Made by a program: the position numbers and the translations under genes. This document shows, in pieces, positions 1 through 64,000 of a stretch of DNA of 64,000 nucleotides. How positions within the stretch are numbered: the first letter of the stretch is position 1; each line of letters opens with the position of its first letter. Source of the stretch: Monosiga brevicollis MX1 (taxonomy: Eukaryota > Opisthokonta > Choanoflagellata > Craspedida > Salpingoecidae); the NCBI RefSeq assembly GCF_000002865.3, contig NW_001865039.1:8645-72644 (forward strand). The letters are read 5' to 3'. The notes under the pieces were generated by a model, which saw only the letters and a list, made by a program, of their open reading frames with translations, had not been told where the DNA came from and did not search any database.

Positions 1-2584
1 TGGGGGTTGGCTGTGCTGCTGACTGCACGACTGGCTGTGACGTGCTCTCGCCCTCTGCCAACGTTGTTTGCACCGAGCCTCGCGCCTCTTGCTGTAAAGG
101 CGCCTCATCATCAGCATCAGAGACCATGGGGGAAGCTGGCACCGACATGGATGCTGTATCTGCCTCATCAATCCAAGCAGCACTCGTCTGTATCCGTGGC
201 ACGGCAGCATCCGTCATAGGCCCTGCATTTGTCGCCATCACAGCCGTGTCTTGGGCACGTGGAGTGCTTCTGCTCGACTGCGCTGCAACGGCACCTGTTC
301 CTGGGGACGCGACTGTGTCAACGCTCGATGCTGAAGTTACATCCAAAGCGGACTCTGGCCCGATCGATTCTTCTTCCTCGAGCCGTGCTGCAGGTGGCTC
401 AGACAACACATCTTCCTCCTCCGCCATCGCCTCGGGCTCTGCTTCCACATGCCCCACACTCAACGCTTGGGCAGCGCGCTGCTGGCGTGCAGCTCTTGCT
501 GGCTCCAGGCGCTGTGCTGTTCCTGCGCACACGTCACAAAGCGGCTGGCCGGCAGCAAAGCATGTCGCGGCGCGGGGATCTAGCAACTTGCCGAGCGCCC
601 AGCTGCGGCACGCATTGCCCTCGACAAAATTTTCCATGCCCGGTGCTGGCCCACGTCTCACTGGTAGCCACAGCTCGGCAGTTCCACCCTGTTTATCGCG
701 ACCAGCCCGACCAAATGCCTAGCCCAAGCACATGTACACCATCAGCAAAACCAACAATCGGATATTTTTTTTTTTTTTTTTTTTTCAAATCCATAAAGTC
801 ACACGACCGCTTGAGCAACAACGTACCTGGGCCAGCGTATAGACGTTGTAGCCGTTGCCATACCACAGCACGTGGCGAATGGTGAGCAGATCCACACCCG
901 TGCTGAGGCAGCTGGTGGCCACAATGACGTCGCATTCACCCCGTTGCCACTGTGCCACATGGTCCTTTTGCGCCTTCTCCTCCAGGTTGGTGTAGTAGGG
1001 CAAGGCCACGTAGCCGCGTGCGTGCAGCTGGTCACACAGCAGCTTCACCTCGTTCACAGTGTCGCAAAAGACCATCATGTGCACACGCTCCCCATTCGCC
1101 TGACGCATGTTACGCTGCGTGTCCACAATGGCTTGCACATGCGACAAAAAGTTTGGCTGGTTTCCGTGAAGCACACGCAGCTGCAGATCGCGACGCATCG
1201 TCTCCAAACGGTACACCTTGCCCCCGACTTGCTGCCCCAGCTTTCGAAACAGATGCTCCTGGTCCCCGATGCAAAGTGTGCCCGTCAACGCCACGCGTTT
1301 GATGTTGGTCCATCCGCCAGAACCCACACTGGCTGCGACTTCGTCCATCACATCTCGGTAGCTGGCATCCGAGATGAGCGTGTGCGCCTCGTCCATCACC
1401 ACGGTGCGGATGCGCTGAAAGCAGACCTTCCCGTGTAGGGATTCAGATCCCACGCGGACAAACATGTCGGTCGTAACGATGAGTACGTCCAGGCCATCTG
1501 CCACCTGTGTAGAGGGACCAAGCCATCGCTGGGCACTGTGACCTGCGCCTTGAAATCGCCGCAATAAATCGTTGGCCACGGGCACAAACGGCACAATCCA
1601 CAGCACCGTACCGGCATGCGGGCGACAGCCCAGCTTGGGCAGGGTACAAAATGTTTTACCCATGCCTGTCGGTGTGCAACACAATCAGCCATCCATCTTC
1701 CGGCTGGTGCTGGTCAATGGCCGCAGCCAGGTCCAACTGTTCTTGGCTGTTGAAACTGTGGCCCCACGAGATGCTTGCCTGCTTGGCCAGCTGGGTCATG
1801 TAGGGTACGTCATGCTCGGCCCTCGTGTTCATGATGATACGCCCGTTTGCCTCGGGCGAGAGGTCAGTCACCGGGTTCCAGCTGATGGGATAGCGAGCTT
1901 CCAATGCTTCTTGGTTCGCGGTCAACTCGGCTATGCTGCGCTTGCGATCTAGTCCAAACAAAGCATGCCATTTTTGCGAGGCCACTTGATGCATCAGTCG
2001 CGACGACATTTTGGTTTGCACATGGTCACTGGCTGTGCGCGCATAGGCCCGCTGGGCCGTGTCCCCAGAGTGTTGAGCTTGAGTGTGGATCAGGCTGCCC
2101 AGGGCGCCGGTCGTCTCGGCCGACAGTCGGTTAATCACAAACGTCGTCATCCAGAAGGTTGCGGCGTGTCGCCACGTGGCCACCCCCAGCTTTGGCCGAT
2201 GCAGGTACGTGGTCATTTGTCGACGAAATGCCGCATAGGGCTGACCATCGCCTGCAGGGGCGCAATATTGAAGAGGAGGTGGCTGTTGTTGTAGTGGTTT
2301 CGAGCATCCCGGACCTCGCGTCGCAGAGTCATCGTCTCGTTGTGGCTCATGTGGTCTTCATCCAGCTCGTCGTCGAGCAAATCTTCGTCGTCCTGCTCGG
2401 CATTGTAAATGCCATTCTCGTCGTCCAGCCTGCCCCGCTTCTGCAGCCAGCTGCTGAGCGTGTGCTCCAGAGGCTTGCACAGCAGCAAATACATGAATAT
2501 CACCGTGCTGATTTCCTGGTCCGTGTATCGAAAGGTGTGCTGTTCGTTCAGGGATAGCCAGTAGGTCTTGCTCACGCGGGTCAA
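1..2584 (-). pseudogene. RecQ-type helicase with recombinase-like N-terminal region (partial, probably degenerate)
   Basis: Superfamily 2 DNA helicase read on the minus strand and cut by the left edge. Upstream segment (2584-1656) has an acidic stretch, a 'HSGDTAQRAYAR' motif and the start of the helicase fold ('FNSQEQLDL'). The core (about 1684-827) has motif I TPTGMGKT, motif II DEAH, motif III TGT, and motif V with 'VATSCLSTGVDL'. A GTACGT donor at 826 and an acceptor at 719-720 join to 718, restoring motif VI as 'QAFGRAGRD'. A four-Cys RecQ-like zinc segment follows (C-x16-C-x7-C-x2-C), then a Ser/Ala/Glu-rich tail to the edge. The first helicase motif and motif I are in frames one base apart around 1680, so the copy is broken or the assembly has an indel. 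Known: fungal RecQ-type mobile or telomere-linked helicases carry a similar recombinase-like region. Inferred: this is a mobile-element helicase rather than the host's RecQ. Confidence 0.7.
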
Positions 2585-3457
2585 TATGGAGAGCTGCTTT
2601 TCGGCAAAAAAACAGGGCTCATCGTTGCCGGCCCACGCCGTTTTTGTAGGACAGCCCTTGATACACAGAGGCTCGTGGCGGCAAACCTAGATCCAGGCAT
2701 GCATGCGTGAGTGGCGTCCATCAGCACCAGCGGGCACCAAAAAAAAAAAAAAAGCCCGCCTGCTTCCAATCGTACCTCCGGCAATGTGCGTGTAGGTGAG
2801 TGCTAGCTCGTTGAACCTGCACACATATAAAAGCCATGGCCCTTGCGAGGCCACTTGATGCATCAGTCGCGACGACATTTTGGTTTGCACATGGTCACTG
2901 GCTGTGCGTGCATAGGCCCGCTGGGCCGTGTCCCCAGAGTGTCGGGCTTGAGTGTGGATCAGGCTGCCCAGGACGCTGCCGACAGTTGGTTGATGACCAA
3001 CGTCATCATTCAAGACTTCCGTCGAGACGGAACAAGTGATTTGGTGTTGTCTTGTCGTCAATTGAACCAGCTGCGGCTGGCAAGCATTCACAGTGACCAG
3101 ACCAGAACACCATCAAAATGGCTGTAGAGACGCTCAGAGAAGGTGCAATCCGTGCAAGTCAGAGGTGTCACAACAAACAAACAATGACAAGAAACAGAAC
3201 ACAGGCTTATTAGAAAAGTCTCTCTCCAAGACGTTGCAAAGTACACGAAGTTTGCGCGGACGACGCATGCCCCCCAAAAAAACAACGGAGGCAACTCAGT
3301 AGGTCAAGGGGTGTGTGTTAGTCAGGGGATGACATATCAGCTACGGACGTGTCTGTGGGAAGACCTATGGTAGATGACGCTGCTTGTGCGCAAAAGCAAT
3401 GGGGTGTCCAAATGCGTGGGAGAACAAGCAGACAACTAGCAACTCGTCCAGGTCATC
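2585..3457. other. Intergenic stretch between the helicase remnant and the ankyrin-kinase-PARP gene
   Basis: Apart from the partial duplicate at 2847-3020 and an A-run near 2739-2753, no coding exon with family resemblance was found on either strand. It forms the 3' flank of the ankyrin-kinase-PARP gene, whose stop is at 3458-3460. Confidence 0.5.
2847..3020 (-). repeat. Second diverged copy of the helicase gene's recombinase-like region
   Basis: About 125 bp here match 1976-2104 almost base for base, covering the same 'HSGDTAQRAYAR' coding segment. Weaker similarity continues for about 50 bp (compare 2975-3020 with 2105-2160), with a gap of about a dozen bases. The flanks then diverge completely. 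It is a partial duplicate in the same orientation as the main copy, about 870 bp away. It could be a remnant of a nested or tandem element, or an alternative exon; its broken edges favour a remnant. Confidence 0.8.
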
Positions 3458-4510
3458 CTAATCGGCCTTATAGTATACAACCAGCTCGGGATAGATTTGG
3501 GCATTCTCAAACACAATCACCTCATGGAACCGCCCGGGCGGTGTCGCAACAACTGAGTCAAACCTGCAGAAATTTAACGGTGAACGAAACGGTCAGATTA
3601 GGAGGTGGACAAAGGCAACATGCAGCAAATGGTCGATTTTGTCCAACGCACCGCTCGTTGTTGGAAGCATCGGGCAGGAGCGGTGGCGCCAGCGCTCCAG
3701 AAGGAGGTGATGGATGGGTATGGGCATGGCCCAGGAGTGTCCGCGTGATGATGAGCATTCGTTCGCCATTGGGTCCGGCATGAGCGTACTGATGACTCTG
3801 GAATCATGTGAATACACTGCGGTTAGTACAACAGAGCTCAAATGAACAGGCAAAATTGAAAAGCAGCGCGGCCACACCTTGCCGGGATGGTCCGCCAGGT
3901 AAACACCAAGACCAAATCGGTGGCCAGCACTGGTGCCAGCAAACCGATAGTCAAGGCCCAGGCGCACAATCTTGTCGCGCAACACTGTGTCAGGGGCGAT
4001 GCCGTGGAGTAACAGACGCTCTTGACAGGATGTATCGCGAAGCAGAGCTGGAGAGCCCGAGAGCGCATCCGATGTGGCCGTTTGGAGTTGACCATAGTGC
4101 TCCTGACTTTTGATACGATGCAACATCTCACGTCGCTTGGCGCTGTAGCGCTCCCACAGCACGGGGTTGTGCACGCGCTCTACCCGCTGCACTGCAATAT
4201 TTGCTGGTCCCCGCCCATCGGTGTTCAGCTGCTTCAGTAGATCACCGACCTAAGCAACCAGTAGGTTCAAATCAGATGATTCGTGGAAGAGAGCAAAAAA
4301 AATTAACAAGCAACGCACCTCTGAAATGAGCTCGGGCGCATCGCGCAAGACATCAATGGCTGGCCCGGCTAGGGGAAAGGCAGGCTGCTGCACGATTTGT
4401 CCGGCACTGAAAAGACTTGGTCGTTGCTTTGGATCTGTTGCAAGCAAGGCTCGTGTTTCCTTGTACAGATTGCTCACTGCGTCGCACATCTGCACAAAAA
4501 CACAACTGTG

Positions 4511-4590
<80 letters not shown>

Positions 4591-7500
4591 TGACAACCAG
4601 AGCGTCATAAAATTAAAGAGAACAAAATATTTGACTAACCTCGGTCGCCAGATGAGGAAAGCTAAAGGCGTCATCTCCCGCTTGAAAATCCCATCTGCAA
4701 TGATCCACGACCTCATCGGTTCGCGACTGAGCCGGCGCCACCGTTTGTGGGTACATGTAGGTGTTGTAGAGAACGCAGCCAAAGGAAAAGGCATCCTGTG
4801 CCGGACGCGCTCCCACACGACCCCGGCCGAAAAGCACCTCCGGTGCCACGTAGCCCGCCGTGCCCGACGACGCGGTGGCAGTGCAAGGCAACATGGTGGC
4901 TTCAGCGGCGGCCTTGGCAATGTCAAAATCGCCCAGCCGCACAACAGGCTGGTCCTCCGAGCCGTCCAGCATGACATTGCTCAGCTTGACATCCCGATGC
5001 ACCAGGCCCTTGCTATGCATAAAGGCTAGGGCGGTGCGCAGCTGAGTCATCAGACCCGCAATCACGGTTGAGGTGGCCAGGTGGCGCGCCTTGCCGAGCC
5101 ACTGCTGCAAGTCACCCTGTGCACACCATGGCTGTACCAGGTAGGCGCTTGGGTGGCCACTGTGTACATCCACAAGTGCGCCGAGGACAGGGATAATGTG
5201 TGGATGCTCAAGCTGGCGCATGGCGCGAAGCTCGCGCAGGAATGTCCGGCACTGATCTTGCTTATGTTGCCGAGCAAAAGCGTACTCCTTTACGGCCAAA
5301 TCTTGTTCCCCAGAATCTTTCAGCGCGGCGCGGGCCTTGTACACCTTGTGATTTTGGCTGTAATGAAGATCAAGCTGGCCCAGGCTGGAGAGCGACAATG
5401 CCCGGTCGACTTCGGTCATGGCCTCCAAGATCAGGCTGGTTGGAAGGTCGGGGCCAAGCACTGTGCAGAGGCGCGCTCCCAGCGTGCTCTGCTCAGGGTG
5501 CAAAAAGACCTGCAGAGCTGGGAAGTGTTGGTGTAGCAGCTCTGCCAGTGCCGCCACCTGGTCCACCTGTGTTTGATCTGATAGTTGTTGCTGCAAAATG
5601 CGCAGACGTTCTCTCTTGGCAGCCAAGTCAGCTTGAAGGCCAGTGCGCAAGGCATCTGGAGCAAAAGTCAAGACTGCCGTGGTCGCCTGAATTTGTTTCT
5701 GCAGCTCGGCCGCTTCCTCATGCGCAGGTACGGCTTGGGCATCTGTGCTCTGCGTGATGCCGCTGGCATACTCTTTGCACAAAGTCAGCACGTTCAGCGT
5801 CTTGGTCTGCCAGTCGAGCATGTCATGCAACTGCTGCAACAGGGCTTGTGCCTCGTGAAGCACAAACGCCAGATACCAGTCTTGATGCTCATAGTCGTGC
5901 TCAACTCTCCAGGTGATCAGTCGCTCCAAGCCGCTCTGCTCGGGCAAGCTCAGCTTTTCGTGGGCTAGGCACAGCTGCTTCCAGGCCTCATGCAATGCCT
6001 CCACTGGAGGCGGTGCGCTCACATCCAAGCCTTGCGCACACTGTTCGAGTGTGTCGAGGCGATAGTCCGTGTCGATGGTTCCCGCTGTTGCTACAGCACG
6101 CAGGGCAGTAATTAGCGCCAGCGTCAGCTGCTGGAGGTGGCTGTTGGCGCTGGTGAATAGTTTTTGGCGCTCGAGCCCCGCGTCGCGTAGCATGGCGACT
6201 TTGTCTAGGGCTGCACTTAGGCTGGCGGGTGGCGCTTTAGGTGCCATTATCAACGCGGTGGGTAGAGCGGGGCATGCTGCCAGCACGGTCTGAAGCTCGA
6301 GAAGCACCGGCTGCAGTTCAAAACCAGCAGTGACATTGTGCAGCTCTTGCAGTACTGATTTTAGGTTGTCAGAGTTGAGGTCCAATTGACCTAAGCGGCT
6401 GTTCAACGCTTCGGGCGCTGCAAGTGCCTGATCAAGCGCGCCAAGGGCCCGGGTGGTGGTAGCCTGGAAGGCAGTCCAGTCCATGGCAGGAAAATCTGGT
6501 GGCGCTTCATCGATGGTCCTCTGGATCTCCGCAGCCGCCGTTGCAAGATCGGGGTTTTGTTTGGCGGCACCGCTGATAAAGGCATCGAGGTGGGGGAGGG
6601 GATGGGTGGTGGTGCGCTCCGGTAGGAGTGGCCTTAGCCAAGTGTCCACTGCCACCACGATAGAGGCAGTAGCCTAATGGGGGGTTGTGTGGTGTCATTG
6701 GTCGTGAGTACGTTGGATGAGGCCGTGCGGTTTGGGACAGGAAATGCATTGGGAAATCAAGCGAGGAGCAGACTCACCTCGAGGGTGGGTGCGGAGCTGG
6801 GCAGAGGCGGCAGCCAGGTGGAAGGCGGTGCAGGCGTGGGTGTAGCGGGGGGCGTGGGTGGTTGCGCGAGGCGAGCCTCGTGAGCAGCAAACACGGGCTC
6901 CAACTTGTCGCCATATCGACGTCTCAAATCGAGGGGCGTTTTGCCATCCTGAGAACATGGTCACAGTCAAGCCATCGGAGCGTGTGAGGTGGGCAGCCAC
7001 GCGAGGGTTGAGTTGGGCAATGTGCATTTGCTTTCTCATAACACCGGCGAGGTAACAATGCTTTAAAGTGTGCTGAAGACGCCAGACGTGCGAGTGGTGT
7101 ATACTGGAGTCGGCAGGTAGCAGGGGTCCGAAAGGATGCGAGATAGGAGGGAAAAAAAAGGGCGGGATAAAACTGAAGAAACGGCCACCAAAAGCCGCTG
7201 GAGCGCGAGAGAGGCAGAGGAGTGATAGCAACTGGTAAAGTGGTGTCCGGATGGATCAGAAAAGGGGAGGGCAAGGACGGCAAGCGGAAGTGACCAGCGG
7301 GGAACAGGGCGGGGAACAGGGAGCACCGACAAAGCGCGGACGCAAAACGGAGGAAGAACACGGATAGGGGGAAAGAAGACAAGGAGCCAGAGGCATAACG
7401 AAAGCGCACGGGTGGGCAGGATGTAGAGGAGAGAGGGGCGGGGCAAAGGCGACGAGCAGCGGGAGCAGTAGCAGCAACAAGAGGGACGGGGGGGAAGAGG

Positions 7501-8275
7501 AAGGTATTGTACTGACGTTGTTCTTGGCTTCAGCATCAGCACCGTACTGCAACAGCATCTCTACCACCTTGACGAGACCGTTTATGCAGGCAAAGTGCAG
7601 TGGTGTCCAGCCAGCCTGTGGGATGATACATCAGCATGACGTACAGGGACAGCATCTTCAGCACCATACATGGATACTCTAGGTGTACCATCATAGGGGG
7701 GAAAAGGGGGAAAGAGGAAGGCACTGTACTGACGTTGTCCTTGGCTTCAGTATCAGCACCATACTTCAACAGCATCTCCACCACCTTGACATGACCCTCA
7801 ACGCAGGCATGGTGCAGTGGTGTATCGCCACCCTGTGGAATGATGCATCATCAGCGTGACGTACAAGTATAGCATCATCATCATCATCATGTGGTACAGG
7901 TGTACCATTACAAGGGCTTAAGCAGGAAGAGGGAGGCACTGTTCTGACCCTGTTCTTGGCTTTAGTATCAGCACCGTGCTTCAACAGCATCTCGACTACC
8001 TTGACATCACCCTTATAGCAGGCCCCGTGTAGTGGCGTTCTGCCAGCCTGTGAAATGATGCAAACATGCAGTATATGTTATACCATCGCGTCACCGAATC
8101 GAGCGTCATATTCCAAGTGTACCAATACCACGCAACATCATACCATACGTACCTCATCTTTGTATTGGGCAGCATCTCGAATACGTTGTTGGTCCCAACT
8201 GGTCATAAGCTGCAGCGCCTCTTGTGAATCAGATGACCAACACGCCTGGTCCAGCTGCACTCCACCATCACTCAT
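3458..8275 (-). CDS. Ankyrin-repeat, protein kinase and PARP chimeric protein
   Basis: About 1170 residues in 11 or so exons. Exon 1 (8275-8153) is a cap with 'TSWDQQR'. Exons 8047-7949, 7832-7734 and 7615-7517 each code exactly one 33-residue ankyrin repeat. A weaker repeat follows (about 7077-7000), then 6948-6778 with a half repeat and a Pro-rich linker. Exon 6673-4640 (678 codons) holds a helical region and most of a kinase domain: 'AVKEY' lysine, 'HRDVKLSN' loop, 'DFD' in place of DFG, and 'APE'. Exon 4489-4319 finishes the C-lobe ('DPKQRPS'). Exons 4249-3878, 3797-3652 and 3563-3458 code a PARP catalytic domain: 'LLHG', 'GVYLAD', 'GERMLIITRTLLG', 'HEVIVFENAQIYPE'. The H-Y-E triad is present, so poly(ADP-ribosyl)ation is plausible. 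Splice phases agree at the junctions checked. Known: tankyrases join ankyrin repeats to a PARP domain but have no kinase. The cap is shared with the three upstream ankyrin genes. Confidence 0.85.
4511..4590. repeat. Compound (AAC)n(GAC)n trinucleotide microsatellite
   Basis: About 12 AAC units run directly into about 15 GAC units, ending in a TGA. The tract lies in the intron between kinase exons 6673-4640 and 4489-4319 of the ankyrin-kinase-PARP gene. It creates long Asn/Asp or Ser-rich open frames that are not genes. Confidence 0.95.
7517..8047 (-). repeat. Tandem exon-plus-intron duplication coding three near-identical ankyrin repeats
   Basis: Three 99-bp exons start at 8047, 7832 and 7615, a period of 215-217 bp. 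They code nearly the same repeat ('VKVVEML' core, 'GADTKAK/TEAK/AEAK' ends). The two introns between them are also alike: both begin GTCAG-ACAGTGCC, contain 'ATGGTACACCT', carry a 'GTACGTCA-GCTGATG' stretch and end in CCACAG. Matching introns show recent unequal duplication of an exon-intron unit inside the gene. Confidence 0.85.
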
Positions 8276-9063
8276 GGTAGCGGTATATCTCTTTCATCAT
8301 CCGCTTCAAAACCGCTTTTTGCTTCTCTATCCACCACCAATCTCATGAGTCCCCTCCAAGTACAACACATTTGACAACTCAAAATCGGACTGTAATTTGA
8401 CGTGCACGCGCAGTTTCCAAAAAGGCAGCCGATCGGCGGGCCTTGCTCTTTCCTGCCTGGTGCAGAAAACGACTCACCTCGAGGTTCTTTGGGAGTTGCG
8501 AGACTGGTGTGCTTCACGTTGTCGACTGTGGGGCAAGATCACTACTTCTGTGGTGCTCTCAGCCAACCGTCGCCGCAAGGCCCCGACCACAATGTTCCCG
8601 TAGCAAGCACGCACGATCAAACACGAACAACCACCACATAGGCAAGTCAAGTCAAAAAAAGCCCGCTGATGTCGATGTCGAGACGGATGTTGAAGAGGAA
8701 AACAAGAAAACAAGAGGTCAAAGCAGAAGAAGGAGGATGAAAAATGCAACATGTGGGATGTTCAACTTTTTGTTTCTGTTGTAGTGATGTCTAAAAATAG
8801 TCGAAACGATCACATGAACAAACTCCGAAGCAAGCAGCAAAATTGTGCGTGGCGCTGGCACCTGTAATTTTTTTACGTTTGGCCGACTGCCAGATGTATG
8901 CAAACACTCAAAGCTGAAGGTTGCATCATGGCCATGACGCCGAGCGAATGTATGGCTGCCTCTACAAGGTCAATACCACAGGTGAAGAGAAGGGCACACA
9001 CTTGTCGAAAAGGGCCAGCGGGCCTTGGTGTTCCTGTACGAACCCTCGGGCCGGCCACGTTGA
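8276..9063. other. Intergenic region between ankyrin gene C and the ankyrin-kinase-PARP gene
   Basis: 788 bp holding the 5' flank of the ankyrin-kinase-PARP gene and the 3' flank of gene C. Short frames on both strands are Arg/Lys or Cys-rich without family resemblance. No TATA box or terminator was convincing. Confidence 0.5.
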
Positions 9064-10294
9064 TTAGGCTTGCCACAGACATTTAATAATGCCATGCAAG
9101 TCGTGAAACGCGCGATCCTCAAAAACGTTTGGCTCCGCTTCCCAGCCAACACTGAAGAGTACTGCCATCAGAGTCTTGCAAAGCCTTTTCTGTTCTGCCA
9201 GGAGCACGGCTTGAACTAGCATGCATATCGTTTAGCGCACTTGTAAGCAAGGCAAGAAAGCCATGCCTGAACGTGGTCAAACGAGTGCGCATCCCACCTT
9301 CTGGCTTCCAGCTTCGGTACCGACCAGACCGGCAGCTGGCACGAAGCAACGTGACAACCAGCTAATGTGCAGCAATCTTCAATATTGAAAAGAAGCGGCG
9401 AGACTGCCCAATGCGACGGCACTGGAGCGTCGCGCCATTTCTTACGTTAAGGTTAACTCGAAAAAGTCTGAGATGAAGATGAAGAGGGCTTTGCTTTGTC
9501 TGAGAGGCCAGCAGCCGACATCAATGGGCAGATTGAGCAGTTCAATCGCGACCACATGGGTGCACCAACCGTGCTCAGCGCGTCGGCATTTGCACCATGC
9601 TCTAGAAGCACGCGTACAACATCCTGGTGACCCTGCCTAGAAGCCGCATGAAGAGCCGTTAAATCATCCTGAAAAACCCATGCAAGGTAAGATGGTGAGC
9701 CGTGGCAAGGAGCGGAGGTCAACTTGTTTAAGGTCGAGTGGAGGAATGAGGAGGAAGCATGGCCAGCGCGAGGAGAAACAGGATGGTCACCTTATTTTTG
9801 GCTTCAGTATCCGCGCCGTGCTCCAACAGAATCTTCACAATGTCCACATGTCCATATTCACAGGCAAGGTAGAACGAGGTCCAGCCATCCTGTGAGGCAA
9901 CTTGTTTTTCAATGAGAATAGGAAAGAATCTGGAATCATGTTCGAGAAAGGACTACAGGAACAGGCATGTGAGAGGGAATCACTGACGTCGTTGCATGCG
10001 TTGGCATCAGCGCCATGTTTTACCAGTATTTCTGCTGGCCCCAGATAACCGTTACAGCAGACAACGTGGAGTGGCGTCCGGCCATGCTGTGGGTTGATTG
10101 ACACATGGACAGGCGTTCGTTCGCATGCGGAGCGATGCCATCATTCAAACGTGTCGAGCACCATCCATTCGTACCTCTTTGAAGGAAGCAGCAGATCGGA
10201 TGCGCTGATCATCCCAGCTCTTCAACAGCTACAGCGCGCTCTGCGCACTCCTCGATTGACATGCACTGTGAAGCTCCTTCCCATCCGATCTCAT
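9064..10294 (-). pseudogene. Ankyrin-repeat gene C, with an in-frame TAG in exon 1
   Basis: Paralogue of genes A and B. Exon 1 (10294-10175) starts with an ATG and codes the family cap, ending 'LLKSWDDQR'. Codon 22 is TAG (10229-10231); the sister gene at 8275 has CAG at that site, so a single C-to-T change would explain it. Exons 10086-9988, 9889-9791 and 9668-9570 each code one intact 33-residue ankyrin repeat with proper splice sites. The end of the gene codes the shared C-terminal module ('LLAEQKRLCKTL', 'AVLFSVGW') with stop at 9064-9066. The exons between 9570 and about 9210 could not be fixed. Apart from the TAG the coding exons identified look undamaged. It may be a young pseudogene, a polymorphic null allele, a base error, or a gene started further in. 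Confidence 0.7.
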
Positions 10295-10530
10295 GGCGAT
10301 GGACGCTGTGTCAAGCCCTCGTCGACCCCAAAAGCACCACCACTGCTTGCTTGTTCAGTCGCACAAGAATCGAATTTCAAATTGAAAAAAAGCTGACAAA
10401 TGCCCCCACAAAAATAGTAAAATACATCAGATCCTGGGTACCGTGTCAAAAGAGTCCATGTCTTTGAGAGCTCTCAATTTCCGAAGTTGGTGGTGCAGTG
10501 CATACTCGTTTTGCACAAGTGTGCCCTGGT
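10295..10530. other. Short spacer between ankyrin genes B and C
   Basis: 236 bp between the stop of gene B (10531-10533) and the ATG of gene C. It contains nothing recognisable beyond an A-rich patch near 10384-10420. The tight head-to-tail spacing fits origin by tandem duplication. Confidence 0.5.
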
Positions 10531-12343
10531 TCACGAAGGACAGATAAAGGGCCACTTGTCGGCGAGGAGCAGCAAGTCGCGCTGCTGGAAGTACCTCGGC
10601 TCAACTCTCCATCCAACGCCATAGAGCACTGCTGCAGCGCGCTGCCACAATTTCCTTTGCTCGATGCGAAGCAAGATCCTGACTATGGTGACCAAACAAG
10701 ACGGTTACACGGACAAACCGCCACCCCAGCGAGGAAAAACAAATAGCAACCGGCTTCCTGCATGGCCAACGTACCATGCTTGCGAGAGGCCTGAAAGGAG
10801 AAAGGGGAACGACTGACACGCAGAAGCTCGGCAATGATCTGCGAGAGCAGGCAAGAGGCAAGTTGATTGAGACGCCCAGTCCTTCATACCAGGCCGGGTG
10901 CCAGACCCTACCTGCGACTGGACCGAGTAGGCTGATGTCATGAGCTGCACTGAGCAGCGACCGGCCTAAGATTCACATCGCATTGGTGCATGTAAGAACA
11001 AGATCATGCTTTGTGAAGACAACCTGTGCCGCCTGAATCAAGGGTCCCACGTTATCACGGGCATCCACATCGGCGCCATGGAGAAGTAGCAGTTTTACGA
11101 GCTCCACACTTTGCCGACGGGAACCACACACTACTAGGAGCGGGGTCATTCCGCGCTATATATACATTGGTTAAAAGGAGGGATGAGCGGGTGACGGCCT
11201 GGTTTGCTTTAAACGCTTCTGCATCACGAAAGATAAAAAAAGGAATTCCCGCTCATCCTGACTACACCCCCCTCCCCACACGAAAAAGAAAAAAAAATAA
11301 TAATAATAATCAACTCTTTTCCAAGCTCACATTGGTGCGGGCATTTGGGTTCGCGCCGTGCTGCAAAATAATTTGAGCTGCTTCAGAGCGTCCGTCAGGG
11401 CATGTCCAATGCAGCGGGGTTCGACCGTCCTGAGAACATCAGCCGGAGTGAGAGGAGTACGCACCCCCAGAAAAGCTGTGGACAGCCAAAGAGGCATAAG
11501 CCGCACCTTGTCTTTGGCCCCAACTTCGGCGCCACTAGCGAGTAAAAGCTCCACCACATCTACGCGCCCACACTGGCAAGCCAGATGCAGCGGCGTGCTT
11601 CCACGCTATGCCCAGCGGTCATTGGTTGGAAATCATGGCACAAGCTGAGAAACATGCCACGGCAGACTACTAGCCCAAGGAGCCAACAAAAGCAGCATAG
11701 CTCATCAGGCCAATACGAGCCGCTCTTTCATGGGGCCGAGCACCTACATGAGTCTTGGCTCTGAAATCCACGCCATGCCTCAATAAGACCTTGATCGCTT
11801 CCAAACGACCATGTTGGCAAGCCAGATGGAGCGGCGTATAACCTAGCTGCACACAACCAAAAGCACTTTGCACACGTCAGACATGCAAAGCCTGTGTGTT
11901 GACCGACCATGCGGCGAACGCCAGCATGGAACACACGTCACTTGTCGCCCCAGCGTCGGCGCCAAGATCCAGCAATGCTTGTATTGGACCTTGAAGATCG
12001 TGTTGGCAGGCTTTATGCAGTGGCCCTTCTGTAGCCTATGCAGGTGGTACGATTGTGATGTTTCGACGCGGTTGCCGCCTGCCATGCTTCCGTGCTCCCT
12101 GCAACATACCTCATTGCGGTAAGCCGTGGCTGCCTGCGCACGAGGCAAGTCCCAGCTCCTCAGCAAGCGCATTGCATCCTCTGGCTGTAAGGAGCAGCAC
12201 GCCCGAAACAGGGCTGGCCCGTCACCATCGCCAACTGATCCCGCTACAAAGCAAAACAACCAGACACCCAGACACCCAGACACCCAAACACCAATATCAA
12301 TCGTTGCGGTTTCTCGGGAGCTTTTGGCAAGGGTGTGCTCCAT
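10531..12343 (-). CDS. Ankyrin-repeat protein B
   Basis: Reconstructed from splice sites with consistent phases. Exon 1 is 12343-12292 (an in-frame ATG at 12358 is also possible). A 48-bp intron made of repeated GTGTCTGG follows, then 12243-12110 coding the family cap ('LLRSWDLPR'). Ankyrin repeats lie in exons 12035-11937, 11846-11748, 11605-11507 and 11429-11331 (33 residues each), and 11155-11051 (35 residues). An 18-residue half repeat and a short helical exon ('IIAELLRVSRSPF') precede the last exon, which codes 'LLRIEQRKLWQRA' and 'AVLYGVGW' and stops at 10531-10533. Ankyrin repeats are protein-binding scaffolds; the cap and tail modules are unfamiliar. It belongs to the same tandem family as A, C and the ankyrin-kinase-PARP gene. 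Confidence 0.8.
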
Positions 12344-12698
12344 CTTACACGTACCCATGAACCTGCCCAACAAAAAATTCAATGCTCTCTCCTCACACAA
12401 AACATCACACAAAATTATTGTCACCATTTTGGATGCTTACGTTGTGAAAACAAAAAAAAAAAAAACTCATGGACGATGGGCGGGCTGAAATCAATTCATC
12501 TGTACACTAACATGTAAACTAAACCTACGAGCACGCAGGCGTCAAATGATGTCGAGAAGATGGTGCCAAGGCATGCGCGACATCCTTTGATTTTTATGAT
12601 TTTCGACAGCATGCATCTGCGACATGGGAACGTCTTGGTGCGCTCGCACTGACTGCAAGGCTCATGATTGGTGCTCATGACGCTCGGCTCGCGGTGGC
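12344..12698. other. Spacer between ankyrin genes A and B
   Basis: 355 bp of mostly A/T-rich sequence with an A-run near 12451-12463. No coding exon, repeat or clear promoter motif was identified. It holds the 3' flank of gene A and the 5' flank of gene B. Confidence 0.5.
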
Positions 12699-14144
12699 TT
12701 ACATATAGTTAAGTCGGCGTTGCAGGTCGTTCACGTATGACCAAGGGCGAATTCGAACGGCCTGCTTGCGTGCCCAAAGATCGTTCATGTCGCTGAGTTG
12801 GAAGCTTTGGGGCGCTGCGTGCCACCCAACACTGAAGAGAACTGCCAGACTTTGGTACCAGACTTTGGCCTGCTGTGCCAAGAGGAGGTTTGGATCGGCC
12901 TCTGCGTGCGAAGCAGGCAGGGATAAGGGCGGACAATCGCGCATGACGGCGGCCAATACTTTCTTCGTACCGCTGTCAATGTCAACCTTATAGGCATGCG
13001 GGCGAGTGCTGTTTTGTAAAATGGCCGCAACAATCTGCAGCACAGAGCAGATGAGCTCGATGAGCAAGATGGACACAACTCGGACCGCACTCTGATGATG
13101 ATCGGACCTTGGCCTCAAAGGTGAAGTTCCGATTGAAATAAACGTCGAGTGGGCGATTGGCCTCCTGCCACCCGAGCCGAGGTGTGAGCTCAGGAGAGAG
13201 CCGCAAGCATGCGGGGTTCAAGTTGGACCGGGCTCACAGACATTGTCTTGGACATCCACGTCGGGATGGTGTTGCAGCAAGTACAAGATCAACTCGGGAC
13301 GACCCGTCTCACAAGCGGCATGCAGTGGTGTTTCCCCATCCTAATTGACAAGCGGTCAAGTGAATGGGTAGTCCATGATTTCTACTTTTTCTGATCATGC
13401 GTGGTCAAGGCAAACAGGGCAAATGCAATCCGGCAAAGCCCACATTGTTGGGAAGGTTGACATCACCCCCGTAGTCCAGCAAGATGGGGACGATGCCATT
13501 GTCCCAGTTATAGCAGGCGACAAACAGGGGAGTCTGCCCGAGCTGCACCGGAAAAAAAAAGCATGAGTTGGCCTAATCAGCGGAATTGTCAGGACTGTGT
13601 GGGTCTGTGGGTGCAACGCTTCGTACCTCATCTTGGACGTTGACGTTGGCCCCGGCCGCACAAAGCCGCTGTACAATCTCTGTCAAGCCCAGCTCGGTAG
13701 CGATGCTCAGTGCTGGTTTTCGCAGCTAGTCATGCCTCGAAGCACGCACGCAACTGGTCAGAACCAAGCCGGCTGGCGGAAGGAACAGTGGTCATGCAGA
13801 TCAGGGCGCGCGAGCCGCCGTACCCAGACATCGAGCGTTGCATCGAGCTACATCACAATCATCGTTGGCATTCATCGTTTTTCAGTATATGGGAGTGAGG
13901 GGGAGAGTGAAGGCGGACGTGCGAGCGCGGGACGCCGGTTGTCCAGGGCCGGGACACAGACCTCTGGTTTGCGGGGGGCAAGGGCCGCCACCGTGCGATC
14001 GGGTGTCCAAGAAGACAACAGCTCAACCACCTGATCCAGGTCCTCGTCCATGCAAGCACGGCAAATCTTCAGACGATCCTGCTCGGACAAGTCGAGACGC
14101 TCTTCTGGGGTCGCTGTGCTCTGGCTGCCATCGTGTTGACTCAT
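12699..14144 (-). CDS. Ankyrin-repeat protein A
   Basis: A 290-residue protein from six exons with agreeing phases: 14144-13962 (61 codons, ATG, cap ending 'LLSSWTPDR'), 13725-13627, 13542-13444, 13340-13242 (33 codons each), 13164-13108 (19 codons, half repeat) and 13034-12699. The middle exons each code one ankyrin repeat; 'GETPLHAACETGRPELILYL' is typical. The last exon starts with a helix ('IVAAILQNS') and contains the family's C-terminal module ('LLLAQQAKVW', 'SLAVLFSVGW'). No signal peptide or membrane segment is seen, so a cytosolic scaffold role is the default inference. It is the simplest member of the four-gene cluster. Confidence 0.8.
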
Positions 14145-14648
14145 GTTTCGTTTTTAAAAAAAATGTCAGGGAAAAAAAATGCGCGCCATCTATTTTTAGC
14201 CCATGACGACTCGAAATTGTTTGCTGAGGTAAACAAATGTGGAACATGGCACACACTTGTAACACATGAAAACATTGTGTAAGGTTCAATTCGCAGGCCA
14301 GCAGATTATCATTGTCCATATTTTGCTTGCAAGCAAATGTATCCATGTGTCACGCACGCGCTTGCCCCTGTACCCTACACATCTTTGCGTTGTGCCGTAG
14401 TGTGATTCTCAAAGTCGCGTGACATTATGCTTTCTTTACTTCGTCGTTTTGCATCAGCTCCACGGCTTGAATCGGTCAGAGGTCGTCTTTGGCTTGCATG
14501 CCAAATGCTTTGCGGACACATGAATTGAAGGAACAGGGCAAGCCGCATAGTCAACGACCAACACCGGACAAAAATTTTATAAAACAATAACGCTACTCAC
14601 ACCAACGCAACGAGCACAAGAACGGCACATGAACAGACAAACGATGGA
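14145..14648. other. Intergenic region upstream of ankyrin gene A
   Basis: About 500 bp with A/T-rich patches and no coding exon recognised on either strand. It holds the promoter region of gene A and the distal 3' flank of the zinc-finger gene. Confidence 0.4.
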
Positions 14649-14823
14649 GTTACTTGTGGCCGACAAGTAATGAACAAAGAAAGAGAAATCAAGTTACTTG
14701 TGGCCGACAAGTAACAACGGCACATGAACAAAGAAAGAGAAATCAAGTTACTTGTGGCCGACAAGTGACAACGGCACATGAACAAAGAAAGAAAAATTAA
14801 GTTACTTGTGACCGACAAGTAAC
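14649..14823. repeat. Tandem repeat with a hairpin-forming core (four copies)
   Basis: The core TTACTTGT-GGCCG-ACAAGTAA (8-bp arms, 5-bp loop) occurs near 14650, 14694, 14748 and 14802. Copies 2-4 are spaced 54 bp apart and copy 1 is 44 bp from copy 2. The spacer (ACAACGGCACATGAACAAAG and an A-rich tail) is also repeated. The last copy overlaps the final codons and the TAA stop of the zinc-finger gene; the others lie in its 3' flank. In transcripts of that gene each copy could form a small stem-loop. Confidence 0.9.
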
Positions 14824-17175
14824 CGTTTGGCTTTCGTAAAGTCTTGCAACCGATCGCGCTCCACAGTCAAGATGGCGCAGGAGTTGAAGGGGTCGCGCGG
14901 GCATTGGTCTTGAAAGGAAGCTAGGTCCAGACGCTGGCTCAAGATGTGATTCAAAACAACGGTGTGGCTCGTGTGCAGCAGGGCCTCTGCATCTGCCAGC
15001 ATGTCTGTCGGCTTGGCGACCAAGGTGGCCGACTTTGCAAAGCGAAGTGCAAAGAAGCGCCACAATGGATTGTCTTCATGCCGGTCGCAGAGGTGTGGCC
15101 GGTACAGAAACAATTTGGTCAGCAATTCGCGCAGAGCAGACAGAGCAGTCTGGTCGTTGGCCCTGGGGTCGCTGCTGTCAGGCAAAGAGGCAAAGAAGTG
15201 GTCCGCAGCTCGTTGCAAATCAGGGCTGAGACTCAGGCGCAAGCGTTTGACCGACGTGCGAATACCATCTGAGCTGGGTGACTGCAGCTTGACTGGATCT
15301 TGCCCCACGAGAGCACCAATGAATTGCACAAATGATGTCACCACCTTCACGCTGTGCTCAAATTCGACCCCAGAGACGCGGCGCAGGGGCTGTCGGCCGG
15401 ATAGCGAGGCAGGGCTTGCGGGGTAATCCAGCGATGCGACACAGTACTCTGCAAAAATGAGGTTTTCATCCAACAAGGCGTCGAATTGCGTCAGGAGGCG
15501 GCTCACAAGTGGTAACAGCGACGGAGAGCTTGCGCATCGAGCAAGCTCAACTGCCTCTGCAGCAGACGTGATGCCCAAAACAGCCTCAATGGGCTTATCC
15601 ATGTAGCCGTGCCGGGACCATTGCTCGTCAAAGGGCAGACTTTTACCCGAATCTGCGCCATCAAGAATCTCATCAAGTGGAGTCGGGGCTAGTGTGTTTG
15701 AACTGACTTGGGGTCCGGCTTGTTGACGATAAGCAAGGGCCGCTGTGGGCGATATTTGAATGAGGGAAGCGGTATGGGGGCCAGGTTGTGCTGCCGAGTG
15801 TGCGGCAGAGAGGGATGATGAGGCCTTTTGCGGCGGCAAAAGGCTTGGCTGGGATTGGGAGGTCAACTGCTTTGCACCATCGTACTGCTGCGGCAATGCC
15901 TGTGGGTGTGAACTGGTCATGTACATCGAGGGCATGGGCCAACCGGCCACGTGCATGGCCTGGCTTGGCAAACTGGATGGCTGTATTGAGACGTGCCCTG
16001 CCGGAACAGAGGTGGAAGTTGGCGGAGCGGGTGGTGCCGCAGGCGCCTCACGACGTTGTCCCATGGAAGCGAGCGCCAAGGCAGCATCCGAATCGGAAAT
16101 CTTGGCGACTTTGGGCTTGGATTCACCTGGCCCATCAGATTCATGAGCCATGTCAGCATCTTCCGGGTCATCATCAGGATCTTCGGTCCCAGACTGCTGA
16201 CCAGAATGGCTGGTTTGGGAGGAAGGACGACCCCGTTGATGGGCGCCACGCCGCTTGCGTCTAGGGCCAGGGGGTGTAGCCTGTCGGAGGGCGCTGGTAA
16301 TACCGGCAGCAGCGGCAGCTTCGATGGCCGAAAAACAGATGGCCTGTGGGGTGGTCGGGTGAAAGAAACGAGTGATGATGTTGCCGTTCTCGTCGGGCGT
16401 TTGAATCACGCTGACAGTGTCGATAATTGGGGAGAAGCGTCTTTTTGACGAGCTGGGATGCCGCATGACGTGGCGACGTAGGTTGGAGACGTTGGTTGTT
16501 CGAAGCGTGCACGGTGGATGAGGGCAGTGGAACTTATTATCGGCGTGACGCATGAGTGTAAAGGTGCGGCTATCCTCCATGACAATGTGAGCGGTCCGCT
16601 GGTGTACCTACGCTCACAAAGTAGAATGCAATTCCCGCGCCAAGGTTCGTGCATGAGCTCATCATGGTGCCGAACTGCGAGAACGAAGAGAAAAAAGAAA
16701 AAGAAAACGAAAAGATGGAAGACAAGACGACGAGGCGATAAAGAGAAGGAAGACGACGCAACACGAAGAGCGAGAGCACACCACGACACAAGTCAAGCCA
16801 GTTGAAACTCTGGCCCTGTTCTTTCCCCCATCTCCTCCGCTTGTCGGCCGGCCTGCCTGCCCTTTCTTCTTGTTTTCTTCTTTTTTTTTTTTTTTCTTCA
16901 TGGGACGAATGCGAATGGCCTCCATCCTCAAAAAGGCAGTCACAAACACGACAACAACAACAACAATCACAACAACAACAAAGACACACGGCCAGACATC
17001 CCACAACACACTCGACGAGTCACATCTTGACCATGTGGGCAACGGCAGGGCCTACCTGACGTTGGTGATATTCACGGTCATTGGCAGTCGGAAACTCTTT
17101 TTGGCAGGTGAAGCAGATAAAGCGTTCCGCGACGCTAGTCTCCGGTTTAATGTCGACGCCGGTGTCGCTTGCCAT
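14802..17175 (-). CDS. Two-zinc-finger C2H2 protein, 641 residues
   Basis: Two exons, 17175-17056 (40 codons, ATG) and 16607-14802 (601 codons plus stop), joined by a 448-bp GT-AG intron. Finger 1 spans the junction: 'FICFTCQKEF' and 'YHQRQ' come from exon 1 and 'VH' from exon 2, giving C-x2-C and H-x4-H. Finger 2 is 'FHCPHPPC' with 'LRRHVMRH'. A basic patch, an Asp/Glu-rich stretch and a long Ser/Pro/Gln-rich disordered region follow. The C-terminal 250 residues are more ordered and helical but match no family I know. The arrangement suggests a nuclear DNA-binding regulator. The last codons lie in a tandem repeat, so the extreme C-terminus may be recently acquired. Confidence 0.75.
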
Positions 17176-17649
17176 GACGCCGGTGTCACAGACCAACAGC
17201 CTCAACACCCACCACCCCACAGCGCAAAGGGCAGCTGCATACAAGCCTCACCACCAAGCCAGTCGGAGTCAGTCTCGGGTCTCGCGAGACGCGAGGTGAT
17301 AAAGAGAAGCACGTCGTTAAACGAAAATAGACACCGTACTCGCTTCTCCTCCATACACGTTAAGAGCCATACTCATCTTCAGTCTTTCTTTGCATCAAGC
17401 CTTCTGTGCATGAGGTTAGGGGGCAACAGTTGTTTCATGTGACTTTTTTTATGATTTTGAGTCAGGTATTTTGTTTGAATTTTTCCTTCATCATGGGAAA
17501 TGTAAATCTCTCACACAACCTTTCTTCAGAAACAGAAAAGCCAAAAAAAAAAACAAAGAGCTATCAAAGGGCGCAGCATGAGAGGGACTCAAAGGATAGA
17601 TGTGTGCCGTGTGGGCGCGCCTGTGCCCACACACTCAAACTCAAAGACT
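17176..17649. other. Intergenic region between zinc-finger and ABCG genes
   Basis: 474 bp; 5' flank of the zinc-finger gene and 3' flank of the ABCG gene. No exon or regulatory motif was recognised. Confidence 0.4.
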
Positions 17650-18217
17650 TTACGCCTGGCGCTTTCCAAACACCCGGCGCAACCCTATGTAGGCCCCAAT
17701 CCACATGATAGAAAAGAGCCCCACCATGATCGCCAACGCCTCGCCCCGCGTCACCAAATCCATACCGTACTCGCCTACGACCTGAGCAACACAAGACCCA
17801 ACATGAACAAAAAAAGGTGGGGCCCGCACACAAACACGATTGCCAGACGAGTTTCAGGTGTTGGGCCAACACATGAACGGTCCTCCAACCCCATGCCAAG
17901 CTGAAAGCACACACACGAAAAAAAAAAAAAGTCACAAAAACCTGACCTCTTTGCCAGTCCGAATGGAGCACTTGGTTGAGTTATCCGTGTATTCTTGGTA
18001 GGTACAACTGGAATAAAACGTCTGGTCCTCAATCTCCGAGCGAAACATGGCCAGAATGCCATAACGAAGATAGATCAGATATTCGATCCAGGATAAGCCT
18101 GGTGGTACGTTGACGGCCGTCAGACCAGAGAACAGCATGATCGGGAAGATGATCAAGGGTGCCACCACAGCCAGGATGTCGTCACTCATGATCAAGCTGC
18201 CCATGAGTAGACCATAG

Positions 18218-18296
<79 letters not shown>

Positions 18297-20821
18297 TTAA
18301 GTGAAGTTCCAAAGGATGAGAGTGACGCGCATGCGTGCGCGCCGCCGTCAGCCGCATGTTGCCACCCTAGACGCCATGTCGTACCCATAAGCATTCAAAT
18401 TGATCAAGAAGAGGCTCGCCCAGTGAATAAAAAAGTTAGATGCTGACATCTATATCAATCAGACCGAGAAGAGGTGAATGACACGGTGTGCGGGTCAACC
18501 CAAAACTGTACACAACTCAAGCCGTTATTCCGAAAAGCCTGATACCTGACACCTATTAAATGTGTGGCGGAAAGCACACCCACCTGGAAACCGACGAGAG
18601 GATAGGCAATGACGATAAAGATCAAAGGCAGAAGGATGAAGGAAGGAATCTCAGTCAAGATGCGTGACGTGACATAGGGGGCTGCCGTGATCATGCCCTG
18701 CTCGGCTTGGCGAAGCACGACTTGCTTCTCCACCTGAAAGAACCGAATTGTCTCAATGGACACCCGGACACCCACGAGCATGGCCGTGTTGAGAAGAAAG
18801 AAGGACCGGTCCTGCAACCCCGTTGAGGTATGGGGAAGTTGAAAGTCTGCCAAACGGCACCGGCAGAGATACCAACAAAAAATGAGTGCCAACAAAGGGT
18901 TGACGGTCTCCTCTCGGCGACACGGGGTGGGATTCACGCACAGATGACGCCCAAGAGGACAGCAAGGATGATGGTCACCATGACTTTGACTCGCGTCTTG
19001 AGCTTGTTGCGCGTTAGCAGCCGCCAGTTGCGCCACATGAGCCAGGAATACTGAGAAAGCAGCTATTCTCGGCAGAAGCAAGAACAAAAAGTAAGACCAC
19101 GGCGGCGCGCGCACGCTGCCGCAACCCATCAAGGCGAGATCCCCAGTCGACCAAAAGTCATACCGATGGGCTTCGTTCCTTCGCCAGCTCGCGGTCCTCT
19201 ATAAATGACAAAGCGCACAGGGTGGCGGAGGGGACGATAATAAGACGAGTGGCAAGGGCAGGCGCTCCAAGATCGTGCATTCCACACCAACCTTTGCTGC
19301 GACGGCGAGGCTTGGGTTGAGCTGTTTTGGCCTCGACCTGGACACACGACAACATTACATCGGCGTCGACAGTGAATAAATACCTTGTCTGTGCCGGACC
19401 CACTGTTTAGGCATGTTCAAGCGCTGCCGTACCTCAATTTCCTGCAGTAGACTCTTGTAGCTCGGCAGGGAATCAGCTGCGGCAATCAGGCGCTCGAGGT
19501 CTTCCACGCGAGTCTGATCAGACAGGTGCGTAATTTTGGCAAGATGCTCTGCTGGATTGGAATAGGTGGGACAAGGATCCTTTGGCAATAGGCGATCAAA
19601 GTGGGCCACTGACTGGCGTGGGCTGCCAAAGTAAATGATCCTGGAGCACAATCATCGGCGATGAGCCATGCCACAATCAGAGGGCCGAGCGAACCAGGCG
19701 GTTCTTCTCAACGCACTTTCCCATCGATAGGAGGCAGAGCTTGTCGTAAAGGAAGAAGATATCCGATGAAGGTTGGTGGATGGTGGCCACAATTGTGTGG
19801 CCTGCGTTGCGCAAACGGCAGAGCAGTTCTGTAATGCGAAGCGCCGTCGGACTATCCAAACCACTACAAATCACACTCGCGGCGCGCGTGCGGCCAACGT
19901 GAGTGGAACTCGAACAAAGCTAGCCCGGTGGGCCGCAGCGAATGGTCCAAGCATGACAAACCTGGTGTACTCATCAAGGAAGATGATGGAAGGCTTGTGC
20001 AGCATGACCTCGGCAATGGACAAACGCTTGCGCTCGCCGCCTGCGAACAAATGATCAGGGCGTGAAGAACAAGCAAGCAATTCCAATGTACAGACCGCAG
20101 CCGTCAGCCGAAGCAAGGCTGGCCAACAGGTAGCGCATGCTGCTGGTGACAGCTGTCAGAAAGGCAAAGGACCCACCGGAAATGCCACGACTTTCACCGG
20201 CAACGCCCGATGGAACGCCAACTTGAGTGTCACGGGTCTTGCTGAGGCCAAGGAGCTGCAGGACGTGCTCCACGCGCTTCGCGCGTTCCTCGTCGGGCGT
20301 ATCGCGCATGGACAAGCCTGCCGTAAACTAAAAGACATGATGATGAGACAAGTTACAAAGGGGAAAAATAAATAAATTTCTCGCCAAATGAGCCAAGGGG
20401 AAGATTAAAAGCAGTCAAGCGACAATCTCAAGCAAGGCAGTCAGCAATGGCCCATTGCACGGGAGGCTTACCATCAAGGTCTCAAAGACGGTCAACTCAG
20501 GGAAGTGATGGTCGTCCTGATGGACATAGCCGAGCTGGGAGCGAAGCGCGTTTCGTGAAATTTCCTTGCCGGCGAGCAGAATACTGCCCGATGGGTCGCC
20601 CTGGGAGCGTTGCGCCAAGACGTTAAGCATGGTCGTCTAATACGGAAAACAAGCACCATGGATATAAGAAAAGCGGGCAAGCTCCCGTGGCACAGCTTGA
20701 AACGGGCAGGCGACAAGAGGTACAACTCACCTTCCCAGCACCAGATTGGCCCATGATGGCAACCTGTGGGCGAGCCGGCACAGACACACGTCCATGAGAT
20801 GGCGCACCAACATCGGCCACG

Positions 20822-20882
<61 letters not shown>

Positions 20883-21377
20883 AAAAAGAAAGCAAAGGGG
20901 AGGGGGGGAGGGGAACGGAGATTTGAAGGGGACGGGGTGCCACGGGACCCCTACCAGTTCACCGCGCCCGTTGCCACCAAAGCGACCGGAGATGCCATGG
21001 AGGATTTCGCGCTGCTCGCTGCATCCCAACGCAAAGGACCACGGAACGAGGGTCAGGCGGGAAAAGCAAACACAACAGGCAGGGATGCACAGAAAAGCGC
21101 GGATAAGGGGCGCCAGCATACGTCTTGGAAATGTTGATCGAGTAGCGGAGGTTGTGAAACGTGAGAGATGTCGAGGCGATGAATGATTGCTGGCTCTCGT
21201 TCAGCGTTGGGACATCAGCGTCATCGAGTCCTGGCTTGACCGGATCCTTTTCCAGGTCAAGCGATGGCTGCGACAGCGCCGAGTCGACGTCAATCCTGTC
21301 AACCAACCGTGTCCATTCGTATTCGCCCGCACCACGCACGTGTGAGTTGTTAGGTCGGGTGAGCGCAAACAAGCCAT
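17650..21377 (-). CDS. ABCG-family half-transporter
   Basis: ATP-driven membrane exporter of the ABCG (white/ABCG2) type, nucleotide-binding domain first. Proposed exons: 21377-21340, 21295-21122, 21018-20955, 20763-20731, 20636-20472, 20327-20177, 20040-19972, 19863-19717, 19640-19433, small exons near 19337 and 19198, 19050-18942, 18846-18584, 18442-18385, 18217-17947 and 17781-17650. The P-loop 'GQSGAGK' is alone in a 33-bp exon. Next come the Q-loop 'YVHQDDHHFPE', signature 'ISGGERKR' (split by an intron), Walker B 'IIFLDEYTSGLDS' and H-loop 'IHQPSSDIF'. Transmembrane exons include 'YSWLMWRNWRLL', 'TSTGLQDRSFF' and 'LTEIPSF', ending 'RRVFGKRQA'. As a half-transporter it should act as a dimer. 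The substrate cannot be told. The first exon and the two small exons before the membrane domain are least certain. Confidence 0.85.
18220..18295. repeat. (CA)n microsatellite next to a splice acceptor
   Basis: About 37 CA units on the plus strand. On the coding (minus) strand the intron ends in (TG)n followed directly by TAG and exon 18217-17947 of the ABCG gene. The usual pyrimidine tract is therefore replaced by a TG repeat. Confidence 0.95.
20822..20889. repeat. Poly-A/T tract of about 66 bp in an ABCG intron
   Basis: An almost pure A run with two G interruptions on the plus strand, giving a T run in the intron between exons 21018-20955 and 20763-20731 of the ABCG gene. It makes Lys- or Phe-rich open frames that are not coding. 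Confidence 0.95.
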
Positions 21378-22490
21378 GAGCTGGGAGCTGCCTCGACCTA
21401 CGTGATGCTCATGGTGCCAGTGCACAGGGCTGGCGGGGTCTGATCAGGGATTAGTCGCTCAAGGAAAAAAAAAAATCAAATCAAGCAAACGGGCTCCTGC
21501 CTCCAAGGCAACGACGGACTTGGACGCCGCAGTGCGCGCGCTTCGAGCTGGCGTTGGAAAAATGCCTCGATCCCGAGCCATCGCGCGCTTGATCGTCGAG
21601 AGACGTACGCAATGGAGGAGAAATATTCAGAGAGATGAGCGTGGATGGTGCCCGACGTGCAGAGAAATGAAAGAGTACTTCCTGTAATTCAGAGACGCGC
21701 TTGTTGAGGGATTTTCTTCCTTTTGATAAACAGTGCAAAAAGCAGAGGTTTATCAGTCATAAACAGAATCCAAAGAGAATAACTCCAAGATTAGTTGCTT
21801 CCAGAGACTAAAGCTCAAGCATCACCATACTCAGAGGGACACAGCTTCGTCAAGCGGCGCACCTGCCATTCAGCTGCCACAATGTTGTGTCAATATCAGA
21901 AAACATTGTCAGATAAAATTGATCGGCAGCTGGTAGCCTGCCACCGGTTACACTTTGTTACACTTTCATGTCATGGAGAAGATGTCCTACTGGCCACGCA
22001 AGCGCTTGTTCAGGCAAAATCCGGCGCAACGCAACGTGCCGATGGTCCGCTGGGCTATAGTCCGATGGACCGTCCGACACGTAGGAATGAAGTTGATGGA
22101 TGGCACAGCAAATGTCGACTCTCTCTTGCCACTCTCGAACCTCTCACCTTCCTCTCTCTTGCCGCCTCTCTCGCAAATTTTCTCCGTTGAGTTCGACACG
22201 TGGCAGTGGGCGTTCATAAGCATCTTCATGTGTGGGAAGGACTTTATTCGCTACCTCCCCTCGATGGCCCACCTACTCCTCCCCAAACCGACATCAGACA
22301 GCTGTCTGATGTCGGTCTCTGGTCTCCGCTTTGACGGGTTTGACGGGTTTAGTCGCTCCGCTGTGTACTTGGCACAGGATGTGGAAACAAGGCACACTGC
22401 GTGACCTGGAGAGTCGATTGGACCTTGAGTGGTAAACTTGGCACACACACAGACACACAGACACACACACACCACGACACGGATACGTCT
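21378..22490. other. Intergenic region between ABCG and SDR genes
   Basis: 1.1 kb with the ABCG 5' flank. Contains a 30-bp perfect palindrome (22287-22316, listed separately) and a CA-rich stretch (about 22442-22475) just beyond the SDR stop codon. No exon was recognised. Confidence 0.5.
22287..22316. repeat. Perfect 30-bp palindrome
   Basis: The arm ACCGACATCAGACAG is followed at once by its exact reverse complement CTGTCTGATGTCGGT, with no loop. It is intergenic, about 170 bp beyond the SDR stop codon. It could be a dimeric factor site, a cruciform or a remnant of an inverted-repeat element. Confidence 0.95.
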
Positions 22491-23471
22491 CTAGTGCGTC
22501 ATGCCACCGGATACGGCCATCACCGTGCCCGTCACGTACGAGCTCATCTGCTCCGAGGCCAGGTAGACATACGCCGGGCTGATTTCTTCCGGTTGGGCTG
22601 GTCGACCCATGGGACTCTTGGCGCCAAACTGCTCAATCTTCTCGGCCGGCGCATCGGCCGGATTAAACGGCGTCCACACGGGCCCAATGGCCACGGCATT
22701 GACCCGAATGCTGCGCGGCAGCAGGTTTTGGGCCGTCGCAATCGTAAAGGCGTGCATGGCTCCCTTGGTGAGCGCATAGTCCATCTTGTTGGCGCTTCCA
22801 TCAATCCCGCACACCGATCCCGAATTGATGATGCAGCCACGGGGTGCGAGGTGTGGCGCAGCTGCCTTGGTCATGTTATACATGCCATAGATGTTGGTCT
22901 TGATTGTTCGATCAAAGTGTTCCTGGCTCAGGTCGGCCAAGTCGTTGGCATGCTCCTGAAAAGCCGCGTTGTTGACCAAAATGTCCAGTCGGCCATATTC
23001 CTCCAGCACCCGCTTGACTGCGTCCTCGCCATAGCCGCGGTCAGCTACATCCCCAGGCAAGAGGATGGCTCGGCGGCCTTCTTTTTCCACCACGTCCTTG
23101 GTTTCTTGAGCATCCTCGTGCTCGTTCAAGTAGCCAATCGCCACGTCTGCGCCTTCACGTGCAAACAGCACCGCCACAGCGCGCCCAATGCCAGAGTCTG
23201 CCCCAGTAATCAGTGCCACCTTGTCCTGAAGCTTCCCTGATCCCTTGTAAAAAGGGGCTTCGAACATAGGTCGTGGCTCTAGCTTGGACTCAATGCCCGG
23301 CTTTTCCTGGTGCTGCTCTGGCAGCGGGTTGGTGGGATAATCGCGTGCCCCTGTTTGGGGCGGCTGGCTCTCACCCGACTTGTCGCTTGCTTGGTCACGA
23401 CGATCAATGCGCTTTTGCAACTCCACCTCCTCTCGAGCCGCCTGATGGCCTTGCTGAACGTGGGTGTCCAT
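22491..23471 (-). CDS. NAD(P)-dependent short-chain dehydrogenase, bacterial YghA/YhdF type
   Basis: A single-exon gene of 326 residues starting at ATG 23471. Classical SDR fold: cofactor motif 'ITGADSGIGRA', structural 'LVNNAA', catalytic Ser in 'INSGSVCG', and Tyr/Lys in 'YALTKGA'. A 70-residue polar N-terminal extension rich in Gln, Pro and Glu precedes the domain ('PLPEQHQEKPGIESK'), as in the bacterial YghA/YhdF group of stress-related SDRs. The substrate is unknown; the family reduces aldehydes or ketones. It is intronless, while almost every confirmed neighbour has introns, and the bacterial-type extension supports horizontal acquisition (inference). No organelle-targeting signal is obvious. 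Confidence 0.92.
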   Translation of the reverse strand: MDTHVQQGHQAAREEVELQKRIDRRDQASDKSGESQPPQTGARDYPTNPLPEQHQEKPGIESKLEPRPMFEAPFYKGSGKLQDKVALITGADSGIGRAVAVLFAREGADVAIGYLNEHEDAQETKDVVEKEGRRAILLPGDVADRGYGEDAVKRVLEEYGRLDILVNNAAFQEHANDLADLSQEHFDRTIKTNIYGMYNMTKAAAPHLAPRGCIINSGSVCGIDGSANKMDYALTKGAMHAFTIATAQNLLPRSIRVNAVAIGPVWTPFNPADAPAEKIEQFGAKSPMGRPAQPEEISPAYVYLASEQMSSYVTGTVMAVSGGMTH

Positions 23472-24245
23472 CTTGTCTGAATGATCAACGCCTTGCCGCG
23501 AATCAAGAGCAACACACCACGACGAGCAGCCAAGAGAAAAAATGCCTTGTGCTCGGATTGGCCGTCCTGCTCCATTCCCCTTCCCCCCGCCTCTTTCCTA
23601 TCGCCTCCGACATGACCAATGGAGCGTATCATTCAAAATCCACGCCGTGCCCCTCTGCTTTCTCGTGGCCTCCGACTGTCCCGTGTAACCAAGCGGGTGC
23701 CAGCCAGGGTGGGTGACTTAGAGTCATGCTTGAACTAGAAAGAGAAAAAAGGGCTCCAAGACCGACAAATGACATTATTGTCAGCGAAGCGAAGTAATTT
23801 TGGGCCATCATTGCTTCAGTCACAGGTGACTGACATCGCGTCTTCGATGTTGACCCGTGAATGGAGTCCATCTGGACACCGCCTCCGGTCACAAACAGGA
23901 GCGCACCAAGCAATCCAATCACCCTTCTTACTTGAATCCCACCTCGCCCTTCGTTCCCGAGCGCTTCATACAAAGGCACAAGTCGACAAGCGTGTTTTTG
24001 CGGTGATTGGCTTGACGGTGCAACTCTTCATCAAGACTGCTGCACCACGCGACTCGGAGATTGCCTGTTCATCCCCTTTCTGATGCTCTCCTCGCAATCT
24101 CATCTCAAACTTAATGGTTTTACTTTTGTGCTTGCGTTGATGATCTTGAGAGGGGCTTCAATTTGCCGTTGCAGAACGCTCAGCGCTCCACGCAAACATA
24201 TCAAAGTCGCCACGACGACTCAATCAGCAACCCAATAGGACTAAT
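23472..24245. other. Intergenic region between the SDR gene and the helical-repeat gene
   Basis: 774 bp, 5' flank of the SDR gene. A minus-strand frame at 23979-23629 has a hydrophobic stretch but no ATG context or similarity strong enough to call. Nothing else was recognised. Confidence 0.45.
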
Positions 24246-27200
24246 TTAAACGGAGCCTCGGAAGGCCTGGGCCTGGCTGGCCTCCATGAGCTGCTTAAAC
24301 ACTTGACGCACGTGTTTTGGCAAGAGCGTAAAGACGAGGTTCTTCTCTGACTCGTTGACCAAGGCCATGAGCTTGAATAGCCCTAAAGCACGCCGAAGTA
24401 AGCCAAAATTGTGATATCAGAAAGAGTCCAGAGCAAACGCTGGTTTCGTCGCAGGAGGTGCCACCATACCGGGATGCAGGTGCTTGCGGCTGGAAGGATG
24501 CAGCGCGTGTGCTTCACCCAAGATGGTGATGCAGCTCACAACCAAAAAAGAGGCGTGCTTGCCTGTTGATATGAAACGATGGTGTTTGCGTCAGGATGAG
24601 AAAATCAGAGACAAGCCGAGAAGCTCAAAAATAAAAAACAACTCGCACGCACGCACCAGCCACCAGCTTGCTCTGCGTAAACAACTCAAGCTCCTTTGAC
24701 ACCCGCTGAATCAGATGGTGTTGCTCGGCCAGCCCGTGATTCCGGCGCGCCACAGCAAATGCACTAAATAGCGCCCACGAGGTTCAATATGAGGATCAAA
24801 ATGAGAACACGTTGAACCAAAGCCCAAACACGGAAACAAAAATGTGCCAAGCCATCGAGTCGGGCTGCTGCTCAGATGGACAACATCCACAAAAACATAC
24901 TCGCGTAGCTGGGCCCGAATCAGATGAAGCAAGGACGCTGTCGCACTTTCCAATACAACCCGGGACTGAACCATCATGCGCGACAAAAAGTGATCGCGGG
25001 CCGTTACGAGCTGGCAACCAATTTGAGGGTCCCGACTCCCATCCTGTGAGCAGGTGCAGGCCAGAGCCAAGGCACGTAGCGCTGCAGCAGGTGCAATGCG
25101 GGTGGATCCCACGTTCAAAAGAGCCGCCAGGGTGCTTAGGACACCGGCCCAAATAGACGGAGTTGGGTGTTGGCTGGCCAAGTGGGCTGCCAGCGTGCAA
25201 GTGACGGGGAACAGGCGGCGGGCCAGACGCATCTCTCCGCCCGTTCGGGCCTGATTGCCGACAAGCTGCAGCACTTCAAGTGCCGCCAGCGCCTGGGCCT
25301 CTGTAGGTGTGGTCTTTTTCACAGCGAGTAAACAGCCCAAAGCCCAAGAGGAAGTGGTGGGATGCAGAATGCAGGTAGCCCACAAAGCATGCCGTGCCGC
25401 TGCAGACCCATTGGCATTCCATTCGGAAGGGCCAAAATCGGCAACAAGTGCACAAACTAACAAGTCTTGCCAGTTGGCCAACGCCGGCAGCTCGGCCGTG
25501 CGCTGTTGCACGTGCTCCACCAGAACAGCCACTTCATCGCTATCGCGTGTGACACGCAAGCGCTCCAAACACGTGACCAATGGTGGGCAAGTGTGTTGTC
25601 CTTGTGCCAGCAAGGCATTGGAAATGCGACCCAACGCCACTTGCGTCGGGGTATCTAGCGCACCACAAACGAGTAAACGCGTCAGTTAACATAACAAACA
25701 ACACCAGCACAAGCAGCCTTGGAACCCTCACTCATCCTGCCAAGATCGCGCAGCCCCGAATCGAATCAGCAGCTTGGATCGCAACATACCCAGGGTCGGC
25801 TCTGCAAAGCGCTCGAGGTGGCGCTGCGCCAACGCAAGCACGGCTGGCCACGCTTTTGGATTGACGCTCAGATAGGCATCAACAAAGGCTACACCAGCTT
25901 CTAGATGACGCTTCAAGTGTTTGCGCCAAGCTGCTGGTAGCTACGCGCGGCAGAGCAAGCGGTCGGGTGGCTTGAGCAATCAACGATGGATAAACGGCAT
26001 CCGGAATTGTGTCCACGATCGGGTGCTGGATGGACATGACAAACCTCGTCCGCTTGGCCCTGATGGGCGGCAGCGAGCAAACACGCAACTGCTCGATACT
26101 GAGTTGGAGTGGTGAGCACGTCCATGTCCAGACGACAGATCCGTTGCACGACGCGCGTGACAAGCTGATCATGGGCTTTGTTGGGCATGCGCTTGATGGG
26201 ATCAGCCAGCAATGCAGCCAGCATGTCCAAAACCATGAGCGCTGTGTCGGTCGCGCAGTACCAGGTGGCGCCCAGGACAGCCACAAGGGCAGGGACCATG
26301 TCCACGATGTCCCGTAGATCGGCAAACCGCAAGGGCATCTGAGCCAGACGCTCGATGAACAACGGAAGCTCTGCTGGGACAGCGCCTTGTCGTGCCGACT
26401 CGACCGTGACCTGCATGTCGTCCCAGTTGCAACAGGGCAAGTTTTGTCAGACTGATGGGAGAAAAAGAAAGGAAAAAAAAAAAAAAAAAAAAAAAAACAT
26501 CATTGCTCATGCCACCAACAACAACCCCTAGCAGCCCAGCGAGTGACCAACCTGACATGCGTGCTCCAAATCCAATCCCTGTGCAGGCGCCGCCTTCATT
26601 TGAGCCAACCAAGCAAAAAGCTGGGTACTCACACGGGCCGCCAAAGCTGGATGGGCAGCAGCGTCTTCAAAGGCATCTTCGCTCAGCCAAGCGGCGGGCC
26701 CAAGATCTGTTTGTGTCCCCGCTGCAATCGACTCATTGTCCAGCTGAACTTGCAGATCCTTGTCGTGGCCCACAGGCACGTCAGCGCTGCTGTCAACCAG
26801 CGCAGCTTCCCCGAAATCGGTTCCCGCTACCTCGGCAAACCGATGCACGAAGGCTTGTGCCCGGCGTTGGGCCCGGTGCAAGACGCGCGGTTGGCCAGCG
26901 TATTGTGCGCCGAGCTGTTGGAGACCACCAGTCAAAAGCGGGGCCACCTCCTCAAAGTAGTGAGGTGTGACGATCAGGTTATCAGCGATGGCGCACCAAA
27001 GCTGTAGCGCCAGCGTGCTGATGGGATGCACAGCCAGAACGGCGGCCGTGGCGGCCCGCAAGAGACGACCAGTCACGGCAGGCGGGGCGGTGGGTAAATG
27101 AGCCTGCATACTGCTGGTCACGCAAGACAAAAGATTCTCGGCCGTGCTCGTGTGCGGGGTCAGCCGAGGCAGGAGGGCTTTGACCAGCTGCTCCAGCTGT

Positions 27201-28757
27201 TGAATGCGGACATGCGTCTGGACAAGAAGATCGACCCCCTGTCGCGTAACATTGGCATCTTCCTGCTCAGCCAGAAAGCCAAAGTATCCGCTCAAGGCGT
27301 CGTCAGGACAGAACTTGTGGTGAACACGAAGAAGCGTTTCAAGGAAATGAGCAATCCCGGCCTTGGCCGACGAGGAGGCAAACGCCTGAGTCACGCGCAA
27401 GCAGTGCCGAAAAATGTCTTGCAGCCGGCTAGCCAGGTGCCCGTCGTGCACCAGATCCTGACCTTCGTCGTAGGCACCCGCCCGAGCCAGCTCCGCGGTA
27501 CAGTCGGCCATGCTGTGCCACAAAGCCGGGTCACCCACGGTCGGGGCGGAGGACACGGAGGAAGTGGCGCGTTTGGTTCGTTTTTTCTTGGGCTGCCCAT
27601 TCTCTGGGGTGTTGGGGGTGGAAGCCACGGGCGTCGAGCTGAGGGCTAGACCGTGTTGGGTGGCGAGGTGGAGGAACAAGAAGTACAGAAGCATGGCACT
27701 GGGTGCCGGTGTTTCGACCAGCAGACAGCGCAAGAGGTAGGGCAATCCCGGCCGCACGTCTGGGTTGGGATTGCCCAAGGCCTTGTGCAGGCCGTGGGCG
27801 AGGGGTCGCAGCAGGCCAAGATCAATCTTGGTGTCCAAAGATTCCTCACGAAGCCACACCTGAACCGTGGCATATGTAGCATCGGACAGGTGATAGGCAC
27901 GACCGTAACTGGCGGCCAAAACGCGCTGAAGGGCCACGCGCGTGTAACTGGCGAGTGGGCACGCACAGAGACCCAGTAGCTCGGGGAGGAGCGACAGGTT
28001 GGTCTCGAACTGAGCGCGAGATGGATCGAGCTGCGCGAGCAGAGCCCCGTATTGCTGCAGCAGAACCACAAGCTCCGCTTCGCCTTGCAGCGTCAAGCCG
28101 CGGGGATCCGAGGACAGATCGGTTTCGGGTGGGGGCAGGTCGTCAGATGGTAAAGATGCGTCCTCAACGCGGTGCCGCTGGTAGAACCACAAGGCAAAGG
28201 CGGGCAAAAGCTTCTGATAGTCGGCAACGGTCCAGATGTGAGCCGGCGCTGCCAACTGCACGCAGCGTAGCACGGCTGTCACACTCTCAGGAGTGTAACT
28301 TTTGGAGCCCTTTGGGTCAGCCAGCCGTGCCACGACGGCAAGCACAGACTGAGGACCACACAACCAAACGTGAGATTTTGATGGACATGGCTGGGAACAG
28401 GAGGCGACACAGACGATGGGTCGTCATCACTCAGCCAACCTGATGCGCCGCAACCCGAATGGCATCATTGGAACTGTGCAAGAAAGTCTCCAGGAAGCCT
28501 AGATAGCTTGAATCCAACGTCTGGCCGGCCTCTTGCCTGCACCATTAACAGCCGAGCCATGAGCGACGAGATTTGACCCATTGGCACAAACAGGTGACAG
28601 CATGTGGAACCTACTTGCTTGACGCAACGCTCTGCATCCACTTCCAAACAATTTGACGAAAGGTGTCCTCGGCACGGTCAAGCAGTTCTTGGGCCAATGC
28701 AGTTCGCTCAGCCCAGGGCCGTTTGGCATCAAAAAGCTGCTTGGCGAGCAGCGCCAT
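24246..28757 (-). CDS. Large helical-repeat protein, possibly URB2/NPA2-like
   Basis: Multi-exon gene with ATG at 28757 and stop at 24246-24248, coding roughly 1250-1350 residues. The first exon ('WAERTALAQELLDRAED') splices with correct phase to 'EAGQTLDSSYLGFLETF'. The largest exon runs from about 28349 to 26552, then a segment from about 26411 to 26045 ('VTVESARQGAVPAELP'), then one ending 'RHLERFAEPTL', and others to the last exon ending 'QLMEASQAQAFRGSV'. The sequence is almost entirely amphipathic helix, with a basic insert 'PKKKRTKRA' that could be a nuclear signal. The N-terminal pattern and C-terminal 'LPKHVRQVFKQL' faintly recall URB2/NPA2, a nucleolar factor of 60S ribosome assembly. 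That assignment is weak; any HEAT-like scaffold is possible. Introns between 25.9 and 24.4 kb were not all fixed. Confidence 0.6.
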
Positions 28758-28987
28758 GACCTTGGTTCACAAGGACGAAGGGGTTTTTGCTCTCCCTCTC
28801 TCTCTTTCCCGCCAAAATGAAGAGTCTTTGAGTGGCAAAAAAGTGCGAGCTCGATTTTTTGGCTTGATGGACCAGCATGAACGGGCTACCTGCAACACCC
28901 ACCGCCCACACGCGCGCGCGATGCAAAGAGGTGAGCGGGAGGCAGAGCAGTCTCACGGCCGACGTCGAGCCGGTCTTGTGGTCCGGA

Positions 28988-29028
<41 letters not shown>

Positions 29029-29665
29029 CGTTTGAACACGAGGATCTGATAGTTGGTATAAAAATTAATATACAAGAGGTTTCGTTATTTTCAGATTTTA
29101 GCAGAGAAAGTGTGTGTGTGTGTGTGTGTGTGTGTGACTTATGGACTTGGTTTTGATCCTGGAGGCTGTGAGAGGGCAGAAAGGAAAGTGTGGTGACTGG
29201 GTGTCGATTGAACCTCTCGTCTCTCACGAAAGGATGGTCAAGGATACAAGATGGGAACAAATCAATGACAACGGCGGAGCAGCGGGAAATGGTACACAGG
29301 CAACGCACACGCGCTCTACCCTGAGGCTGATTGGCGCAAGGGTCGCACGAGGAGCAGATCAGACCGCAACCTCAAAAAGACGCACGGGCCAAGCACGCTG
29401 GGGAGCGCATGCACGGCTGGTTGACACTGCAGCTGAAACACACGGTAAAAGCACATGGTGTGCATGGCACAAGAGGGAAAGGGGCTATAGAACAAGAATA
29501 CAAGACCACACAGAATACAACAACGCGAAACATGGCGAAGGGGCGGGACCGCGATAATTTAAACAAGAATCGCACGGCGATGCTCAATGCACGGCATCAA
29601 GGGAAGAGAAGTTTAGGTCAAGTGCCGCCCCCATCATTCAACGGACCAAATGGATGGGCCAGTCC
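28758..29665. other. Intergenic region with two (GT)n microsatellites
   Basis: 908 bp between the 5' end of the helical-repeat gene and the 3' end of the Cys-rich receptor gene. It holds (GT)n tracts at about 28990-29026 and 29110-29136, separated by an A/T-rich stretch. These give Thr-His or Val-Cys open frames that are not genes. Confidence 0.6.
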
Positions 29666-32600
29666 TTAACCCAAGATGGGAGGCGTGGTCGTTCGGCGGC
29701 GGACAACCACAACAGCCATGCCACCCACCAACATGACGCTGAGGGCCACAGCCAGCACAACAGCCACCACTCCAGTGCTGGAGCCGCGACTGGCCTGTGA
29801 CATGGGATGGGCATACGATTGGCCCTGCTCGACGGCGGAGCGACGACGATCCATAACCTTGGCGTACGAGCTACCCGTGAGACTGGTCGAGGCTCCCACC
29901 GAGAGACCCAAGTCGCTCAGGAGGTTGCAGCGCATGCCAGAGGATGTGTGCCAGAGGAAGAAGCCCGCGCAGTCGAGCTCCATATCACAAGCGTCCATGC
30001 ACTGAGTCACGCTCGTGCTTGTTTCCTTGTCCAATACGGCGGCAGAGTCAAACGCAGTCGTGTATCGGCGAGCAGTGACGGCCGTATCAAAGTCCAGTTG
30101 GTAGGTGTACGACGCGCAAGTATAAGAAACGCTGACAGAGCTGGTCTTGGCGCCGGTCGAAGTGCCCAGCTCGCTGAGCAAATGACACTTCATGCCCACA
30201 TCTCCAGTGCGAGCTTCCCAAAAGAAAAAGCCCTTGCATGCGGCACCGAACAACTCGCATGCCTCTGCGCAGCCACTCATGGTCAGTCCGTCAAGCACGC
30301 GCAGCGTGCTGTCATCGTCATAGGCCGACGAAAAGCGGCGCGCCGCGGGGTTGCCTGAACCGTCAACGTCGCCAACAAAGGTCAAGCTGCACTGCTCAAT
30401 CAATTGCGGGGCATTGCCAATGCCACCGGCGGCGGCCGTGGTAGCATCATCATCGTCATCGTCGGCGTCGTCATCCGAAGCGGTTGGATGATCCGTGGTG
30501 GGCGTGAGTGTCGGCATCAAAGGACCTGAATGCGAGTCACTGCGCGTGTAAGACAGCACGTAATGGTCTGTTTCGTTGCACATGACCGTGTCCAGAACGG
30601 CGCTGAAGTAGGTACATGCCCACTCATCGAGGGCCTCATCATACTGGTAGGTGAAGGCAGTGCAGCCCCAGATGGTGTCGCAACGGCCGGCGCAGCGGCC
30701 TGCCGAGAGGTTGCCACTTTCACAGGCCAGGTAATGCTCGCCGTTCGGGTCAACCGCCAGAACACCCGGGTGCAAATTACCAGCGACAGCTCCGACGCAA
30801 GCCAGATCATACTCGTCCACAATCTCGATGCACTCGGTCGGGCGGGCAATGACGGGTCGACACGTCTTGTAGTAGCTCACACTGCGATCCATCGTTTCGG
30901 TGCCCTCAAACGTGCCAGCATCGTTCAGAAGGTGGCAGCGTGATTGCTGGTCGTCGTTCGCCGTCCAGAAGTAAAAGGCCACGCACTCGTTAATGTCCAG
31001 GCACATATCGGCACACTCCTGCAGAGACACGAAGCGCTCCTTGTCGATAATCGCGTCGTCGCTGTAGGCCGTCGAAAAGCGGCGATGGCCATGCATGTTG
31101 TAGTTGACATCACCGGCAAAGGTGAGATCAAAGCAATCAAAGTTGAGCTCGGGGATGGGATAGGGGGTGCTGGTTGACGTCGAGGTCGAGGTCGAGGTCG
31201 AGGTCGACGAGCTGGTGGAGGAGGACGAAGAGGAAGACGAGGAGGATGAGGAAGATGTGGACGTGGACGTGGAGCTCAGGCACTGCGCCATGTAAGAAAA
31301 GCCTTGCTCGGTTGTGGAAACGCCCTCCGGGGTGCCAATGTCATCCAAAAGGCGGCAGCGGTAGCTCATATCGGGGAGACGGTAGTAAAAGAAACCCTTG
31401 CAATGATGACCGAGATCCTTGCAGGCCTCGGCGCACTCGGGAATGGAGATGTCGCGAATCTGCTCGATCAAGGCCGTGCTGCGAAAGGCCGTGCTGAAGC
31501 GGTAAGGAGCATCCTCGGGTCCGAGGAGCGCAGTACCGGTGAAGATCAGGCTGTAGCAGTCGATGACCACGGGCACCATGTCAGGAATGTACTCGGAGCT
31601 GCTCGTGCTCGATGAGGTGCTGATGGAAGTGGAAGTGGAAGTTGAGGTCGAGGTCGAGGAAAGACACGTGTGGCGGTAGCTCAGCGATGCCAGATCGGTG
31701 CTTACGCCAGAGTCGTTGCCGACGTCGTTCAACAGGTTGCACGCATAGCGATTACCGGGTGCCACATAGTAGAAAATGCCGTGGCACATGTTACCCATCT
31801 CGCGACAATGGGTGGCGCACTCGTGCAGGCTCAGGTCAAAGAAGGTGTGTAGAATGGCATGATCATCAAAGGCCGTGGAGAAGCGCACCTCCATGTCCTC
31901 AATGCCGTCCACAATGTCACCCGTGTAGATCAGATCAAAGCAGTCCATGTACATGGGGCAGAGGTCGAGGGCCTCGGTGCTGGTGCTGGTGCTTGTCGAC
32001 GTGGCAGTTGTCGGGGACGAGCTGGTGGAGGTGGAGGTGGACGTGCTCGAGAGGCACGTCTTGATGTACGAGACGCTGTTGAGGGATGTCGACACGCCGG
32101 CATCCGTGCCAGATGAGCGAAGCAGGTGACACATAAACTTGCCATTGGCTTTATTCTCGTAAAAGAAGAAAGCTCGGCAGATCTGACCAATGTCGCTGCA
32201 GCGGTCGGCGCAGGTGGCGAGGTCAGGCAGTTCCAGGCGGAAGAGAATCTCGCTCTCCAAAAACGCGGTGCTCACGCGCAGATCAGCCGTGTGGGGGGTA
32301 TCGAGGATGGCACCGGTAAAAAGCAAATCGTGGCACGGCAACGGGGTAGGGATGATGCTGATCTGGCGCGTCGTCAAGATGCGCTTGGTGGTCGTCGTGG
32401 TCGTTGTGGTGGTCGTCGTGGTTGTTGTGGTGGTCGTCGTGGTCGTCGTGGTGCGTGGGCAGGTGTACATGTACGAAATACCCACTGCATCGGTGATCAC
32501 GCCCGTATCACCCATGCTCTGAACAAGGCGGCACTGATACACATCCTCAGTGTTCTCTTTCAAGCCATAAAAGAAGCCAGCACACGTGGCGTCGTGGCGA

Positions 32601-34016
32601 CAGGTGGTGGCACACTCGGAAAGGCTAAGACCCTCGATGATTCGCGCCGCGTCGGTCTGGGAGAAGGCCGTGTCGAAGCACATGCCGTCGTTCTCGTAAC
32701 CGGGCACGTTGGCGGTGAAGACAATCTCGAAGCAATCCACGTCGATGGGGGTGAGGTCAATGTCAAATGTGGTTGTCGTTGTGGTAGTGGTCGTGGTGGT
32801 CGTGGTCGTGGTAGTGGTGGTAGTGGTCGTGGTGGTGGTAGTAGTGGTGGTAGTAGTGGTGGTCGTGGTGGTAGTCGACTTTGTTGTGGTGGGACGAGCA
32901 GTTGTGGTGCGCTCGCAGCTCAAGGCGTACGACGCACCAAACAAGTCGGTTGGAATGCCTGCTACATCGCCAATGTCATCGACCAGGCGACACTCATAAT
33001 CGGCCACCGAATTCTCCTGAAGGCCATAGAAAAATCCCACGCAAGACGCATCGGCGTAACAAATCTCGCCGCAGCGCTCGAGGCTGACATCGGAAATGAC
33101 GCGGGACGCATCGGCCTGGGAGAAGGACGAGTCAAAACAGAGGCTGTCTTCGGTCTGACCCGGAATGTTGGCAGTAAACACCATCTCAAAACAGTCGAGG
33201 TCGCCGGGGGTGAAGTCGATGCTGGGCGTGGTGGTCGTGGTGGCCGTGGTCACCGGGCGCTGGGTTGTTGTAACGGGGCGCTGGACGGTCGTCGTCACGG
33301 GGCGCTGAGTCGTTGTCACGGGGCGCGACGCGCGTCCGTACGACACACAGTGCAAGTTGGTGGCGACAAGCGAACCCGTGTCGCGCAGCAGGTTGCAACT
33401 GGCCACGTTGTTAGCGTTAAAGTAATAGAAAAAGCCATTGCAGCCAGAGGTTTCCTCGCAGACGCAGGCACACGTGGCAGGATTCTGGCCAGAGTAGCTG
33501 GCGATAATGGCATCAGTGGTAAAGGCCGTGGAGAAGCGACGCAATTGAGTCACGCTGGCACTGTGGCCTGTCAGGTCTTCGGCTTCTTCTTCCAAGTTGC
33601 CTACAGGACGGAAGGAAAGGGGGTCACACATGTGAGACACACGCATGCACGGTGGGGTTCCAACCCTGTTGCTGCCGCGCCGCGCCGAGGTGCAATGTTG
33701 GCTGGCAATCCAGAAACACAACAAAGCTCTCCCAGGCTGCACGTACCAAAGGCCATTTGGGTGAAAGAGCCATAGGTAAATTCGAGCTCGGCAATCTGCA
33801 TCGAGCCCTCGTGCAAGCACTGTCACAGCCAGAACAGGGCAACGAAGGATGGCGTAAGTTGTACGCAAAAAGACGGAGAACAAATTTAACAAAAAGTTCA
33901 ATCTCAAAGGCCACATCGGCCTCGGTGCGTGTCAAACTTACGTCGGTGGCAGAGGCTGACGCGAGTAGGCTCGCCAGGACCACGGCTACCAGCATGATGC
34001 TGGTAGACCCTTGCAT
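29666..34016 (-). CDS. Secreted or membrane-anchored protein with ten Cys-rich modules and mucin-like linkers
   Basis: 1360 residues in three exons: 34016-33942 (ATG, signal peptide ending 'LASLLASASA'), 33819-33747 and 33600-29666. Exon 3 codes about ten modules of 80-100 residues of the form C-x-x-L-x-FTG ... RFSTAF ... CAxxC ... C-x-GFFY ... C-x-LL-x-D-x-G ... SY-x-x-x-C. The spacing recalls PAN/apple or WSC adhesion domains, without a firm match. Module 8 is the most divergent. Modules are separated by Thr-rich linkers (one of more than 30 Thr) and Ser/Thr linkers, likely O-glycosylated. The C-terminus has a single hydrophobic helix ('VVAVVLAVALSVMLVGGMA') and a short 'VVRRRTTT' cytosolic tail, so a type I surface protein. 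It probably serves in adhesion, extracellular matrix or prey capture (inference). Confidence 0.85.
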
Positions 34017-35794
34017 GATCGTGGGTGAGTGGACGAGCAAGGACAAAGCTGCGTCTCGTGAGCGACAAGGCGTTCTGGTCGTCCGCTGTGCGCTTTGCAG
34101 TTGCGCTGTGCTGAAGGGGGAAGGAAGAAAAGTGGAGAGGCTGGGCTCGTGCTCCGGGAATGCGTGGGAAGGAAAATGTCGCTCAGCGACGATCGATCCC
34201 CGGATACACGGCCCTCTGAGCGGCGGCTGGTCAATGCAGAGACAGCAGTTGCAGGCCCCGGTCCATTCTTGCCCCGTGTAAACCTGGGCTCAGGTTGGGA
34301 ACGAGAGCAATATCATTGTTGCCTGAATCAGCTGCACACCACCTGCGTGGGTGGCTCGGGTTTACGCATGACCCCGCCCACGACAGGGGGGCCTGCAGCC
34401 GCAATCCCCAACAGCCAAGGCGGCGCGAGAACATGCATCAAGGTGGAAAGGGCCAGGCAAGGCTGTGGGGCGCCTGGGAAATGCAAAGTCCTATTGCGAA
34501 CGTCTTGAGCCAAAACGCAGCTGCGCCATGTGTGTTGGGGAAGCAAGATTTTGGCTCGGTGGGCAGTTTTTGCATGCACGCTCATGCGGCATGGCCGCAA
34601 GGGACATTGGCAGAGACAAAGCACGGGGTCATGGGAAGGAGAAGCTGGGCATTTATGCGAGGCGTGTACGACGCTGCTCATGTGGGTGCCGGCGTTTACC
34701 CATGTCCCCACCTGAACTAGCAAGAGTTGCATTGCCTACGTCCCCGATGGAGTCAACGCGAGAGAAGGCAAGAAACTCGTCGAGGACATGGCAGGCAAGA
34801 GCAGGAACATGGGCAAGCCTGGTGACCAGCAACAGAAGTGTTTTTGTCCCGAAAAAATAACGAATGAGAAGCGCGAGTTACGGTGCAGACGGTGGTCTCA
34901 TGGGCGAGCGACTGCGTCGGCAACGCTCGGCTCGGGATCAGGTCGTGGAGCCTTTGCATGCGGAGGACGCAGAGTTTAAGAGTGATGCTGAAACGAGTCG
35001 TACACAGCGGCAGCATTTTCAAAGACGAGGACGGGGGCAAGCGCCATCAGGCCGCGATTAGCAACAGTCAAGCACGAGACTCTTGCTCTGCTCTTGTGTC
35101 CTTGACGAGCTCACCGCCTGCCGGCCCCTGCGGGTGGCTTGTGTAACGCTCAACACTTGACCCTCGAAAGCATGACTCCGATTCGGGCAGGGTGTTCATG
35201 TTCTGTCACAAGTTGCGAGAGCATGATGGTTTCAGGAGTTCCTGGCCCCGGCTCCTGAACCTTGAGTCCAAATCTGTTGTTGCCTGGTGTCTGGAGTTTC
35301 CGGTGCCTCCACCTTCCGAGGGTACAGCAGCGACTAAAGATGCGGTGGCAGCACCGCTCCATCCCACCCCAGGACAGCAACCCAGCAAACTCGATACACA
35401 CTGCCGCAGCAGCTCAAGGCTCAAGAGCGCCGAGCTCGTGCGAATCGGTCGCCCACAATGCATGCATGCAGCAATTCGACCACTGATCATCATATGGTCA
35501 CTTCATTCGCGTTCTCAATTTCACATCCCCCTCACTCGTGTCGTACTTGTCGTAGCTGTGGTCGTGCTGGCGACGGGCTCTGTCGTGCTGTGCCGTGCCG
35601 TGCTGACTGCCCGCGCTGGTACGCTCGGCCAGTCGAGGGGCCAGCCACGTTCCGCATAGCGCCTGCATGTACACTGTACCCCGGCAGGCTCTCTGCACCT
35701 GCAAAACGGGTGCTCAGCTTTTCCGCGAAACGCGCGCACGCCCGCTCGCTCGCACGCGCTTGTCCATCCGGAGCGGTTTTGCGGCACCAGCGAG
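34017..35794. other. Intergenic region between the Cys-rich receptor and Orai genes
   Basis: 1.8 kb between two divergent genes, so it should carry both promoters. Several open frames exist on both strands (for example 34328-34732 and 35192-35659), but none has recognisable domains or consistent splice sites. It may hide an unrecognised gene; I see none I can support. Confidence 0.4.
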
Positions 35795-37120
35795 ATGGCT
35801 GAGATGCGCGACTTTCTGCTTCACGCCAAGCTGAAACAGGCGTCGCAAACCTCAGCCCTGCTCTCCGGTTTTGCCCTGGTAGCCATGGTCGAGCTCGACC
35901 TTCCGACGGGACAGACGGACATTGACAAATACGACGATGACCCGGGCATCATTGCCTTTGCGATCATCACCACACTCCTCATTTCCGTCCATCTCTTTGC
36001 CCTCATGGTCTCCACCTGCATCCTACCCTACCTGGACGAGCGCATCGAGCGCCGCCGCCTGCACAAGGAGGCCCAACGAGCCACCCGGGACCAGATTACT
36101 CGACCGCGCCCGCGCTTGCCCTCGATTGTTGATCAGGACCTGAACGAGGCGAGTCCTTGTCCCAGCCCAAGCCCCAGCCCTGGCTGGGCACACGGCACAC
36201 GGGCCACCATGCGCCAGCGTGGCCACAGCTCGCGCGCAGCGCCCGAAACCTCTGCTGATGGCGTTCACCTTCAGCTCCCCACCCGCAACACGACTGATGG
36301 TCTTGATAGCCAGAGCCGCCGAAGCAGCGCCACACAATATGATGGCCTGGAACCATTGGTCGCCGATGGTGGCCTGGATTTCTCCGACGCTGCGTGGGGC
36401 CTGAGTGGATCCGAGGCCGGCATTCGTCGTCCAGATGACACCGCTCCATCAGGCCTGGACCCATCCAACGAAATGGAACTGAACCTGGAAGATGAGATGC
36501 CCTTTTTGCGCTACATTGAGGCGGCCTGGATTTTTGCCACGGGCTTGGGCATTGTCCTCTTTCTTCTCGACCTTGCTGTACTGGCCCATCTCAAAGTTCG
36601 TGGCAGCGCTCCTGACGTCGTACCCCTGTTCTGTCTTGATCAAATAGTGCGAGATTAAAAACAGCAATCCACCGCACGTTGCTGGGGTTTTGTTTGGAGG
36701 GGGGTGGGGGGGAGCGGGGGAGCGGGTAGGGTTTGTTGGTTACTTGTTTTAGTTTCCTTGGGTACCCTCTTCTTCATCTTGTGCAATTTCTTCCCCTGCC
36801 ACAGCTCATTCGCACCTCCACTCACGCTCTTGTTCTTGTTTGGGAATGCCGTGTGGCTGCGACAGTTTATTGCACATAGCCCCACAGCGGGATGGGCTGC
36901 TATCGCCGTCCTGGTGCCTGTTTCAGCCGTGTTCCTGTGGTTTGCCTTCAATTTTTATCAGACCGTGGTAGCCCAGCATGCAACGACCCTGAGCCGCCAC
37001 GCAGAGGATATGGCACGACTGCATGACCAAGCCAAAACCTTGGACTGGGATTTACCACCTCTCTCCCCCCCGCGCTCCCCCCGACCAACCGCCTCCACCC
37101 TACCCAGCAGTACTGTCTAG
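35795..37120 (+). CDS. Orai-type store-operated calcium channel subunit
   Basis: 351 residues from exons 35795-36595 and 36866-37120 (phase-0 intron, GTTCGT donor, GACAG acceptor). Four membrane segments match animal Orai. The pre-TM1/TM1 region reads '[17 protein letters not shown]' then 'VAMVE'. The pore glutamate (human E106) is E33; G98, F99 and V102 are conserved, and K85 and K87 are K12 and K14. Human R91 is Q18 here. TM2 is '[15 protein letters not shown]' with the conserved His. TM3 contains '[12 protein letters not shown]'. TM4 starts '[16 protein letters not shown]', with a helical tail after it. The TM2-TM3 loop is about 170 residues, Pro/Ser/Arg-rich, against about 30-40 in animals, and the N-terminus is very short. 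In animals Orai is gated by STIM at the plasma membrane. The gene converges on the RhoGAP gene. Confidence 0.92.
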
Positions 37121-37649
37121 CTTTGATGCCCACACATATTCAAACCAGAGCATCTCTTGCCTGCTCGGTGCCCCCGTGACACCCCATAATCGATGAGAGT
37201 AGTTGCCTCGTATTCCGTTCAAGCTGCAGCACGCTTTGTCAGCAAAGAGGCTATGATGCACCAATGACAAGAAGAGTTTGGCGTTGTTTTCATGCATCTC
37301 CGTCAACCCAATCAATCGGTCAATTCGCTTCCAAGAAGTGGTAGGCGCGGCGCATTCATGAGGAAAAAGGAGAAGAAAAGGAAGAGAAAGAAAAGATACA
37401 AAGGAAAAATGGCAAAAGCGCGAGCAATCTGCCGACGTCATCTGGGAGCGGACGACACGGCACTTGCTGCATCGACCAACTATAAACATGACCAGTCACG
37501 AATACATCGCGTCGCGTCAACGGTCTGACTACATGGCTATATACACAACTCGCAATACGCGGTCGAGAGAAGAGGATGATAAGCCCCGAGGCTCAAACCT
37601 CTCGGAAACTACCCATCAACAACATCAAACTCCTGATCAGCCCAAATCG
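37121..37649. other. Convergent intergenic region between Orai and RhoGAP genes
   Basis: 529 bp holding the 3' ends of two convergent genes. It has an A/G-rich stretch (about 37360-37410) and no exon. Both 3' UTRs and poly(A) sites should lie here; no single poly(A) signal stood out. Confidence 0.5.
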
Positions 37650-39274
37650 CTACACAAAGGTGCTGTTTTGTAAGACGAGGCCACCAGAGGAGCGGCCGCG
37701 GGTGAGACCCTCGCGGCTCCGCGGCCGCCACTCGTGGCCCTCCCCAGCAGAGTCGAGCTTGAAGCTGGGGGGACGAGAACGCCGATCGTGGTGGGATCTG
37801 GCACGGGGCATTCCACCCCCAGATGAGCGGCGTGAGCCACCGGATTGACTGGAGGTGGGGCGGCTTGCCAGCGACTGGGAGCGCTCCACAACCAACTCCG
37901 GTGTACCGCCCAAGCGAACGCCCAAGGCGGAAGCGGAGGGTCCAGACATGGGCGTGCTTGGATGAGAAGGAGCATGGCGTTCCGGTGTCATTGGCGCCCC
38001 CTCCGGTGAGGCCAGCACCTCCGAGACGTGCAGCGAAGGCGCATCCGCAACTGGGGCATAGCGGCTCGGCGTGTAAGGCGGGGTGCCAGGTGCGTGCTGA
38101 GAGCTGCTTCGTCGACTGCTGAAACGGTCGTTCGGTGCCATTGGCTCCCAAGTTCCATTGGTGTGTCCCGCCGACGCACGGCGCTGTGCGGGACTGGTGT
38201 GAGCAGACACGGAACGGTAGGCCCGAGTGCGGGGATCCGGAGACGCTTGCCGCAAGGCCTGATTCCATGCTCGCTCGAGACTGGCTAAAGAAGCTGTGTC
38301 GAGCCCAGCAAATTCAGCCGACTGCAAGCGAGGACGATCCGGAGGTGGGATGGGGCTCGTAGCACCCAGGTGGTACGTGGAACCGCTGGGCGAAGCCGGA
38401 GAGTTGGCCCGCGTCAATGGGGATGACGGACGTGGCGAAGAGGACGAGGGCCGTGGGGCACTCGAGGGCCGTGGGGGGTTGGAGGGGCGTAGGCTCGCCA
38501 TGGGACCAAGACCATGCACGCTGGACGTGCGAGAGGCGCTCACGGGGTCCACCATGCCCTTGAGAAGGATGTGCACCAGTTGCGGTGAAGCAGTGCGATG
38601 AAATTGCAGGCAAGCATCGCGCATGGTGGCTGAAACATGGAAGAGGCGGTCATTGTGCGTGATGAGCAGTTGCATGGCCCGCACAGCCTCATCGTCACGA
38701 AGGCTGGCCGCATCTCCAACGCTTGACGTGCGAGAGGGAGGCGCGGTCGAGGCCTGCAAGAGGTTGGGTGCCATTACCACAGCCAGATTGGTGGCATCCA
38801 TTTGATTGCCATGGTCACCAGAGGCTGAGCGCGCAACGAGGTCCAGGAGGTTGAGCAGGGCACGTAAGAGGCGACGGTGGCTGTTAGGTAGGAGTAGGCA
38901 GGCTGCCTGTAGCGCCTGCAGCTGCTGAAGCTCGGGGAGACTCGATGCGCGTGTAAAGAGGGCGTAGAGATGGGTGGGTAGCAATGGATCGGGAAGCAGA
39001 CGAAGAAAGTATTTGAGGAGAGCGGCCACCTCAATGGGGTTGGTGCTGGCAAAGTCAAGCTCCTCGCCGCGATCCAAAGCCTGTGCCATCTCATGAACGC
39101 GGCGCGTGGATCCGCTGACGCGAAAAAGGCCGATGCTTTTCAGCCCTATTGGCAATGAGGCAACCAATATGTGAAACATGGGGGGCAGAAAGCAGTTGAA
39201 CGCCAGGTGAGCCGTGAACGCCTGTAATGCGCGAGGGGAGTAAAGCTTCATTTGCCCTCAAAGCCCCTCACACG

Positions 39275-39318
<44 letters not shown>

Positions 39319-40174
39319 GATCATACAAAGGAGAACAAAACATACCGTTGGCGGCAAGATATTGAATCATTTGTGTTACGCAGTGGGGCATGACGAGACG
39401 GCTGTCCGCGTGCTTGCGGCGATCCTCGTTGATGAGCTTATCGAGGGGCTTGCCAGTGACATAGCCAGCCTCGTTGTGTTGCGTGGAGGAACCTCGACGG
39501 CGGTGGCCGGGGCTAAAGCTGTCACCTGAGGAGCTGTCTGAACCACTGCGAACACCGCCGACAATGTGCCGAAAAAAGGCTTGCAAGGTGCCGTGGCGGC
39601 CATAGCTATGGCGGCCTGGCGCGGCTTGAGGATCTTCGACAGAAATGTCGTGATCGAAGAGCTCTTGCACGTGATGACGCATGAAATCCTTGAGCGCCTC
39701 GAGCTCCAAGTGACTGAGGGCATCGACGTCGGTGGTCGTGACGATGACTGACAACGGCCCGTGATTCTCGTCCTGGCAGACCCAAGCGGGGGCTCCGTTC
39801 TCCAAGCCAAGGCGGAGAACGTTGGGGGTATTGCCTTCGACGTGAAACCCATACACGTGGGGAAAGGGATCGGAATGTGACTTTTGGGAACGGCGCGAGC
39901 GACGCTTGAAACTGGAGGCTAGGCGCCGCGTTATGCTCTTGGACTCTGGGAGCGAAGCATCCGCGCTATTATCAAGGTCCGATCCATCTTTGCCCGCAGG
40001 AATAAGACTGGCGGGCTGGTATTGGGACGGTTGCTCGGTTGCGAGGACATCGGAGAGACGGGGTGTTGCAAGTGCTGGGGGACTAGGCTTGGCCTGCTTG
40101 GAGCGCTGCGAGTGGTTACGGCGGAGGCGGCGCCGCGAGGGCGTCCCCGGTGATGCCGGCGCTGAAGCTGCCAT
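37650..40174 (-). CDS. RhoGAP-domain protein, 774 residues
   Basis: Two exons, 40174-39346 (ATG) and 39145-37650, joined by a phase-1 intron that splits the GAP domain between 'IQYLAANG' and 'LKSIGLFRVSG'. The GAP domain stimulates GTP hydrolysis by Rho-family GTPases. It has the arginine-finger loop 'GLFRVSGS', 'VAALLKYFLRLLPDPLL' and 'TNLAVVMAPNLL'. Before it lie a basic Ser-rich segment ('SFKRRSRRSQKSHSDPF') and about 100 residues that may be a divergent globular domain. The C-terminal 350 residues are Ser/Pro/Arg-rich and disordered, with many possible phosphorylation sites. It would act at the cytosolic face of membranes or on the actin cytoskeleton. Confidence 0.92.
39279..39317. repeat. 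(CA)n microsatellite in the RhoGAP intron
   Basis: About 16-19 CA units preceded by CG-rich dinucleotides, within the single intron of the RhoGAP gene. Confidence 0.95.
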
Positions 40175-42151
40175 TCCAGACCTCTGTTGACAAGTGGCAC
40201 GCAGGCGCAGCAGGCCCGGACGAGCCGGATCGATGGTCGGGCACACACGCGAGCGAGTTGGAGGGTTCAACTGAGAGCGGCGGGACCCAAGTTTTGATTC
40301 TATGGCAATCGAGTGGTGCCCCGATGGGCCAATGGTGGCCGCAGCCACCTGCCTACTCACGCTGCACGAGAACAGCAGGCAAAGCGAGCGATAAACATCG
40401 AGGGGTCAGGCACAATACCAAGATCGGATCCATGGCGAAAGCAAACATTTCCCAGGCATGAGCGCTGCTGCTGCACAGAAGCAAAGCTTGTGACGCCGTG
40501 TGCGCGCGCTTCTAAGCGGCATCCCAGAACAAGGAGCCGCCTCGTGCAAGCACCGCACTAAGAAAGCTTGCTACCCCTTCACAGCGTGCCCCAGCACACC
40601 GCCACCCAGGCTTGGCTTGCCACGGCTGCCCGCACTGCCCCCAAAAGCCCAGCGGTACGTACCCCTTGACGCTGGCTCACACAGGGATGAAACGAGGTCG
40701 GAAACGTCCCCTCAAGGAAAACAAATGCATGCAAGGTCGGGTCGCATCTACACCGGCAACGGGGACAAGCAACGCCATAAGCCACCACACCCAGCCAAAC
40801 GCAGGCACCACCACCAAAGCAGTGCACAGCACACAGGGCTCTGCGCCCCACCCCCCCCCCAATGACCGGCACAGTCTCATTCGACCATTCGACTGACCGA
40901 CCGATTGACCGACTGGACGGACGAACGACTTGTCAACTTTTGTTGGAAAAAAAGAGAGAGAGAGAGAAGAGACAAGAGAGACGAGAGAGAGTTGAGAGAG
41001 GAGATGAGAGAGTTGAGAGAGAGAGAGGAGATGAGAGAGTTGAGAGAGAGAGAGAGGAGATGAGAGAGTTGAGAGAGAGAGAGAGGAGATGAGAGAGTTG
41101 AGAGACAGAGAGAGAGGAGACAGAGAGGGAAACAGAGACAGAGAGAGACAGAGAGGGAAACAGAGACAGAGAGAGACAGAGAGGGAAACAGAAAGAGAAA
41201 CAGAGAAACATAGTGAGAAGTGACAGACAGCATCAACAACAAAGGCATAAAGAGAGAGAGAGACGAGACGCGCAGACAATGCACATACATGTACAACAGT
41301 GATGTGCGCAAACAATGTTTCTTTTGTTCAAGAAATTGGCTGACAATAGTTGGGTTTATGTTTCATATACAATGGTTTATGTAGCAGCACGAAGTCTCAA
41401 CGTTATAGGCCCATTTGATTCGAGAAAAGTTTGTGCAGCTTAATGTGGCGTTCTCGCCTCTTTTTGCACCAAACGCGAGCGCGTCATTTTGGCCGTGTGA
41501 TCTGTCTGACAACTTGATTTTGCATTCATCCATGTCCGCTCGCGCGATTCATCCAAAGTGTGATTGGTAACACTTCAAATACCTGTCAACTGTGACGTAT
41601 ATCTCACTACGCAGTTGCAGCGGCAACTTGCCGCCTCGCTACCACACGTGAACCGCCCCCGCGTGCTCGTCCGTATGTCAGACAAAATTACCTGTCATGT
41701 CAGACAAAGCACAGGGAGGAGAGTCTCCAGGAAGACTAGCCAAGACTGCTGCTGACAAGCGATGACATGGGGATTGACAACGATTGTGCCAAAAAATCAT
41801 AAAAGCACAGCGATACGCCGCTGCACCTTGCTTGCAGCGGGAATGGCATCGACATTGACCCGCCCACTTCTCAAGCCAGCTGTGGCCCGAGCTGCGCGAC
41901 CACCATCTTGTGCTCTAGTATGACCGCCGCGCACAGCCACCAAAAGGAAATAATCAAATCCGTCTAACATGTAAATTTATTATTCAAGGCGAAGAAAACT
42001 AAAACTTGAGGACCGCAACGGCGCCCTGTGCGCCTCGTTGGCGGCATTTCACTCGACGATGACGGCTCGTTGGACGGATGACCATGTGCATGTACAGCCA
42101 AGACAAAACAAAAGCAAGCTGACACCTGCGGCTCGTGCGCCGTTGGTCGCT
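40175..42151. other. Intergenic region with a GA-rich tandem repeat
   Basis: 2 kb from the RhoGAP 5' end to the 3' end of the GPI-anchored protein gene. The GA-rich block at 40951-41215 is listed separately. Elsewhere (41270-42150) the sequence is of ordinary complexity, and no exon with family resemblance was found. Confidence 0.5.
40951..41215. repeat. GA-rich imperfect tandem repeat block
   Basis: GAGAGAG-rich units, several of the form GATGAGAGAGTTGAGAGAGA with a period of about 30 bp. They pass into CAGAGAGAGACAGAGAGGGA units with a period of about 30 bp. The purine strand bias could allow triplex or H-DNA formation. Apparent Leu/Ser-rich or Arg/Glu-rich open frames are an artefact of the repeat. 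Confidence 0.9.
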
Positions 42152-43139
42152 TTAAAGAACCACGCTCACAAGGGATGCGATCAAAGCTGCAACAACCCAT
42201 GCGACACCACGGGCCGAGCCCGGCACCGTTGCTCCATTGCAGGAGGCTTTCACATAGAGTACACCCTCGTCGTCACCATAGTAATCGTTGAGGTATTGAA
42301 GGGAGGTGTCTATTGGGTGGAGACCACAAGGTGAGGCGCCGGTCGAGGCGGCACCAAGGCGGCACCAAGGCGGCACCAAGGCGGCACTGAGGCGGCGTCA
42401 ACTTACTGGAAGCCAGCGCCTCAAACGACACGCATTCATCGACCGGGGCGAGCACATTAAAGTTCACCCGCTCACAGTTGTCGGCATGCGCCGTCAGCTG
42501 CACCATCTTGTTCTTGATACACATGGCCGTCACCTTACTAAAGAGGTAGAGCTTGCTCAGAGTCTCACACGATGAAGACTCACAACCGTCCGACACGAGC
42601 GCTCCTTCCCAAACCATGCCCAGCGACATGGTTTCGCTGCACTTGGTGCGCATTAGGGTGGTTGCAAAAACGTTGGTCTCGTCGCATCCGCCGCTAGAGA
42701 GGGTGACTGTTGCCACGACATCGTCCGGCAGTTTCTCCGAGCACGTCATTTCATACGGTCCAAGGCACCCGTCAGTGACAAGCTCGGAATGCTGGCTCTC
42801 GGTACAGGCACTGGTCTCGTAAAAGTCCACGGTGAAGGAGCCATTGCTATGGCACGTGAATGTGGCGTAGTCCTCTAGCAGCGGCTGACAGGCGCCGGGC
42901 GGAAGGTATAGCAGCCCGGACGCGGTGTAAAAATCGTCTGGGTAGTCGTTATCAATGCAAAAGCCAGTTTGCACCAGGTAGGGTAAGCTCTCGTCGGCCG
43001 CCAAGCAGCCCGTGACTATCCAGTGGGCAGACCTTTGGCAGTGAGCAAAAAAAGCAGAAAAAGGCGATCACAATAATGATTGCGCGGTGGTGAGCGCGCG
43101 ATCGTTCTCACCGAGAAGCAAGATACCAAGCTTCAACAT
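42152..43139 (-). CDS. Secreted Cys-rich protein with GPI-anchor-type tail
   Basis: Three exons with agreeing phases: 43139-43112, 43015-42407 and 42309-42152, about 264 residues. The signal peptide is built across the first junction ('MLKLGILL' plus 'LVTGCLAADES'). The mature part has about 20 cysteines and no repeats or domain I recognise. The C-terminus has small residues ('NGATVPGSARG') followed by a hydrophobic end ('VVAALIASLVSVVL') with no basic tail, the classic GPI signal. The second intron carries a tandem GGTGCCGCCTT unit (about four copies). The likely role is at the cell surface; the function is unknown. The 5' flank runs into a poly-G run and the assembly gap. Confidence 0.75.
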
Positions 43140-43201
43140 GTTGGCCAGTGACGCCGCGGCGCGGCAAAGCGTGGGTGGGGTAAGGGGGGGGGGGGGGGGG
43201 G

Positions 43202-43251
43202 NNNNNNNNNNNNNNNNNNNNNNNNNNNNNNNNNNNNNNNNNNNNNNNNNN
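43202..43251. other. Assembly gap (50 N)
   Basis: Fifty unresolved bases directly after a run of about 17 G, upstream of the GPI-anchored protein gene. The true length is unknown; a fixed 50-N filler is likely. Confidence 0.99.
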
Positions 43252-44130
43252 TGATCACTGTGTACTGTGCTCCTCGGTGGCAGTTTCAATGATCAAGGCC
43301 GAGCGGAAAAATGGCAGCACGCCCACCCCAACCCCGCCTCATTCCATCGCTTCAAAGCACGCTCGCATCACTAGAATCTCTCTCTCTCAAGCCCAACCGA
43401 CAGAACCTAGAAGAAGAAGAAAAAATAGGCAGAGGCACATAGGACTTACCCAAATAAGGCCCTTACGCGCGCTCGAGCGCAAGCACACATGCAACCCTTT
43501 GACAGGTTCATGTACAAAGGTGATGACATTGTGTTCTTGCTAGTGTGCCTTATGACTTTTTGTTCTCTCTCTAAATGCTGCCATGCCATAGTCCGAAAAA
43601 TAATAAACAACACCCATTGTGAACAACACGAATACCGAAAATGGGACATTTCCAAGGACAAAAAGTGTAGAACATATGTTGTGGACGGCATTCTGTGCAA
43701 TTTAGGACATAAAAGGGCAGCGCTGTTCGGCACCAGGAAAGGCCATATCCGAGCAAATCCAGCGCTATTCGGCAGCCACCTATCTGAACGCGCCGTGTAC
43801 GCCGGATCTAAACCATCTGATCTGGCCCTGTTGACCAAAGTCGGGTTTCGCGGACGGCCAGTAAGGTCATAAGCTTAAATCTGACTCAGTCCGCGAACAG
43901 TCCGCCTCAAAATATGGAAAGATCCTGTCAGTAACCTCATAAGCTTAAAGCCACCATTTTGAGAGAATTCTTCTCATGAGAAGCGCGCACGTTTGACGCG
44001 GCTGGCTCGGGCACTGGCAAGAGCGTGGTTGGTGGGGTTTCTGGAGTGGCATTTCCTTCCACTTTGGTGGAGGACTTTCGTTCTCGCTGGCAATCAGGCT
44101 CGATCTCGACCGTGGCCGTGTTGTTGCAAG
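43252..44130. other. Intergenic region upstream of the giant DUF3638 gene
   Basis: About 880 bp. It contains two copies of a TCATAAGCTTAAA motif within similar contexts (about 43867 and 43937, 70 bp apart) ahead of the start codon at 44131. No exon was recognised. The promoters of the GPI-protein and giant genes should lie here. Confidence 0.5.
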
Positions 44131-47100
44131 ATGGCGGAAGAAGACCCGATCGTGAGTCCGGCCGCAATCGCGTGGGAATACGTGTTGGGCTGCAACCAGG
44201 GCGATGCAAAGGTGCAGGCTCGTGACACGGCCAACGCGTGTGTCCTAGCCTTACAAGCCTTCTTGGAAGCGTCTGCCAAGCCCGGGGCATTTGTGAACGC
44301 TCATCCCCAGTGGGAAGCGTTTGTGGCGGCCGTTCAGGTGCTCGCACAACATGTCGAGCAGAGCACAGTGGCCGCCGCTGACGAGGCTGGGGACAGCGAC
44401 GCCAGTGACAGCGGCGTCAGTGGTGATGACAGCGACGATGATGAGGGCATCATGGCCAAGGGCTTGGTGACAAGGCCGACTTGCCTTTATCTGCATCTCA
44501 AGTATGGCTGCGCACTGGTAGCAACCACCGGGCCTGATGGCCGCGTGAGTCTGTTCGTCCTCGGCCTGGACAACCAACATTTTGTGGCTCAAGCTCCACC
44601 AAACAGCCAAGTCGAGACTACTGCGCGCACGGATGGCCACTTCCTCCTCCCCGTGGGATCACTATGGAGCCAGAGCGACGTGCAAAACGTCATCAAACTG
44701 GCCAAGCAGTCTCTCAAACGCAGCGCCAATGCAGAGGATGGCAAGGTGCACAAAACTCCAGGGTTTGTGCATCAGGCATACACCCGAGCATGGAGCGAAC
44801 ATGTCAATGGCAACGCCAGCAGCAATTTGCTAACAACCGGTTGGTTCTGCGCACCCCAAACAATTTTACGGTCCCCAAGAATCCCCTGCATTCTTATTTT
44901 CGCAACAATATCTCCTAGATGGTACTAGCAACTTTGGTCCACACACCAACACCAAGAAAAAACCAACAGCGTGGCCGCTCTGCCGAGAAGTGTTGCGCTG
45001 GGCCGTACAAGTTGTGCACAATTCGTTGCTCTCTCCTGACCACGAAGAACTCCTGCTGCTAAGCTTTTCCACCTGGCTTCTAGATGAAGTGATGAAAGAC
45101 GTACACGCCCCTGGTACGCGCACCCCCCTCTTGCGCCGGTACCAGACTGTCCCCTCACCATTGAAAACTTTGTCTCAATAGATCAGTGGCATGCCGCAGC
45201 TCAACGCCACATGGTGGCGCTCAATAACCTTGGTGCGCGAGTCCGGCACCATAACAACGCCCAACTCGATGCCATGTATTCGCAGCTTCTTCAGGCCACC
45301 AGCAACATGGTCCGGCAGTTTGATCAGACCCGGGGAAGCCCCGCTGCCAGGCAACTCGAGCTGAGCTGGGACAACTTCCGGGCTGCAGACGTGCCACGCA
45401 CCGCGCCAAACTCGGTCGTCTCAACCGTTGCCAGCGTCGTCAACGAGTACAACGCTGCACTCAACACTCCGAAGAGATCGCAGGGTCTTGACATCCATGC
45501 CATTTGCAATGATCTGGGCGCGTCCTTGTCGCTGTCACCCGAAATCCAGACGGCTCTTGCCAACCAGCGCTTGACACTGGCTCACCTGAAGCAGTTATCG
45601 CTTACACTGGACAAGCTTCAAGCAAAGGTTGTCTTTAAACTGGTGTTTGAGCGTTACGTACATCAGACGCTAACAAGGATTCATGCATGTGACCGTGCCT
45701 TCGATGCTGAAGCAATTGCACTCGACGATGAACTGCTGCTGCATCTCCTTGACATGCACTCCAAAGTTTGTACGGAGCTGGGCGGCAGCTCCCCGGATCC
45801 GGCTGAAACCACCACCTCCGAGCTGTACACCGAGCTGCTGCCACTGCCCGCGGCCTTGCAGTCGCAAAAAGCACTCATGCAAGTTGCCGCGCTCGTCTTT
45901 CTGCGATATGCGGCCGAGTGCACCTGGCCTCAACTGCCTTGGAGTAGTCCAGAGTACAGCATGCCAAACTTGGAACCAATCGTGCCCTTCTGGACCCTCG
46001 ATGACGCACAAGATATGCATACCATGAACATGGCCTTGTGCTTTATTTCAGAGCGCCACCCAACGGATGAAATCCCCTTTTTGGTAGCAAGCACGCTGGG
46101 CACACTTCAAGACGATTTTGCCCAGCACTACTCAAATTGGAAGCAGGACACGTGGTACAGCACGAGCCTGGAAGAACGCCTCCAGCAAGAGCGACAAAAC
46201 CACCGGCGTCTTCGACAAGAGCACTGGCAAACGGTTCAACGCAAACAGCGGAATGCCAAGCAATACGCCGCTGACTTGGAAAATCTCGAGCAATCTCGTG
46301 ATGTGGCGCAGAAAGAGCAATACACTGCTAGCCACGATGCAGATGCTGCCCGGCGTGAATGTCAGCTGCATGTCAAAGGGTGCCATTTTGCACGCGAGTA
46401 TCTGGGCCAGAGAGGTCACAGCAACTGGTCAATATATTCCCATGGCATCTCTTGGTATACTTGTTCAACTTGCAGCAATTTAAAGAGCAAGTACACCAGC
46501 AAAGACAGCACGAGATCGCAAGCTGAGAAGAACACCACGTCGGCTCAAGCTCAAGTTGACGCAAAGTCCAAACAACTTCGGGCTGAGCTTGTCCCTCCTC
46601 CCGCCGTTCAGTTGTCTCTGCCCGAGTCGGACCATGAGGCTCTTGCAACGCTGACGGTCTTCTACTTGCCCTTGCGCCTTCAACGGCTGGCTGAGTGTGC
46701 GCGACAGACCTTCACTCTCATGCAAGAAGTTGATGAGCCTAGAAAGAAACAACAAAGTAAACGGCACACAGAAGCGTTTCAGTTGTTCAACAACCTTCAA
46801 ACAGGAAGTCAAGCTAAGCTCGACATTGACATCGACTTGCAAGCGACCACGCTCGAGCCGCGAACGAACACGCGGTTTGTCAGCGTCCATCACCTCCAAG
46901 GCGAAGAGGACGACATCAACTATATGGAGCGACCTTTGCTATCAACACTGGCCCAGTGGAAGCCACCCAAAGATCGGACTGAATTAGCGGCGTTCTTTGG
47001 AACCGTCTCTCCCACCGGCCCAGCACCAAAACCAAGCCGTAGGAGGCAGCCACAAGCCGTGGATCGCCTTGGTGCGTTTCGACACCAAGCCGTCAACCCA

Positions 47101-50100
47101 AGCATTGAGCCATCAGATGCAAAAGCCACCCACCAGTGGTCTGACCGCGGCACCGAGGGCAAGGCCACGCCGTTTGCAGTAAGCAGTTGCGCAAACCTGG
47201 ATGATGGGGACATCTTTGCTGCCCAGCGAGCCGGGCGCTTGTTGCAATGGACCAACTTAGCTGGTATACTCCGGCTTGATGCCTTGTCCTTGCTTGAGCC
47301 GCAAGTTGTGCGTCTACTCAAAGCCATGGTGGCCGAGGTCGGCGATCTCGAAGACCATTTTCAGCGCGCCGTGGCGTGGCCCAGTCGCGACCCGGCTGTT
47401 TGGCGCACCTTACTTGCTGCCATTCGCAGAAGCATTGTCAACATGAGCACGGCATGCAAGTTTGTCCCATATGGAGCAGCATTGGGCACCTTGACTGGAA
47501 TTCTGACTGCGTTTGACGCGCCATCACAGAGCCAGGATGCCATGAGCGACAACTCTCCAACAGCATTTGACCTCGTGCTGCAACTGACCGAGTGCTTGGA
47601 CGCACATGCTCAAAACTGGGCCACCGAGCAGAGCAAGGCCTTGGCAGCCGGCAATGAAGCATTGGTCAATCACCTTCAGCAGCGGCGCTTCGAGGCCTAC
47701 AATTTGGCTATTGTAGCGTTTCGACATGTTTCGTGGACCAAGGTTGAGGTACGCCAGCGAAGACAAGCCCTTCGGCAGCTGTTGCGATACCGTATCCTGG
47801 GCGGTGGCCATGGCGATGGCTCCAACAGTTCCATGTGGCTAAACGATGCCGCCTTGACCTCTATGAGCCGCCTGCTGGTCGAGCTGTGCCAAGAGCTACA
47901 GTCATCTGTTGAGGAGCCTGACTTCCCAACAAGGATGGCACAATGGGTGGATGAGGCCATGGGCCACGCAGGTGGTGCCTCACAAGCGCAATCCGCACAG
48001 CTGTATGGTGACACGCTCAATTTGCTTGTTATTGATAGTGGCCGCCTAGCCATCAACTGTCTGACGGGCTTCGTGCTCTTCAACGGTCAGCCAGCCAGCC
48101 AGCTGCCACCTCGCTTGCTGGAGGACGCTGAATACAAGAGTTTTTTTGGCACCCGCATGTTTCCCGTGGCCGTGGACAAAGACGGCAAAACCTATCGTGC
48201 TGTTGCGCCGATTGATGGGTTTATGTACACCTTCATCGACACCGACGGCGCAGCCGACGGACACCAGCTGAGTATCATTCAAGAACCAGAACCAAAGCCG
48301 GATGATCCAGCTGGAGGGCCAAGACCTGGTCAGCGCTTGCTGCTTGCACGAGGCTTGGCCAGGGCGCTCCTTTCTGAACATCCACTCCACAGTCAAATGG
48401 TGGCGTGGCTTGACCTTGTCTCAGAGTCGATTGTCTTGCGACAGCTTCCAGAGCGTGATAGTTGCGGCTTCCAGGCGCGGCATGTTGCTTATGTGGGCGT
48501 GTCTATCGCAGATGACTGGCAGCTCCTACGGCCACCTCCAAACATGCAAGAGCAAGCCGTGGTGGACATGCTACCGATTGCAACGCACGTTGCTTGTCAT
48601 TTGGCTGAAGCGGATGTTGAGGAGTCAGAGTCCGGATGGCAATCGTGGATCTGGGCTGAGACAGTCAGAGAGCATCCCGTGCTCATGGCTTTGCACGATG
48701 TGCTTCTTCGCGTTGAGGACGCTTGCAGCCTGTCTTGGTATCGGCCTTGCAGCAACGCGAGCTGCGTGGATGTAGATCTCTTGCGGCTGGGTCTTCGCTT
48801 TGAGCTGAGTCCCGAAGAGGGCATTCGATCCCTCAATCATCAAGGGTACCGACTGTGCGCGCTGCAAGTGCTCAAAGACAAGCTTCCTGGGTTTGACAGC
48901 TATCTTCTCCTTGAACGGACCGTGCAGTTTGAGTCTGAAGCTGGCCGCCTACCTGCCGCACGCCACCGACTCTTGGTACCAGAGCCGTTGGAAGCAAGCC
49001 AGACCCCTGAGCATGCATTGGCTAGTCGCCGCTCATTTACGGCAAATATTCACGATACCCTCGGGTACTTGGAGGCGCAATCGACCACAGATCGTCTCGC
49101 ACTTGCGCTGGTCTATTGTCGGCTCAAGCCAGAGCAAGTGGACCTATGCGCCGGTCGCAATGGTCCAGCGCAATCGCTGGAGCTCGTGCGCCAATGCTGG
49201 CAAGGGCACCACTTTACTGTTCTAGAACAAGACTACCTTGAAGCCGTTGCACATGAGACTCGGTTTCCATCCTTGGCCCTAGCCGTGGCAGTCATCGCTC
49301 GAGCCTCATTGTCCTGGAAAGATGAAGACGACCAGAAACAGCAACGAATGCTTGCCTTGGCTCAGCCACAACCTCTGGATTTGGCCTATTATCAACAGCA
49401 TCACCGCGGCTTGCCTCTTGGCCTGCGACTCACGCCACACGAAATGCGTGAGCTAGGCCTCCCAGAATTGGAGGGTTCCATTGCACCGTTCTGCGACGTT
49501 GGAGACTGGAATTTGCCAGAAGATGCATTGCGAGGCCATGTCAGTCGTAAGGTTACCCAAGGGGCTGCGCAGCTGCATCAGGATCTAGCTTCGGCATGTG
49601 ACGAATTGGCATCTTTTGAGAGGAGCATTGCGACGCGTGAACAAGATCTTTGTCGTCTGGTGGAGCAACAAGAGCAACGACCAGAAACCACCGATCCCGC
49701 GCTCGCCCTGGATATTGAGCGGAAGGATGGAACACGCATGTACCAGCACCTGCAACGTGAGTTGAGCAAGAGCATGGCACTGCATGACAGGCGCGCGCAA
49801 GTTCGCTTCACGCTCCCAGACGACCCCACCCTGCTGGAGGGAGAGCTTGCCACGCTTACCCAGCTCACGGCGGAGCGACAATGTTTGTGGCAGCATTTGG
49901 CCCGTGCCTTGACCTTGCCCACGACGGTGCACCAGGCGCTCAATGACCCGCTGCGGGCACGAATGAGTATGCTACAAGTTGGCGGCCTCCTACGTCGAGC
50001 CACGCCCCAGAGTCTGCTGTACGTCCTTGCCGGCGTCAACGATGACGAGCGGCTTCGCCGCGTTCGAGAGCACAACCCATACTTTGACCAGAGTCACTGG

Positions 50101-53100
50101 CCCAACTTCCAAATTGTCGCAATTGAATGGCTTCAACGCATCGTGCTGGAGCAACGCTTGGATCGCATTACCCGGTTGGCGCGTGCTTTGCGGCATGTTG
50201 ATGGACCTGCGCAGAACAACATCAAAGAAGTCATGCTACGTGAAGTGATGACGGTTCGGACGTATGCCGCTGTTGAACATCTGGAATGGCTCCTTTTTGA
50301 AGTTAGCAGTCAGATTCAAATCCGGCCCAAGCAGACTGCCGTGGCGCTGCGCCTCATCAAGGCGGAGGTCGATGAGAAAAAGGGTCCAGTTCTGCAGCTC
50401 AACATGGGCGAGGGCAAGACGCGCGTGATTCTTCCAATGCTGCTCCTCTTCTACCGTGCACAACGGGCTTCAGCCACAGGCACTGGGATGCTGCCCCTGA
50501 CGTTCTTCCTGCCTCAGTTGGTCGACCAATCCTATGAGGCGCTACATGCCAAGCTCACAGCCAGCCCCTTCAAGATGCCGCTGCACCACTTCCGTTTTGA
50601 TCGCAGCGTGAACGCAACCCAGGCCTGGATCAGCCGCGCCTCTGCACGACTCTGTTGGCTTGAGGGACAAGGTCACGGAGCAGTGGTCCTCACACCCAGC
50701 GACTGGCTCTCGCTACGGCTCAAGGTGGTTGAGCTTCGGGATGCACAGCGTCCGCTGCTGGCCCGACTCCTGAACTGCCGGGTCGTCGAGGCCTGTCCCT
50801 TTTTGCATCTCTATGACGAAGTTGACGAGATTCTGAAATACAATTTTCAGCTCATCTACGCAGCGGGCGGGCGCGAGCGCCTCGTGCATCGCGAAGCGCG
50901 CGTCCTTGCTGTGCAGGCTGTGTTGCAGCTCTTGCATACTCCTGACGCAGCAATGCAGGAAGCCATGGACAAGGGTGACGGCACATCGTGGCTGGCTAAC
51001 GAGGCTCATGAAGCTTCAGGAGAAGCTTTATTTGTGCCCAAGTTTGTGATTGATCAATCGGCAGCGAAGCGCAAGTGGCGGGCACTATGCGACGCTATGA
51101 TGGCTCGTCTGCTGCAACGACCCGAGCTTGGAGAGCTGTCTTGGTTGACAGAGTTTGCTGATGGACAGGCGCAGAAGCTGGCGTGTTTTACTTGTGATCC
51201 CACCTCTTCCTTGGACAGTTTGAGAGTGAAGTTGAGTGAAGGACATACGGCATTGCTCTGCACATTGCGTGGCCTATTGGCCCACAAAATGCTCTTGCGA
51301 ATTTTGAGCCGGCGCGTCAACGTGAATTATGGCATTGATGAACGTCGAGACAAGCAAATTGCCGTGCCCTACCAGGCTACCGACACACCGACAGAGCGCA
51401 GCGAGTTTGCCAGCATGGACGATCAATTGGTCATGACCCACTTGGCTTGGTATGTCAAAGGCCTCCGCCCTACTGACATGGAAAACGCCGTCATCCAGCT
51501 CCAGCGGCGCTCAGAGCAACAGCAAGCCAGTCTCTACCAGGAGTGGTGTGATGCGGCCGGAGGAAGCAGCAAGTTACCAGACGAGGTGCCTAGAGAAGCC
51601 AATGCCCTTGATCTTCAGGATGAAAATCAAGCGGCGCTGCTCCACGCAACTTTTGGCCACAACTACAAGTGCATCAATTTTTGGTTGACGACTGTGGTGT
51701 TACCCCGCACCTGCCAGTATCCCGCGCGACTGCAAGCCACGCCCTTTCATCTTGCTGATGCTAGCCACCAAATGGGCTTTTCCGGCACTAACGATACCAA
51801 CCTGACGCTGCCCTTGTCCATCTGCTCTGTTCCAGACCTGAACAAAGTTGAGGTTCAGGTCATGCCTCGCATAACGGACGAGCATTCTATCGACACAGAG
51901 CTGGGCGCCACGAACGGACTGATGGTTCGTGCTCTTCAGACGGAGATGTTTGTTGACTGCATCCAAGAGCTCATAGTTCACGATGATATCCAGCACCCCG
52001 AAAGCCGGCCGCTCCCTGAACTGGTACTGGACAAGGCGTTGCACATGGGGGTGGAGGCACTCATTGATGTGGGCGCTCTGTTGGCTGGTAAACCGCTGCA
52101 CGCCTGCGCCAAGTACTTGCTGAGTCACAAGCATCTCAATTCGAAGATTACATGGGAACATGTCGTGTACTCGGCGAAGGATCAAGCGTCACAGCGACAA
52201 CAGTGGGTTGTGCAGGACCGCCACGGCCACGTGGATCCGTTGCGCCTGGCCACGGTGGACCCTGCACATGCCATGGTCATCTATGACCAATACAACTGCC
52301 GTGGGGCCGATCTTGCACTGAAGCAAGAGGCGCGCGCTCTCATGACGCTAGGCCTGTCCGTGTGCAAGGACGAGCTGATGCAAGCTGCTGGCCGGCTACG
52401 CCAGCTCACTCGCGGCCAAAAGCTTGCCGTGGCAGCCCCGTCTTTCGTGATCAGTGCCATGCAGCGCGTCCTCGGCCGACCGAGTAGTGACAATGCCAAA
52501 CTAGGTGTGGGCGAGATGATCAAGTTTGTACTGCTCAACACACAAAGCCGCAACCTCGGTGGACTGAAGCTACAAGCTCAACAGGGTCTACAATTTGGCT
52601 ACAGCCGGGCGGATCAACGCATGTTTCGCTTACGGGAGCAGAACGAACCAACGGAACTGTTTGGCGGGGTCTACAACGAGCGCACAACCATTGAGGAAGC
52701 AAAGTATCAAAATAAACTACTACGCCATCAAGCAGACAAAGAAGTGGACGAGCAGCTGCAGACACATATCCATGCCATTTTTGAGCGGTGCAAGGAGTTT
52801 GGGATTACGCGCAAGGACGTCGAGCGCGGCCAAGGCGAGCTGCGAAGCGAAGATTTGGAGATTGAACGTGAGGAAGAACAAGAATTGGAGGAGGAGCAAC
52901 AGCGAGAGGTTCAACGAAAAGCAACTCTGGCACGGCCAGAAGAAAAGTGGCCCGTGGACAGTTTGCTATCACAAGAGTTTGACAAATGTCAAGCACGTGG
53001 GAAGCTAAAGCTGCTGCAGGACTGCCAGCCGTTGGCTGATTTGGGCTTTCAATGGCCTCCAGAGAAGCAGATTTGGTGTACCAGTAATTGGTATCAGTGG

Positions 53101-53595
53101 TCCGCGGACGAGGAACATACCACCCGACTACCGCTAGTGAGCTGCTGCATTGTTTTGAACGATCGGGTTGTCGTGGTGACGGAGCGAGAGGCCTCTTGGT
53201 TCCTGGAGAACAAAGGCCTTGCCCCATACCAACGTGCGCCACACGCCTATGCACACGAGCTCGGCACACCTGCCCTGGTGCAACTACGGTGCACGGCAAA
53301 TGCCCGACTTGAAGAATTGCTGACCACGGGCGTTTTGGCCATGTTCCTGTTGATCAATTGTCAAGTGTACTTGGCAGCCAAGGACGTGGCTGGTGAGGTT
53401 GTACGACCAGCTGAGAACGCGAGCTATCGCAAGCGCATCGAGCAAGCATGGCGTTGCATTTTCAAGCCACTTGGTCAACGTGCCGTGGAGGTTGCGGAGA
53501 AGGTGGTAGAGTTGCGAGACGCCCGTCACCTGCTTCCACGAAGCCATCTCAAGGATCAGTGTGTTGCGGTGGCGACGGTCGCTTTTGCTCGATGA
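44131..53595 (+). CDS. Giant DUF3638/DUF3645 NTPase-like protein (about 3100 residues)
   Basis: Starts at ATG 44131 ('MAEEDPIVSP') and ends at 53595. The main exon, open from about 45140, is 8.4 kb without interruption. Coding potential between about 44810 and 45140 moves through three frames ('NNRLVLRTPNNF', 'QQYLLDGTSNFGPH', 'CPLTIENFVSIDQW'). This implies very short introns or indels, so the junctions are unresolved. The N-terminal half has a coiled coil (main-exon residues about 310-450). The conserved core holds a P-loop 'LNMGEGKT' near residue 1730, 'LYDEVDEIL' near 1868, 'GFSGTND' near 2188, and 'YNCRGADLAL' with 'QAAGRLRQL' near 2362-2395, in the order of a helicase/SecA-like two-lobe NTPase. 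The DUF3638/DUF3645 family is known from fungi and protists but is functionally undefined. A highly charged Glu-rich coiled coil follows near 2540-2580. Confidence 0.85.
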
Positions 53596-54996
53596 ATCAC
53601 TTTCATCACAGAAGCCGGCGGCCGATTCCAAACAGCAGCTCCAATGCCGCATTGCTCCTCGCATTAATCGCGCTGCTGAGCGTTGTTTTGTCACATTTGT
53701 GTCAAGTGTGGTCGGCTTTGCGTTATATGGGTGTAAGCCCTCGGCCTTGTTTTTGACTTTGTTGATTCTCGTGAATGAGTTGATTCCTGCATCATAGACT
53801 CATCCGGATGTTCCAGGAATTCAACTTTACACTCTATCTTTCACGTTGCGACAATCGTTGTCACTGATACCCGTTGAAACAAAAACACGAGTCTCATAAT
53901 CATCGTGACATGTACAGTGGGAGTGACCCATCGCAACGCAAGAGGGAGGGGCTGAGAAGGGCCATCCCGTCGACAATACTTGCGACATCCAGAGTGCCAT
54001 CATAGCTACAATCTGTCCCCAGTCTGAAAGCGGGGCCTTTTTGCACCTTCCATAAGATGGCCGCGACCCTGTTGAGTGCGCTGCATCACCTGGGTCGAAA
54101 TAGCGAGGGCCAGCTGCCAGTTGTACACTGTCGCCAGTCAAACGTTCGCCTCACTCGTAACGGCAGCGGCTGTCTGATGACCGTCTTCCATTGCCTGCGC
54201 CCGCCGCAGCCGTTCAAGCATTGAGTGCGACACACAGGTGCGTACACCTTTTTTTCGCCGGATCGGCGGCATTTTGTAACGGTCACTTAGCAAGTACCCT
54301 TGCAAAGGGCAAAGGAAAAATGCAATTCGACTGAAAAAGTCAAAGTTAAATGAGACTTTCTACCTTAAGATTTCAAAGTTAGAGGGTACCCCACGGTTTG
54401 TTTTGAAACCACTGACTGGGCAGTGCTGGTGACCGAACACCAACAGGCACACAGGCACACAGGTACACGGGCACACGGGCACACGGGCACACAGGCACAC
54501 AGGCACACAGGCACACAGGTACACGGGCACACGGGCACACGGGCACACAGGCACACAGGTATACAGGTACAGGTGCAGGCAGAGATGGACGTGATCTCGA
54601 CACCTTGGACCCTTGATCTCGCTTCTTCTTCTGCCCCAGTCGCTTCTCCACTGCATCTGCATCGGCCTCGGCGTCCTGTCGCGCACATCATGGGTACCCG
54701 CCGCCTCACTGATGTCGCTTTCCCTCTCTTTCTCCGCTCGCCTGCAGAACGTCAACATGGCTGTGCGTCAGCTCCTGCAAAGCACGCGAACCCGCCTGGC
54801 GGCCAGCATCTCTCGTCCCTTGAGCTTCATGGGTCCCTTGCTCTCGGTCAGACCTCGCCGCCAAATTTTCATTCCAAGCAACTTCCCCTGGAACCCAGAT
54901 GCGACCCCCTCACGTGTAGTGCTTCTTCGTGATGGATGCTGACAGGATGACCGCGAGAAGGCTCGAAGCAGTGCGCCGCAATGCAGTGCCTCACCC
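53596..54996. other. Intergenic region between the giant gene and SWEET gene
   Basis: 1.4 kb, mostly of ordinary complexity. It includes a 9-bp-period tandem repeat at 54440-54572. An in-frame ATG near 54757 opens a short basic, Ser/Leu/Arg-rich peptide ('AVRQLLQSTRTRLAASISR') that might be a targeting exon of the SWEET gene, but no consistent splice was found. Confidence 0.5.
54440..54572. repeat. 9-bp-period tandem repeat (GGCACACAG/GGCACACGG)
   Basis: About 14 units alternate in blocks of the CACAG and CACGG types with a few GGTACAC variants, a higher-order pattern from block duplication. Open frames through it (His/Thr/Gly or Val/Pro/Cys rich) are artefacts. Confidence 0.95.
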
Positions 54997-56001
54997 ATGG
55001 TCACCCGCATTGCAACAGCTGCTGCCGTTTTCGGCGCCGGTGCCCCTCTGGCGCTGGCCCAGGGCTCCATCTCCGCGGCGGCAGCCGCTGAAGGACTCGT
55101 GCACACTGCGGCGGGATATGCCCTCTCACCAGCTGTTGTTGGCCTGCTCTCAACGGCGGGCCCTGCGTGCTTCTTCTTTTTGCAAATCAGCGGCGCTGCT
55201 CCGATTCGTCAGATCATGCGTGAGAAGACGACCGGCCAGTTCAGCCTCTTGCCCTTCATCTCCCTCTTTACCAACTGCGTCATCTGGACGTGGTACGGCC
55301 ACCTCCTGCAGGACCCCACGCTCTTCTACTCCAACCTGGTCGGCGTCGGTGCCGGCGCCGCCTACACGGCCATCTACCTGAAGCACGCCACCACCTCCCA
55401 TGCCCCGATGCTGCTGGGCAGTGCTGCCCTGTGCAGCTCTGTCACGGCCGGTGCTCTCATGCTCCCGGCGGAACAGGTGGCCCCGTACATTGGCTACCTT
55501 GGTGACATCATCGCCGTCGTCCTCATGGCGTCGCCCCTCGCCGTCATGAAGACGGTGCTCCAGGAGCGCAGCACCCGTGCCATGCCCTTTGTCCCCTCGC
55601 TCGTACGTTTTTATACCAGGTCCTCGCTAGCCCAAGCCCCCATGCCTGCGGGTTGGCTTGCACCAGCTTAACGCACTCACGCCGCAACTCTTGAATCGCA
55701 CTGCACCATTAGGCCACCTTCTTCAACGCCGTCTGCTGGTCTGGCTATGGCATTTTCGTGATGGGTGACCCTCTGATCATCGCCCCAAACATGCTCGGTA
55801 CGCCACGTTATGCTCCATGGAGAAAAGACATGGGAGTGCTCACCCTGGCCTTGAGCGTGCTCTGTTCCATCTCTGTCGTGTCTTTTATCTTGAGCCATCA
55901 TCAACCTCATTGCTCCACATCGTATCATCTGCTGGACCACAGGTGCGCTTGCCGCGACGGTGCAGCTCAGCCTCTTTGCCCGCTTTGGCATCAACAAGTA
56001 A
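54997..56001 (+). CDS. SWEET/MtN3 sugar transporter
   Basis: 249 residues from exons 54997-55602, 55713-55797 and 55943-56001, with agreeing phases. SWEETs are seven-helix facilitators moving sugars down their gradient. The first MtN3 repeat has 'GAAPIRQIMREKTTGQFS', 'LPFISLFTNCVIWTWYG' and 'NLVGVGAGAAYTAIY'. The second has 'YLGDIIAVVLMASPL', 'ERSTRAMPFVPSL', 'ATFFNAVCWSGYG' and 'NMLG', ending 'LFARFGINK'. The first 40 residues are Ala-rich and could be a cleavable leader. A more upstream coding exon is possible, so the N-terminus is uncertain. Confidence 0.9.
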
Positions 56002-56387
56002 ACTCAACCAAAAGCTGAGCGGTTTTTTTTTTTTTTTTCCATGTTGTCGCCGTCGAGCAGGGGCACACCGCTCACAGTGTCATGTCAAGTCGTGTTCCTG
56101 CATGTCAACCGTTGCTTAATTTGTGCATGAATTCTTTTTGTTTTTTTAGCTAGTTGCATTTGCTGGGCCTCATGAATCCTGTGCACCATCCACGTTTTGA
56201 GCACAAACACAACAACTTATGGATCGAGACCAACAGCAACAAAGGGGAGGGAAAGAAAAGGAAAAAGGATTGAGTCAATGGACCTGCGGGTGACCACAAC
56301 TCAACGCCCAACGGCTTTTGTTGGAGAGATAAAGGCCGTGCGACCATATACTGGAGAACAGACACCTCCGGCCTTGTCAGCGACAAT
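56002..56387. other. Convergent intergenic region between SWEET and NDUFS3 genes
   Basis: 386 bp with T-rich runs (56025-56039 and about 56132-56148). It carries the 3' ends of two convergent genes. No exon was seen. Confidence 0.5.
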
Positions 56388-57716
56388 CTAGACCTGAGAA
56401 GGAGTGACAGTGCCTGCCGAAGCTGGGATCTGTTGCCACGGGCTCTGCAGCTCAAACTTGCGGAACTCCTGGGCCAGCTCGAGGGGTTCGCAGACCACAC
56501 GCTTGACATCCTCGTCGTAGCGAACTTCAACAAAACCAGAGAGGGGGAAGTCCTTGCGCAGCGGGTGGCCCTCAAAGCCGTAGTCGGTCAAGATACGGCG
56601 AAGATCGGGGTGACCCAAAAAGTAGACGCCATACATGTCCCAAGCCTCACGCTCATACCAATCCGCAGCCATGTGAATGTCAACAATAGAGTCGACAGGA
56701 GTCAACTCGTCACAATAAGTGCGTACGCGGATACGCTCGTTCAGGTGAACAGACAGGAGGTTGTATACGACCTGTCCAAAGATTTTTTTGGAAAAAAAAA
56801 AACGAGCATGATGAGAATGCCGCACGACCGCAACGCCCGACTGAGTAAAGAGGATTTGGCTTGGAGCATGGCCACGGACGCCACTCATGAATGTGTTGTA
56901 TGTATCTCAAGCTTGAAGCAGCACAAGAGCGGGGGGATGCGCCCACCTCGAAGCGTTTCTCGCGGCGGGGAACATCGACGGCACAAAGGTCGCTCAGGTT
57001 TTTAAACTGGCAGGCCGTGTGGTCACGGAGAAAGGTCAGGACGGGCTTGACACCGCTGGGAGCAATGAGCAGCTCCAGCTCATCATGCGCAGTCACCTGT
57101 ATGTCAAGGCAAATGGACGAGTTGGGGTCAGAGACGAGCCCATTCCGAGGAGCGTAATATGGCCTTCGGCACACGGCGATGGACAGCTGTAGACCACACC
57201 TGAGCCACTTGTACGTAGCGAGGCAACATCTCGGCAATGTGCTGGCCCAGCTTCTCCAGGCGCTCGTGAACGCTAGTCTTGGGCATAACTAAGAGGCGCA
57301 ATGAAAAGAGGGGTTACGGATTCAGCACCCAAGACCAGCGAGAGGGTGAGTTGGCCGTAATTGGGACGATTGAGGCCGCAGGAAAGGAAAAGCTAGGAAC
57401 GGCTGGTACTGACCCTCGGTCGACATGCAACGGCGGAGCGCTAGCAGGAGACCAAGCAAAGCGAAAGAGGAAAGGAGAAGAAAACAAACGGTCAGGACAT
57501 CGCGACGCCATGCCGGCCAAAGTCACGCAGCGCCGCTCCAACATCAGCAGCGCTCAGAGCCGAATAACACGAGCGAGCACCCATAAAGCCAGGCATACCC
57601 GAGTTCTGAAGGCTAGCCACGGCAGCAACGCGGCTGGACATTCTGGCAGCCGACGCCACACGGCCACTGCCCCGCAGTGCACGCTGCAGCATCATGGAGA
57701 CGTTTGCCGCTGCCAT
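56388..57716 (-). CDS. NDUFS3: NADH:ubiquinone oxidoreductase 30-kDa subunit (complex I)
   Basis: 246 residues from exons 57716-57599, 57288-57200, 57096-56947 and 56771-56388; all phases agree. This subunit lies in the peripheral arm of mitochondrial complex I, near the quinone site. It has the family signature '[20 protein letters not shown]' followed by '[18 protein letters not shown]'. Exon 1 codes an Arg/Ser/Ala-rich presequence ('[20 protein letters not shown]') fitting mitochondrial import. Exon 2 codes '[16 protein letters not shown]'. The size equals that of nuclear NDUFS3 in animals. The gene is divergent from the U2AF65 gene and may share a promoter region with it. Confidence 0.96.
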
Positions 57717-58614
57717 CTTGTGTCGGGTCTGAGCAAAATAAAATACACGAGCGACGAGCTGAGATTCAGAGAGTACGGCGATACAGCTTTGAGAACCAGA
57801 GATGGATGCTCGAGTTTGGAGAATTTTAGACAGACGTGTGGTTTGGTGAACAAACTTTGGCTGACAACAGGCGAAAACCATAAGGTCTCAGAGATGTGCT
57901 TCTTCCAGGCTAAACAGCCAGAGAAAGACGAATCCAATCACCACCGTCTAGAGAAAATCGACGACCAAGGTTTCTTTTGTCTCCCTCTTCTTCTGTTCCT
58001 TATCTCAAAATTTGTATCAAACTACACACACTTTTCCCCCTTGTTTAATAGCCAAGTTTGAGTGACATTTGGTTCCTCATCAAGATGGCGGCTAACGAGT
58101 AAGTAGAGAGATGAAAGAAAAAAATCAAAAAAAGAGAAAAAAAAAGAAAAAAAAAAGAAAAAATTGGTGAACAGTGCGGAAACTGGAAGCGGCAGCATGG
58201 TGATGCCCTGTGAAAACGGCAGCGGCATGGGCCGGTGATCGTGCGCGCTGGTTGAATGGGACGTGAGGGGGTTGGGATGTGTGGCTGTGGTGGTCTGGGG
58301 AGGAGGGACTGGATGCTGTGGCTTGTTGGGGTGCAACGGTGCTTGCGTGCTTGGCTCATGTCGCTCTCTCTGTCTGTGCTCGCTCGCTCCCAACTGACGT
58401 TTGGACTGAACCGAACCTGGACTCGGCGGGGCGCGTGCGGCTCACGTGTGGTGCATCTGCTTGAATTACTTGCTTGCTCTCGTAAAGTAGTGGTGAAAAC
58501 GGTACGGTCGGCCAGCTGGCTAGTTCTTCTTTTTCGCACCTGTATTGAGCCGTCGGTTGTTCTGCCCCCGCTCTCACTGCTGATTGGGACACTCGCGCGC
58601 ACATCCACACAGGC
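57717..58614. other. Divergent promoter region between NDUFS3 and U2AF65
   Basis: About 900 bp. Contains an ATG with a GTAAGT donor near 58088-58102 ('MAAN') and a CACACAG acceptor at 58612, which would make a 5' non-coding intron for U2AF65. The ATG is not in frame after that splice, so it was not taken as the start. A/G-rich runs lie at 58110-58165. Confidence 0.5.
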
Positions 58615-61336
58615 ATGGACGAGCAAAAGCGCTTGGCCATGGAGGAGTACGAGCGTCGCATGAGAGAGCAGGCCGAGATTGCTGCCTCGCGTCGGTAAGC
58701 TGTCACCTATCTTCCTTTTTCCATGTGCCCCGCCCCGATGCCACCGACTCATTCAACTTCCTGTAGCATGGATGACCGGCCTCCTGAGGGCCCGGCTGCG
58801 CCTCCGCCGCCACGGGATCATGGGGATCGTGGTAGCAGCAGGGACTATGAGCGCCGCCCCAGCCGGGACCGTGAGTCAGATCGTCGCGATACGCGTGACT
58901 ACGACCGGGATCGACGTGATTACGGATCCCACGATCGTGATCGCCGCTCGCGTTCCTTGGAACGCGACTCGCGCCGCTCCTCCGAGCGCGATGCTCCGGA
59001 GTCCAGGTACACAAGGCTTCTGACCCTGCTGCACCGTCTAACTCGCTTTTATTTTCTCGGTTTTGTTCCTCCTTTTATTTTTCCCCCAAGACCCGCTGGT
59101 TCCGACAACTCTTTCCCGCGTATTATCCTGTGACCCCCTCTGACTCCTCCTCTTGTTGCCCTCTCGGTTTCAAACTTGACAGCGAGCCGTTCCGCTCCAA
59201 ACGTCTTTGGTAAGTTGAACATTGCTTATTTGCCCCATGCTGCTGGTTGTCTGTTTTTTGGTTTCTTGTTGTTGTTGTTGTTGTTGTTTTCCTTTCCCTC
59301 TCTGCTCCGCAAGTGTTCTAGATACCTTGCTTCCTCTTATCAGTTGCACCATACCTTCTCCTCCACCTTGCCTGACGTGCCATAGGCCCTCAGAGGCCTG
59401 GGACGTACCACCTCCCGGCTATGAAAACATGCCCCCCAAGGTGTACAAGGACTATGTTTGTACGTACTTTGCTGGCCTGCCCATCTCTGCCGAGCTGCCG
59501 GGCTTGCGCAGCAGGTGTTCTCCTCACCCTTGTCCAACCTCTGCCAGCTGCGGGTGCTTTGCCCCCGCCTTCCAACGGAGATCAGACAGCGCAACCGGTT
59601 AGTCCGACAATGGCACCTGGCCTATCGTCTGCATTGCCGTGAAGCTTGATCTCACTCTCATTCGCAAAATCATGTGGTCGCTAGCAACCGGCTTTGAGCA
59701 TGCCCAACCCCTTGACACGTGGTGCGCGCCGTCTCTACGTCGGTGGCATTCCCAACGGTGCCAATGATGTACGTACCAGCATCCCTGCCCACACGCCCGT
59801 GGCTCGTTCATTCTACCATGCATGCCGCCTCGTGAATTGTAAACTCTTCCCCCACCATTGTCTCGTGCGGGTAGATGGAGCTGGCCGAGTTTTTCAACAT
59901 GCAGCTGACGCAACAGGGCCTGACCATTGGCCCTGGTGCGCCTGTGGTCAGCGCACAAATCAACGAGGAGAAGTCCTTTGCGTTTTTGGAGTTGCGCTCG
60001 CGTAAGTAGGCCCCTTTACGGAACGAATGAAGCAATTCTATTCGCAGACGGTACCCACCAACAAAACTCGCGCGGAAGGCCTTGACGCTTTTGCTCACTC
60101 CCTCTCCATCTCCCCTGCACTACGCACCCTCAGCCGAGGAAGCCACCAGCTGTATTGCCTTTGATAACATCATGTTCATGGGCAATCAGCTGCGCATTCG
60201 TCGCCCCAAGGACTACCAGGCGCCCGCTGGTGGCACCAGCGAGGTGCCCAAGGTCGACATGCCCATGCCTCGCCCCATGCCCATGCCCACGCCCATGCCC
60301 ATGCCTACGCCCATGCCCATGCTCGTACCCTCGGGCCGCCTCAACGTCACCAACATTCCTTTGGCCATGGATGAGGAGCAGCTGCGCGAGCTCTTCTCGG
60401 TCTTTGGCACCATTGCCTCCCTCGAACTGCGCAAGGAGCCCGAAACTGATAAGTTTGCCGTACGTTTGAATGCGCTATTCTTGTCACCATGATTCGTCCT
60501 CACCCTCTTTTCTTGTTTTTGTTTTTCCGTCGCGCTCTCATCTCTATTCTTCTTCTTCTTTTTTTTTTTTTTTTTTTTTTCTTTAACGTCACATGACAGG
60601 GGGATGCCATTGTTGAGTTTGACACGCGGGCTCCCGACTTCCTGAACCAGGTCAAGGCTGGTCTGGAGGACATTGACTTTGAGGGTCAAAAACTCAAGGT
60701 TGAACAAGTGGTGCGTTGGTGGTCCTATTGCGGACTGCGTGCATCATACATTGCACCTTCGCTTGTGAACGCTTGTCGTGACATTGCCCTGCTTGGATGT
60801 GCCACCTTTGTGTTCAGATGATGCCCCCGGGCATGTTGCCGATGATGCGCCCGGCACCATTTGCCCCCGGGGCCGGTCCGGCTCCTGCGGCAGCTCCTTT
60901 TGTTGGCGGCGCCGCTGCGCCTGCCGTCCCTGATGTGGAAGCCACAGAGGTCTTGGTCTTGATGAACATGGTGACCAAGGAGGAATTGCAGGATGACGAA
61001 GAATACAAAGGTGCGCGCAGCGATCTCAAAACATTCCATGCACGACCAGAAGCCACAGCTTACATTTTCGTTGTTCCCGTTTTAATGTGTTTAGACATCA
61101 TGGAAGATATCCGGGAAGAATGCGGCAAGTTTGGCAACATCACAGATCTCAAAATTCCCCGCCCGGTCGCCGAGGGTGAGCAGCCAATCGGCTTGGAAAA
61201 GATTTTCATCCGTTATGCCACCGTTGATGAGGCGCGCAACGCGCAACGCGCTCTTTCCGGCCGCCGCTTTGCAAACCGCACGGTCGTGGTCAGCTACTTG
61301 GACGTTGCCAAGTTTGAGAACGACGAGTTGGAATGA
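58615..61336 (+). CDS. U2AF2: Splicing factor U2AF large subunit (U2AF65)
   Basis: Binds the pyrimidine tract at 3' splice sites and recruits U2 snRNP. Multi-exon. The start is ATG 58615 ('MDEQKRLAMEEYERRM'), then an RS-rich exon (58767-59006) with Arg/Asp/Ser repeats, then the U2AF1-binding tryptophan motif ('FRSKRL' then 'WPSEAWDVPPPGYE') across a junction near 59213/59384. RRM1 has 'RRLYVGGIP' and 'KSFAFLELRS'. RRM2 has 'GRLNVTNIPLAMDEEQL' and 'DAIVEFDTRAPDFL'. The C-terminal UHM has 'LVLMNMVTKEELQDDEEYK', 'DIMEDIREECGKFG' and 'GRRFANRTVVVSYLD', stopping at 61334-61336. The RRM1-RRM2 linker has a Met-Pro-Thr repeat (60259-60322) not typical of the family. Exon boundaries between 59452 and 59697 are least certain. 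Confidence 0.95.
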
Positions 61337-61577
61337 GCATAGCCTGTATCTGTGGTAACGCTCGGCGGAAGGAGAAGAAGAAGAAAAATGGAACAAAAAA
61401 ATACACGAATTCAAAGCAGAAGTCTGAACTGTTCATTCATCTTCACGAGACGTGTTAGTATTACACTTTCGATTATCAACACTACCACAAGAGCATACTC
61501 CTCAAGTTCAGGGCTCGCTGACCCTCGCTATTCGGAGTGCAGGTCGTTTATAGAGAGTAAAGTCAAATTCGACTGCC
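61337..61577. other. Convergent 3' region of U2AF65 and the next gene
   Basis: About 240 bp between two convergent stop codons. It is A-rich after U2AF65, and no exon is assigned. An alternative reading of the last exon of the minus-strand gene would extend it to 61508. Confidence 0.4.
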
Positions 61578-63019
61578 TTAGCTCGATGCCAAAGGCAGAG
61601 ATTGTAACCAGGCGAATTTCGAGGGCACGGCAGAAGACGCGAAGCGAGCTTGGGCTTGTGGTGCGGTCGGCAACGTGGCACTCGGCTGGATAGCAGCCTG
61701 TGCTCAAACAAGATGCAAGACATGTGAAAAGTGAGTTGAAGTCGTCGACAAATGGCTGGACCGACGAAAGCTGGGGAGCGCACCTCGGCGAAAGTGGACC
61801 AAGCCGGGGCCACCGCAGCAATGGCCTGGTTCAAACCAGCATCGTCCTCTGGCGCTTGACTGGGCTCCAGGTTGCTCACAAAGGCTGTCAGCGTTCGCTC
61901 GCAAGCCGCAAGTAGCTGGCTCGTGCTGCTGAGAACTGTATGCAAACGTCGCACCAGAGCTTCAGTTGGCAACCAAGTCTGGACATCTTGAGCACGGACT
62001 CCAACACGTTGCTCCTGGACGTTGCGAGGATACGCACACAGAGATGGTCAGCCAAAACAAGACTTTAGGGCAAACATGTTGGGCTGGAAAGGCTGGGCCT
62101 TGAACACACCAGAGATCGAAGTTCGTCCTCGACTTGAGCAATGGTGGCCTGAAGATGAGCAAGCTCAGACTCGCTGCAGGTGCCGAGGAATGAGTCGGGC
62201 AGATTGTGCAACCCCGCGAAGGGCAAATTCAAAACGATGAGGAAGACAAGCATGGGCAACAAGAACAGACACAATCTCTGACCGAGGTTGATGACCCTGG
62301 AGCTGCTGCACCAAGGCTTGCTCATCTGTCGCCAGCAGCGAGGCACCAGTGGCCCAGCTCTGCCAAATGGAACGGGATCAACAGTGTCAGAACCTCGGAC
62401 GAGAGAATTCTCCTTTCTACGCGTCTCTTTTGCATATCAGTTTGCACGTTGATGGTGGTTGTATGCCACAATCAAGCCTCACCTCTTGAGACCGCGTCAA
62501 ATGCTTGAGCAAATTGTAATGCTCGTGAGTGCTAATCGCACCAAAGGATGAAGAAGATGAGACACTTGTGTATGCAAAAGGTACCTGCTTTGCAAACACA
62601 TCTCACCCTAGAGTGCGACCCTCGAGTTGCGTGGTCAAAAGTGTGAGGACCTGAACGCAGGCGCCAGCTTCGCCAATGGCGGGGAGCCTGTGCACTCCCA
62701 GTGTTTGTAATCGATCCAAAACTACAGCAGGCAACAAGAAGTTGCTGTGAGGTGCGTCGCTGGTGGCATAGACATCAAGACATGCCGAGTTGCAGCGCCA
62801 GTTTGAAGAGTCACACAAGAGCGATGCCATGAAACGATGGTGTGCTTGCGAATGGTACGTACAGGGAAGCTCGCTGCCATTGCTCTCGCTCGCGGGCAGG
62901 AGCTCCTCCACGAGCCACTCGACAGTTTCTCGAAACAAGACGGCATCATTAAGCACGCTACCCGGATCACGCCCAACACTTGGGCAGCTGGTTTGCAGCA
63001 AGCTCCGATGCCAATCCAT
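61578..63019 (-). CDS. Unrecognised helical/coiled-coil protein
   Basis: Multi-exon gene starting at ATG 63019. Exon 1 codes 'LFRETVEWLVEELLPASES' and splices after 'NGSELP' to an exon with 'VLDRLQTLGVHRLPAIGE' and 'VLTLLTTQLEGRTL'. Later segments include 'STHEHYNLLKHLTRSQE' (about 62480-62580), 'TDEQALVQQLQGH', 'ESELAHLQATIAQVEDEL' and 'TEALVRRLHTVLSSTSQLL', ending with a short exon that stops at 61578. An alternative last frame ends at 61508. The N-terminal pattern faintly recalls FAM98 or IFT-type NN-CH domains, but not enough to name it. The rest looks like coiled coil. The gene converges on U2AF65. Confidence 0.5.
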
Positions 63020-63739
63020 GGCAATGTTTACCCAGCAGCAGCACTGCTGCCGTCGCGGGCCGCGGGCCGCTCTGCTCCTCCGCCGTGGGAAACAAAACTG
63101 AAAAAAAAAAAATCTGTTTCGAGTTCAGACAAAGTGGAAAATTAAATTTTTGCTTTTTGGGCTTATTTTTATTTTATTTTTTTCGAGTTGTTCTCCTTTT
63201 TTCTTTGCTCGAAATGTCGCGATTGGAATGGGTTCGTGGGGTGGTTATGTTCATTTGATGTAGATTCGCTTGCACATGGGGTAGCAAAGTTGGAAAGTGA
63301 TCGGCGCCTGGATCTTGTCGAAGATAAGTGGGCTCAGATTGATTGATAGATAGATCGCAGAAGAGCCGATAAAGAATGAATTGGGAATCAAAACAAAACA
63401 GACAAAAGCCGGGATAACTTCAACGTCGCGCAATGTTGACATAACAAAACCAGGAAAGGAGGAAAACAAGCCACACACAGACAGACCCCAAACACGAGGA
63501 CATAATGCACAGGGCGGGACCACAATCATCACGACAATAAAATATGGCTATCCTAAAACTGAAGAGGAAGAACAAATGGGAACCGATTAAGTAAAAAACA
63601 AAAAATCTCACACACAGACAAGACTTTTAGGGGACGAACAGCGTAGATGCAGCGAGAGCACGCAGAGCTCATATCATCTCGGCTTGTTCGAGTCAGACGA
63701 AGCTTGAGATCGCACACACAATCACAAAATAAGAAAGCG
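63020..63739. other. Intergenic region at the right end
   Basis: 720 bp with A/T-rich stretches (63100-63185), holding the promoter of the unrecognised gene and the 3' flank of the right-edge gene. No exon was seen. Confidence 0.5.
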
Positions 63740-64000
63740 TCAACAATTGCTCTCTATATTGCTGTGCACTGACGATGGTTTCTTGGCCATGATCGCGACA
63801 ATGTCCGAGGCAGAAAGATCGTAGGAGGCTCGCGATGCGGAGGAGTGGGGGTCGGAAACATGGTCGTCAAAGTCGTCAAAGGGGGGCAGAAGCACCGTGT
63901 CATCATGATGTGAGGTGTAACTACGCATGCTATCGCCACGCGACAGAGGAGCGGGCGTCGGGGGCATGGGTGCCGCCAGGGCCACACGTCGACTGCGCAA
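63740..64000 (-). CDS. C-terminal end of a gene running off the right edge
   Basis: 86 codons in one frame from the window edge to the stop at 63740-63742. The segment is Ser/Asp/Pro-rich and looks disordered ('LLPPFDDFDDHVSDPHSS'), with no domain. Many Ser residues in acidic context suggest casein-kinase-type sites. The family cannot be told from this tail, and the reading frame is inferred only from its openness and codon use. Confidence 0.4.
   Translation of the reverse strand: MRSRRVALAAPMPPTPAPLSRGDSMRSYTSHHDDTVLLPPFDDFDDHVSDPHSSASRASYDLSASDIVAIMAKKPSSVHSNIESNC

What the first reader, a model, noticed from the sequence alone, without database searches (positions are those of the whole stretch)
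3458..8275. A single gene joining ankyrin repeats, a protein kinase and a PARP catalytic domain
Exons with consistent splice phases link an ankyrin array to a kinase domain (HRD, APE, conserved C-lobe Arg) and then to a PARP domain with H, Y and E of the catalytic triad. Tankyrases have ankyrin plus PARP but no kinase. A kinase and an ADP-ribosyltransferase in one polypeptide would let one protein write two modifications, or let one activity control the other. I know of no described protein with this order.
Basis: partly seen in the sequence, partly recalled or inferred. Interest (0 to 1): 0.88.

Follow-up and report, generated by a model that had tools for sequence, protein, structure and literature searches.

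The report
Choanoflagellate ankyrin-kinase-PARP receptor family
In a single-celled relative of animals, one gene really does join an ankyrin binding region, a protein kinase and a PARP enzyme, and it belongs to a family of dozens of copies whose ankyrin binding surface is hypervariable, which suggests a repertoire of recognition receptors.

Summary
Minus-strand exons 8275-3458 splice, all GT-AG, into one 1139-aa frame: ankyrin repeats, a 430-aa domain of unknown family, a Ser/Thr-type kinase and a PARP domain with H, Y and E. The genome is Monosiga brevicollis. The gene is no one-off: the PARP exon has 57 places in the genome, 47 with a kinase match just upstream on the same strand. Kinase and PARP are under purifying selection (median dN/dS 0.125 and 0.164, 26 copies). 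H-Y-E is kept in 28 of 28 copies open from kinase to stop, the kinase HRD in 27 of 28.

The main surprise is the ankyrin array. Each 33-aa repeat is its own phase-0 exon. In 72 repeats from 22 copies, five surface positions carry 71 different residue combinations; dN/dS there is about 2.2, against about 0.5 elsewhere. This is the pattern described for recognition repeats of fungal NLR/HET proteins (PMC4986451, PMC1805685). My reading: a repertoire of intracellular recognition receptors with a dual phosphorylation/ADP-ribosylation output. Ligand, expression, enzyme activity and the order of the two activities are untested. No NLR nucleotide-binding domain was found.

The parts
8153..8275 (-). 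exon 1: start codon and 41-aa N-terminal cap of the ankyrin array
   Evidence: homologous exon found in 9 of 10 fetched copies
7949..8047 (-). exon 2: ankyrin repeat 1, 33-aa phase-0 cassette exon
7734..7832 (-). exon 3: ankyrin repeat 2, cassette exon
7517..7615 (-). exon 4: ankyrin repeat 3, cassette exon
6778..6948 (-). exon 5: last (capping) ankyrin-like repeat and Pro-rich linker
5384..6673 (-). exon 6, first part: 430-aa Leu/Ala/Thr/Gln-rich domain (structure not predicted), no Pfam family
4640..5383 (-). exon 6, second part: most of the protein kinase domain (Lys of LAVK, HRDVKLSN, DFD, APE)
4319..4489 (-). exon 7: end of the kinase C-lobe (QRPSL) and the bridge to the PARP domain
3878..4249 (-). 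exon 8: PARP domain with catalytic His (LLHG) and Tyr (GVYLAD)
3652..3797 (-). exon 9: PARP domain, KSHQYA segment
3458..3563 (-). exon 10: PARP domain with catalytic Glu (FHEVIVF), C-terminus and stop

Best explanation
A member of a large M. brevicollis family of soluble, probably intracellular recognition proteins. Shown by sequence: (1) one gene encodes ankyrin array, 430-aa domain of unknown family, kinase and PARP; (2) dozens of copies keep the order, and the copies examined keep both catalytic centres under purifying selection with few exceptions; (3) the ankyrin array is made of interchangeable 33-aa exons in which five surface positions are hypervariable with dN/dS above 1. Inferred: the array binds a changing set of targets (microbe, virus, prey or another cell of the species); the middle domain relays or oligomerises; binding switches on the C-terminal output, phosphorylation plus NAD+-consuming ADP-ribosylation of the same or bound proteins, with the kinase most likely regulating or accompanying the PARP. 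Arrays are renewed by exon duplication, loss and exchange between copies, with selection for new surfaces.
For: Gene model and domains. 57 PARP places, 47 with a kinase match within 2.5 kb upstream on the same strand, 42 of these also with the middle exon. All 10 copies fetched upstream show Ank exons, exon 5 and the middle exon, 9 of 10 also exon 1. Junctions at the expected base in 27 of 36 loci. 28 of 35 loci open to the end; H-Y-E in 28 of 28, HRD and metal-binding Asp in 27 of 28. Median dN/dS: kinase 0.125, exon 7 0.215, PARP 0.164 (26 copies), middle 0.314 (8 copies). Ank cassettes: positions 1, 3, 8, 11, 12 omega 2.22 (bootstrap 1.54-3.71), a set taken from DARPin design (positions recalled) 1.89 (1.29-3.14), rest 0.49; split-half choice returns the same five positions in 39-40 of 40 splits. 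Where flanking introns are 95% or more identical (7 pairs, one of them wholly identical), contact nucleotides differ at 42% and framework at 5%. One cassette replacement seen between two near-identical copies. The same signature is reported for ANK and WD repeats of fungal NLRs.
Against: No expression, binding or activity data. No NACHT/NB-ARC or P-loop, so the relay step is unknown. The third glycine of the ATP loop is absent in 28 of 28 copies and DFG is DFD in 27 of 28. 7 of 35 loci are interrupted. dN/dS is a counting method on recombining repeats, not a codon model, and no other ankyrin family of the genome was run as a control. At position 3 pN (0.611) does not exceed pS (0.642), and outside the five positions 16, 26, 28, 29, 30, 32 and 33 also have pN above pS at lower levels (all 72). 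L044 has lost H, Y and E while L042 has lost the kinase residues, so neither activity is indispensable in every member. The maximum hydrophobicity (1.56) lies just below the usual membrane threshold (threshold recalled).
Confidence: 0.7

Rival explanations
1. An ordinary lineage-specific signalling family: the ankyrin array binds many different host substrates or scaffolds, and paralogues diverged to serve different internal pathways, with no non-self recognition.
For: Purifying selection on both enzymes; ankyrin surfaces may diverge in any paralogue set, and no control family was run; no ligand known.
Against: Contact codons are saturated with replacements even between cassettes with under one synonymous difference (0.654 per site, 306 pairs) or with nearly identical flanking introns; 0 to 7 cassettes were detected per copy; copies are enriched near contig ends. 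Stable internal partners would be expected to give conserved surfaces.
Confidence: 0.2
2. A selfish or passively spreading subtelomeric repeat family whose copies are mostly decaying and whose ankyrin variation is neutral drift.
For: 12 of 45 places within 20 kb and 19 of 45 within 50 kb of a contig end; neighbouring RecQ-like helicase recurs at many contig ends; 7 of 35 loci interrupted.
Against: dN/dS far below 1 in kinase and PARP; catalytic residues kept; contact-codon dN/dS above 1 with framework below 1 is not drift. 20 of 45 places lie more than 100 kb from a contig end.
Confidence: 0.05
3. Two genes, one Ank-kinase and one PARP, that only look fused.
For: No RNA evidence in hand; 10 of 57 PARP places have no kinase match upstream within 2.5 kb.
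Against: The kinase C-lobe ends inside exon 7, and exon 7 joins exon 8 in frame with splice sites at the expected base in most loci scanned; the gap from kinase match to PARP exon match is 358-561 nt in 45 of 47 cases; bridge exon dN/dS 0.215. Several kinase-less PARP places carry stops.
Confidence: 0.03

Closest known systems
Fungal NLR / HET repertoires with ANK, WD or TPR repeats (Podospora het-d/het-e family; PNP_UDP/NACHT/ANK proteins), PMC4986451 (abstract, passages) and PMC1805685 (abstract)
   Same: Multigene family; highly conserved repeats with a handful of hypervariable positions on the binding face under positive selection; repeat number varies; repeats exchanged between copies. 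Five selected ANK positions in one Podospora gene, with one exception on the concave/hairpin face; five here. A protein kinase is among the fungal NLR N-terminal domains listed there.
   Different: No NACHT/NB-ARC domain found here; sensor is N-terminal and effectors C-terminal; effector is kinase plus PARP; each repeat is its own exon; organism is a choanoflagellate.
PARP12/PARP15/PARP14 catalytic domains
   Same: Best PDB sequence matches of the PARP part: PARP12 and PARP15 about 1e-9, PARP14 about 1e-6.
   Different: Here the third catalytic residue is Glu; in the printed PARP12 alignment, read by hand, the residue opposite is Ile. No macro, WWE or zinc-finger domain found by Pfam.
Tankyrases
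   Same: Ankyrin array plus PARP with H-Y-E.
   Different: No SAM domain found, has a kinase, few repeats; PARP part scores lower against tankyrases (about 3e-5) than against PARP12/15. PMC9688111 (passages) reports no tankyrase in M. brevicollis.
RIPK4/ANKK1 and other Ank-kinases (recalled)
   Same: Ankyrin repeats and a Ser/Thr kinase in one protein.
   Different: Opposite domain order, no PARP.
Plant TIR-NLR receptors (recalled)
   Same: Variable repeat sensor tied to an NAD+-consuming enzyme.
   Different: Different sensor fold, different NAD+ enzyme, no nucleotide-binding switch found here.

Membership tests
PARP (ARTD) ADP-ribosyltransferase | PARP catalytic domain above curated cut-off | tested here: met
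   PF00644 40.4 bits against cut-off 26.7
PARP (ARTD) ADP-ribosyltransferase | H-Y-E catalytic triad | tested here: met
   28 of 28 copies open from kinase to stop; lost in L044
PARP (ARTD) ADP-ribosyltransferase | ADP-ribosyl transfer activity | not testable with these tools
   needs protein
Eukaryotic protein kinase | kinase domain above curated cut-off | tested here: met
   PF00069 126.2 bits against 31.7
Eukaryotic protein kinase | beta-3 Lys, alpha-C Glu, HRD Asp, metal-binding Asp | tested here: met
   Lys 28 of 28, the other three 27 of 28, the exception being L042
Eukaryotic protein kinase | glycine-rich loop and DFG glycine | tested here: not met
   third loop glycine absent in 28 of 28, DFD in 27 of 28; first two loop glycines absent in the window copy, not tabulated for the others; activity therefore open
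Tankyrase | SAM domain between ankyrins and PARP | tested here: not met
   no SAM match at E 0.1 in Pfam
NLR (NOD-like receptor) | NACHT/NB-ARC nucleotide-binding domain | tested here: not met
   none in Pfam; no Walker A motif GxxxxGK[ST]
NLR (NOD-like receptor) | repeat sensor with hypervariable binding-face positions | tested here: met
   the placing on the binding face rests on recalled DARPin numbering
Diversity-generating retroelement target | adenine-specific variation | tested here: not met
   adenines of codons 4, 5 and 7 are kept in 64-72 of 72 cassettes, silent third bases of codons 4 and 5 included

The most novel reading that the evidence does not exclude
The ankyrin arrays are a recognition repertoire whose five contact codons per repeat are changed by a targeted process (localised hypermutation or short-tract conversion of the 36-nt contact block) faster than the surrounding DNA, possibly also between clonal cell lines. 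This would be a built-in receptor diversification system in the sister group of animals, wired to a combined kinase/ADP-ribosyltransferase output.
Probability: 0.12. Interest if true: 0.96.

Novelty: new variant of a known kind. Interest (0 to 1): 0.83.

Why it matters
Whether the single-celled sister group of animals keeps large, diversifying repertoires of recognition receptors is, as far as I know, open. This family gives a concrete, testable candidate: hypervariable ankyrin surfaces on a kinase-PARP protein. It also offers a natural case of two writers of protein modification in one chain, with paralogues that have lost one or the other, to ask which controls which. The cassette exons act like a natural counterpart of engineered ankyrin binder libraries.

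Tried and rejected
Two-gene reading: rejected (kinase ends in exon 7, in-frame junctions recur). Pseudogene or drift: rejected by dN/dS. Tankyrase and NLR membership: defining domain absent. DGR-like adenine mutagenesis: rejected. Targeted hypermutation was at first suggested by two exons of L015 (764 and 977) with 0 of 84 framework but 10 of 15 contact differences. I hold it only as the novel case, because just a few silent sites are interleaved with the contact codons and exon exchange between copies can give the same picture. Relatives outside the genome: none confirmed in viral contigs or GTDB genome contigs with the PARP exon as a single-protein query, which finds close relatives only; no eukaryote collection was on hand, so spread among choanoflagellates is untested. 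The middle domain gave only NUDIX_4 at E 0.12 (Pfam) and reovirus sigma-1 at E 0.0077 (PDB profile); I give neither weight. Telomere repeat search: one place only. Kinase group: PDB matches are mixed, not assigned.

Rows dropped before counts: L008 (same place as L022); loci without a match for all five exons (L041, L044, L045, L046, L047); L040 and L042 (divergent) before the dN/dS; three interrupted copies (L013, L014, L021) of 11 before the middle-exon dN/dS; 8 of 80 cassettes not 33 aa long; C20 and C34 (contig length unknown) before the contig-end count. The 47 kinase-PARP places include two fragments (C9:76181 and C9:76296) that share one kinase, so 45 distinct pairs; the contig-end count of 45 still includes these two fragments. 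Kinase-to-stop sequence was examined for 35 loci; the 57 places hold more that I did not read. Array sequence was read for 25 copies, 22 of which gave a 33-aa cassette by the strict rule. Of the three others, L070 and L077 show one ankyrin exon by tblastn and L073 none.
Full report
What is there. On the minus strand of the window, ten exons from 8275 to 3458 splice with GT-AG borders into one frame of 1139 aa. Pfam finds ankyrin repeats (1.8e-29), a protein kinase (1.9e-36, aa 647-912) and a PARP catalytic domain (3e-10, aa 941-1080). Exon 6 ends at aa 875 and exon 7 at aa 932, so the exon 6/7 junction is inside the kinase and exon 7 leads in frame into the PARP exon. The PARP part matches PARP12 and PARP15 structures best (about 1e-9), then PARP14 (about 1e-6) and tankyrase-2 (about 3e-5). 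His (LLHG), Tyr (GVYLAD) and Glu (FHEVIVF) are present. In the printed PARP12 alignment, read by hand, the residue opposite the Glu is Ile. The kinase has LAVK, HRDVKLSN, DFD and APE, but no glycine loop in the window copy. The 430 aa between ankyrins and kinase match no Pfam family with a significant score.

Which organism. Open-frame pieces of an Unc18 gene in the same genome (L060) match PDB 2XHE chain A identically within the pieces; the query's junctions, with one stray residue, were my own. PMC3693963 (passages) names 2XHE as Monosiga brevicollis Munc18-syntaxin. The genome held is 39.5 Mb in 57 contigs.

A family, not a single gene. The PARP exon finds 57 places in the genome, the kinase 53 (the last five, at 27-36% identity, are probably other kinases) and the middle exon 53. 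Of the 57 PARP places, 47 have a kinase match within 2.5 kb upstream on the same strand and 42 of these also the middle exon; two of the 47 are fragments sharing one kinase. The distance from kinase match to PARP exon match is 358-561 nt in 45 of 47, the other two being those fragments. In 27 of 36 loci scanned, the donors and acceptors from kinase to exon 10 fall at the expected base; 9 deviate at one or more sites. Exon length differences are multiples of three except in five loci (L014, L021, L031, L039, L043), all of them among the interrupted ones; the script placed borders at the nearest AG or GT. All 10 copies whose upstream DNA was fetched show ankyrin exons, exon 5 and the middle exon, and 9 of 10 exon 1.

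Selection. Of 35 loci in which all five exons were found, 28 are open from the kinase to a stop near the expected end; 7 are interrupted. H, Y and E are kept in 28 of 28; HRD, alpha-C Glu and the metal-binding Asp in 27 of 28. Over 26 copies the median pairwise dN/dS is 0.125 (kinase), 0.215 (exon 7) and 0.164 (PARP); over 8 copies 0.314 in the middle exon. Two divergent members split the functions: L042 (C37:18520) has lost the HRD, metal-binding Asp and alpha-C Glu but keeps H-Y-E. L044 (C50:1177653) keeps the kinase motifs but has lost H, Y and E. Both parts are thus constrained in most members examined, and they are separable.

The hypervariable ankyrin face. Each repeat is a 99-nt exon beginning and ending in phase 0. 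From 25 copies I detected 80 such exons by a strict rule, 72 of them of 33 aa, from 22 copies; detected counts run from 0 to 7 per copy. Positions 1, 3, 8, 11 and 12 have 3.0-3.6 bits of entropy; the positions interleaved with them (2, 4-7, 9, 10) have 0.71 bits or less; the next most variable are 33, 32, 29 and 23 with about 2.0-2.3 bits. Positions 1, 3, 11 and 12 correspond to positions 3, 5, 13 and 14 of the DARPin consensus, which are randomised to make binders. This mapping is recalled; passages of PMC8683736 and PMC6590788 confirm only that surface positions forming the paratope, six per repeat, are randomised. dN/dS is 2.22 at the five positions (bootstrap over copies 1.54-3.71), 1.89 (1.29-3.14) for the set taken from DARPin design, and 0.49 for the rest. 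Splitting the copies in half 40 times, the first half picks positions 1, 3, 8 and 11 every time and 12 in 39, and the other half gives dN/dS of median 2.33, minimum 1.39. 71 of 72 five-residue combinations are distinct. Random sets of five positions reach the observed value in 11 of 5000 draws. Against: position 3 alone has pN 0.611 and pS 0.642, and positions 16, 26, 28, 29, 30, 32 and 33 have pN above pS at lower levels. No unrelated ankyrin family was run as a control.

How fast. Using the flanking introns as yardstick, 7 of 2556 pairs have introns 95% or more identical. In them contact nucleotides differ at 42% and framework at 5% (one of the seven pairs is wholly identical). In pairs with fewer than one synonymous difference (306), replacements at contact codons are 0.654 per site against 0.093 elsewhere. 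Copies L019 and L020 are 98.8% identical over 2.06 kb, yet L019 has five cassettes detected and L020 one. Downstream DNA differs at 6 of 647 sites, while the last cassette differs at 5 of 12 aligned contact and 9 of 84 framework sites, and the 100 nt just upstream of it do not align well: this looks like cassette replacement by recombination. Kinase and PARP of the same copy share their nearest relative in only 6 of 26 cases (Mantel r 0.67, 0 of 999 permutations as high), which speaks for some exchange on top of shared descent. The variable bases are not adenine-specific: adenines of codons 4, 5 and 7 are conserved.

Reading. The pattern, conserved repeat framework plus a few selected positions on the binding face plus exchange between family members, is what Paoletti 2007 (PMC1805685, abstract) and Dyrka 2014 (PMC4986451, abstract and passages) describe for recognition proteins of fungi, including five selected positions in ANK repeats. 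I therefore take the array as the sensor and kinase plus PARP as the output. It works like such receptors; it is not an NLR by membership, since no NACHT/NB-ARC or Walker A motif was found. No clear membrane segment was seen (maximum Kyte-Doolittle mean 1.56 over 19 residues, just below the usual threshold, which is recalled). Which activity controls which is not shown. The existence of a kinase-dead/PARP-intact and a kinase-intact/PARP-dead paralogue makes that testable.

Location. Of 45 kinase-PARP places with known contig length (two fragments included), 12 lie within 20 kb of a contig end and 19 within 50 kb (binomial p about 6e-6 for each under uniform placement); copies are not independent and contig ends need not be telomeres. 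20 of 45 lie more than 100 kb from an end. A RecQ-like helicase beside the gene recurs at many contig ends.

Prior description. Eight paper searches aimed at this (open-licence PMC only) listed nothing that I recognised as this architecture; two further searches served other questions. Perina 2014 notes ankyrin+PARP in M. brevicollis (passages; section 7 part 1). Citarelli 2010 (PMC2964712, passages) does not describe it in the passages seen. The S. rosetta genome paper (PMC4054682, passages) says that its Ser/Thr kinases are generally well conserved with M. brevicollis and does not use the word PARP. The proteome is public (recalled), so the domain order may stand in databases that I could not search.

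Noticed in passing
window 785-2686, minus strand: RecQ-like helicase frames next to the gene (name by eye, not scanned); 27 places in the genome, many at contig ends and reading outward (for example C55:2600148 of 2600904, C12:4, C47:1127110 of 1129939), like telomere-linked helicases of fungi (recalled).
   Followed up: partly
window 9791-13539, minus strand: Two further copies of the exon-1 module (10294-10175 and 12235-12110) with ankyrin exons nearby and no middle, kinase or PARP match in the window beyond the gene itself: related tandem ankyrin genes, apparently with another C-terminus.
   Followed up: partly
L042 (C37:18520) and L044 (C50:1177653): Reciprocal loss: kinase residues lost with PARP triad kept in L042, PARP triad lost with kinase motifs kept in L044.
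   Followed up: yes
C9:44726, C9:76296, C9:104117, C7:96525, C14:166931, C9:9660: A second PARP exon, with stops in five of these six, 1.4-1.9 kb downstream of another copy's PARP exon.
   Followed up: no
window about 1960-2140 and 2830-2990, minus strand: A duplicated stretch (LGSLIHTQA...HQVASQ) beside the helicase frames.
   Followed up: no
window 4490-4639: Intron 6 carries long TCG and TTG triplet runs, a possible source of length variation.
   Followed up: no
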